A stretch of 30,234 nucleotides of DNA from a virus, in the IMG/VR virus record IMGVR_UViG_3300009373_000029, positions 1 to 30,234 of that record, one strand, 5' to 3'. Shown one piece after another: positions 1 through 30,234 of this stretch. The notes below the pieces were generated by a model. That model saw only the letters and a list, made by a program, of their open reading frames with translations, was not told the DNA's origin and did not search any database. The position numbers were made by a program, and so were the translations under genes. Position 1 is the first letter of the stretch. Each line of letters begins with the position of its first letter.

Positions 1-378
1 GTGTCCTTTAACTGCACTTCCATAAATCTTCTGTTTAAGTTTGTGAAGCTCAGCTTTTGCATTAACTTCCTCTTGCCAAGTGAAGGCTTCCCGCTGGATA
101 TTCTCCTCTAACTCAAGCTCTTTCTTCTCAAGTTCGTTCAGGTCCTTTCGAAACTTAACCTCAATTGAGCCCCACCTCTCCTCATTTTTAGTCCGTTTGA
201 GTATTGAGAGGCAGGCTCGGAGCCTTCTCTCACCAGCTATTAACCTGTTCTTGTCATCTATTACAATTGGGTGGATTAAACCATAGGTCATAATAGATTG
301 GGCAAGTTTGTCTACTCCCTCAAACTTCTTTCTAAACCTACTTCCTACTTGGATTTCGGTTATTTTAATTTTGGGCAT
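1..378 (-). CDS. ParB-like N-terminal domain protein (partial, runs off left end)
   Basis: The 126 visible residues read as the ParB/Srx-type N-terminal domain: an opening ITEIQVGSRFRKKF, then DKLAQSIMTYGLIHPIVI, the diagnostic box LIAGERRLRA (about residues 47-56), and later ELELEENIQREAFTW. This is the order seen in ParB-family proteins, which bind CTP or act as DNA-binding/nuclease modules; phages often carry such proteins outside any partition locus. The C-terminus is missing. The ATG at 378 overlaps the TGA of the upstream gene and is preceded by GGAGGAG. Family assignment is firm. The role, whether regulator, nuclease or segregation factor, is not shown by the fragment. Confidence 0.85.
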   Translation of the reverse strand, partial: MPKIKITEIQVGSRFRKKFEGVDKLAQSIMTYGLIHPIVIDDKNRLIAGERRLRACLSILKRTKNEERWGSIEVKFRKDLNELEKKELELEENIQREAFTWQEEVNAKAELHKLKQKIYGSAVKGH

Positions 379-758
379 CACTCCTCCAATATTTTAATTT
401 TGGTGAATTTGAGTCCTATTGCTTCTTTGTGAGTCATTGTCTTTCCGTCTACTACTACTATTCGTGAGCTAGGTAGACCCTTTATTGGGTTTAGTTTCTT
501 ATCTTTATCTACTGATATCATAAAGGGCGGCTGGTCTGGTTTAAGCTCTGGTTGGATTACTACGGGTTTAGTTGGCTCTGGTTTAATCTTATCATCTTTT
601 CCACAGAGGTGCGTAATGTCAATTGTGTCCTTTCCCTCAAGTCCACTGATTATCTCATCAAGCATGAGCTTAGCACAGTCTGCTTTAATCTCAAGCTCGT
701 GTATGTCCTTGGTGGTGTTAAGCATCTTACTTACTGCTCTAAGCATGTTTATTATCAT
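378..758 (-). CDS. Hypothetical protein, proline-rich middle
   Basis: A 126-residue protein not recognised. It starts MIINMLRAVSKML. The ATG at 758 was chosen over an upstream one at 779 because AAGGAGGACTT directly precedes it and the upstream ATG lies inside the repeat element at 771-791. An amphipathic N-terminal part (1-45) is followed by a linker rich in K, P and Q and a C-terminal block containing SSRIVVVDGKTMTHKEAIG. It lies directly downstream of one copy of the palindromic element, so it and the ParB-like gene may form a separately controlled unit at the end of the leftward operon. Confidence 0.7.
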   Translation of the reverse strand: MIINMLRAVSKMLNTTKDIHELEIKADCAKLMLDEIISGLEGKDTIDITHLCGKDDKIKPEPTKPVVIQPELKPDQPPFMISVDKDKKLNPIKGLPSSRIVVVDGKTMTHKEAIGLKFTKIKILEE

Positions 759-770
759 AAGTCCTCCTTG

Positions 771-791
771 TAATTTCAATTATTGAACTTA
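771..791 (-). repeat. Oriented palindromic junction element, copy 1
   Basis: Read on the minus strand this is TAAGTTCAA-TAA-TTGAAATTA. It is followed at once by ACAAGGAGG and the ATG at 758. It matches the copies at 9042, 14015, 16894, 21640 and 30043 and points in the direction of transcription. The stretch 792-887 upstream of it contains no gene that I can support. Confidence 0.8.
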
Positions 792-887
792 TCAGATAAG
801 GTAGAGGAGGGCTGCCTTGGTAGGAGTGAAAAATGTAAAGAACCCCCTTAGCATTTAACCAGGAGTGGGCACCCCCCTCTATGTAGA

Positions 888-1265
888 CTACCTTACTATC
901 TTCTTTATGTCGTTTGAGAAAACTCCCTCATACTCTTTAACACTAAGAGCTGCATCCAGCTCCAGCCCTTTTGTGTCTTCAGTGTCGAAGTCTCCCCAGG
1001 TTAGACCTAATCCCTCACAAATCTCCCTCAACCTGAATTGAGCATTACCTTCAGGTTTTAGGGTAGTGTTCTCGAATACATGCCCTGGTTTCAACTTGTC
1101 GTCAGTTGCTTTCACGTTAGGGTCTGCAAACTCGAACTCCCACTTTACATAAGGGTAGTTCTTACCTTCTGCTATTGAGCAATTTACTACTCTCAACCTG
1201 TAACTACCAGCTTCGGCATAACCAAAGCCGCCAGTCTCAGCATTAGGATTTACCGTGACTTTCAT
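888..1265 (-). CDS. Probable phage single-stranded DNA-binding protein (DUF669-like)
   Basis: A 125-residue protein starting MKVTVNPNAETGG. The ATG at 1265 has AAAGGAGGTAAAGCTG in front. The pattern of an early glycine-rich turn, VKWEFEF, HVFENTTL, then LREICEGLGL and a late VKEYEGVFSNDIKKIV resembles DUF669-type phage proteins, which replace SSB in recombination cassettes. Position supports this: it follows a Sak4-like ATPase and a RecB-like nuclease in the same run, the usual company of this family. It would coat ssDNA during replication or annealing. It ends with TAG; the frame after it is open for only two codons before another TAG. Confidence 0.65.
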   Translation of the reverse strand: MKVTVNPNAETGGFGYAEAGSYRLRVVNCSIAEGKNYPYVKWEFEFADPNVKATDDKLKPGHVFENTTLKPEGNAQFRLREICEGLGLTWGDFDTEDTKGLELDAALSVKEYEGVFSNDIKKIVR

Positions 1266-1404
1266 CAGCTTTACCTCCTTTCTTTTGGATTTTGTGTTCT
1301 TTAAGCCAAGCATCACGCTTAGCCTTTTTGTGCTGCTTTTGAAGAACCTCCATTGTCATTTCGATGTCAGTGAGACCTGGTGTGTATCTTTTACTCTTCT
1401 TCAT
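1243..1404 (-). CDS. Small basic hypothetical protein
   Basis: A 53-residue ORF, MKKSKRYTPGLTDIEMTMEV and onward, lysine-rich and probably helical. The ATG at 1404 is preceded by GGGGAAAGTG. It fills the gap between the microgene at 1391-1468 and the ssDNA-binding gene, overlapping the latter's first codons in another frame. The composition (K/Q/H-rich, no hydrophobic segment) suggests a nucleic-acid-associated or adaptor peptide, but there is no family match that I recognise. Confidence 0.55.
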   Translation of the reverse strand: MKKSKRYTPGLTDIEMTMEVLQKQHKKAKRDAWLKEHKIQKKGGKADESHGKS

Positions 1405-1468
1405 CACTTTCCCCTTCTACCTCTACATAAGATATTGTTGATATACTATAGGTATATGTGTCTTCCAT
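1391..1468 (-). CDS. Acidic microprotein
   Basis: A 25-residue ORF, MEDTYTYSISTISYVEVEGE then SDEEE. Its ATG overlaps the TAA of the Sak4-like gene (TAATG) with GGAGGGAGGTA immediately upstream, a strong translational-coupling arrangement. Its end overlaps the next small ORF. Very short and acidic; function unknown. It is listed because the ribosome site and tiling are good, although a non-functional leader ORF is possible. Confidence 0.45.
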   Translation of the reverse strand: MEDTYTYSISTISYVEVEGESDEEE

Positions 1469-2229
1469 TACCTCCCTCCATAAAGTTTACTGAAGTCAGA
1501 TGGAACTATCATGGGTATGTCTCTTGATGTTCTACAAGACCTCATACTGTCACCAACAGTTAACATCTCATAAGTAACCTTATCTCCTCTTACAGTTTTA
1601 CGGAGCCAATACACCTCCTCAAACCCAACCCCTATCTTATCCTTCATTTGACCATCAATTAAGGGAAGGTAAGAAATCCTCCCAGTCAACTCATCTTTAT
1701 CTGCTCTCTCATGACAGATGAAGATTACGTTACACTTAAGTCTAAGGAGTGTATTATTAACTGTTTCATAGTTGGTAAGGGCTACACCATAGAGAGGGAG
1801 GGTCATAGTAGATGTTGAATTAGCCGCCATTAAGAGTCTTTTAAGATGCTCATTCATGGAGGTATAGCTGTCTAATACCACGGTTTTAATCTTTATCTTC
1901 TTGCCCTCCCTTTCAATAGTGCAATCATTATCAACAAGAGTTTGTATCATCTCAGCCAATCTCATATAACCCTTAGGTTTAGCCATGGTTACACGAGACC
2001 CTGGCTTAGGGTCTAATCCCGCTAACCTAACAAGAGTTAGTTCTGAAAGAGGGTCATCAATAGCCCATTGGATAATATCCCCCTTCTCTAACTTCCCTGA
2101 GATATTGTGCATCTTGTGAAGCTTGTTATCCACGTCTAAAAATAGAACGGGACCAGGTGCAGTTGAAGCGGCTGTGGTTTTACCACTCCCTGGTGGTCCT
2201 ATCAGTAGACAACTGAAGATTTTCTCCAT
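1468..2229 (-). CDS. Sak4-like RecA-fold ATPase (recombination)
   Basis: A 253-residue protein with Walker A GPPGSGKTT at residues 11-19 and a Walker B strand TVVLD ending at Asp120, followed by SYTSMNEHLKRL. A later strand VIFICHERADKDELTGR resembles the sensor region of RecA-type P-loop proteins. Length and motif layout fit the Sak4-like AAA ATPases that phages use for single-strand annealing recombination with a cognate ssDNA-binding protein, which is encoded just downstream. It starts at ATG 2229, overlapping the TAA of the preceding gene. The P-loop assignment is certain; the Sak4 label is by similarity and neighbourhood. Confidence 0.8.
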   Translation of the reverse strand: MEKIFSCLLIGPPGSGKTTAASTAPGPVLFLDVDNKLHKMHNISGKLEKGDIIQWAIDDPLSELTLVRLAGLDPKPGSRVTMAKPKGYMRLAEMIQTLVDNDCTIEREGKKIKIKTVVLDSYTSMNEHLKRLLMAANSTSTMTLPLYGVALTNYETVNNTLLRLKCNVIFICHERADKDELTGRISYLPLIDGQMKDKIGVGFEEVYWLRKTVRGDKVTYEMLTVGDSMRSCRTSRDIPMIVPSDFSKLYGGR

Positions 2230-2492
2230 TATTTACCCTCCAATTTGTCTTTAGTTAACCAAAGGTGTATTTTACCATCTATCCTTGCTCTTCTAACATA
2301 ACCAACGCCTAGTTGTCCAGCAAACTTTCTTAATAAGTATACGTTCCCTTGCTTAATCTCATCCTCATCAAAAACTATAGACTTGGTTGAGTCCAACACT
2401 TTTAAGGCGTTTAATACAGTCTCGTAAGGGAACTTACAACTTCTAGTAATAGATGGTCTGTCAGCTGTCTTAAAGTTAATCATGTTTTTCAT
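2229..2492 (-). CDS. Hypothetical protein between nuclease and ATPase genes
   Basis: An 87-residue protein. The ATG at 2492 forms an ATGA overlap with the nuclease stop and has GGAGGTGAAGAA in front. The C-terminal half (GQLGVGYVRRARIDGKIHLW) looks like a small beta-rich unit; the N-terminal half contains a helical segment, ETVLNALKVLD. The family is not recognised. Tight coupling to the nuclease upstream and the Sak4-like ATPase downstream suggests an accessory part in recombination or replication. Confidence 0.7.
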   Translation of the reverse strand: MKNMINFKTADRPSITRSCKFPYETVLNALKVLDSTKSIVFDEDEIKQGNVYLLRKFAGQLGVGYVRRARIDGKIHLWLTKDKLEGK

Positions 2493-3343
2493 TTCTTCAC
2501 CTCCTCTACCTCTTTAAACGGTTCCCATTTTTCCACTTTATACTCCCTCTCAATAACCCGATGGTCCTCCCCATACATGCAGAGTGTCTTAAAAGGGCAT
2601 TCAGAGTTGTAACTATAACATTGGTCCTTTCTTTCACACTCATAGAACTCATTCTCTTTCTCACACCAAAGAATATCCCTAATATACCTCTGAACATTAA
2701 GCTTAAACCTCTCCCTGAGTTGGGTAGTCCTGGTCTTAGGGTCTCGGTAGAAGTGTTCCTCAGCCTTCTTGGTCTTCTCAGTTACCCTCTTAGTTTCCTT
2801 CCAGGGTTGAAGAGCATTAACTACGCAGCCAAAGCATTTCTCCCCGAAGTAAGCTTCTGCGCACAGGATATACCCAGTTATTTGGAAGTCAAGGTCAAAC
2901 TGTTTGAAGTAGTTGAAGTTAAGGACAGATGCTGTTTTATGCTCAACTATCCAAAGCTCCTTTCCCCATCTAACTGGTAAGTCTATCCTCCCTGCATAGA
3001 GTATATCTCCTATAGGATAAACGAAGCCTATCTCGGGCTTAGCCGCCAGTGTAAAAGGCTCCTTAGCATACACCTTTGCATACCATCTTAAAAGCTTCTC
3101 CCCATTTTCCTGAGTTCTAAGGCTATCACCTTCCCTATCTTTGTAGGTTTCCCTGAAAATCGCAATAGCTTTATCCATGCTATTGGAATTATACCACATC
3201 TCTAGGGCTTTGTGAATAGCCCCTCCAAATTCTAACGGAGCACTGGTCACCTTAGGGGTTAGGTGCCTAACCATCCTATAATAGTACTTCTTCCGACATT
3301 CGAGAAAAGTACTAAGCATTGTGTAATCCCAGACTCTCTCCAT
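2489..3343 (-). CDS. RecB/Cas4-like PD-(D/E)XK nuclease with cysteine cluster
   Basis: A 284-residue protein starting MERVWDYTMLSTFLECRKKY, a typical opening of the RecB-like (PDDEXK_1) family. It has the helix motif GGAIHKALE (His44), the catalytic strand pair AGRIDLPVRW (Asp121) and LWIVEHKTA (Glu134, Lys136), and a cysteine-rich C-terminus (CERKDQCYSYNSECPFKTLC). Together with Cys16 the late cysteines could hold a 4Fe-4S cluster as in AddB and Cas4. It probably processes DNA ends for the Sak4/ssDNA-binding pair downstream. The start at ATG 3343 has AAAGGAG in front. No CRISPR array or other cas gene is present. Confidence 0.85.
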   Translation of the reverse strand: MERVWDYTMLSTFLECRKKYYYRMVRHLTPKVTSAPLEFGGAIHKALEMWYNSNSMDKAIAIFRETYKDREGDSLRTQENGEKLLRWYAKVYAKEPFTLAAKPEIGFVYPIGDILYAGRIDLPVRWGKELWIVEHKTASVLNFNYFKQFDLDFQITGYILCAEAYFGEKCFGCVVNALQPWKETKRVTEKTKKAEEHFYRDPKTRTTQLRERFKLNVQRYIRDILWCEKENEFYECERKDQCYSYNSECPFKTLCMYGEDHRVIEREYKVEKWEPFKEVEEVKK

Positions 3344-3355
3344 CGCTTCTCCTTT

Positions 3356-3583
3356 CTACATTTTTACTAGTTTAAATACTACGATGTTCCTTACATCTTT
3401 CCTAGCCTTTAGCTTCTTAACTATAGCTAAAGCCTTCTCCTTAGTGTTAGCAAAATATACTGGGTCTGATTCTACTTCGTAGAATATTGCATACTTTGCT
3501 TTTTTAGGGTTACCACGTATTACATCAATGCTCATTTTTGCCCGTGCCCGTGTGTCATTACCCCAATAACCGAAACATGCCAT
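3356..3583 (-). CDS. Small hypothetical protein
   Basis: A 75-residue basic protein with an alternating strand/helix look: KYAIFYEVESDPVYFANTKE, KALAIVKKLKARKD, then VRNIVVFKLVKM. The layout (strand, helix, strand) suggests a small alpha/beta fold, but I recognise no family. It starts at ATG 3583 just after the radical SAM gene stop, with GGGGGTG upstream. It ends in TAG, and the nuclease gene begins four codons later in the same frame behind its own AAAGGAG site, so the TAG behaves as a normal stop. Confidence 0.7.
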   Translation of the reverse strand: MACFGYWGNDTRARAKMSIDVIRGNPKKAKYAIFYEVESDPVYFANTKEKALAIVKKLKARKDVRNIVVFKLVKM

Positions 3584-3584
3584 C

Positions 3585-4436
3585 TCAATTCACCCCCTTC
3601 CCCTTAATCTCAACTGAACAGTGCCCCCACTCTTGAAACCTATTAAACTTCACCTTTACATCACATGGGTTGCACACCCCATATTCTTCACATCTTCTAA
3701 ACCCTCTAATTAACTTAACCTTATCATTTAATATGTGACCCATTGGGTTAATATCATTGTAGAGGTCATGATGACATCTAAAAATAAAACCAGAGGGGTT
3801 TATCAAGAGCTCAGAAGGCTTACACTTAACAGTTAGTTTTCTAAGTTTAGTGCAAGCATTTTGATATTTGTAAGTGTTCTTCTCCCAACCAGTGCTTAAA
3901 AACCTTTTAGTTCTAAAGTCTATGCCCCTCTCCTTACACATCCTAATCATAGACCTGTTAGTGTTCATAAACATAATATTATCAAATCCCCAGATGCCCA
4001 CCTTATACCCCATCTTTTGAAGGGTGTGAACCTTGCTAACCATCTCAGCTTGATTGGTTTTTTTGTGTAGGCTAAACCTAATACTGGCATATTTAGCTCT
4101 TCTTTTAAATACGTAAGGGTCAACTCTACTTACGAACTCATCCAGGTTAAACATACCATTAGTTACTAGGTCTAACCCTATCCCCTTACGATATAAACCA
4201 TCTACTATGGTATAAAATTGTGGGTGGATAGTCGGCTCTCCTCCTTGGAGAGTAAGAGGTAGGTCTGCTCTGTTCTGTATGCGAGCCAAACCATCTATCC
4301 ACCCCGTAGCTCCTAACTCCTCCGTCTTAACGAGCCTGTCGAACCTATTGATACAGTAGGTGCAAGCCATGTTACACCGAAAAGTTAAGAAAACTCCTAC
4401 GTAGTTATAAGTTTTGGGTAGTGTGATTGGTCTCAT
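3585..4436 (-). CDS. Radical SAM enzyme with C-terminal cysteine cluster
   Basis: A 283-residue protein. The radical SAM CX3CX2C motif is Cys21, Cys25, Cys28 (FRCNMACTYC), followed by the glycine/glutamate motif LQGGEPTIHP used for SAM binding. The C-terminus has several cysteines and histidines (FRCHHDLY, RRCEEYGVCNPCDV, GHCSVE), like SPASM or twitch auxiliary Fe-S domains. Such enzymes make a 5'-deoxyadenosyl radical to modify peptides, nucleotides or sugars; the substrate here is unknown. It overlaps the end of the E1-beta gene by 32 bases, so the two are probably translated together. Alternative: a tRNA or peptide modifying enzyme. Confidence 0.88.
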   Translation of the reverse strand: MRPITLPKTYNYVGVFLTFRCNMACTYCINRFDRLVKTEELGATGWIDGLARIQNRADLPLTLQGGEPTIHPQFYTIVDGLYRKGIGLDLVTNGMFNLDEFVSRVDPYVFKRRAKYASIRFSLHKKTNQAEMVSKVHTLQKMGYKVGIWGFDNIMFMNTNRSMIRMCKERGIDFRTKRFLSTGWEKNTYKYQNACTKLRKLTVKCKPSELLINPSGFIFRCHHDLYNDINPMGHILNDKVKLIRGFRRCEEYGVCNPCDVKVKFNRFQEWGHCSVEIKGKGVN

Positions 4437-4944
4437 ATAAGTCCTTTTCTTCTATTACCAAAGTTGGTAATGGTGAGATAAACATACTGTTGTAGAGGCT
4501 TTGTATTCTCTCAGGTTTTACTAATCGGACGGTTGTGATGTGGGGCTCAAACACGTTGGTGAAGTCATGGTTGTGTTGAAGACCTACATCAAATTTGCCA
4601 TCCTGGGAACCAATTATCGCTCTGATTAGGATTGGAAGAGTGAATTGCCCACCACTCATCTTCGGCACTAGAGCCATGTGGTTTATAATTGCATCGGCGG
4701 CTATTAGCATGAAGTCCATTCTTTGGAACACCACTATAGGTTTGTAGCCTTGCATCGCAAGACCTATTGCAGCCCCTGCAATTAAGTTTTCGCAGATGGG
4801 CATCTCTAAGCATTTTTTCGCATTTACTTTGGTCATGGTGCCATATATATCTCCTGCGTTTTTTAACCCTTCTCCGAGGAACACGGTCTTTGGTTGTTCT
4901 CCTAGCCATGTCATCACCTCCGTTAGTTCTTGTTTATAGGTCAT
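4405..4944 (-). CDS. TPP enzyme, E1-beta-like pyrimidine-binding subunit (minimal)
   Basis: A 179-residue protein matching the transketolase pyrimidine-binding domain of E1-beta dehydrogenase subunits. It has MPICENLIAGAAIGLAMQGY with the expected catalytic Glu52 that activates thiamine diphosphate, then DFMLIAADAIINHMA, the hallmark MSGGQF, LPILIRAIIG, and a QHNHDFTNVFEPHI segment like the family QHSQS...F.H. The usual C-terminal transketolase domain (about 130-150 residues) is absent; the protein ends soon after VIEEKDLYE. The partner E1-alpha-like gene lies three genes upstream. Together they could form a minimal heteromeric TPP decarboxylase, ligase or transketolase. It starts at ATG 4944, overlapping the zinc ribbon gene, with AAGGAG in front. 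Confidence 0.85.
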   Translation of the reverse strand: MTYKQELTEVMTWLGEQPKTVFLGEGLKNAGDIYGTMTKVNAKKCLEMPICENLIAGAAIGLAMQGYKPIVVFQRMDFMLIAADAIINHMALVPKMSGGQFTLPILIRAIIGSQDGKFDVGLQHNHDFTNVFEPHITTVRLVKPERIQSLYNSMFISPLPTLVIEEKDLYETNHTTQNL

Positions 4945-5087
4945 ATTATCTCCTTTATTTTCTCTTTTTTATATTCATAGCCGCACAAAGGGCATTTTTC
5001 GTGTTGAATGCCAAACTCTGCATGGCAGTTACCACATGTTACTTCAACTTTTACAATCCCTAATCTAATTAGGTCTTTAAGTTTCAT
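4941..5087 (-). CDS. Small zinc-ribbon protein between TPP subunit genes
   Basis: A 48-residue ORF, MKLKDLIRLGIVKVEVTCGN and onward, with two zinc knuckles, CGNC and CPLCGY, separated by about ten residues: a complete four-cysteine ribbon. It ends with a basic helix (KKEKIKEII). Its TGA overlaps the E1-beta ATG. No clear ribosome site precedes ATG 5087, so it may depend on coupling to the broken gene upstream. Such ribbons often bind nucleic acid or act as protein adaptors; the role here is unknown. Confidence 0.65.
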   Translation of the reverse strand: MKLKDLIRLGIVKVEVTCGNCHAEFGIQHEKCPLCGYEYKKEKIKEII

Positions 5088-5238
5088 TAGTTTGTTTTTG
5101 CCTTATGCTGTCAAGCACCTCCCATGTAGTGGGTTTATCAAGCCGCTTTAGAAATCGTATTTACCTTTCCAAAGGATAAAACCCTTGGTGCCATAGAAAT
5201 AACAATTTCCATAAGAAACCATATTCCTTTACTTTCAT
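5077..5238 (-). pseudogene. Small gene interrupted by an in-frame TAA
   Basis: A strong site (AAAAAGGAGGTAGTT) precedes ATG 5238. The first 25 codons read MKVKEYGFLWKLLFLWHQGF then YPLER, followed by TAA (5161-5163). The same frame then continues for 27 coding-looking codons (IRFLKRLDKPTTWEVLDSIR and onward) to a TAA at 5077 that overlaps the next gene's start. The second part has no start codon of its own, so this looks like one 53-codon gene with a nonsense codon. A real 25-residue peptide, or a sequencing error, cannot be excluded. Confidence 0.5.
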
Positions 5239-5265
5239 AACTACCTCCTTTTTCTAACTACAATT

Positions 5266-5460
5266 TTAACACCCCATCCCTTCTACTGTTGCCTGTTTTA
5301 TTATATCTTCTTGGGGGACACTTACATAGTGATGTTTACAAATCCAGACCTTCTTCCCATTGTGTTCTACCACCTGAAAATCTTTGGTAATGGGTTTCTT
5401 GCAGATAGGGCACTGACCCTTATCTACTCTACTAGATACAATGTTATTACATTGAGACAT
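5266..5460 (-). CDS. Small zinc-finger protein
   Basis: A 64-residue protein starting MSQCNNIVSSRVDKGQCPIC. Metal ligands are CPIC followed about 23 residues later by ICKHH, a treble-clef or ribbon-like arrangement (CX2C...CXHH). ATG 5460 was preferred over an in-frame GTG six bases upstream; both lie in the last codons of the E1-alpha gene, with GGGGGTAGG upstream. It sits between the two TPP subunit genes, so it may be a small accessory of the same pathway or an unrelated phage zinc finger. Confidence 0.7.
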   Translation of the reverse strand: MSQCNNIVSSRVDKGQCPICKKPITKDFQVVEHNGKKVWICKHHYVSVPQEDIIKQATVEGMGC

Positions 5461-6085
5461 GTGCACCTACCCCCACGTGAGGCCACCTTCTCACATAGTT
5501 ATACCTTATTATATTCCTCGCAACCATTGGTGTAAAGTTATGCCATCTCTCTTCTTTGGTGCTCTCCACCGCAAGGTCATTATCCTCTATTATGAAGGTG
5601 AGAGGTAGACTGCGGGAGTTGCCAAACCTCACTGCCTCCATAAAATGCCCAGTGTCTTCTCCACCATCTCCCACGAAGCACCAGACATGACCTTTAGACC
5701 TCTTCTTTTTTAATCCAAGGGCTAGACCTACAGCAATAGCACACCCTCCACCCACTATCGCTGAGGTTAGGAAGTTAATTGACTTATCGTAGATGTGCAT
5801 GCTCCTTCCCTCTCCTTTGCAGATGCCACTCTTCCTACCTAAGATTTCATCATGGAGCTTTTGGGCATCTCCTCCTTTTAAGAGATAGTGGTAATGGTTT
5901 CTATGAGAACTAACTACCCAATCTTTAGGTTTAATTGAACTAAAGAGTGAGATTAGCTGCTCCTCATTTCCTCCTGATAAGTGGATGGGGCAGGAAATCT
6001 TACCTTGTTTAAATAAAGTCTTAATGTTCTCCTCAAACCCTATGAGCTCTTCCTTTGTCCATCTCTTATTAGGTATACTCTTCAT
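5447..6085 (-). CDS. TPP enzyme, E1-alpha-like diphosphate-binding subunit (minimal)
   Basis: A 212-residue protein aligning by eye with E1-alpha dehydrogenase subunits: SSHRNHYHYLLKGGD (61-73, compare RDHGH.L..G.D), ILGRKSGICKGEGRSMH (81-97), AIVGGGCAIAVGLALG, and the thiamine diphosphate/magnesium motif starting GDG at 139-141 and ending at Asn169 (FIIEDND). Family E1-alpha chains are 320-360 residues; this one stops after the cofactor domain. With the E1-beta-like subunit it would bind TPP at a shared interface and act on a 2-keto acid or ketose; the substrate is unknown. It starts at ATG 6085 with an ATGA overlap to the membrane protein gene. Confidence 0.86.
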   Translation of the reverse strand: MKSIPNKRWTKEELIGFEENIKTLFKQGKISCPIHLSGGNEEQLISLFSSIKPKDWVVSSHRNHYHYLLKGGDAQKLHDEILGRKSGICKGEGRSMHIYDKSINFLTSAIVGGGCAIAVGLALGLKKKRSKGHVWCFVGDGGEDTGHFMEAVRFGNSRSLPLTFIIEDNDLAVESTKEERWHNFTPMVARNIIRYNYVRRWPHVGVGAHVSM

Positions 6086-6297
6086 CTTAATATCTTTGAT
6101 ACCTCCATCATCGCCTCTACTTTACCGTTTATGAGCAATGGGTGATAAATACCCTGTTGACTTTTAATTACATCAAGGTATTTATTCATGCTCTTTAATA
6201 TCCTTATGCTCTCCCTTATCTTACCTATTTCAAACCAGACCTTCGCTGTTATTATAAGACATAAAATGTGGAATAAAGTAACTATCAAAGTCCCCAT
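6082..6297 (-). CDS. Small membrane-anchored protein
   Basis: A 71-residue protein with one hydrophobic N-terminal segment (about residues 3-22, LIVTLFHILCLIITAKVWF) and a charged cytoplasmic-type tail with helix-forming repeats (KIRESIRILKSMNKYLDVIK). It overlaps the radical SAM gene upstream by 13 bases and the E1-alpha gene downstream by four. It may tether the encoded pathway to the membrane, but it could equally be an unrelated phage membrane peptide. Confidence 0.7.
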   Translation of the reverse strand: MGTLIVTLFHILCLIITAKVWFEIGKIRESIRILKSMNKYLDVIKSQQGIYHPLLINGKVEAMMEVSKILR

Positions 6298-7643
6298 ACT
6301 CTCCTCCTTGTCTCTAATCTAATCCGATTTAGCTCTTCCAGGGAAACTCCCATCATCCCTGCTATCTTTTTAGCCTTAAGAGTTGAGCTAAAGTTAATCC
6401 TATCCCACTCATAGGCTCTAATCATAGTTATCTCCTTAGAGGTGAACTCTGAGGTCTCTATTTGACCCTCTCTCCAGCTATCTCCCTCTTTTAGGCACTT
6501 CCCTTTGACGCACATGTCCCACAGGCGAGTATGTTTAAGAGGGGTGGCTGTAAAGACCTTAGTATAATCGGCGTCTATATACTCGGCTACTTTAAGGGTC
6601 TTTCTAATCTCAGTCCAGGTCTCCCCTGGGAAACCTATGATGAAATTAGCCGCCACAAAGATACCATACTCTTTAGCATCTTGTATAACACATTTGGCGT
6701 CTTCTAAGTCTATCCTTTTACCTATGATTTCCCTTTGAACTCTCCTGCTTCCACTCTCAATGGCTACATCGATATACTTACAGCCGCTCTTAGCCATAAG
6801 TCCAATCATCTCATCATCCATTTTGATTACTGAGGTAGCTATCATAGACCAAGGCATAGTGAGACCTCTCCTAATCATCTCTTGGAAAAGACTCTTAGCC
6901 CTCTTCTCATTATATAGTAGGTTATCGTCGTCAAAAATAAGAGACTTAATCTTATAATCCTTCTTAAGCCAGCTAATCTCTTCAATAACATTTTCTACAC
7001 TCCTTCCTCTCCAGCGTTTGCCCATTATCTCCTCTACTTGACAGAAACAACACCCATACGGACAGCCCCTAGACGTTATAATGCGTCCATAAGGATACGA
7101 ACACGGAGCGTCTACACTTTTCCGTATGGGTGGTTTATTTATATATGATTTTAAATCAATTAAGTCGTATGCGGGTAGGGGGAGTTCATTTAACTTTTGG
7201 ATTGGGAGGGCTTGGTGAATACCATGCCAACTATAGCCAAGGGTTATTTGGTTCATTAGGTATTCTCCCTCTCCCTTGACTATTATATCTATCTCTGGAG
7301 CTTTTATTAAGATGTCAGCGTTCATACTGGGAGATACTCCTCCAACTACTACTTGTATTTTTTTAGATACAGCTTTAACTGCTTTGGCGGCTCTAAGAGT
7401 GGCTCCAAGTTGAGAGTCTATCATAGTAGTTATACCTACCATGTCTGGTTTCTCTTTCTCTACACGTTTTGCAAATACTGATGTTTCTAAGTCCTCTTTA
7501 TAAGCATCTATTATATTTACCATAGTCCCATTCTTTCTAACTTTGGCGGCAAGGAGGCATAGATTGTAAGGTATGTAATCCCAGAGGAAATCCTTGTTTG
7601 TCTCACTCCATCTAAAGTTGGGGACTACAAGGGTTAGGTTCAC
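6285..7643 (-). CDS. B12-binding-domain radical SAM enzyme
   Basis: A 452-residue protein with two domains. Residues 1-150 follow a Rossmann-like cobalamin-binding layout (MNLTLVVPNF, PDMVGITTMIDSQ, QVVVGGVSPSM, IIVKGEGEY), but I see no DxHxxG histidine motif, so any cobalamin would be held base-off without that ligand. Residues 180-430 are the radical SAM barrel with SRGCPYGCCFC (Cys194, Cys198, Cys201), FDDDNLLYN, AIESGS and FIIGFPGET. The family includes methyltransferases, cyclases and hopanoid/bacteriochlorophyll enzymes. The substrate here is unknown. It is translationally coupled on both sides (ATGA overlap upstream; 13-base overlap downstream). Confidence 0.88.
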   Translation of the reverse strand: MNLTLVVPNFRWSETNKDFLWDYIPYNLCLLAAKVRKNGTMVNIIDAYKEDLETSVFAKRVEKEKPDMVGITTMIDSQLGATLRAAKAVKAVSKKIQVVVGGVSPSMNADILIKAPEIDIIVKGEGEYLMNQITLGYSWHGIHQALPIQKLNELPLPAYDLIDLKSYINKPPIRKSVDAPCSYPYGRIITSRGCPYGCCFCQVEEIMGKRWRGRSVENVIEEISWLKKDYKIKSLIFDDDNLLYNEKRAKSLFQEMIRRGLTMPWSMIATSVIKMDDEMIGLMAKSGCKYIDVAIESGSRRVQREIIGKRIDLEDAKCVIQDAKEYGIFVAANFIIGFPGETWTEIRKTLKVAEYIDADYTKVFTATPLKHTRLWDMCVKGKCLKEGDSWREGQIETSEFTSKEITMIRAYEWDRINFSSTLKAKKIAGMMGVSLEELNRIRLETRRRVWGL

Positions 7644-8113
7644 AAGTCCTCCCTATTATCCCTCATCATGTTTAATGTCTCTTTGTTAAGTATCCTAAAT
7701 GAGTGTAATTGCCTTCTAAACTCAAACTCTACCATCTCCTCCTCATAGAATACATACTCTATTACGGCCTTTCTGCCTGCTATTGAGATAGGTAGACATA
7801 CTCTTATATGACGAGAATGATTATGTATTGTCATTTCTTCTGGGTAATACTTAATAAAGTTAAATATCCTGCCCCTGATATAATTAGCAAGCCTTGTCCT
7901 AATCTTCTTCTGGCTCCATTTGTAATTAAGGCGTTCTTGTAACCAATTTCCTATAGCGTGTATTTCTTCTCTCCTTTTAGGAGCATTCTTAATAAACCTG
8001 TGTATAGTATTGTTAATCCTCCTATCAGGATTGTTTTGGGACACCAGCTGGGGTCTTAATCCCGTGGTGAGTGGAAGTGTCATTATAAGTAACATTAAAC
8101 ATACCCTATCCAT
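7640..8113 (-). CDS. Hypothetical basic protein with hydrophobic N-terminus
   Basis: A 157-residue protein if started at ATG 8113 (MDRVCLMLLIMTLPLTTGLR), which gives a short hydrophobic N-terminus that could be a signal or anchor. The remainder is rich in Arg, Asn and aromatic residues (NNTIHRFIKNAPKRREEIHA, RLANYIRGRIFNFIKYYPEE, IEYVFYEEEMVEFEFRRQL). A GTG-started version reaching to 8185 is possible but would run through the small ORF at 8106-8189. No family is recognised. It ends in an ATGA overlap with the B12 radical SAM gene. Confidence 0.65.
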   Translation of the reverse strand: MDRVCLMLLIMTLPLTTGLRPQLVSQNNPDRRINNTIHRFIKNAPKRREEIHAIGNWLQERLNYKWSQKKIRTRLANYIRGRIFNFIKYYPEEMTIHNHSRHIRVCLPISIAGRKAVIEYVFYEEEMVEFEFRRQLHSFRILNKETLNMMRDNREDL

Positions 8114-8189
8114 ATCCACAGTCAGGTTCCCCCTCACTATCCTCAACTGCCCACTCACATATGTGTGGAATTTGACTCTCACCACTCAT
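8106..8189 (-). CDS. Possible acidic microprotein
   Basis: A 27-residue ORF, MSGESQIPHICEWAVEDSEG then EPDCGYG. It fills the gap between the DUF6165-like gene and the ATG at 8113, which it overlaps (ATGGATAG). No ribosome site is evident. It has two cysteines and a strongly acidic end. Its coding status rests only on tiling and protein-like composition. Confidence 0.35.
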   Translation of the reverse strand: MSGESQIPHICEWAVEDSEGEPDCGYG

Positions 8190-8214
8190 AATACACTTTG
8201 TGAAAGGGCAAAGT

Positions 8215-8592
8215 TTACTGCGACTGATGCCTAATTTTAACCTCTCTAAACCCCTTCTTAGTAGTCCTGTTAATCTCATTTTTATACTCCACTCTCTTCC
8301 TGTTAAGGTTTCTAATAGCTATTGCCCTTCTCCCTATCTCAGAGAGAGTAAACTTCTTCTCGCCGCCTTTCCTAATTTCATTCTCCAGGTTCCAAATGTC
8401 TATATTTGCCATAGTAAGTCTAATAGTTGCTGTTATTAAGTGAGAATTTATTCCTGAAGCATTGAGTCCCTTGATTATACTTTGGTATTCAGGATATGCT
8501 GCTTCCTCACCAAAATATATTTTACGAATGAGAATTGAAAGCTTGTCTATTACATCACCAAGAGAGTATTGAGGTAGTTTAGACTTTTTCAC
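8215..8592 (-). CDS. DUF6165-like protein
   Basis: A 125-residue protein with features I associate with the DUF6165 family: an opening YSLGDVIDKLSILIRKIYF, a middle NIDIWNLENEIRKGG, and an end AIRNLNRKRVEYKNEINR followed by FREVKI. Family members are often found near polysaccharide or glycan genes; no reaction is established that I can name. It uses GTG 8592 with AAAGGATAAAAATT upstream. It stands at the head of the tightly packed radical SAM/TPP run, hinting that the pathway may concern a sugar-like or surface molecule (inference). Confidence 0.6.
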   Translation of the reverse strand: MKKSKLPQYSLGDVIDKLSILIRKIYFGEEAAYPEYQSIIKGLNASGINSHLITATIRLTMANIDIWNLENEIRKGGEKKFTLSEIGRRAIAIRNLNRKRVEYKNEINRTTKKGFREVKIRHQSQ

Positions 8593-8791
8593 AATTTTTA
8601 TCCTTTCTATGAATTGTCATGTGCTCACTAAATGTGACAACTGCACTACTACCGCAGTATACGTATTTTGTTATTTGACAGTATACTCTGTTTATATGCC
8701 TTTTTTTATGGGTGTATTCAACGTATGGTCTACCATTTTTATATTTTACTTTGTTAATATTTATAGGTGTTCCATTATAACTCCATAACTT
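8579..8791 (-). pseudogene. Open frame with zinc-finger-like end but no normal start codon
   Basis: A 70-codon open frame between a TGA (8792-8794) and TAA (8579-8581). It reads like a real protein: NGTPININKVKYKNGRPYVE, then RVYCQITKYVYCG, then EHMTIHRKDKNCEKV, with C, C, H, H and C in a finger-like spacing. It contains no ATG, GTG or TTG before the late Met. It begins where the upstream zinc-ribbon gene ends, so a +1 frameshift at that stop (TTA-TAA) would fuse the two. Alternatives are a rare ATA/ATT start, a degraded gene, or an assembly indel. Confidence 0.45.
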
Positions 8792-8978
8792 TCAATAATA
8801 TACTAAAACATCTCTTGCAAACGTGCATCTTCTTAACAAATTCTATTCTATTAGGGGGAGATAATAGAATACCTCCAAACTCTTCAAGTCTTTCTTTACA
8901 AAAATAGCAGATAGGTTTTATGCCTATTCCCTCTTTTCTCCTTCTTCTCCTAGCATCGCTATACTTATGCTTCCCCAT
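8775..8978 (-). CDS. Small basic zinc-ribbon protein
   Basis: A 67-residue protein starting MGKHKYSDARRRRRKEGIGI. The cysteine pairs CYFC and CKRC, separated by about 36 residues, form a four-cysteine zinc site. The N-terminal Arg/Lys run suggests nucleic-acid binding. The ATG at 8978 has GGGAGGATTT upstream, so it is preferred over upstream in-frame ATGs. The stop is followed directly by an open frame in another phase (8579-8791). Confidence 0.65.
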   Translation of the reverse strand: MGKHKYSDARRRRRKEGIGIKPICYFCKERLEEFGGILLSPPNRIEFVKKMHVCKRCFSILLKVMEL

Positions 8979-9042
8979 AAATCCTCCCATCATTTATCAT
9001 CTTACACACTTCCATTAGGTCTTTGTCTACTTTCTCTCTCAT
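8965..9042 (-). CDS. Microprotein whose start codon lies in a palindromic element
   Basis: A 25-residue ORF, MREKVDKDLMEVCKMINDGR then IYGEA. The ATG is formed by the last bases of the element at 9042-9062 (TTGAAATTATG) and there is no ribosome site between. The same geometry occurs at 21660. It overlaps the zinc-ribbon gene start. It may be a true microprotein or a leader peptide. Confidence 0.4.
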   Translation of the reverse strand: MREKVDKDLMEVCKMINDGRIYGEA

Positions 9043-9062
9043 AATTTCAATTTTTGAACTTA
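9042..9062 (-). repeat. Oriented palindromic junction element, copy 2
   Basis: Minus-strand reading TAAGTTCAA-AAA-TTGAAATTA. It starts right after the TAG of the upstream membrane microprotein (9063) and its end supplies the A of the downstream ATG. Both half-sites and the spacer match copy 5 at 21640 exactly. Confidence 0.8.
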
Positions 9063-9158
9063 CTACTTCCAAAGTAATGCACACACCACATAAGCAATCC
9101 CATTAACTATTAGTGTTATCCCTATCAGCATCATCGTTGGGTTTTTAACCTCTATCAT
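9063..9158 (-). CDS. Single-pass membrane microprotein
   Basis: A 31-residue ORF, MIEVKNPTMMLIGITLIVNG then IAYVVCALLWK, essentially one transmembrane helix (about residues 9-29) with a short charged N-terminus. Its ATG overlaps the TGA of the preceding small gene, and an AAAAGGAGG site lies about 15 bases upstream. It ends immediately before a palindromic element. Unknown function; size and topology would suit a membrane-modulating phage peptide. Confidence 0.6.
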   Translation of the reverse strand: MIEVKNPTMMLIGITLIVNGIAYVVCALLWK

Positions 9159-9253
9159 TGTTTGCCCCCGCCTCCTTTTCCTTCTGCCATTAAATTATCC
9201 ATTATTCTTAACATTTCCTTTTCACTTACAACATCCCCTAATTTATATGTCAT
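9155..9253 (-). CDS. Small hypothetical protein
   Basis: A 32-residue ORF, MTYKLGDVVSEKEMLRIMDN then LMAEGKGGGGKQ. ATG 9253 has AAGGAGAGGACTAAT upstream. An amphipathic helix is followed by a glycine tail. It lies between the two-helix membrane protein and the membrane microprotein and is coupled to the latter (ATGA). Function unknown. Confidence 0.5.
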   Translation of the reverse strand: MTYKLGDVVSEKEMLRIMDNLMAEGKGGGGKQ

Positions 9254-9283
9254 ATTAGTCCTCTCCTTCCCCTAAATCTTCTT

Positions 9284-9967
9284 TTACCCTTCATTCTCTT
9301 TTATTACATCCTCGATTTTTAAATCATCACCCCATTGGGATATATAAAATAAATCTTTACAATCTTTCACCATGCCAAAAACTATCGGGTCGGGAACATT
9401 TTGCACATGTGCAACAACAAACTCCGAAAAACAATCTAATTTTTTTGCTTTAACTACATTGTCCAGCACATATTCAGGGGGTGTTGTGTCCCATTCTCTT
9501 AATGGTGTTAACTTTACCTCCTTTTGCTTGTTAACCCTTTCGGATACTTTACCACCATAATGCAATAAACAGATAAAGCCAGCTAGGCAGACTCCAGAAA
9601 TAATGGACGGCCACAATAAGACATTGTTTTCTTTGACCAAGTAAGACAAGCTAGTAATTGACACAAATAAACTTAATAAAGCACCCAAAAAAGTTAGGTT
9701 AGCTAATAGCTGTAGTCTCTTACGGTTGTTTAAACTTTTCTCAAAATCGTCCAAATTTTTAGGTGTTACATATTTATAATGTTCATATGCTACTGCTCTT
9801 CCCTTTGATACAACAACCTTAGATTTAATGCATTCTAACACTTTAACTAGCCCACACATTTCCAGCTTCGCTAAATAATCTTCAATGTGTGGATTAAGCT
9901 CAACTGCTTCTCTTTTTTTAGCTTTCTCAGCTAACTTAAGTAATGCCCATTTGTCTCCCATTTTCAT
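9284..9967 (-). CDS. Two-helix membrane protein of unknown function
   Basis: A 227-residue protein. Residues 1-85 are soluble and look like a small helical/winged unit (ALLKLAEKAKKREAVEL, LAKLEMCGLVKVLECIKSK). Two transmembrane helices follow (about 88-110 and 117-137), then a soluble C-terminal domain ending VFGMVKDCKDLFYISQWGDD. It starts at ATG 9967 behind AAGGAGGAGAG. The two-helix hairpin between soluble domains recalls membrane-linked sensor or exclusion proteins, but nothing specific is recognised. Confidence 0.7.
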   Translation of the reverse strand: MKMGDKWALLKLAEKAKKREAVELNPHIEDYLAKLEMCGLVKVLECIKSKVVVSKGRAVAYEHYKYVTPKNLDDFEKSLNNRKRLQLLANLTFLGALLSLFVSITSLSYLVKENNVLLWPSIISGVCLAGFICLLHYGGKVSERVNKQKEVKLTPLREWDTTPPEYVLDNVVKAKKLDCFSEFVVAHVQNVPDPIVFGMVKDCKDLFYISQWGDDLKIEDVIKENEG

Positions 9968-10034
9968 CTCTCCTCCTTATCTATTAACCCCTCCTCAATA
10001 TCACAGGTTCTTTAACTAAACATTCATTACAAAA

Positions 10035-10142
10035 CTAAGCCTTAACTTTTTTATTAGGCGCAAAATCAAATACAGGCCTCCACTTACCATTACCCTTAGT
10101 AATCTCAAAGTATTTATTGCAATGATAGCAGTTGTTACTCAT
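10035..10142 (-). CDS. Zinc-knuckle protein, apparently cut short by an in-frame TAG
   Basis: A 35-residue ORF starting MSNNCYHCNKYFEITKGNGK and ending APNKKVKA, with GAGGAGAAGCC before ATG 10142. It holds one CX2C knuckle (CYHC). After the TAG (10035-10037) the same frame continues FCNECLVKEPVILRRG to TAA at 9984, supplying exactly the second CX2C knuckle needed for a four-cysteine zinc site. A TGG-to-TAG or CAG-to-TAG change, or readthrough, would explain it. Confidence 0.65.
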   Translation of the reverse strand: MSNNCYHCNKYFEITKGNGKWRPVFDFAPNKKVKA

Positions 10143-10158
10143 TGGCTTCTCCTCTATT

Positions 10159-12192
10159 CTAAATAAAGTTAATATGCTCAGGTGGATTAAGGTAGTTCCA
10201 TATGAATGCATTTGTGAAATCATGGCGGCACGAGCCAGCACACATAGTATGCACATCAAAATCTTCCCTCATATACTTAATTATATGCCAATACCTATCA
10301 CTATCAATAATCTCTTTTAGAGTATTTTTCTTAAGGTCACCATAACAATAATCACTATTATTGAATAGATAACCACAAGGGTAGCATTTAGAATTCCCAC
10401 TAATTTGAAAAATAAGGGGACAATCTACACATCTATCATAAGGTCTCCTACCCTTACTCGCTATCATCCCCCATTTAGGGACAATTTTAGTCTTATCATT
10501 AGATAGCTTCTGAGCTTGTTTCAACACCTCTAACACTCTCTTATTATCATACCAGTTTAAATTAAAGTGGGACATACCCTTACACCCTGGGTCAGAGAAC
10601 TGTTTAATTACGAAATAGTCAACTCCCTCTCTTACTGCCCACTTAGCCTCTGGTATTACTTGCTCAAGACAGTCAGGTATAAACACCATCTGAAGTCCAA
10701 TGGTGCACTTATACCCTTTAGTTTTCTTAATATAGATTGCAGAACGGATAGCGGCCTGCACACGCTCCCACTGAGGAACACCATGAATGGTTTTATATCC
10801 TCCTGAGTCAACGGCAGATAGGTTGAAGCGAAGCCATGTGCAGGTGGAGAGAAGAATTCTTAACTTAGTCTCATCTAAAAAGATACCATTTGTTGCAAAT
10901 CCTATGTCTAACCCCCACTTCTTACCCTCAATACAAGCATCATAGACGGCTGGGTTAAGTGTAGGCTCCCCATCTCCCGTGAGGGTAAGAGACTTAACTC
11001 CCAAGTATGGGGCATCTATAAAAAGTTTAATGAGTATATCTCTTGGTATAACATCCATTGACATCTTTTGATGTATACCATAACAATTGTGAACACAAAG
11101 TCCTTTTGCAATAAATGTATGACTTTCGGTTGTTAGGTCATACACTTCAGTAACTCTTCCGATTGACACAAAATTAACTCTTAATACGCCCTCAATTTTA
11201 CAATCAAAAGCTTTTTCAAACTTTCTTGTTATAGCGGGAGTTGTTACTTGCATAAATCTAATACGATTTTCATAACCTTTTGTAACTCTTACCACTTTTA
11301 CACTTTTACCATAATCCTCTAACGTGTTTGGAATGTGGAGCTTGTTCAATGACAATGTTATCATATGCAATACAGAAGTGTCGCTATTAGATATTCTCAA
11401 ATTGTTTCCGCTTATACTTCCTTCAGCGTCAAAAATACCTCCAAGGTATCCTCTGTAGAAGCTTTGACTTTGCCCCAACAATAAGTCTTTGTAACTTATA
11501 AATTTTTTAAGAAGATGTGTGTGCTCTTTTCCTATTACATAAAGCTTATGCTTACTTCTTTTATAAGAAACAATGAAACCTATATCAATTAGGTATTGAT
11601 AGGCTCTATCAAGGGCTTCTATGTCAATCATGTCCAATCTCATATGATAGGTAGAGTATCTAGGTGATATATTAAATGTGCCATCACCATCTATTATTCC
11701 TTTTACATAACCTATTTTGTAATCTCTATCTATTAACTGTATAGGTATTTGCTTTCCTATGTAATGAACATCATTATTATTCGTTAGTTTTCCAGCATCT
11801 TTCCATCCTCTATGTTTGACAAGGACTTGGTGGTCTGGAGTAATCTCTAATGTTTCTCCATTTGTAAAGTGCACTACATTGGTGATAGCCATTCTTTTGT
11901 GGATATCTGTAACAGTGGTATATTTTAATCTTCTTTGCTTATGTATATTTCCAATCTCATCAAAACCTATAACAGTGTCCCCAACCTTGACATCTTTTAT
12001 TGGCTTTGTGCCCAAAGGTGTGGTTATTGGTGTATCTCCTGTTACACAATAAATACATTTAGCATTACACCTCTTAGTAGCACCAATATCTATATGGAGG
12101 GGATATATTTTCCAACTGTTTCGGTAGTGGTTATTAACCCTGTCCAGGTGCCATAAGAGTTTACACCCATCAAAAAGGTAGGGGTTATCCAC
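10159..12192 (-). CDS. Radical SAM/SPASM-type enzyme containing an intein
   Basis: A 677-residue precursor. The host enzyme is about 356 residues after removal of a 321-residue intein (residues 49-369). The spliced core motif is RCNAKCIYC (Cys42, Cys46 and the Cys following the intein), then TLTGDGEPTLNP, GFATNGIFL and LRFNLSAVD. The C-terminus carries a SPASM-like cysteine set (RCVDCPLIFQISGNSKCYPC, YCYGDL, CAGSCRHD) for auxiliary Fe-S clusters. Such enzymes commonly modify peptides or other substrates by radical chemistry; the substrate is unknown. The start is GTG 12192 inside the end of the preceding gene. Without splicing the SAM cluster could not form, so activity must depend on the intein. 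Confidence 0.88.
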   Translation of the reverse strand: MDNPYLFDGCKLLWHLDRVNNHYRNSWKIYPLHIDIGATKRCNAKCIYCVTGDTPITTPLGTKPIKDVKVGDTVIGFDEIGNIHKQRRLKYTTVTDIHKRMAITNVVHFTNGETLEITPDHQVLVKHRGWKDAGKLTNNNDVHYIGKQIPIQLIDRDYKIGYVKGIIDGDGTFNISPRYSTYHMRLDMIDIEALDRAYQYLIDIGFIVSYKRSKHKLYVIGKEHTHLLKKFISYKDLLLGQSQSFYRGYLGGIFDAEGSISGNNLRISNSDTSVLHMITLSLNKLHIPNTLEDYGKSVKVVRVTKGYENRIRFMQVTTPAITRKFEKAFDCKIEGVLRVNFVSIGRVTEVYDLTTESHTFIAKGLCVHNCYGIHQKMSMDVIPRDILIKLFIDAPYLGVKSLTLTGDGEPTLNPAVYDACIEGKKWGLDIGFATNGIFLDETKLRILLSTCTWLRFNLSAVDSGGYKTIHGVPQWERVQAAIRSAIYIKKTKGYKCTIGLQMVFIPDCLEQVIPEAKWAVREGVDYFVIKQFSDPGCKGMSHFNLNWYDNKRVLEVLKQAQKLSNDKTKIVPKWGMIASKGRRPYDRCVDCPLIFQISGNSKCYPCGYLFNNSDYCYGDLKKNTLKEIIDSDRYWHIIKYMREDFDVHTMCAGSCRHDFTNAFIWNYLNPPEHINFI
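11086..12048 (-). mobile_element. Intein with LAGLIDADG homing endonuclease
   Basis: Residues 49-369 of the precursor. The N-terminal splice block starts CVTGDTPI (Cys49). Block B has EITPDHQV (Thr118, His121). Two LAGLIDADG motifs are present, YVKGIIDGDG (162-171) and YLGGIFDAEG (249-258). Block F is VYDLTTESHTFIAKG, and block G ends LCVHN with penultimate His368 and terminal Asn369, followed by the +1 Cys370. All residues for standard class 1 splicing and both catalytic aspartates are present, so splicing and homing both look intact. The insertion point is between Tyr48 and the third Fe-S cysteine of the radical SAM motif. Confidence 0.93.
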
Positions 12193-12496
12193 TTTTCAAA
12201 TCCTCCATTGCAGCCTTTACAAACTCTTCTGCTATTACATGGATTTGTTTAACTAGTGCTTCCCCCATTTGCATTACATCGGGAGCACTAACTATAGAGC
12301 CTACAACTTGGCTCATAGACTTATTATCTCCAACTGGTGCTATAGTGAAAAGGATGAAACTCCTAGCTTTTCCAAGAGCACTCACTGCTTCCTTCATATT
12401 CTTATCAAGTGCTATCTTTCTGAGCTCAGGATTATTGTTTGTTATCACTATCCTCTCATCTCTATTCTTATCCATCTTCCCCTCCTCATTTGACAT
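12185..12496 (-). CDS. Hypothetical protein upstream of the intein gene
   Basis: A 103-residue protein starting MSNEEGKMDKNRDERIVITN. An acidic/basic N-terminal third leads into a mixed segment (ARSFILFTIAPVGDNKSMSQ) and a C-terminal amphipathic helix (MGEALVKQIHVIAEEFVKAA). No family is recognised. It overlaps the GTG start of the radical SAM gene by eight bases. Its starting ATG lies within the end of the gene upstream, next to GAGGAGG, and the coupling suggests co-expression with the AAA+ group. Confidence 0.65.
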   Translation of the reverse strand: MSNEEGKMDKNRDERIVITNNNPELRKIALDKNMKEAVSALGKARSFILFTIAPVGDNKSMSQVVGSIVSAPDVMQMGEALVKQIHVIAEEFVKAAMEDLKSG

Positions 12497-12653
12497 ACTT
12501 AATCTCCCTCGTGGGAAACCTAAGAACTAGGTCTTTATTAGCTTCCTCAATTGAGTCAAACTCTTTGCCTGCGGCATCTTGAGAGTTCTTAGCCACCCAC
12601 CAAAAGGTTCTGTAAGCATCAACTATCTCCACTATCAGTTTAGTTTGGGTCAT
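12486..12653 (-). CDS. Small hypothetical protein
   Basis: A 55-residue protein starting MTQTKLIVEIVDAYRTFWWV, with a GGAGAAGAAC site before ATG 12653, so the longer version to 12683 is rejected. The pattern (strand, aromatic turn, SIEEANKDLVLRF) resembles small DUF-type alpha/beta phage proteins with an EEA helix, but I cannot name the family. Overlaps neighbours at both ends. Confidence 0.6.
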   Translation of the reverse strand: MTQTKLIVEIVDAYRTFWWVAKNSQDAAGKEFDSIEEANKDLVLRFPTREIKYVK

Positions 12654-12879
12654 GGTTCTTCTCCTTAAGATAAATGTTTCCAAATTTATCCATCATGACT
12701 TCGTCTTCGTCTATGCTGTAGCGAGGGAAGCCATACTCACATTGCCAGACGCCTTTACTTAACCTAACTAGAGGTCTCCCACAACTACATTTGGCGTTCC
12801 CATCAAAGATTGCGAACCACTGCCCTCCACTTAGCATCTCACTTTTATAATCCCCTTCAAACGGGACTCTCTCACTCAC
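12640..12879 (-). CDS. Small zinc-binding-like protein
   Basis: A 79-residue protein from GTG 12879 (MSERVPFEGDYKSEMLSGGQ). Cysteines occur as KCSCGRPL and WQCEYGF, giving three or four potential zinc ligands. The GTG lies in the last codons of the AAA+ gene, with GGGGAAGA upstream. Probably a small accessory of the ATPase or simply a co-transcribed phage protein. Confidence 0.6.
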   Translation of the reverse strand: MSERVPFEGDYKSEMLSGGQWFAIFDGNAKCSCGRPLVRLSKGVWQCEYGFPRYSIDEDEVMMDKFGNIYLKEKNHDPN

Positions 12880-13969
12880 TCTTCCCCTCTTTCCTAACCT
12901 TCTCTATAACCTTTTCAAAGTCATTACCCATACCAATATCCTGCACAACATTATCCCCCACTATTTTAAAATGCTTTCTCCTATTAAATGCATCTTTTCC
13001 TTGAAGCTCAGTCTCAACTCCCTTATTAAAGTCATTTAACTCAATAGCCTTCTTCTTACCATAGGCTGCCTTCCTAGCTCCCAACAGGATTGCATTTTTA
13101 ATCTGACCTCCAGTGAGGTCATGGGTAGATAAAATCTCAAAGCAGACACATTTAGCTAACGGTGCCTCTTTAGGGATTAGGTTTCTCCAGATTTTTGCTC
13201 GGGACGCCTTGTCTGGTTTAGTGAACTCAAGCTTAAGACATATCCTTCTTTCAAGTGCGGGGTCTAACTCATGGCTTCTATTAGTGGTGAGGATACAGGT
13301 CCCCTCAAACCGCTCAATCTCGGTGAGGAGGGTATTTATCTCAGCGGCTAGGATAGCTCCCACCTTATTCCTGCTGTATACTAGACTATCGCACTCATCT
13401 AATATTACTACTGCATCTTTAGAATGGGCAGAGGAAAATGCCTTGGCTATATTCCTCTCTGCCTGTCCTGGGACTGAGCTCTGGATATTTTTGGTGCTTA
13501 ACATTAAATAATCTTTACCAAGAGCCTCCGCAATAGCTTCAGCACACATAGTCTTCCCAGTTCCTGGAGGTCCCCAGAAGAGGAGGATAGCACCCTTCCC
13601 CTTCTCAATAGTAGAGGCAAACCCCCACTCCTGAAATATCTTCTCACTTATCTCAGCGTTAGATTGGGAGATTGTCTCTAAGATTAACTGCTTAACCTTC
13701 TCAGGGAGGACTAATATATTCATCATACTATTAACCTTCTTCCTCTTCTTAATCTCCTGTCTCCCTATTACCCTGAACTCGGCTTGGGTGATATAACTTC
13801 GCCCAACATCTAATATGTAATGCTTACCTTGACAATAGCCAGTAATAGTATACTCCTTACCTATGGTGTAACTATGACTACAAGTATTACTCATAACCAC
13901 CACCTTAGTTCCAAGAGGCAGTAACTTAACTGGCAGCTCTGGTCTTCTCAGCCAATCCTCTGAAGTCAT
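12872..13969 (-). CDS. AAA+ ATPase
   Basis: A 365-residue protein. The N-terminal 80 residues form a small beta-rich domain (LPLGTKVVVMSN, GKEYTITGYCQGKHYILD). The AAA+ module follows: Walker A GPPGTGKT at 133-140, Walker B VVILDECDSL from about 187, sensor 1 CILTTNRSHELDPALERR with a candidate arginine finger pair, then a helical lid. This resembles classical FtsH/katanin/p97-type AAA cores used as remodelling or unfolding motors. The start is ATG 13969 with GAAAGGAGGGAAAG. It is the first large gene of its cluster, downstream of element copy 3, with three small genes coupled behind it that may encode partners. Substrate unknown. Confidence 0.88.
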   Translation of the reverse strand: MTSEDWLRRPELPVKLLPLGTKVVVMSNTCSHSYTIGKEYTITGYCQGKHYILDVGRSYITQAEFRVIGRQEIKKRKKVNSMMNILVLPEKVKQLILETISQSNAEISEKIFQEWGFASTIEKGKGAILLFWGPPGTGKTMCAEAIAEALGKDYLMLSTKNIQSSVPGQAERNIAKAFSSAHSKDAVVILDECDSLVYSRNKVGAILAAEINTLLTEIERFEGTCILTTNRSHELDPALERRICLKLEFTKPDKASRAKIWRNLIPKEAPLAKCVCFEILSTHDLTGGQIKNAILLGARKAAYGKKKAIELNDFNKGVETELQGKDAFNRRKHFKIVGDNVVQDIGMGNDFEKVIEKVRKEGKSE

Positions 13970-14014
13970 CTTTCCCTCCTTTCATTTTTTCCTCCTTTTT
14001 TTAAGTTAAAGCCA

Positions 14015-14035
14015 TAATTTCAATTTTTGAAAATA
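14015..14035 (-). repeat. Oriented palindromic junction element, copy 3
   Basis: Minus-strand TATTTTCAA-AAA-TTGAAATTA, diverged only in the first half-site. Its TGA serves as the stop codon of the upstream gene (14020-14022). Its end gives an ATG that opens a four-codon frame (MALT, stop). The AAA+ gene starts about 45 bases further on. Confidence 0.75.
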
Positions 14036-14373
14036 TAACTGAAGAGTGAGTTCCACCTACCCCACTTCCTCACCATCTTGATATGCCCATTTCTTGCTTC
14101 AGCTAACCCACTATAACTAACTTGGTCAACATATTCATGCCCTCTCCCAAACACCATAGTCTCAAAGATAAGTGGAGGTCCCGAAGGGGAGAAGTTATGG
14201 TTTAACTCTAACCCTAACCAGACAGTGGATACCCATCCTCCCCACCAAAGTTTAGTCTGCTCAATAATCTTATACTCACTATTATCCTCCAAGAGCTTAG
14301 CCCACTCCGTCATAGTAAGAGGTCTAAGATACTTATCATAATAACGAGGTCCTAAATTTAAAAAGTTATCCAT
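14020..14373 (-). CDS. Conserved-looking phage hypothetical protein
   Basis: A 117-residue protein with the run LWWGGWVSTVWLGLELNHNF followed by GPPLIFETMVF and GHEYVDQVSYSGLAEARNGH. I have seen this motif combination in hypothetical proteins of diverse tailed phages, with no assigned function. Tryptophan-rich strands suggest a compact beta fold. The ATG at 14373 overlaps the TAA of the upstream gene, and the stop lies inside the palindromic element. Confidence 0.7.
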   Translation of the reverse strand: MDNFLNLGPRYYDKYLRPLTMTEWAKLLEDNSEYKIIEQTKLWWGGWVSTVWLGLELNHNFSPSGPPLIFETMVFGRGHEYVDQVSYSGLAEARNGHIKMVRKWGRWNSLFSYIFKN

Positions 14374-14726
14374 TATACCTTCCTATATAACTGCTTTCCT
14401 TTAAGAGTGAGGAAGACCATTTCCCTAATATCATCTACCAACTCTTTCATTTGTGTAGCACTGTTAACATTACACCCATCGTAATCATAACAGATGCTGT
14501 GAATATTCCTAAGCTGGTCTCTATAATACTCTTTAGAGAAGGGCTTGTAAATATTACAAGGCTTCCCAAACATCTTCTCATCTTTCTTTTTAGTTAAATA
14601 CCACTTTTTCTTATGCTGTAATATTCTGTTTGTGTTAGCATTATAGTAAAGCCTAACCTTATTTAAAACTTTCTTTTTGTTCCTCTTATAATATTTTCTA
14701 TCAATTTCTTTTCTGTTCTTAGCCAT
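14373..14726 (-). CDS. Lysine-rich hypothetical protein
   Basis: A 117-residue protein. The first 50 residues are very basic (MAKNRKEIDRKYYKRNKKKV), resembling the N-terminal linker of HNH-type or DNA-binding phage proteins. The C-terminal half has two cysteines (SICYDYDGCNVN) and a helix. No HNH catalytic motif is visible. DNA or RNA binding is plausible from charge only. The ATG overlaps the TAA of the small ORF upstream. Confidence 0.65.
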   Translation of the reverse strand: MAKNRKEIDRKYYKRNKKKVLNKVRLYYNANTNRILQHKKKWYLTKKKDEKMFGKPCNIYKPFSKEYYRDQLRNIHSICYDYDGCNVNSATQMKELVDDIREMVFLTLKGKQLYRKV

Positions 14727-14848
14727 TATATACTTTCATCTACTTGAGTGGGTGACTGGCTACCCTTCCCAGTTCTTATCGTGCTTTTTGTCAGATACGA
14801 AAGGAGTTTACCTTTAAACAACTGACTTGGCGTGCAGAACCCACTCAT
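14726..14848 (-). CDS. Possible small hypothetical protein
   Basis: A 40-residue ORF, MSGFCTPSQLFKGKLLSYLT and onward. It begins shortly after the membrane microprotein stop and ends in a TAATG overlap with the next gene, so it tiles the gap exactly. There is no convincing ribosome site and no recognisable motif. Confidence 0.35.
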   Translation of the reverse strand: MSGFCTPSQLFKGKLLSYLTKSTIRTGKGSQSPTQVDESI

Positions 14849-14851
14849 TAT

Positions 14852-14971
14852 TTACTTATGGTTATGGTAGCTTCCAAAAATTGCGGCAATTATAATAATA
14901 GTCCAAGCTGGATGTAACCACACAAACTCAAATAATCTCTCTATCACCTTATTTGTCCAATGCCAATTCAC
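14852..14971 (-). CDS. Single-pass membrane microprotein
   Basis: A 39-residue ORF from GTG 14971 (GGAGG eight bases upstream): MNWHWTNKVIERLFEFVWLH, then PAWTIIIIAAIFGSYHNHK. One hydrophobic helix (about residues 20-34) follows an aromatic amphipathic start. Topology and size would suit a small phage membrane peptide. No family is recognised. Confidence 0.5.
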   Translation of the reverse strand: MNWHWTNKVIERLFEFVWLHPAWTIIIIAAIFGSYHNHK

Positions 14972-14986
14972 TTAACAAACCTCCAA

Positions 14987-15376
14987 TTAATCCACCATTC
15001 CCAATCTTTTCATCAATGCCTCTCTCTTCTCTGGAGGCAAATTCTTAAACGCTTTAGTAATAGGGTCATCCTTAGCCCTCACTCCCCTAACCTTAGTCTT
15101 AACTTTAGGCAGATGTGTCCTCCCCTTCCTCAACTTCCCAATACTCTCCCTCAACTCATCCTCACTCATACTTGCAACAGTAGACTGATAGCTTGGTGCA
15201 CTCTCCTGTATAACCTTCCACTCCTTATCCTCTCCCAAGTCAATCAGAGTAGAACCCCCTTTATAAGTCTCAGGCTTCATATAAGTAATTCCCATCTCAC
15301 TCTCCACTACCCAGTTAACAAGAGCCTCAAACACTTCTCCCTCAACTGTCTTACTTATAATATCACCCTTCTTCAT
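14987..15376 (-). CDS. Hypothetical protein
   Basis: A 129-residue protein from ATG 15376 (MKKGDIISKTVEGEVFEALV); an in-frame TTG three bases upstream is ignored. The middle has a short strand region (ESEMGITYMKPETYKGGS). The C-terminal half is basic and helical (SEDELRESIGKLRKGR, LPPEKREALMKRLGMVD), with a PEKREALMKRLG ending like small helical DNA-associated proteins. Overlaps the upstream gene. Function unknown. Confidence 0.65.
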   Translation of the reverse strand: MKKGDIISKTVEGEVFEALVNWVVESEMGITYMKPETYKGGSTLIDLGEDKEWKVIQESAPSYQSTVASMSEDELRESIGKLRKGRTHLPKVKTKVRGVRAKDDPITKAFKNLPPEKREALMKRLGMVD

Positions 15377-15563
15377 CAAACCAACCCTTCACCAAATCAT
15401 AAAACTTTTTATCAAAACTCAACACCATTGCTATCTCTTCTACACTCTCGGGCTCAACCTTATCCCCTATAAGTTTGACCAGCATCCCTCTATACCCACT
15501 ATCACTCTCATAAACCTTCACCCTCTTATCCTTCAAAGTTACTCTATACATTACTTTCCGCAT
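15363..15563 (-). CDS. Small hypothetical protein
   Basis: A 66-residue protein starting MRKVMYRVTLKDKRVKVYES, with GGGAGGTGAAGC before ATG 15563. It looks like a short beta hairpin followed by helices (SVEEIAMVLSFDKKFYDLVK). Both ends overlap neighbours. Not recognised. Confidence 0.65.
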   Translation of the reverse strand: MRKVMYRVTLKDKRVKVYESDSGYRGMLVKLIGDKVEPESVEEIAMVLSFDKKFYDLVKGWFDEEG

Positions 15564-15861
15564 GCTTCACCTCCCTCTTAACCACCTCTCCACAATCTAT
15601 ACACTTAACCAGATGGTGAAGAACCCCTTCTAAAAACTCCATCTCAATTTGGAGCTGGGGATGTTTACAATTCCTCTCCTGTAGGTAGACCACATCACAA
15701 TTATCTCTCTCACTCACCCTAACCACTCTTACCCTATCTAACACCTGACTCTTAAATATATCTCTCGCATAGTTAATTGCGTTCATCTCTCTCCAAAGCT
15801 CTCCCACCACCTCATCGTGGTCTGAGTGTGCTTTTCTTCTTAATACTACGAATGCTGGCAT
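15544..15861 (-). CDS. Hypothetical protein with C-terminal cysteine knuckle
   Basis: A 105-residue protein from ATG 15861 (AAGGAGGTAAAC upstream), starting MPAFVVLRRKAHSDHDEVVG. A mixed alpha/beta N-terminal part is followed by NCKHPQLQIEME and VKCIDCGEVVKREVKH, i.e. C, H and CX2C that may bind zinc. The function is not recognised. It ends in TAG with the next gene's ribosome site nearby. Confidence 0.65.
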   Translation of the reverse strand: MPAFVVLRRKAHSDHDEVVGELWREMNAINYARDIFKSQVLDRVRVVRVSERDNCDVVYLQERNCKHPQLQIEMEFLEGVLHHLVKCIDCGEVVKREVKHAESNV

Positions 15862-15863
15862 GT

Positions 15864-16124
15864 TTACCTCCTTATCTTCTGTATTGCCCAAACTTGTCCT
15901 ACTCTGTCTAACTTCTTTGTTCTAATCTTGAAATCCGCTTTAACGGCTCTGAAGTTTTGCAAAGCTACTGTTCCAAAAAGTCGGTTTGGCTCTTCTAAAG
16001 TTATCTTAATAGCTTCGCCTACCTTCAAACCTCTAATAACCTCCCATTGAGCGTAGTATTTCCATTTTGCTCTGCCTCCCCAAAGAACATCATCAGCTTT
16101 GATTTTCTCCATCTTAATGGTCAT
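15864..16124 (-). CDS. Hypothetical beta-rich protein
   Basis: An 86-residue protein (MTIKMEKIKADDVLWGGRAK). Alternating short strands (WEVIRGLKVGEAIKITL, FGTVALQNFRAVKADFKIRT) suggest an OB- or SH3-like barrel. ATG 16124 lies in the end of the previous gene with GGAAGAAGAG; MEKIKADD four codons later is an alternative start. Not recognised. Confidence 0.6.
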   Translation of the reverse strand: MTIKMEKIKADDVLWGGRAKWKYYAQWEVIRGLKVGEAIKITLEEPNRLFGTVALQNFRAVKADFKIRTKKLDRVGQVWAIQKIRR

Positions 16125-16449
16125 CTCTTCTTCCTTTATGTTTAGTTCTACCCTTAGGTATCTTTACCTTCTTAAACACGGCATCTAATAACTTAACATC
16201 AGGCACTTCCAATCCCATATACTCAATATAGTATGATAGCTTCTTAATAACCTTCTTATAATAAAATGCCTGATTTCTCCACTTTAGAGATGTCTTAGAA
16301 TGCCGAACCATCTTCCTGTGTCGTAGACTTTGGAGCTCATTTAGTATCAAAGGTAGGTTTACCCCTATACATTCATTTAGATTGGGATAACTACAATCAT
16401 AACTATCCTCAATTATACACATATAATTATTGTTATATTTGCATCTCAT
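16114..16449 (-). CDS. Basic cysteine-containing hypothetical protein
   Basis: A 111-residue protein from ATG 16449 (MRCKYNNNYMCIIEDSYDCS), whose start overlaps the TGA of the upstream gene (ATGA). Four N-terminal cysteines (C3, C11, C19 and one in NECIG) may bind metal. The rest is helical and very basic (SLRHRKMVRHSKTSLKWRNQ), ending GRTKHKGRRDDH. Possibly nucleic-acid binding; no family match. Confidence 0.6.
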   Translation of the reverse strand: MRCKYNNNYMCIIEDSYDCSYPNLNECIGVNLPLILNELQSLRHRKMVRHSKTSLKWRNQAFYYKKVIKKLSYYIEYMGLEVPDVKLLDAVFKKVKIPKGRTKHKGRRDDH

Positions 16450-16628
16450 CTGAAATCCCTTAATTCGGCTGGTGTCATATCCTTTATCCAACCCATCACC
16501 TTTGGCATACACTCTCTACACCTTGCTTTGAATACCCCTTTCTTAACCTCAATATAGTAGTAATCATTTACTCTCACCTTATGCCCACAATAAACTCTAC
16601 CTCTACCCCCTTTAACCCTGATTACCAT
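16446..16628 (-). CDS. Small zinc-finger-like protein
   Basis: A 60-residue protein, MVIRVKGGRGRVYCGHKVRV and onward. Ligands VYCGH and ARCREC make a plausible CH...CX2C zinc site separated by about 20 residues, followed by a helix (MTPAELRDFR). It overlaps neighbouring small genes at both ends. Function unknown. Confidence 0.6.
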   Translation of the reverse strand: MVIRVKGGRGRVYCGHKVRVNDYYYIEVKKGVFKARCRECMPKVMGWIKDMTPAELRDFR

Positions 16629-16737
16629 TATCCTCTTCCTCTTCTCCTATTACCTCTTTCACCTTATGCACCTTAACCTGCACAAGTCCCTCTTCATCGG
16701 TCTCTACCCTCAATATTACCTCAAATAAACCTTTCAT
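16612..16737 (-). CDS. Small acidic protein
   Basis: A 41-residue ORF, MKGLFEVILRVETDEEGLVQ then VKVHKVKEVIGEEEEDNGNQ. Its ATG overlaps the TGA of the upstream gene (ATGA), with AAGGAGGATAGGG in front. Two beta strands are followed by an acidic tail. It overlaps the next gene by 17 bases. Function unknown. Confidence 0.55.
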   Translation of the reverse strand: MKGLFEVILRVETDEEGLVQVKVHKVKEVIGEEEEDNGNQG

Positions 16738-16880
16738 CTCCCTATCCTCCTTATATACCACTCATCCATTATGTCAGATAAAGTAACATTATGAGTTTCC
16801 ATTAAATCTACTATCTGTGTAACATTATCTATCTTTCTAGGTTCCCTTATAAACTTATCCTTAATATCTGTCTTAGCCAT
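16734..16880 (-). CDS. Small hypothetical protein downstream of a palindromic element
   Basis: A 48-residue ORF, MAKTDIKDKFIREPRKIDNV then TQIVDLMETHNVTLSDIMDE. ATG 16880 has AAAGGAGGTTATA directly upstream, and the element at 16894-16916 precedes that. The second half has a helix-turn-helix feel (VDLMETHNVTLSDIMDEW), so a small DNA-binding protein is possible. Strong start; function inferred only weakly. Confidence 0.6.
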   Translation of the reverse strand: MAKTDIKDKFIREPRKIDNVTQIVDLMETHNVTLSDIMDEWYIRRIGR

Positions 16881-16893
16881 TATAACCTCCTTT

Positions 16894-16916
16894 GTAAGTT
16901 CAATAATTGAACTTAC
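16894..16916 (-). repeat. Oriented palindromic junction element, copy 4 (perfect palindrome)
   Basis: GTAAGTTCAAT-T-ATTGAACTTAC, perfectly self-complementary over 23 bases around one central base. The other copies carry an A in place of the C of the second half-site. It lies between a TAG stop at 16920 and the AAAGGAGG of the downstream gene. Confidence 0.85.
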
Positions 16917-16919
16917 TCC

Positions 16920-17171
16920 CTAATTATTATTCAACTTAGCAAGCGTAGTATCTACAAAATTTAAGTGTCCCTTACTTATCAACATACATATCACCCCACT
17001 CGCATATGATAACACATTCAGTGGGTTATCCCCTTTATCACTCGCAAGGGCAATCAACGCCTCCATAACCCCTTTCTTCGCCATCAACTTCATAACCTTA
17101 TTAGCAAGCTTCTTTTGGTCTTTCGTGAGACCACTCCTATTTCCCTCATCCCCAAACTTCAAAGGCTCCAT
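16920..17171 (-). CDS. Hypothetical helical protein
   Basis: An 83-residue protein, MEPLKFGDEGNRSGLTKDQK, then a largely helical body (KKLANKVMKLMAKKGVMEAL, VLSYASGVICMLISKGHL). ATG 17171 has AGGAGGAGTTGAG upstream. No transmembrane segment or known motif. One of the first four genes read from the leftward promoter, so likely expressed early. Confidence 0.65.
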   Translation of the reverse strand: MEPLKFGDEGNRSGLTKDQKKLANKVMKLMAKKGVMEALIALASDKGDNPLNVLSYASGVICMLISKGHLNFVDTTLAKLNNN

Positions 17172-17308
17172 CTCAACTCCTCCTGGTCTTCACCCAATGG
17201 TCTTATCTCCACCCTCTGAGCGCCATTTACTTCCATACTCATCCCCAAACTATCCAATGGTTCCACATAGCTCTCCGCAAACAACCATCTCATTATATCA
17301 TCAGGCAC
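17159..17308 (-). CDS. Small acidic hypothetical protein
   Basis: A 49-residue ORF from GTG 17308 (GAGGGGGTAGAAG upstream): MPDDIMRWLFAESYVEPLDS, then LGMSMEVNGAQRVEIRPLGE. Second gene behind the leftward promoter. It ends inside the start of the next gene, and its end contains that gene's AGGAGG site. It has convincing protein-like composition but no recognised family. Confidence 0.55.
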   Translation of the reverse strand: MPDDIMRWLFAESYVEPLDSLGMSMEVNGAQRVEIRPLGEDQEELRWSL

Positions 17309-17435
17309 CTTCTACCCCCTCTCTACCAAATACATCAATCATTACCCTATTTGTCCACTTCAACTTCCCATTCGGTTTAATCTTATCAACAGGTGGTTTA
17401 TTTTGATATGCTAAATATTTATCCAACTTATCCAT
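17301..17435 (-). CDS. First gene of the leftward operon, small hypothetical
   Basis: A 44-residue ORF, MDKLDKYLAYQNKPPVDKIK, then PNGKLKWTNRVMIDVFGREG. ATG 17435 lies about 140 bases downstream of the leftward promoter and behind AAAGGAGAAGGGG. It overlaps the GTG of the next gene. Basic, with proline in the middle; function unknown. As promoter-proximal gene it is a candidate early regulator or host-takeover peptide (position only). Confidence 0.55.
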   Translation of the reverse strand: MDKLDKYLAYQNKPPVDKIKPNGKLKWTNRVMIDVFGREGVEGA

Positions 17436-17578
17436 TTTATCTCACCCCTTCTCCTTTACTTATTTTTGTTACAATGTGTGTTTTGAATATTATGTTCGTA
17501 AGTTCAAACTTTTAAAAAGTAGTATTTTTAGTTTAGGTCTTGAAAAAGCAATTACCTATGGTTCAAGTATATATAAGA

Positions 17579-17607
17579 AGTATATCACGAGGTAAGGGCT
17601 TTGTCAA
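17579..17607 (-). promoter_or_regulatory. Leftward sigma70-type promoter
   Basis: On the minus strand: TTGACA (17602-17607), a 17-base spacer, TATACT (17579-17584). It faces the whole minus-strand arm. The sequence around the boxes (TTGACAAAGCC and GTGATATACT) nearly repeats that of the rightward promoter at 19152. The leader between it and the first gene (17436-17578) contains TTTTTAAAAGTTTGAACTTA, a half copy of the junction element. Confidence 0.85.
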
Positions 17608-17610
17608 GTT

Positions 17611-17837
17611 ATTTTTTTTGTTGTAACCTATTGGGATTATTAGGGTTGTGAGAAGTCAAAAAAAATAAATTTTGAGGGTATTTCAAAAATTGAGAGGGCG
17701 ACCTCAAAGGGTGAAATTGCGTTTTTGGGGTTTGGTGAGCCAGTAGAGGCAAAGTAATAGCGAGGGTATAGGGGAGTATAGGGTTGGAAAAGATGAGGGC
17801 TTATATTGGAGATTTGAGTAGAGGCGGGGTTGAGGGT
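17611..17837. other. Non-coding purine-rich spacer
   Basis: No gene is supported. It contains a first copy of a TTGGGATTATTAGGGTT motif (17631-17647), which recurs at 17940 and, in weaker form, at 18128, and a degenerate junction element, TATTTCAA-AAA-TTGA, near 17679. The plus strand switches here from pyrimidine-rich, as in the left arm, to purine-rich. Confidence 0.5.
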
Positions 17838-18240
17838 GTAAGTTCAATAAAGAGATTTTAAATTACCTTAAAACACGGAGTTCATTGGAGTTATGTAAAT
17901 CCGTGTAACTCTGTGTAACTTTGAAATTACGCTAAGCTGTTGGGATTATTGGGGTTATAGAAAAAGAACCAAAGTTACACAGTTACACAGGGGGTTGCTG
18001 GGTGCTTTTAAATGTTTTTAAGAAGTATGTTTATATATATATTTTATATATATTATAAATATATTTATAAAGTAAAATAGGATACCCGTGTAACTGTGTA
18101 ACTTTCGCCAGATTTCTATAAGTCCTTCTAATTATTGGGGTTCGGAGAAAATGAGGGTTACACAGAGTTACACAAAACGCTGTAAGTCTAATAAACTCCG
18201 TGTTTTAAAGAGATTTAAAAAGTCCTGTAATTTCAATAAA
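17838..18240. other. Symmetric iteron region with AT-only core, candidate replication origin
   Basis: Eight octamers GTGTAACT/AGTTACAC (one with a G change) occur in four pairs at 17903-17920 (forward), 17973-17988 (reverse), 18088-18103 (forward) and 18156-18173 (reverse). All are placed symmetrically about position 18038. The outer arms TTAAAACACGGAG (17868-17880) and its complement (18196-18208) share the same centre. A 41-base stretch of only A and T (18030-18070) fills the middle. Flanking GTAA(G/T)TTCAATAA half-elements sit at 17838 and 18227. Iterons plus an AT-rich unwinding region are the usual look of an origin; proof is lacking, and a control region for the divergent promoters is the alternative. 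Confidence 0.6.
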
Positions 18241-18250
18241 TCACTTATGA

Positions 18251-18281
18251 TGTCAATACAATACTAACCTGTCAATACAAT
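18251..18281. repeat. Direct repeat TGTCAATACAAT x2
   Basis: The 12-mer occurs at 18251-18262 and 18270-18281 (period 19) and is followed by related ACTAAC/TTAGTT arms. On the minus strand each copy contains TTGACA, so one may act as a -35 box, but no good -10 box is placed. Could be a repressor-binding pair. Confidence 0.55.
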
Positions 18282-18324
18282 GTTAGTTTATGGGAGTAAT
18301 TTTTAAAAATGGTGGGATAAAATT

Positions 18325-18770
18325 AATATATCGGCGTGTTATCTATGTGATGTTTTATAAAAATGTTAGAGTTAATGTTAGAGTTAGAGTGTTATACCTA
18401 ACTCTGCGAGTTTATCTGCTGATAAACCTTGCAAAACTTTTATTGCTTGTTGATTTTTGCGTCGTGTTGCTTTCAAACGTTCTTTGACTTCTGGTGAAAG
18501 TTCACGAGATACGATGTGTCCATTGTCAGTTTTTAACTTTAACCTTGCTGTATTACATTGATTGATTTTATGCTTATCATTGATGAGTTTCAAAACTTCT
18601 TTCTCTGATAAGTTATCCGTTGCGTCGGCAACGCTATCAAATAATGTAATCTCACAAGTTCCCGTAATTTCTGTTCCTGCGTCGTCAAAGTCATCAGGGA
18701 CATTGTATTTTATACCTACTTCAAGTTTACGCATAGACCTCCGAGCATAGCATAAACACGCCGACATATT
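18325..18770. repeat. Inverted repeats enclosing a single gene
   Basis: The left arm 18325-18347 (AATATATCGGCGTGTT then ATCTATG) matches the reverse complement of the right arm 18746-18770 (AATATGTCGGCGTGTT then TATGCTATG): 15 of 16 bases, then a CTATG match after a two-base gap. They enclose the gene at 18384-18734. Inside, a 12-base unit ATGTTAGAGTTA is repeated in tandem at 18363-18386. A TTAGAGTTAGAG direct repeat lies at 18378 and at 18895. Confidence 0.65.
18384..18734 (-). CDS. Isolated hypothetical gene, possible moron
   Basis: A 116-residue protein starting MRKLEVGIKYNVPDDFDDAG. An N-terminal beta-like part (TEITGTCEITLFDSVADATD) is followed by a basic helical C-terminus (EVKERLKATRRKNQQAIKVL). 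No family is recognised. ATG 18734 has GGAGG only three bases upstream; an ATG at 18767 would add eleven residues and lies in the right inverted repeat. It has its own promoter (18815-18842). Five of its six arginines are CGN, unlike the AGA/AGG of its neighbours, and it is bounded by inverted repeats. Both suggest independent acquisition. The end of the gene can fold as AGAGTTAG...CTAACTCT, a weak terminator. Confidence 0.7.
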   Translation of the reverse strand: MRKLEVGIKYNVPDDFDDAGTEITGTCEITLFDSVADATDNLSEKEVLKLINDKHKINQCNTARLKLKTDNGHIVSRELSPEVKERLKATRRKNQQAIKVLQGLSADKLAELGITL

Positions 18771-18814
18771 TAGTTTTTAAAGAGCAATATGATTATACTA
18801 ATGGTTGTATTATA

Positions 18815-18842
18815 AGTATAGCATATATAACTATAATGTCAA
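18815..18842 (-). promoter_or_regulatory. Promoter of the isolated gene
   Basis: Minus strand TTGACA (18837-18842), a 16-base AT-rich spacer, TATACT (18815-18820). It points at the gene starting at 18734, leaving a 5' leader of about 70 bases that contains the right inverted repeat. Confidence 0.7.
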
Positions 18843-19151
18843 GGGAAATCTACATAAATCGTATCAGGGCTAATGTTGTAAGTGATTGCCTCCATTAGAG
18901 TTAGAGAAACGCCCCGAGCCGTCGGCTCTGCGTGTATGTATAATATAGGTAATGCCCCTATATGTATGCTATGTAATCAAGGTATGTTATGTTATTTAAT
19001 ATAACCTACCCACCACACCCCCCAGAGTGTTTAGTTTTATTAGTTTACCCCCAAATTTACGCTACCAAAATTTGAGGCTCAAAAGTTATAAGTTCAATGA
19101 TTTCAAAGGGTTAGAGCAAATAAAAAAATCCGTAATTTCAACACTTTTCCC
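18843..19151. other. Non-coding region with small hairpins and half-elements
   Basis: No gene is supported. Hairpins: GAGCC-GTC-GGCTC near 18917, TATAGG...CCTATA at 18944-18962, and GTTATTTAATATAAC near 18990. Half copies of the junction element lie at 19088 (TAAGTTCAA) and 19132 (GTAATTTCAA), the latter ending ten bases before the -35 box of the rightward promoter. That position suits a transcription-factor site. Confidence 0.5.
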
Positions 19152-19180
19152 TTGACAAAACCTACCTTGTGTGATATACT
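19152..19180 (+). promoter_or_regulatory. Rightward sigma70-type promoter of the packaging/structural operon
   Basis: TTGACA (19152-19157), 17-base spacer, TATACT (19175-19180). It is the only strong plus-strand promoter seen ahead of the terminase gene. The surroundings (TTGACAAAACC and GTGATATACT) closely match the leftward promoter. Confidence 0.85.
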
Positions 19181-19186
19181 ATACAA

Positions 19187-19371
19187 TGGAAATATAGTAT
19201 GTTTGGGGTATAGATTTTAAAAGTTGAACAAAGCCGATTTGGATTTTTTGAAATTACACGCCTCGTCTTGACGAAGACTGGGGTGATAGTTACTAAGCTT
19301 AGCGACACATTACATTGACTTAAATGTTGATGCCTTTGTGTCGCTTTTTTGTTTAGTAGAGGGAGGTGGAA
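19187..19371 (+). promoter_or_regulatory. Structured 5' leader RNA of the late operon
   Basis: About 185 bases between the expected transcription start and the terminase gene. It contains TTTTAAAAGTTGAAC and TTTTGAAATTAC (split halves of the junction element). A strong hairpin at about 19258-19284 (CGCCTCGTCTT against AAGACTGGGGTG, loop GACG) is followed by the terminator-like hairpin at 19301-19350. A similar TTTTAAAAGTTTGAAC occurs in the leftward leader. An attenuator or antitermination site is likely; no known riboswitch class is recognised. Confidence 0.5.
19301..19350 (+). terminator. Terminator-like hairpin inside the leader
   Basis: Perfect nine-base stem AGCGACACA (19301-19309) and TGTGTCGCT (19337-19345), followed by a T run (19345-19350). 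The 27-base loop can itself pair through ACATT and AATGT. It lies between the rightward promoter and the first gene, so it would stop transcription unless overridden. Confidence 0.7.
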
Positions 19372-19905
19372 ATGGGACAGGTAAAACCACATAATATGAA
19401 GGCTATATCTACTCTTGCAAATGAACCTGTTAATATGAGTTCTAGAATTCAACTGATGATTGCTATGGATATTGCGGGTTCGAGTGGTAAGGATATGGAG
19501 AGTGCGCTGGGTATGTCAGGGACTAGGATATCTGCTATTAGGAATAGTCCTCTTTTTATGTCAAGAAGGAAGAGGAAGTGGAGAGAGCTTCAGGATAGGG
19601 TAATTGATAATAAGGTTGATGGGATAGTTAGTGGAGACCCTGTAGAGAGTAAAATTAAGGCACTTGCTATTAAGGCTATAGAGGCTCAAGAGAAGATGTT
19701 GGATGGTGCTGGGAGTGAGTTTGTAAGGAACTCTATTTCTAACTCCATACTTGATAGGGCGGGGTATAAAGCTCATACTGAGAAGACTAAGATTACGGTG
19801 GAAGTTACGGATAAGATGGCTGATAGGTTTGAGCGAGTTATGAAAATGGCGCAAAGTGGTGATAGTAGCAGTAAGGTATCTATTACAACAGAACGAGAAG
19901 AATAA
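19372..19905 (+). CDS. terS: Probable small terminase subunit
   Basis: A 177-residue protein from ATG 19372 (GGGAGGTGG upstream; an in-frame GTG just before is ignored). The N-terminal third contains a helix-turn-helix-like segment (SGKDMESALGMSGTRISAIR), as expected for recognition of packaging sites on DNA. The middle is a charged oligomerisation-type helix (SKIKALAIKAIEAQEKML), and the tail is polar. Its position directly before the large terminase gene is the main support. First gene of the rightward operon. Sequence alone does not exclude another DNA-binding regulator. Confidence 0.7.
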   Translation: MGQVKPHNMKAISTLANEPVNMSSRIQLMIAMDIAGSSGKDMESALGMSGTRISAIRNSPLFMSRRKRKWRELQDRVIDNKVDGIVSGDPVESKIKALAIKAIEAQEKMLDGAGSEFVRNSISNSILDRAGYKAHTEKTKITVEVTDKMADRFERVMKMAQSGDSSSKVSITTEREE

Positions 19906-20015
19906 TGATAGATGACATAGATGCTATGCGTCTTGTTAATAGAGGTGAAAGTAATGGACTTAGTAAGGATGTCAGAAAAACAGAGGTTAGTTTTAAGGAA
20001 ACAATGTCTTCGTAG
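19905..20015 (+). CDS. Possible small ORF overlapping the terminase large subunit start
   Basis: A 36-residue ORF, MIDDIDAMRLVNRGESNGLS and onward, whose ATG shares bases with the terS TAA (TAATG). It carries the ribosome site of terL within it and probably serves to couple translation of the two subunits. It is short and overlaps terL by 62 bases, so a functional product is uncertain. Confidence 0.35.
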   Translation: MIDDIDAMRLVNRGESNGLSKDVRKTEVSFKETMSS

Positions 20016-21642
20016 TCTTTACGCATTTTGTGTTGGTGTGATGGGCTACGACGATATTACGGAAGACCTCCATGGAGAGTATTGTAGGTTTTTAGAGGGG
20101 GATAGTAGAAGGAAACAAGCTACTATGCCCCGTTCTTTTGTTAAGACTTGGATTGGGTCGATAGCTTACCCGATTTGGGCGACCTTGATTAGACGAGCGG
20201 CTGATGAGTTCCCAGAAGGGACTGACCCAACTGATAAGTTTTGGAAATTGGGACCTGATATGAGGATACTTGTTGCAAGTTATGTAATTAGTAATGCTGA
20301 GAAGATGATTTCCCTTATTAGGAAGACTTATGAGAGTAATCCTGTGATGCAGATGCTGTTTCCAGAAGTAATACCGAGGAATTTTAATAAGATTAGGTGG
20401 AGTAATCAGAGTGCTTGTATAAATAGAGCTAATAATTATACTGAAAGTACTTTTGAGGCAGCTGGAGTAGGTGGTGCCTCTATCTCTCGGCATTATGATT
20501 TGGTAGTAGAGGATGACCTTGTATATGCCAAGAAAGATGACCTCACTGGGAAGGAGTTACATCCAAGTCAGGAAGATATAGATAAGGCTATTGGGTGGCA
20601 TAAGCTCACTCACTCACTATTGGTTCCTGGTAGACATACTAGGATTTATAATATTGGGACTAGATGGGCTAAGAGAGACCTTATTAAGTATATCTGGGAT
20701 AATGAGCCAAGTTATGAGAGGTTTATGAGGGCTGCTGTTAAGCTTGAGCAACTAAACGCTGGTTTAAATTGGGAGGAGTGTGACCCAGAGTGGCCTGAGT
20801 GTTATGACAAGAAACAGTTAAGAGGGATAAGAGATGCCCAAGGCACCTACATATTCTCCACGCAATACCTCCTCTTTCCACGCTCGCCTGAAGAGATGTT
20901 ATTCAAAAAGCCATGGCTTCAGCTTTACACTAGTCCAGGAGAGGTTCCTGAGACCATTAGGAAGTTTACCACTGTAGACCTTGCTGAATGGGGAAGCTCT
21001 AAACGCAAGAGGGGGGACTGTAATGCAGTTGTCCTTACTTGTGGTTGGGACCACCTTAATCACGTATGGTTAGTCCACTATGATACTGGTAGGTTTGACC
21101 CGAGTGAGGTAATTAAACTAATGGGGAAGCATTGGAACTTATTTCACCCTGAGAGTATCAGTGTGGAGAGTGTATATTATCAGAAGTCACTTGCCCACTT
21201 TGCCCGCATTTACATGGAAGATGGTAAGGTGCCTTGGATGCGTATTCATAATATTAAACCTGAGGGGAATGAGAGTAAGGAACTTAGGATTAGAGCTATT
21301 GAGCCAATTGCTTCAAACCTTGCTGTTCATTGTAAAGATAGTCATAAAGAGTTTATAGATGAGTTTTGTGATTATGTCCCTAATGACCATACTTGTAAGA
21401 AGGATATATTGGATGCCCTTGCTTATCAAATTCAGGTGGCTAGACCTGGTGTCGCTAAAAGGGATGTTAGTGTGAGGAATAGGAATGATTTCCTCCCTTT
21501 AGGGAATATTGATGACTTTTTAAAGGAGGCCTGGGGAAAGGGGAGAGGGAAAGGTATCTTTGGAGACCAACTTCCTAAAACTGACCCCTTTACTGAGCAA
21601 GAGGTTGAGGTTATACTGGAAGACCCGTTGGTTGGTTTATAA
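19954..21642 (+). CDS. terL: Terminase large subunit
   Basis: A 562-residue protein, the ATP-driven DNA packaging motor and nuclease. ATG 19954 was chosen because AGAGGTGAAAGTA precedes it. The ATPase domain has a deviant Walker A region MPRSFVKTW (about 66-74) and Walker B YDLVVEDDLVY. The nuclease domain shows TTVDLAEWGSS with the first acidic residue, a central ISVESVYYQKSL, and CKKDILDALAYQI carrying the last acidic pair. Length and motif spacing are normal for TerL. Its TAA forms the first bases of element copy 5. Confidence 0.93.
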   Translation: MDLVRMSEKQRLVLRKQCLRSLYAFCVGVMGYDDITEDLHGEYCRFLEGDSRRKQATMPRSFVKTWIGSIAYPIWATLIRRAADEFPEGTDPTDKFWKLGPDMRILVASYVISNAEKMISLIRKTYESNPVMQMLFPEVIPRNFNKIRWSNQSACINRANNYTESTFEAAGVGGASISRHYDLVVEDDLVYAKKDDLTGKELHPSQEDIDKAIGWHKLTHSLLVPGRHTRIYNIGTRWAKRDLIKYIWDNEPSYERFMRAAVKLEQLNAGLNWEECDPEWPECYDKKQLRGIRDAQGTYIFSTQYLLFPRSPEEMLFKKPWLQLYTSPGEVPETIRKFTTVDLAEWGSSKRKRGDCNAVVLTCGWDHLNHVWLVHYDTGRFDPSEVIKLMGKHWNLFHPESISVESVYYQKSLAHFARIYMEDGKVPWMRIHNIKPEGNESKELRIRAIEPIASNLAVHCKDSHKEFIDEFCDYVPNDHTCKKDILDALAYQIQVARPGVAKRDVSVRNRNDFLPLGNIDDFLKEAWGKGRGKGIFGDQLPKTDPFTEQEVEVILEDPLVGL

Positions 21643-21660
21643 GTTCAAAAATTGAAATTA
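21640..21660 (+). repeat. Oriented palindromic junction element, copy 5
   Basis: TAAGTTCAA-AAA-TTGAAATTA. Its first three bases are the terL stop codon and its last base is the A of the next gene's ATG, so the element spans the whole intergenic junction. Identical to copy 2 on the other strand. Confidence 0.85.
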
Positions 21661-21791
21661 TGCCCTTCACTTCACACGCTCAAGAGTCTTGGATGAGACA
21701 TAATAAACCCAGCATGTGGAGAAAATGGATAAGGAAGTATGGGCACTATAGAGGTAAAAACAAGTATTCTAAAGCTTTAGCTGGAGGGTAA
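21660..21791 (+). CDS. Small basic phage protein (DUF3008-like opening)
   Basis: A 43-residue ORF, MPFTSHAQESWMRHNKPSMW, then RKWIRKYGHYRGKNKYSKAL. The MPF.S.AQ..WM opening followed by N-P.M-..W recalls small proteins found beside terminase and portal genes in many phages. Strongly basic, Trp-rich; DNA binding is plausible. The ATG is formed by the end of the palindromic element and no ribosome site lies between. Confidence 0.6.
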   Translation: MPFTSHAQESWMRHNKPSMWRKWIRKYGHYRGKNKYSKALAGG

Positions 21792-21792
21792 A

Positions 21793-21948
21793 ATGTGGGA
21801 TGGTAAAAGGAGAAGAGGACATCCAAGAACAGAGGCTCAAAGAAGAGCAAGACATAGAAGACTCTATGGGAAGAAGAGTAAACTCCCTAAAAGGGGAACT
21901 GGACTTAAGAAGAGAGGGAATAAGTATACAGAGGCCCTAAGCAAATGA
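21793..21948 (+). CDS. Highly basic small protein
   Basis: A 51-residue ORF, MWDGKRRRGHPRTEAQRRAR, then HRRLYGKKSKLPKRGTGLKK; nearly half of the residues are Arg, Lys or His. GGAGGGTAAA directly precedes ATG 21793, and the end overlaps the next ORF (ATGA). The charge suggests binding to packaged DNA or RNA. No family is recognised. Confidence 0.6.
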   Translation: MWDGKRRRGHPRTEAQRRARHRRLYGKKSKLPKRGTGLKKRGNKYTEALSK

Positions 21949-22061
21949 ATAAGAAGAGCTACCTGGATAAAAAGTGGAAGAGTTTAGAGAAGAGAGGTAT
22001 TAAACGCCCAAAGAGTGAGAAAGAGAACAAAGAGAGGTTAAAAGCAGCCCATGGTTATTGA
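21945..22061 (+). CDS. Small basic protein overlapping the portal gene
   Basis: A 38-residue ORF, MNKKSYLDKKWKSLEKRGIK, then RPKSEKENKERLKAAHGY, helical and lysine-rich. It starts in an ATGA overlap with the preceding gene and runs eleven bases into the portal gene. Third of a run of three basic microproteins between terL and portal. Confidence 0.55.
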   Translation: MNKKSYLDKKWKSLEKRGIKRPKSEKENKERLKAAHGY

Positions 22062-23775
22062 TGGACTTGAGGGTAAAAAACCTAAACGCTTAGACTATTG
22101 GAAGACTCAAATTAGGATGGGAGTAAGGTATCGCACCCAATATGGGAGGTCTAATGAGTGGAGGCGCTACAAGACCATGCTTAGAGGCTTCTGGGGAGAG
22201 AGTATAGTCCCAGTAAATATAATACACGCCGTGGCTCGCTCAATCATTCCCCAAGTCTACTTTCGAAACCCCCGAGTAGCTGTTCTTCCGATGAAGCCAG
22301 GATACACGATGCATGCCAGAGTTTTAGAGAGAGTAGATAACTACCTTTTAAGGGAACTTGGTATCAAAAAACAACTCAAATCCATGATACTTGACTGTTA
22401 CACTTGTGGTAGAGGTCCAGGCATCTTCGGTTATGATACGGAATTTGGCTTCAACCCCTCCTTCTCATCAGAAGAGTTTGAAGATAGTTCCCTCACTACC
22501 TTTAATAAAAAAGGTGAAAGAATAGAGTATAATATAGACGTAAAACCTGGTATGCCCTGGTTCCTTCGATGTAATCCAGCAGACTTTATAGTCCCCTGGG
22601 GAACCCACGAGTGGGGGGAGAACCAATGGTATGGATTTAGGAAGATGAGACCTTTAAAAGACATAAAAGAGGACCCTAAATATAAGAATAAAGCTAAACT
22701 TAAAGCCCCCTACAAAACCAGACTAGGGGGAAGCCCAGAAGGGATACCTGGTGGTATTAACCAGACCCTTGAAGAAGATTGGCAGAGTGAATGGGTAGAG
22801 CTTTGGGAAATACATGACCTAAGAAGCGGAAGGTTGATGGTAATATCTCTTGACCACAATAAGTTTCTTAGAGATGATTATGATTATCTTCAAATTGAGG
22901 GATTAAATGCTAGAGTTCTTGGCTTCAACGAAGACCCAGACTACTTCTGGTGGGCTCCAGACGCTCGTATGATAGAAAAGCAGCAATTAGAGCTAAATGA
23001 TGTAAGAACTATGGCTAAGATGCACCGAAGAGTAGCACTTCTCAAGATATTATATGATAAAGGCCTCCTTAAAAAGGATGAGTTAACTAAACTACTCGAT
23101 GCTGACCCCAAAGCAGCCGTTGGAGTAGAGGTAGGCCCTCAAGGAGACATTAGAAAGGTAGTGAGCCTCCTCCAATCCCATGTCCCACCCGATTTCAACA
23201 TAGCCGCTCGAGAGATTAGAGAAGATGTAAGAGAAATTGTAGGCTTCTCCCGAAATCAAATGGGTTCCTTCGAGGCTCCCAGTGGTAGAAGGACAGCCCA
23301 CGAGGCGGAAATTGTAAGAGCAGCCAGTATGATTAGAATAGATGAAAGAAGAGATGGTGTGGCTGACCTCCTATCCTCAATTCTTAGAGGTATGAACCAG
23401 ATAATCTTTGACAATTGGACAGCAGAGCGTCTAATAGATATAGTAGGCAACGATGGAGCAAAATACTGGATACGCTTTACAGGTCGTGAAATTAAAGGTG
23501 AGTTTAACTATAAGATAAACCCAGAAGAGGCAATTCCAACAGACCAAAGAGTTCGTCAAGCCCAAGCTGAGAAGTTTATAGAGCTCTCGTTAAAGATACC
23601 AGGCCTCGATACCAAATATCTACTTGAAAGTTACGCTTCCCAATTTGATTGGATAGACCCAAAGCTCCTATTCCCAGGAGAAGGTCCTGGTAGAAGCCCA
23701 GAGAAAGCTATGATGTTCAACGACTTCATGAGAATGGGTGGGGGTAGGGGTAGCTTCCCAGGATTAGGAGGATAG
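22051..23775 (+). CDS. Portal protein
   Basis: A 574-residue protein forming the dodecameric portal through which DNA enters and leaves the head. Recognised by size, place between terL and scaffold, and portal-like sections: an N-terminal helix region (WKTQIRMGVRYRTQYGRSNE), a central segment FRCNPADFIVPWGTHEWGEN where phosphate-rich portal loops occur, EKQQLELNDVRTMAKMHRR, the region REIVGFSRNQMGSFEAPSGR, RTAHEAEIVRAAS and a glycine-rich tail. It ends in TAG, immediately followed in frame by TTG and a cysteine-rich reading frame. Confidence 0.88.
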   Translation: MVIDGLEGKKPKRLDYWKTQIRMGVRYRTQYGRSNEWRRYKTMLRGFWGESIVPVNIIHAVARSIIPQVYFRNPRVAVLPMKPGYTMHARVLERVDNYLLRELGIKKQLKSMILDCYTCGRGPGIFGYDTEFGFNPSFSSEEFEDSSLTTFNKKGERIEYNIDVKPGMPWFLRCNPADFIVPWGTHEWGENQWYGFRKMRPLKDIKEDPKYKNKAKLKAPYKTRLGGSPEGIPGGINQTLEEDWQSEWVELWEIHDLRSGRLMVISLDHNKFLRDDYDYLQIEGLNARVLGFNEDPDYFWWAPDARMIEKQQLELNDVRTMAKMHRRVALLKILYDKGLLKKDELTKLLDADPKAAVGVEVGPQGDIRKVVSLLQSHVPPDFNIAAREIREDVREIVGFSRNQMGSFEAPSGRRTAHEAEIVRAASMIRIDERRDGVADLLSSILRGMNQIIFDNWTAERLIDIVGNDGAKYWIRFTGREIKGEFNYKINPEEAIPTDQRVRQAQAEKFIELSLKIPGLDTKYLLESYASQFDWIDPKLLFPGEGPGRSPEKAMMFNDFMRMGGGRGSFPGLGG

Positions 23776-23886
23776 TTGAAGGTATTGACTATATGTCCTA
23801 AGTGTAACAAGTGCTTCAAAGGAGAGCGTTGTTCCAATTGTGAAAAGGAGTTAAAAGATGCCGAGAGGAAAAACAGACCTAACTAG
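23776..23886 (+). CDS. Zinc-ribbon microprotein or readthrough extension of the portal protein
   Basis: 36 codons starting with TTG directly after the portal TAG and in the same frame: LKVLTICPKCNKCFKGERCS then NCEKELKDAERK. It has CX2CX2C and CX2C, a complete zinc site. GGAGGATAG lies before the TTG, so a separate TTG-started gene is plausible; readthrough of the TAG would instead append the ribbon to the portal. The end overlaps the next gene in another frame. Confidence 0.5.
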   Translation: MKVLTICPKCNKCFKGERCSNCEKELKDAERKNRPN

Positions 23887-24094
23887 TAATGAGTATGACT
23901 CTTACCTTGCAAGTAAGGGTAAACATAGAGAGTTAGCCAAGCGAAACGCTGAGAGGAAGAGTAAGGGCTATAAAGGTTGGCACTTTGGACTTGGAGACAA
24001 ACCAGTGTTTACAAGAAATAAAGAAGAGTTTAAACGGGAACTTAACCGACGAGGACTGGTTATGAAAGATGATGTAGCTAGGGACCTCAGATAG
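23858..24094 (+). CDS. Small basic hypothetical virion-operon protein
   Basis: A 78-residue protein, MPRGKTDLTSNEYDSYLASK, with a basic helical middle (RELAKRNAERKSKGYKGWHF) and a C-terminal helix. AAAAGGAGTTAAAAG precedes ATG 23858. Located between portal and scaffold, so a minor head or assembly protein is possible. No family is recognised. Confidence 0.65.
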   Translation: MPRGKTDLTSNEYDSYLASKGKHRELAKRNAERKSKGYKGWHFGLGDKPVFTRNKEEFKRELNRRGLVMKDDVARDLR

Positions 24095-24102
24095 GAGGAA
24101 CT

Positions 24103-24390
24103 ATGGACCCCGAAAAGAGATTAACTTCTAAAGCATTAGCATCAGCTCTTAGTGGCACTCCCCAGGAAAGGATGGAAGAGGAGAAGACAATCTTCCTAAA
24201 ATACACTCCAGGGAAAAGACCAGAAGTAACCTTTACTGGTTTCTGGTCAGGGAAATTTATAAAAGCTGCAATGGATAGTATAAGTAGAAGTTATAGATTA
24301 AGAAGGCGAGACATAACACGACCTGTAAGGGCTAACCCTGAGGTCGAACCCAAACCCGATGAGGGAAAGAAGGAGGTAGCAAATGTTTAG
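24103..24390 (+). CDS. Hypothetical protein between portal and scaffold
   Basis: A 95-residue protein, MDPEKRLTSKALASALSGTP, with a central TGFWSGKFIKAAMDSISRSY segment and a proline/glutamate-rich tail (NPEVEPKPDEGKKE). GATAGGAGGAACT precedes ATG 24103. The SGKFIKAAMDSISRSYRL stretch resembles small phage helical proteins but no function is known. It overlaps the scaffold start by eight bases. Confidence 0.65.
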   Translation: MDPEKRLTSKALASALSGTPQERMEEEKTIFLKYTPGKRPEVTFTGFWSGKFIKAAMDSISRSYRLRRRDITRPVRANPEVEPKPDEGKKEVANV

Positions 24391-25138
24391 GCATATGAAT
24401 TACATCTACCCAAACCTACTTCAGTTAAGTGGGAGAAGATGGTTTGCTGATGGAGATGGAGGCGATGGAGACAAAGGCGACAAAGGCGACAAAAGTGGCG
24501 GAGATAGTGTATCCAAAGCTGACCACGACGCAATAGTAGCGGAACTTGAAAAAAGCAAAGGGGAATTGGAAGATTTAAGGTTAGAGGTTCTCTCTCCTGA
24601 ATACCTTGACTGGTTAAATAGTAGTAAAGATGACAAGGGTGATAAAGGGGACAAGAAAGAGGACAAAGGGGAAAAGAAGGATGAACTCTCGGACGAAGCT
24701 CTGGAGAAGTTAACTCCAAAGCAAATCTTAGACCTCGCAACTAAAAGAGCTGAGGATAAGTTTAGAGGAGAGATGGACGACCTTAAGAAGTCGAGTAAAG
24801 CAGACCGAGATGCGGACACCAAGAGAGAAATAGATGCCTTCTCCCGTCAACACGAGGATTTCAAAACCTACCGACCCATAATGTATGGTCTATCCCTTGA
24901 CCCTAAGAATGCAAACCTAACCCTTGGTGAGCTTTATGCTAAAGCTAAAGACCACGTAAAGGGCATCCACACCGAGACTTCAGAAGCTGATAAGAAGAAG
25001 CAACAGAAGTCTAAGAGTGAAAAACCTGGAGGAGCTTCTGAAAGTTACGATGAACTTAAAAAGCTCAGTCCAGATGAAGCCGCTAAGAAGTCATTAGAAG
25101 AAGTAAAAGGTAAGCTTGGAGAAATCCCCGCTGCATAA
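24383..25138 (+). CDS. Scaffolding protein
   Basis: A 251-residue, highly charged, mostly helical protein placed directly before the major capsid gene, as expected for the internal scaffold of procapsid assembly. An opening RRWFADGDGGDG leads to repeats of GDK (GDKGDKGDK near residues 28-37; DDKGDKGDKKEDKGEKKD near 83-98). A coiled-coil segment follows (IVAELEKSKGELEDLRLEVL), then long helices and a basic C-terminus. The GDK repeats are encoded by a tandem nine-base unit at 24470-24494, a source of length variation. Confidence 0.82.
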   Translation: MFRHMNYIYPNLLQLSGRRWFADGDGGDGDKGDKGDKSGGDSVSKADHDAIVAELEKSKGELEDLRLEVLSPEYLDWLNSSKDDKGDKGDKKEDKGEKKDELSDEALEKLTPKQILDLATKRAEDKFRGEMDDLKKSSKADRDADTKREIDAFSRQHEDFKTYRPIMYGLSLDPKNANLTLGELYAKAKDHVKGIHTETSEADKKKQQKSKSEKPGGASESYDELKKLSPDEAAKKSLEEVKGKLGEIPAA

Positions 25139-25158
25139 CATAGAAGAGGGGAGTTACA

Positions 25159-26142
25159 ATGGCAACATTAACTGAATATCTAAACACGTTGTATACTACC
25201 ACCTGGGCTAAAAGGAGACCTGGTATTGTAGACCAAGTTTTCGAGGAGAACAGGTTAGTTGCATTGTGGAAGTCCAAGGGGATGTTCAAATCAGAGGATA
25301 CCTCTGGTAGAAGACTTGAAATACCTCTTAGGATTAAAAAGACCACTACCGCTAAGTTCTTTGCAAAGGGTGGAACTTTCACAATCAGTGACTTCGACCC
25401 ACTAACTGTTGCTTATGACACTTGGAGGAACTTGGGTGACCAGATAGTAAGGTATTGGGTAGATGACAAAGTAAATGGTGGAAGTGAAGCAGCTCACATT
25501 AAGCTGATGAATGCAAAGATTAACACTGTAAGAGACACCCTACAAGAGGAGCTTGAAACTGCGATTTGGGCGGATACTGGTGGTAGCTCAGTAGATGATT
25601 ACAATGGGATGCAATATCTCATTGATGATGTTCCATCTACTAGTGCAACAATCCACGGTATCAACCAGTCCACAGCCGTTGATGAGGCTGGCAACTACTA
25701 CTGGAGAAACCAGACGAAAACAGCAACTGGTGCATTCTCGGTCTATGGTGAGTCTGACATGACCAACTTAATGAACACCTGCCAAAGGTGGGGTAAGATA
25801 GATTGCTTAGTTAGCGACCAGACAACCTATGAACTTGGTGAGTCTGAGGCACTTGAGAGAGTAAGTGTAGTAAATAAAGAAGCAGTAAGTTTGGGACTAG
25901 ACCATATTACATTTAAGGGTCGTCCTTGGATATGGTCTCCAAAGTGCACCACTGGTTACACTTACATGTTAGATAGAAGACACATTGGGTTTAGTTATGA
26001 CCCAGCGGTCAACTTCGTCATGGGTCCTTGGAAGGAAATACCAAACCAGTTCAAAGATGTAGTTTGTCAGGTAGTTCAGAGAGGTCAAACCTGGGTAGAC
26101 AAAAGAAGGTGCCACGGGGTTATAATCTCACAAGCTGCATAG
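25159..26142 (+). CDS. Major capsid protein (HK97-type)
   Basis: A 327-residue shell protein. The N-terminal part (MATLTEYLNTLYTTTWAKRR) is followed by an E-loop-like region (RRLEIPLRIKKTTTAKFFAK, FDPLTVAYDTWRNLGDQIVR). The body has DTLQEELETAIWADTG, a spine helix near TNLMNTCQRWGKIDCLVSDQ, and a C-terminal strand region MLDRRHIGFSYDPAVNFVMG. Order (portal, scaffold, capsid) and size support the call. GAGGGGAG precedes ATG 25159. Likely the most abundant product of the operon. Confidence 0.87.
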   Translation: MATLTEYLNTLYTTTWAKRRPGIVDQVFEENRLVALWKSKGMFKSEDTSGRRLEIPLRIKKTTTAKFFAKGGTFTISDFDPLTVAYDTWRNLGDQIVRYWVDDKVNGGSEAAHIKLMNAKINTVRDTLQEELETAIWADTGGSSVDDYNGMQYLIDDVPSTSATIHGINQSTAVDEAGNYYWRNQTKTATGAFSVYGESDMTNLMNTCQRWGKIDCLVSDQTTYELGESEALERVSVVNKEAVSLGLDHITFKGRPWIWSPKCTTGYTYMLDRRHIGFSYDPAVNFVMGPWKEIPNQFKDVVCQVVQRGQTWVDKRRCHGVIISQAA

Positions 26143-26153
26143 AACTAAACTTC

Positions 26154-26174
26154 GGGGTGGGAGCCAACTCACCC
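26154..26174 (+). other. Hairpin between capsid and next gene
   Basis: GGGTG(GG)AG pairs with CTCACCC across a CCAA loop. No T run follows, so it is more likely an mRNA stability or processing element than a full terminator. Confidence 0.4.
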
Positions 26175-26210
26175 TTAGAGGTAGCCCATAAACCTAAGAA
26201 GGAGGAATAG

Positions 26211-27005
26211 ATGGGAACAGATAAGATTACGATTAGAAATCAGGGTGAAACTGAGGACTCTGGTTTAGTAAACTGGAGGGGTGACCAGGTAACATTACCT
26301 CAAGGGGGTCAGGGAGTATACCAAGCTTCCCAAATTCAAATGGCTCGGTTAGGTTCAAGGAAGGTAGTTGGGGATAGGGTCTTTAGGTATGCTAGGGCAG
26401 GTGCAGGGGGAACAATAGCCGCTGGTAATCTAATGCAATCCCCTGATGTAAATGCTGGCGAGGTAAGCGTAGTCCAGACTACCGCTGGTCAACACAACAT
26501 AGGGGATAGAACTCTTAACCTTTACTCCTCTGGGAGTGTAGGTTCTGGTGAGTATAACGAAGGCTATGTCTTTGTAGCTGAGGGCACAAGCCCTGGCCCA
26601 ATGTATCGAATTAAGAACCACGGTGACATTGCAGCAACAGCAACAGGGACGCTGGAACTCTACGATGTCCTCGTAACCACCCACACAGCCGCTGACCAAG
26701 TTACTGTTCTTAGGAACATGTATAATAAAGTGGTTGAAGCAGGAGCTACTGGTGATGTTCCTGTAGGTGTAGCCCCAATTACAGTAACCACTAACGACTA
26801 TTTTTGGCTTCAGACCTGGGGTCCATGTGCTTTGATGAACTCCACTGGAACTGGTATTATAGCTAAAGGTGGTATGGCATTTGTTGGTGGGACTGGTGCT
26901 GCTCAGGCAGCTACAGCCGCAGGAACAAGCTGTAGTATTGGTTACGCTATGGCTCTTGGGACTGATAGTGAGTATAGTCCAATTTTCTTGCAGATAGCAC
27001 CTTAA
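26211..27005 (+). CDS. Capsid-associated (decoration or head stabilising) protein
   Basis: A 264-residue, glycine/alanine/threonine-rich beta protein (GGQGVYQASQIQMARLGSRK, GDRVFRYARAGAGGTIAAGN, QTTAGQHNIGDRTLNLYSSG, ending GTDSEYSPIFLQIAP). The place right after the major capsid gene and the composition suit a head decoration or minor capsid protein. GAAGGAGGAAT precedes ATG 26211. A virion role is likely from context; the exact role is inferred. Confidence 0.65.
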   Translation: MGTDKITIRNQGETEDSGLVNWRGDQVTLPQGGQGVYQASQIQMARLGSRKVVGDRVFRYARAGAGGTIAAGNLMQSPDVNAGEVSVVQTTAGQHNIGDRTLNLYSSGSVGSGEYNEGYVFVAEGTSPGPMYRIKNHGDIAATATGTLELYDVLVTTHTAADQVTVLRNMYNKVVEAGATGDVPVGVAPITVTTNDYFWLQTWGPCALMNSTGTGIIAKGGMAFVGGTGAAQAATAAGTSCSIGYAMALGTDSEYSPIFLQIAP

Positions 27006-27021
27006 CATAAAGGTAAACTAC

Positions 27022-27053
27022 GGAAAGGGGGGAGATTAACCCTCTCTCCTTTC
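27022..27053 (+). terminator. Possible attenuating hairpin after the decoration protein gene
   Basis: GAAAGG-GGG-GAGA pairs with TCTCTCCTTTC across TTAACCC. It is strong but followed by TGAACTT rather than a T run, so termination would be partial at most; it may lower expression of downstream genes relative to capsid. Confidence 0.4.
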
Positions 27054-27082
27054 TGAACTTAAAGAAAGGAAGGGTTAAAATC

Positions 27083-28012
27083 ATGGCGAAGAAGAAAGTA
27101 AAAGAGGAGAAAATAGTTCCAAAGATACTGATAGGGGTTCCCATCCTAAGTTGGTCTCACGAGTTCGCTGAGAGCTTCCTTAGGTTTTGGACAGAGCTTA
27201 TGACTTATAGGCATAAGGGAACTAAGTTTCATGTTGCGTATAAGTTTATGCACAGAATGCCCGTTCACATGGCTGAAGAGAGGCTCGTGGACCTAGCAAT
27301 CGAAAGTGGTTGCACTCATCTTTTACTAATGGATGATGATGTTTACGACGTAACAGCAGATATGTTTCTTAAACTGTTGAGTGACGATAAGGATATAGTT
27401 GGGGGTGTAATGCACGCTTCAGGCTTTCCTTATGCGATGTGTGCTTTTAGAAGATATGATACCAAGCAGAAGGTGGCTAATATGCCAATTCTTAAAGGTC
27501 CAGCTCGTCTTTATGAGGTGCCTCCAGACCAAAGGAAGGGTCTTCAAAAGGTAGACCTTATGGCTTACTGTTTTACCCTATTTAAAGTTGATGTCTTCAA
27601 GAAGCTTAAAAAACCTTGGTTTAAATGTAATACCCAGGCACCCACCGACAGTTGGTTTAGTGATAGTGTGTTGGATGCAGGCCTCGAATACTATGTTGAC
27701 TTCAGCATTTGGGTCAATCATAGGGGAGTAACTATACAGAACGTAGCACTCTGGCGTCAAATGGGGAGTCTTAAAATTCAAAATGATGCAGCTAGGATGA
27801 TAGTGCTATCCCCAGAAGAGATGAGAAGACATGAGGCTTACATGACACTTAGACTTGAGACCGCTGAGAAAGCGTTAAAGTCTGAGGCTAAGGAGAAACT
27901 AACTTTCTTTCAAAAGAAGAGGGGGAAGAACCCAATAGGAACTGTTGTTGTAAAGGATGGGAAGGATGAGAAGGGAACTTTAGGTAAACGGGAAGTCAAC
28001 AAACGACACTAA
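27083..28012 (+). CDS. Glycosyltransferase-like protein (GT-A fold)
   Basis: A 309-residue protein. An N-terminal strand ILIGVPILSW starts a nucleotide-sugar-binding fold. RLVDLAIESGCTHLLLMDDD carries the DxD-type metal/sugar-nucleotide motif (Asp84-86). Later VGGVMHASGFPYAMCAF and VDLMAYCFTLFKVDVFKKL match the acceptor-side region of GT2-like enzymes, then WFSDSVLDAGLEYYVDFSIW. The C-terminal 70 residues are basic and helical. It lies among virion genes, so it may glycosylate a structural protein or a host surface sugar. ATG 27083 has AAAGGAAGGG upstream. The fold is confident, the substrate unknown. Confidence 0.75.
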   Translation: MAKKKVKEEKIVPKILIGVPILSWSHEFAESFLRFWTELMTYRHKGTKFHVAYKFMHRMPVHMAEERLVDLAIESGCTHLLLMDDDVYDVTADMFLKLLSDDKDIVGGVMHASGFPYAMCAFRRYDTKQKVANMPILKGPARLYEVPPDQRKGLQKVDLMAYCFTLFKVDVFKKLKKPWFKCNTQAPTDSWFSDSVLDAGLEYYVDFSIWVNHRGVTIQNVALWRQMGSLKIQNDAARMIVLSPEEMRRHEAYMTLRLETAEKALKSEAKEKLTFFQKKRGKNPIGTVVVKDGKDEKGTLGKREVNKRH

Positions 28013-28025
28013 AGAGGGGGAAGTC

Positions 28026-28520
28026 ATGGCTTATACAGTAACAGTAACAAGTCCAATGAAGCACGCAGAGAGGATTAGTAGGAGCTTGGGTGTATATGCT
28101 GGAAAGTGTGACATTTCAGCTTACGCCACTGCAGACCTTGCAGAGATAACAGCAATTACTAAGTATTTTGTAGACGTAGCACACACGGGTGCAGTTAATG
28201 CTAAGGTAGCTAAGGGTGTTCTTTCCTGTGTAGCAAATGGTCCAAGTGATAATGGACACATTTTTGAATGGAATGCAACTGGTGGTTACTTTGAGTGCTT
28301 CAAACCTAGTGGTGTTCCTGTGGCATCTGGTGGAATAACAATAAATGCAGGAACTACTGGAACATCAGTGTTCTTTGACCCTGCTAATAGTAAATTTTAT
28401 TCTACTACTGGAGGAACTGTAACTGAGTTCGTTGGAACAACCTGTGCCGCAGTAGTTGCTACCCAGATGGCTGGGGATGCTGGGGAGATAACCTTTACAG
28501 CGATAGGGTTTATAAGGTAA
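28026..28520 (+). CDS. Probable virion structural protein
   Basis: A 164-residue, Gly/Ala/Thr-rich beta-type protein (MAYTVTVTSPMKHAERISRS, VASGGITINAGTTGTSVFFD, ending MAGDAGEITFTAIGFIR). Composition and location between capsid and adaptor genes are typical of small head or fibre proteins. AGAGGGGGAAGTC precedes ATG 28026. Its TAA overlaps the next gene's ATG (TAATG). Confidence 0.6.
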   Translation: MAYTVTVTSPMKHAERISRSLGVYAGKCDISAYATADLAEITAITKYFVDVAHTGAVNAKVAKGVLSCVANGPSDNGHIFEWNATGGYFECFKPSGVPVASGGITINAGTTGTSVFFDPANSKFYSTTGGTVTEFVGTTCAAVVATQMAGDAGEITFTAIGFIR

Positions 28521-28948
28521 TGGATGAAATACTTGACTTAATCTATGAAGCAGAGAGTTCAAGTGGAAGGGATAAGAAAGCTTATGTTCCTCATCCCGAG
28601 TCTGGTGCTCTTGGAGGCTATCAAATAAAACGCTCAGCCTTTAGGAGCATTCAGAAAATGTTTCCAGACAAGTGGAAGGATAAGACCTTTAAAAGTGTAG
28701 CGTTGGATGATAAGCAAGCAAGGGAAGCTGCACGAGACATATTTAGATTTAACACAGTGTCTTTCCCTAATGATTATAAGGTAGTATTCACGTCCAAAGA
28801 AGATGTTATGGATGCTCTTGTAATGGCATATAAAGAGGGAGTAGGTGGAGTTTTAAGCACAGACCCAGAGGTGGTAAAAAGAAGGAAGGACTACTTGAAT
28901 AAAATCAAAAGTATAAGGTCAAGGTATACAGAACAAATAATGAGGTAA
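28520..28948 (+). CDS. Putative lysozyme/transglycosylase-like virion protein
   Basis: A 142-residue protein. The opening LIYEAESSSGRDKKAYVPHP followed by SGALGGYQIKRSAFRSI follows the soluble lytic transglycosylase plan: a catalytic Glu in an ES-S-G context (Glu12 is the candidate) and a later GA.G.YQI motif. The remainder is helical and basic. It may open peptidoglycan during DNA entry, consistent with its place among virion genes. The region is short compared with full SLT domains, so the call is tentative. Coupled to the gene before it. Confidence 0.55.
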   Translation: MDEILDLIYEAESSSGRDKKAYVPHPESGALGGYQIKRSAFRSIQKMFPDKWKDKTFKSVALDDKQAREAARDIFRFNTVSFPNDYKVVFTSKEDVMDALVMAYKEGVGGVLSTDPEVVKRRKDYLNKIKSIRSRYTEQIMR

Positions 28949-28951
28949 ATT

Positions 28952-29707
28952 ATGGGATTAGGAACTCTGACGAGGGATGAATTTGTAACAGAAATCTGCG
29001 ACATCTGTGGAAAGTCTGAGACGGCCAGTGCTATCTCTGGAGCCGTTCTTCAAACCAGGGTAAGAACTTACCTCAACTGGGCTCAGAAAAGGGTAGCTCG
29101 TTTCTATAACTTTCATGAGCTTAATACTCTCCTTGAAACCGCTGCTACAGTTGCGGATGTTAAGACCTACCCAATGATTACTGGGACTAACAATTTAGGA
29201 TTAACTAATCCAAAGGATATATCATCTATTAGACTAATAGATAGTGAGAATTCGAGGAAGTTGACCCGCTGGAGCTATCGAAAGTTTGACAAGTACTTTC
29301 CCTACCCCACCAACTACTCCACTGGGAGGCCTCAAATATACGCACGTTGGGGGAGTAATCTTGAGTTCTTTAGAATACCTAACGCTGCATACACTCTCTA
29401 CATTAGATACCCTCAATGGGCTACAGACTTTTCAACTGGAGACCAGACATCAGATTATGAGAACAAAGACCAACTTATAATGACTGCTGGGATACTGGAG
29501 ACCTACTTAGCTCTGGAGGAGTATAAGGATGCAGAGGTATACTACGCTCGTTTTCTTGGGCAGTTGAGAGATGCAGCTAGGGCAGAGGGGGATACAGATT
29601 GGGAGCCAGAGGCAGAACCCTTTGGAACTCTTATGTATAGAAGTGGGGAGCCTTGGAAAGACCCATTTGGGACTGTTGATGACCCACTATACGGCTATTC
29701 AGAATAG
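28952..29707 (+). CDS. Head-tail adaptor protein
   Basis: A 251-residue protein. It starts TRDEFVTEICDICG and contains TRVRTYLNWAQKRVARFYNF, the helical R...LN.AQ.RIAR signature of adaptor (gp4/tail-tubular-A-like and DUF6682-like) proteins. A beta-sandwich-type middle follows (VKTYPMITGTNNLGLTNPKD, LYIRYPQWATDFSTGD), then helices (AGILETYLALEEYKDAEVYY). It would dock under the portal and join the tail. Position after portal and capsid genes agrees. This is the pattern expected for podovirus-like or SU10-like heads. Confidence 0.7.
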   Translation: MGLGTLTRDEFVTEICDICGKSETASAISGAVLQTRVRTYLNWAQKRVARFYNFHELNTLLETAATVADVKTYPMITGTNNLGLTNPKDISSIRLIDSENSRKLTRWSYRKFDKYFPYPTNYSTGRPQIYARWGSNLEFFRIPNAAYTLYIRYPQWATDFSTGDQTSDYENKDQLIMTAGILETYLALEEYKDAEVYYARFLGQLRDAARAEGDTDWEPEAEPFGTLMYRSGEPWKDPFGTVDDPLYGYSE

Positions 29708-29721
29708 AAGGAGGTAATGTA

Positions 29722-30036
29722 ATGGCAAGAAGAAGAGCTAGTTTACACACGAACATAAGCACAGACACTACAATAGCAACTGCGCCTTCAGTTTACTATG
29801 GCTGTTTAGCTCAGTGCCTAACCACGGGGCCATCTCAGGTTTTCGTGTATGATGCTACTGCTACAGCTACTGGCACAGTTATTGGTGGAGCTTATGCCAC
29901 TGGTAGTGTGGCTGGACAGTTGTCTATTAACATGGCACCGCCAGGTGGTGTAGTATGTGACTTAGGTATCCATGCTAATGTTACCTGCACAACTGCGGTT
30001 GATAATATTACAATATTTTGGGGACCTATTCAGTAG
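29722..30036 (+). CDS. Small beta-rich virion protein
   Basis: A 104-residue, Ala/Thr/Gly/Val-rich protein (MARRRASLHTNISTDTTIAT, YDATATATGTVIGGAYATGS, ending NITIFWGPIQ). It resembles other short head/tail decoration or fibre-base proteins by composition. GAAGGAGGTAATGTA precedes ATG 29722. It ends with TAG seven bases before element copy 6. Function unproven. Confidence 0.55.
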   Translation: MARRRASLHTNISTDTTIATAPSVYYGCLAQCLTTGPSQVFVYDATATATGTVIGGAYATGSVAGQLSINMAPPGGVVCDLGIHANVTCTTAVDNITIFWGPIQ

Positions 30037-30042
30037 AAGATT

Positions 30043-30065
30043 GTAAGTTCAATATTTGAAATTAT
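30043..30065 (+). repeat. Oriented palindromic junction element, copy 6
   Basis: GTAAGTTCAA-TAT-TTGAAATTAT, followed at once by AGGAGG and the ATG at 30077. Same orientation relative to transcription as all other copies. Confidence 0.85.
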
Positions 30066-30076
30066 AGGAGGCGACG

Positions 30077-30234
30077 ATGGCAATAGGTAAGAGAGTAAAG
30101 GTAGGAGGTAGTTATTACAAAGGACACAAACTAACAGTTAGCTCAACTGTCGGAGACTATGTCCTTGCAATCATACCCTCCACTACAGGTTGCGCAGTAA
30201 ACGGCCTGAGTATTACCCCAGCGTCCTATGGCTC
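30077..30234 (+). CDS. Hypothetical virion-region protein (partial, runs off right end)
   Basis: The first 52 residues start MAIGKRVKVGGSYYKGHKLT, then VSSTVGDYVLAIIPSTTGCA, beta-rich like its upstream neighbours. AGGAGGCGACG precedes ATG 30077. Too short to assign; probably another structural protein, controlled from a junction with element copy 6. Confidence 0.6.
   Translation, partial: MAIGKRVKVGGSYYKGHKLTVSSTVGDYVLAIIPSTTGCAVNGLSITPASYG

Follow-up and report, generated by a model that had tools for sequence, protein, structure and literature searches.

Radical SAM enzymes with exchangeable TPP partners in viral gene neighbourhoods, a possible route to an unusual surface sugar

Minus-strand enzyme genes of a viral fragment

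The viral record analysed here, IMG/VR IMGVR_UViG_3300009373_000029, is a fragment of 30,234 nucleotides (the window). A longer contig of 50.5 kb, with 4 differing bases over the shared 30,234, extends it. Its terminase matches 22 named phage records, eight of which, among the matches listed, show 22–29% identity. A module of enzyme genes, all on the minus strand, spans positions 3585–12192 within a region of replication- or recombination-type genes (AAA_24, PDDEXK_1). The features of the module and one distant gene are:

3585–4436, minus strand: rSAM2, radical SAM enzyme of 283 aa with a CNMACTYC motif (PF04055, 7.6e-8)
4405–4944, minus strand: PYR, E1beta-like subunit of 179 aa (PF02779 Transket_pyr, 9e-11; 42.2 against a cut-off of 27 bits)
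4941–5087, minus strand: Cys-rich, zinc-ribbon-like ORF of 48 aa between PYR and the 66-aa ORF (by reading the sequence)
5266–5466, minus strand: zinc-ribbon-like ORF of 66 aa (weak zinc-finger matches, all below Pfam cut-off)
5447–6085, minus strand: E1alpha-like subunit of 212 aa (PF00676 E1_dh, 3.5e-21; 75.9 against a cut-off of 22 bits)
6082–6297, minus strand: membrane peptide of 71 aa (ORF map)
6285–7643, minus strand: B12-binding radical SAM enzyme of 452 aa with a CPYGCCFC motif (PF02310, 7.9e-17; PF04055, 1.4e-25)
7640–8185, minus strand: protein of 181 aa with no family above Pfam cut-off
8215–8592, minus strand: D6165, four-helix protein of DUF6165/DUF4254-like type (DUF4254, 2.4e-4, below cut-off)
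10159–12192, minus strand: SPASM radical SAM enzyme of 677 aa including a 321-aa intein (Radical_SAM, 9.9e-9; SPASM, 2.5e-4)
11086–12048, minus strand: LAGLIDADG intein, residues 49–369 of the SPASM enzyme (PF14528, 2.3e-11; TIGR01443/TIGR01445)
27083–28012, plus strand: GT-A-fold glycosyltransferase-like protein within a structural-gene operon (AlphaFold/Foldseek)

The overlapping minus-strand gene set described in the initial annotation is real: Pfam domains were confirmed in a scan of 22 proteins of the window and extending contig, a subset of the ORFs, and most neighbouring genes overlap, by 4–32 nt. An apparent 321-nt gap upstream of PYR contains the 48-aa ORF, which shares 4 nt with the start of PYR; about 180 nt remain empty. 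The radical SAM, B12-type and E1alpha/E1beta-like TPP identities given by that annotation also stand; its DUF6165 label for 8215–8592 was set aside, there being no Pfam DUF6165 match at E ≤ 0.1. The D6165 protein scores 21.4 against the DUF4254 cut-off of 27 bits and is modelled by AlphaFold as four helices (pLDDT 87.7); searches of the PDB gave no relative by sequence at E ≤ 1 and nothing convincing by fold (best E = 1.0), named phage records gave no match at 0.01, and the term DUF6165 was not found in the accessible part of the open-licence PMC papers.

The E1alpha-like subunit retains the motif GDG...EDN and is missing the C-terminal part of E1alpha, and its profile matches pyruvate dehydrogenase E1alpha (1ni4_A) at 3.2e-19. 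The PYR profile matches pyruvate dehydrogenase E1beta (3exe_B) at 1.5e-20, and the alignment preserves Glu E52 and His H124, which we take to be the catalytic residues of E1beta, as we take GDG..N to be the TPP/Mg motif. With PF00676 and PF02779 both above cut-off, these residues predict a split, minimal E1-type TPP enzyme. The pair shares fold family, TPP motif and catalytic Glu/His with pyruvate dehydrogenase E1alpha/E1beta, but differs in its missing E1alpha C-terminal part and in its radical SAM partners. We rejected it as the E1 of a 2-oxo acid dehydrogenase complex, because PYR has Transket_pyr as its sole Pfam match, without Transketolase_C, and no E2 or E3 partner was found among the 22 proteins scanned. 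For the same reasons we give almost no credence to an auxiliary metabolic role in which the enzyme replaces host pyruvate dehydrogenase E1 and boosts energy in infection: although the dehydrogenase subunits are the closest solved structures, both window subunits are truncated, and other loci have transketolase- or acetolactate-synthase (ALS)-type enzymes in place of the E1-type pair. E1alpha matches eight named phage records, two of them Acinetobacter-labelled contigs; in one of these contigs, acetoin and housekeeping genes surround the match.

Both rSAM2 and the 10159–12192 enzyme carry CX3CX2C, PF04055 and SPASM-type cysteines. An eight-member alignment of rSAM2 has C21, C25 and C28 plus C205, C221, C249, C255 and C258 invariant, and the conserved C-terminal cysteines predict a SPASM-type enzyme of the auxiliary-cluster kind; the Pfam SPASM model itself matches only 10159–12192, barely exceeding its cut-off there (2.5e-4), and not rSAM2, which has no match among 50,697 phage records at 1e-5. 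The 10159–12192 enzyme shows 34–70% identity to its ten best relatives listed, all intein-free. Its own intein, not reported in the initial annotation, interrupts the cluster motif at CNAKCIY|C, so that position +1 is occupied by the third Cys of the cluster and the motif is complete only after splicing; the Intein_splicing match (6.7e-8) lies below its cut-off. The family NF038136 (intein-containing Rv2578c-family radical SAM protein) likewise combines an intein with a radical SAM protein, but the window enzyme reaches only 74.3 bits over residues 33–375, far under the family cut-off of 700. The 6285–7643 enzyme has both PF02310 and PF04055 above cut-off, as in cobalamin-dependent radical SAM enzymes. 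Its only relatives in related loci are distant (24–27% identity, 4 loci); among viral contigs only its own near-identical contigs matched, and seven named phage records gave partial, distant matches. Other B12-type radical SAM enzymes recur adjoining related TPP pairs, in a comparison that covered the 75 of 80 loci with a detectable E1alpha ORF. PDB relatives of the radical SAM enzymes pointed to no particular substrate, the matches being generic (anSME, PqqE, SkfB, MoaA, DesII), as were the family-model matches, far below cut-off.

SPASM radical SAM enzymes often act on peptides, and a very improbable alternative is that these enzymes mature a RiPP from a small phage-encoded peptide. The rSAM2 family matches include PqqE, mycofactocin and sactipeptide maturases, but all lie far below cut-off, and a comparison of ORFs of 20–110 aa between the window and five related loci (L020, L021, L022, L025, L125) revealed no conserved precursor: none was conserved near the enzymes, the 48-aa ORF had no conserved match, and every match overlies or opposes a conserved coding gene. 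The 66-, 71- and 181-aa ORFs, and a further zinc-ribbon-like ORF of 72 aa, likewise had no relative at E ≤ 1e-4, near-identical contigs excepted, in the first set of related loci, where they were sought. The initial suggestion of a modified peptide is not supported, for want of a conserved small ORF near the enzymes.

A conserved core with exchangeable TPP enzymes

Gene linkage was analysed by a virus search seeded with rSAM2 alone, in which each locus search took at most 80 loci, 11 of 57 loci lacking an ORF that scored 150 bits for rSAM2 were dropped, and loci were clustered at 90% identity of the seed protein. TPP-enzyme genes lie within 7 kb in 33 of the 38 resulting clusters, the SPASM enzyme in 29 and both in 28. 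By contrast, among 13 other radical-SAM loci, which were not dereplicated and some of which look alike, one has TPP genes (Fisher p 4e-7); this locus, L103, carries transketolase-type halves. The nearest TPP and radical SAM genes share a strand in 32/32 virus representatives, 17 within 100 bp, a count that leaves out L026, one of the 33 TPP-bearing clusters. Short or edge contigs account for some of the five clusters that lack a TPP gene. L022 has E1alpha and SPASM, with PYR absent from the stretch covered. The conserved core is the SPASM radical SAM enzyme, rSAM2 and the TPP pair; D6165 is present in 13/38 clusters, and the B12 enzyme, membrane peptide and zinc ribbons seen in the window are variable parts. 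The linked module proposed in the initial annotation is borne out by these counts and by its recurrence in chromosomes, and the scattering of genes that would have spoken against it was not what the rSAM2-seeded neighbourhood search found.

The same counts bear on whether the genes share a pathway at all. Separate glycan-tailoring genes might simply have gathered in one variable island, and indeed gene order varies, several loci hold diverse glycosyltransferase-like and epimerase-like genes, and neither the B12 enzyme nor the small ORFs are constant. We consider this unlikely in view of the 33/38 against 1/13 association, the invariant strand, overlapping starts and stops, and nearly exclusive use of one TPP type per locus.

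The TPP partner itself varies, being E1-type in 18 clusters, transketolase-type in 9 and ALS-type in 6, with examples checked by Pfam. A quick rSAM2 tree of 67 rows (36/38 virus clusters and 31/35 chromosomal loci) implies at least 14 changes of TPP type, a figure that is approximate because 31 of the 64 inner branches are weak. Across the stretches covered, 50 rows have one TPP type, 2 have two and 15 have none. Exchange of TPP subfamilies beside constant radical SAM enzymes indicates that the latter stay while a variable partner keeps TPP chemistry.

The E1-type enzyme also exists as a fused E1alpha–PYR protein. SPASM or rSAM2 lies within 8 kb in 17/20 split clusters and 0/11 fused clusters, and Pfam Radical_SAM across whole records gives 17/20 split and 1/11 fused representatives; the two split sets of 17 differ, L026 being positive only within 8 kb and L040 only in the whole record. 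Because 'split' means an E1alpha ORF of ≤330 aa, L040, with its match near a contig end, and L071 may be misclassed. The absence of SPASM/rSAM2 beside fused enzymes indicates that the TPP enzyme has uses outside the module.

Known systems and chromosomal counterparts

Cyanophages S-SM2 and P-TIM68 encode a fused E1alpha–PYR 'transketolase central region' protein (phrog_34187) with the same two TPP domains and 47% identity over the window E1alpha, and both window subunits match this one PHROG. However, the cyanophage protein is a single chain of about 400 aa in place of two chains, and the fused type has no SPASM/rSAM2 partner and adjoins alcohol dehydrogenase and heptose-pathway-like genes. 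Such heptose-like genes adjoin related TPP pairs or fusions. Compared with the NCBIfam models HddA, HddC, GmhA, HldE, HldD and GmhB, seven of ten such neighbours best-match one of these, all below cut-off; the L118 phosphatase has a broad histidinol-phosphatase domain as its best match and GmhB second, below cut-off, the annotated phosphoheptose isomerase of S-SM2 has no match at 1e-10, and the tenth neighbour is an alcohol dehydrogenase. As the heptose-like neighbours fall below curated cut-offs, the sugar need not be heptose. Viral sugar-gene islands are already known, and the surface-polysaccharide or LPS clusters of phages, for example T4-like cyanophages, hold epimerases, nucleotidyltransferases and glycosyltransferases by annotation; unlike these, the window has a core of radical SAM enzymes with an exchangeable TPP enzyme and no sugar-nucleotide gene among the proteins scanned. 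A core of this kind was not found in the open-licence PMC papers, so far as their text was accessible.

The module is not phage-only, because bacterial chromosomes carry the same enzymes, contrary to a purely phage-borne set. All 22 chromosomal loci that have both a TPP and a radical SAM gene carry the nearest two on one strand, within 100 bp of each other in 14 of them. The chromosomal loci lie near glycosyltransferases, with a GT9-like gene in 19/35 and GT2 in 21/35 (BLAST single-linkage clusters, for which Pfam PF01075 and PF00535 were checked in a single chromosomal locus). Thirteen of the 35 show no TPP gene or no 150-bit radical SAM gene in the ORF map of the piece covered; these maps, built from non-overlapping ORFs chosen by length, miss some genes, and in L294 and L307 rSAM2 was detected by genome searches and is absent from the map. 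A chromosomal operon of Desulfobacterales- and Omnitrophota-related genomes (GT9 – SPASM – E1alpha – E1beta – GT2 – SPASM – rSAM2) resembles the window in enzyme set and kind of order, but has mostly longer E1alpha (~320–340 aa) and E1beta (~350 aa), with Transketolase_C confirmed in L305, and extra membrane proteins. It occurs in 13/395 genomes of the phylum of a Desulfobacterales MAG and 29/285 of that of an Omnitrophota MAG.

A possible route to a surface sugar

Recurrence in viruses and chromosomes beside sugar-transfer genes suggests that the set probably makes or alters a surface sugar. The window has a candidate transferase in the protein at 27083–28012, whose AlphaFold model (pLDDT 66.8 overall, good over residues ~1–214) gives 228 Foldseek matches in the PDB at E ≤ 0.001, the best at 3.6e-9. 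COLGALT1, LH3 and STIV A197 are the best matches listed, and nearly all of the 50 listed are, by title, glycosyltransferases or contain such a domain. The protein has no Pfam match; its GT-A fold is accompanied by a DxD motif, DDD, invariant in it and its relatives, and six other virus loci, from five clusters, have relatives adjoining the module.

Phage glycosyltransferases can act on DNA, and the replication and recombination genes (AAA_24, PDDEXK_1) around the module would suit hypermodified phage DNA, whose modified base would come from the radical SAM and TPP enzymes and be glycosylated by the GT-A protein. This is hard to credit, as no hydroxymethylase or other base-modification gene was recognised in the proteins scanned, the chromosomal version sits among glycosyltransferase genes, and the listed GT-A fold matches are mostly protein or glycan glycosyltransferases. 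Of the sugar, nucleotide or peptide first proposed as the modified product, a sugar fits best; a nucleotide has these same findings against it and a peptide the lack of a precursor.

Alternatively, the TPP enzyme might supply an activated alcohol or aldehyde side group (phosphono- or other) in place of a sugar ring, through TPP decarboxylation, transamination, CTP activation and LicD transfer; the unusual precursor would come from the radical SAM enzymes. Cytidylyltransferase-like and LicD genes (Pfam) adjoin SPASM and rSAM2 in L086, L150 has a cytidylyltransferase–methyltransferase fusion, and reading of the maps of L150 and L153 shows aminotransferase-like genes close to rSAM2 and ALS-type enzymes. 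Both the side-group origin and this route to it nevertheless seem improbable, since reading of gene maps recognised no PEP mutase, none of these genes was seen in the window, and the recurrent neighbours of chromosomal loci are GT9 and GT2.

We give an even chance to the reading that an unusual sugar, destined for a glycan of the surface or the virion, is built or tailored by a TPP carboligase together with radical SAM enzymes. In the single pathway that we infer, E1alpha and PYR would assemble a minimal TPP enzyme, independent of the E2 and E3 of a dehydrogenase complex. With a 2-keto acid or ketose as donor, this enzyme would transfer a two-carbon unit to the carbonyl of a sugar, or else form a related ketose. 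Both SPASM-type enzymes would then remodel the sugar by 5′-deoxyadenosyl-radical chemistry (epimerisation, dehydration, oxidation or C-methylation), perhaps with a B12-type radical SAM enzyme assisting in some lineages, and glycosyltransferases (GT-A here, GT9 and GT2 types elsewhere) would transfer the product to a surface glycan or virion protein as final acceptor. The pathway was first called complete, which the window does not bear out, as neither a nucleotide-sugar gene nor a heptose gene was found by Pfam in the scanned proteins.

With slightly less than even confidence, we propose an unreported route, present in viruses and in uncultivated bacteria and archaea, in which two SPASM-type radical SAM enzymes persist as a pair and would work with any available TPP enzyme (E1-, transketolase- or ALS-type) to make a chemically novel sugar or sugar-like block. 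Viruses would place this block on the surface of the host or on their own particles. The repeated swap of three TPP subfamilies is a natural experiment that shows the required chemistry and offers several test proteins. The chromosomal operon in both phyla hints that uncultivated microbes bear a surface component so far undescribed, and viruses with the module may change receptors, block rival phages or coat their virions.

Enzymes of the phage module

The window lies within a 50,508-base contig, from which it differs at 4 bases over 30,234. Its left half is a minus-strand operon of recombination-type and metabolic genes and its right half a mostly plus-strand operon of structural genes, both assigned partly by reading. 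The initial annotation had proposed three radical SAM enzymes and the two subunits of a split TPP enzyme, E1alpha and the E1beta-like PYR, and Pfam upholds all five identities.

Module enzymes and intein in the window
3585-4436, minus strand: radical SAM enzyme rSAM2
4405-4944, minus strand: PYR/E1beta subunit
5447-6085, minus strand: E1alpha subunit
6285-7643, minus strand: B12 radical SAM enzyme
10159-12192, minus strand: SPASM radical SAM enzyme
11086-12048, minus strand: LAGLIDADG intein (321 aa) within the SPASM enzyme

Pfam does not back the name DUF6165 proposed for the protein at 8215-8592 (here D6165); its sole match there is a weak one to DUF4254. AlphaFold models it confidently as a domain of four helices (pLDDT 87.7), and comparison with PDB folds returned no convincing match. 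Among other genes, the phage operon encodes an AAA+ ATPase (12872-13969; PF00004, 7.7e-25). At the left edge (1-381; L017:4225-5493), a ParB-like domain is apparently fused, by reading only, to a DNA methyltransferase-like domain in a 422-aa protein; at the right end of the extending contig, a 444-aa protein with a phosphoribosylglycinamide-synthetase ATP-grasp domain (L019:8851-10182; PF01071, 4.4e-11) follows the structural genes.

In profile alignments to E1alpha and E1beta of human PDH, the window subunits keep the GDG...N motif, the catalytic Glu and the His. Compared with human PDH, phage E1alpha lacks the C-terminal region and phage E1beta lacks the Transketolase_C domain. The two subunits hit the same PHROG, a family of fused proteins that spans 405 positions and has no assigned function. 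Cyanophages S-SM2 and P-TIM68 encode the fused counterpart under the annotation 'transketolase central region', whereas the window version is two subunits. E1alpha relatives are encoded in at least 543 IMG/VR stretches, 80 of which were retained.

In the SPASM enzyme, the intein interrupts CX3CX2C between CNAKCIY and C, so before splicing the enzyme should be without its cluster. Close relatives lack this intein. Another intein-like insert, only 28% identical to the window intein over 88 aa, interrupts a SPASM enzyme (L029:5154-7277) on a virus contig of 199 kb, again at the third cysteine.

Conservation of the neighbourhood in viruses

Linkage of these genes is conserved across viruses. Searches were seeded with an alignment of rSAM2 alone, chosen against circularity, and rSAM2 was found at 150 bits or more in 46 of 57 loci, representing 38 clusters. 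Within 7 kb of rSAM2, TPP-enzyme genes occur in 33 of the 38 clusters, against 1 of 13 control loci with other radical SAM genes. SPASM genes lie within the same distance in 29/38 clusters, both partners in 28/38, D6165 in 13/38 and a B12 enzyme in 7/38. In all 32 virus representatives examined, the nearest TPP and radical SAM genes are co-oriented, and in 17 they are at most 100 bp apart. Among E1alpha-seeded clusters, SPASM or rSAM2 lies within 8 kb in 17/20 with split subunits versus 0/11 with the fused protein (Fisher p 4e-6).

Four loci with related core genes (L021, L023, L024 and L025) share a common order of SPASM, D6165, E1alpha, PYR and rSAM2. The E1alpha and PYR of L021 show 64% and 59% identity to those of the window. 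L020 departs from this order, and L022 has E1alpha and SPASM, with PYR not seen in the stretch examined. In more distant viruses, among them a phage of 735 kb and 35 loci forming one cluster, PYR-SPASM-E1alpha persists as a triple whose SPASM enzyme is less closely related. In one member of that cluster, L077, the triple lies in the structural-gene region adjoining two glycosyltransferase genes (by reading). The 735-kb phage (W03, LR756501.1) has nine radical SAM matches over the Pfam cut-off in one genome. A 235-kb virus contig, L103, encodes several weak rSAM2/SPASM-like proteins with transketolase-type halves nearby, and is perhaps a further module variant. Two module-bearing virus contigs also encode chaperonins: a TCP-1/cpn60 protein (L037:6584-8005; PF00118, 7.2e-104) and, by reading, a similar one (L150:1499-2899).

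Partner exchange and chromosomal versions

The TPP enzyme beside rSAM2 is of E1 type in 18 of 33 clusters, transketolase type in 9 and acetolactate-synthase type in 6. Pfam upholds examples of the last two (TPP_enzyme_N/M/C in L154 and L161; Transketolase_N in L148, L164 and L318; Transket_pyr and Transketolase_C in L127). Within the stretches examined, exactly one TPP type accompanies 50 of the 67 rows of a quick rSAM2 tree; another 2 rows have two types, and 15 lack any. The type switches at least 14 times on this tree, where L149 (transketolase type) and L153 (acetolactate-synthase type) are sisters. This exchange is the strongest argument for placing the radical SAM enzymes and the TPP enzyme in a single pathway.

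Most of the gene set also occurs in MAGs titled Desulfobacterales (L107), Deltaproteobacteria (L108) and Nanoarchaeota (L111), the last giving no rSAM2 match at 1e-15. At E<=1e-40, rSAM2 is present in 13/395 genomes in the phylum of the Desulfobacterales MAG and 29/285 in that of an Omnitrophota MAG, on contigs reaching 2.6 Mb. Across 35 chromosomal loci (33 genome regions, L108 and L111), 22 combine a TPP gene with SPASM or rSAM2 at 150 bits or more, co-oriented in 22/22 and at most 100 bp apart in 14/22; some of the 13 others are contig ends or ORF-map losses. A GT9-like gene is present in 19/35 and a GT2 gene of one cluster in 21/35; in L305, Pfam upholds GT9, E1, Transketolase_C, GT2, SPASM and radical SAM together. 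Viral and cellular rSAM2 fall largely apart on the tree (4 changes), which gives no indication that viruses recently acquired the gene from either of the two phyla.

A possible sugar pathway

Several neighbourhoods point to a sugar. Chromosomal loci carry GT9, GT2 and, by reading, further membrane-glycosyltransferase-like genes. Related TPP enzymes adjoin heptose-pathway-like proteins: seven of ten neighbours scanned best match HddA, HddC, GmhA, HldE or HldD models, all below curated cut-offs, and the ten also include a phosphatase with GmhB as second choice and an alcohol dehydrogenase. The S-SM2 protein annotated phosphoheptose isomerase gave no match at 1e-10. Sugars related to, yet different from, those of the heptose pathway would fit.

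The same is suggested by split E1 pairs of a third lineage (L174-L253; 75 loci, 41 clusters), where a B12-type radical SAM gene lies no more than 7 kb away in 28/41 clusters and directly adjacent in 20/41, among genes resembling epimerases, kinases and aminotransferases (by reading). In L192, Pfam Radical_SAM is above cut-off and B12-binding just below. Support also comes from a window protein whose relatives adjoin the module in L126, L128, L130, L131, L133 and L162 (five clusters).

Glycosyltransferase-like protein in the window
27083-28012, plus strand: GT-A-fold protein in the right-hand operon, with no Pfam match

The protein has an invariant DDD, and its model, good only over about residues 1-214, matches GT-A folds in the PDB, best COLGALT1, LH3 and STIV A197.

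On this evidence, the TPP enzyme would act as a carboligase, coupling a two-carbon unit to the carbonyl of a sugar, the radical SAM enzymes would then remodel the sugar, and glycosyl transfer onto a surface or virion acceptor would be the last step; in the window phage the host would need to supply the sugar precursor. Enzyme identities and gene linkage are established, donor, acceptor, order and product are putative, and we put the chance that a previously unknown biosynthetic route underlies the module at slightly short of even. No description of a radical SAM and TPP enzyme core was found in the open-licence PMC papers searched, and rSAM2 had no match among 50,697 named phage records at 1e-5. 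Sugar islands in phages are already known; the radical SAM and TPP core would be the new element.
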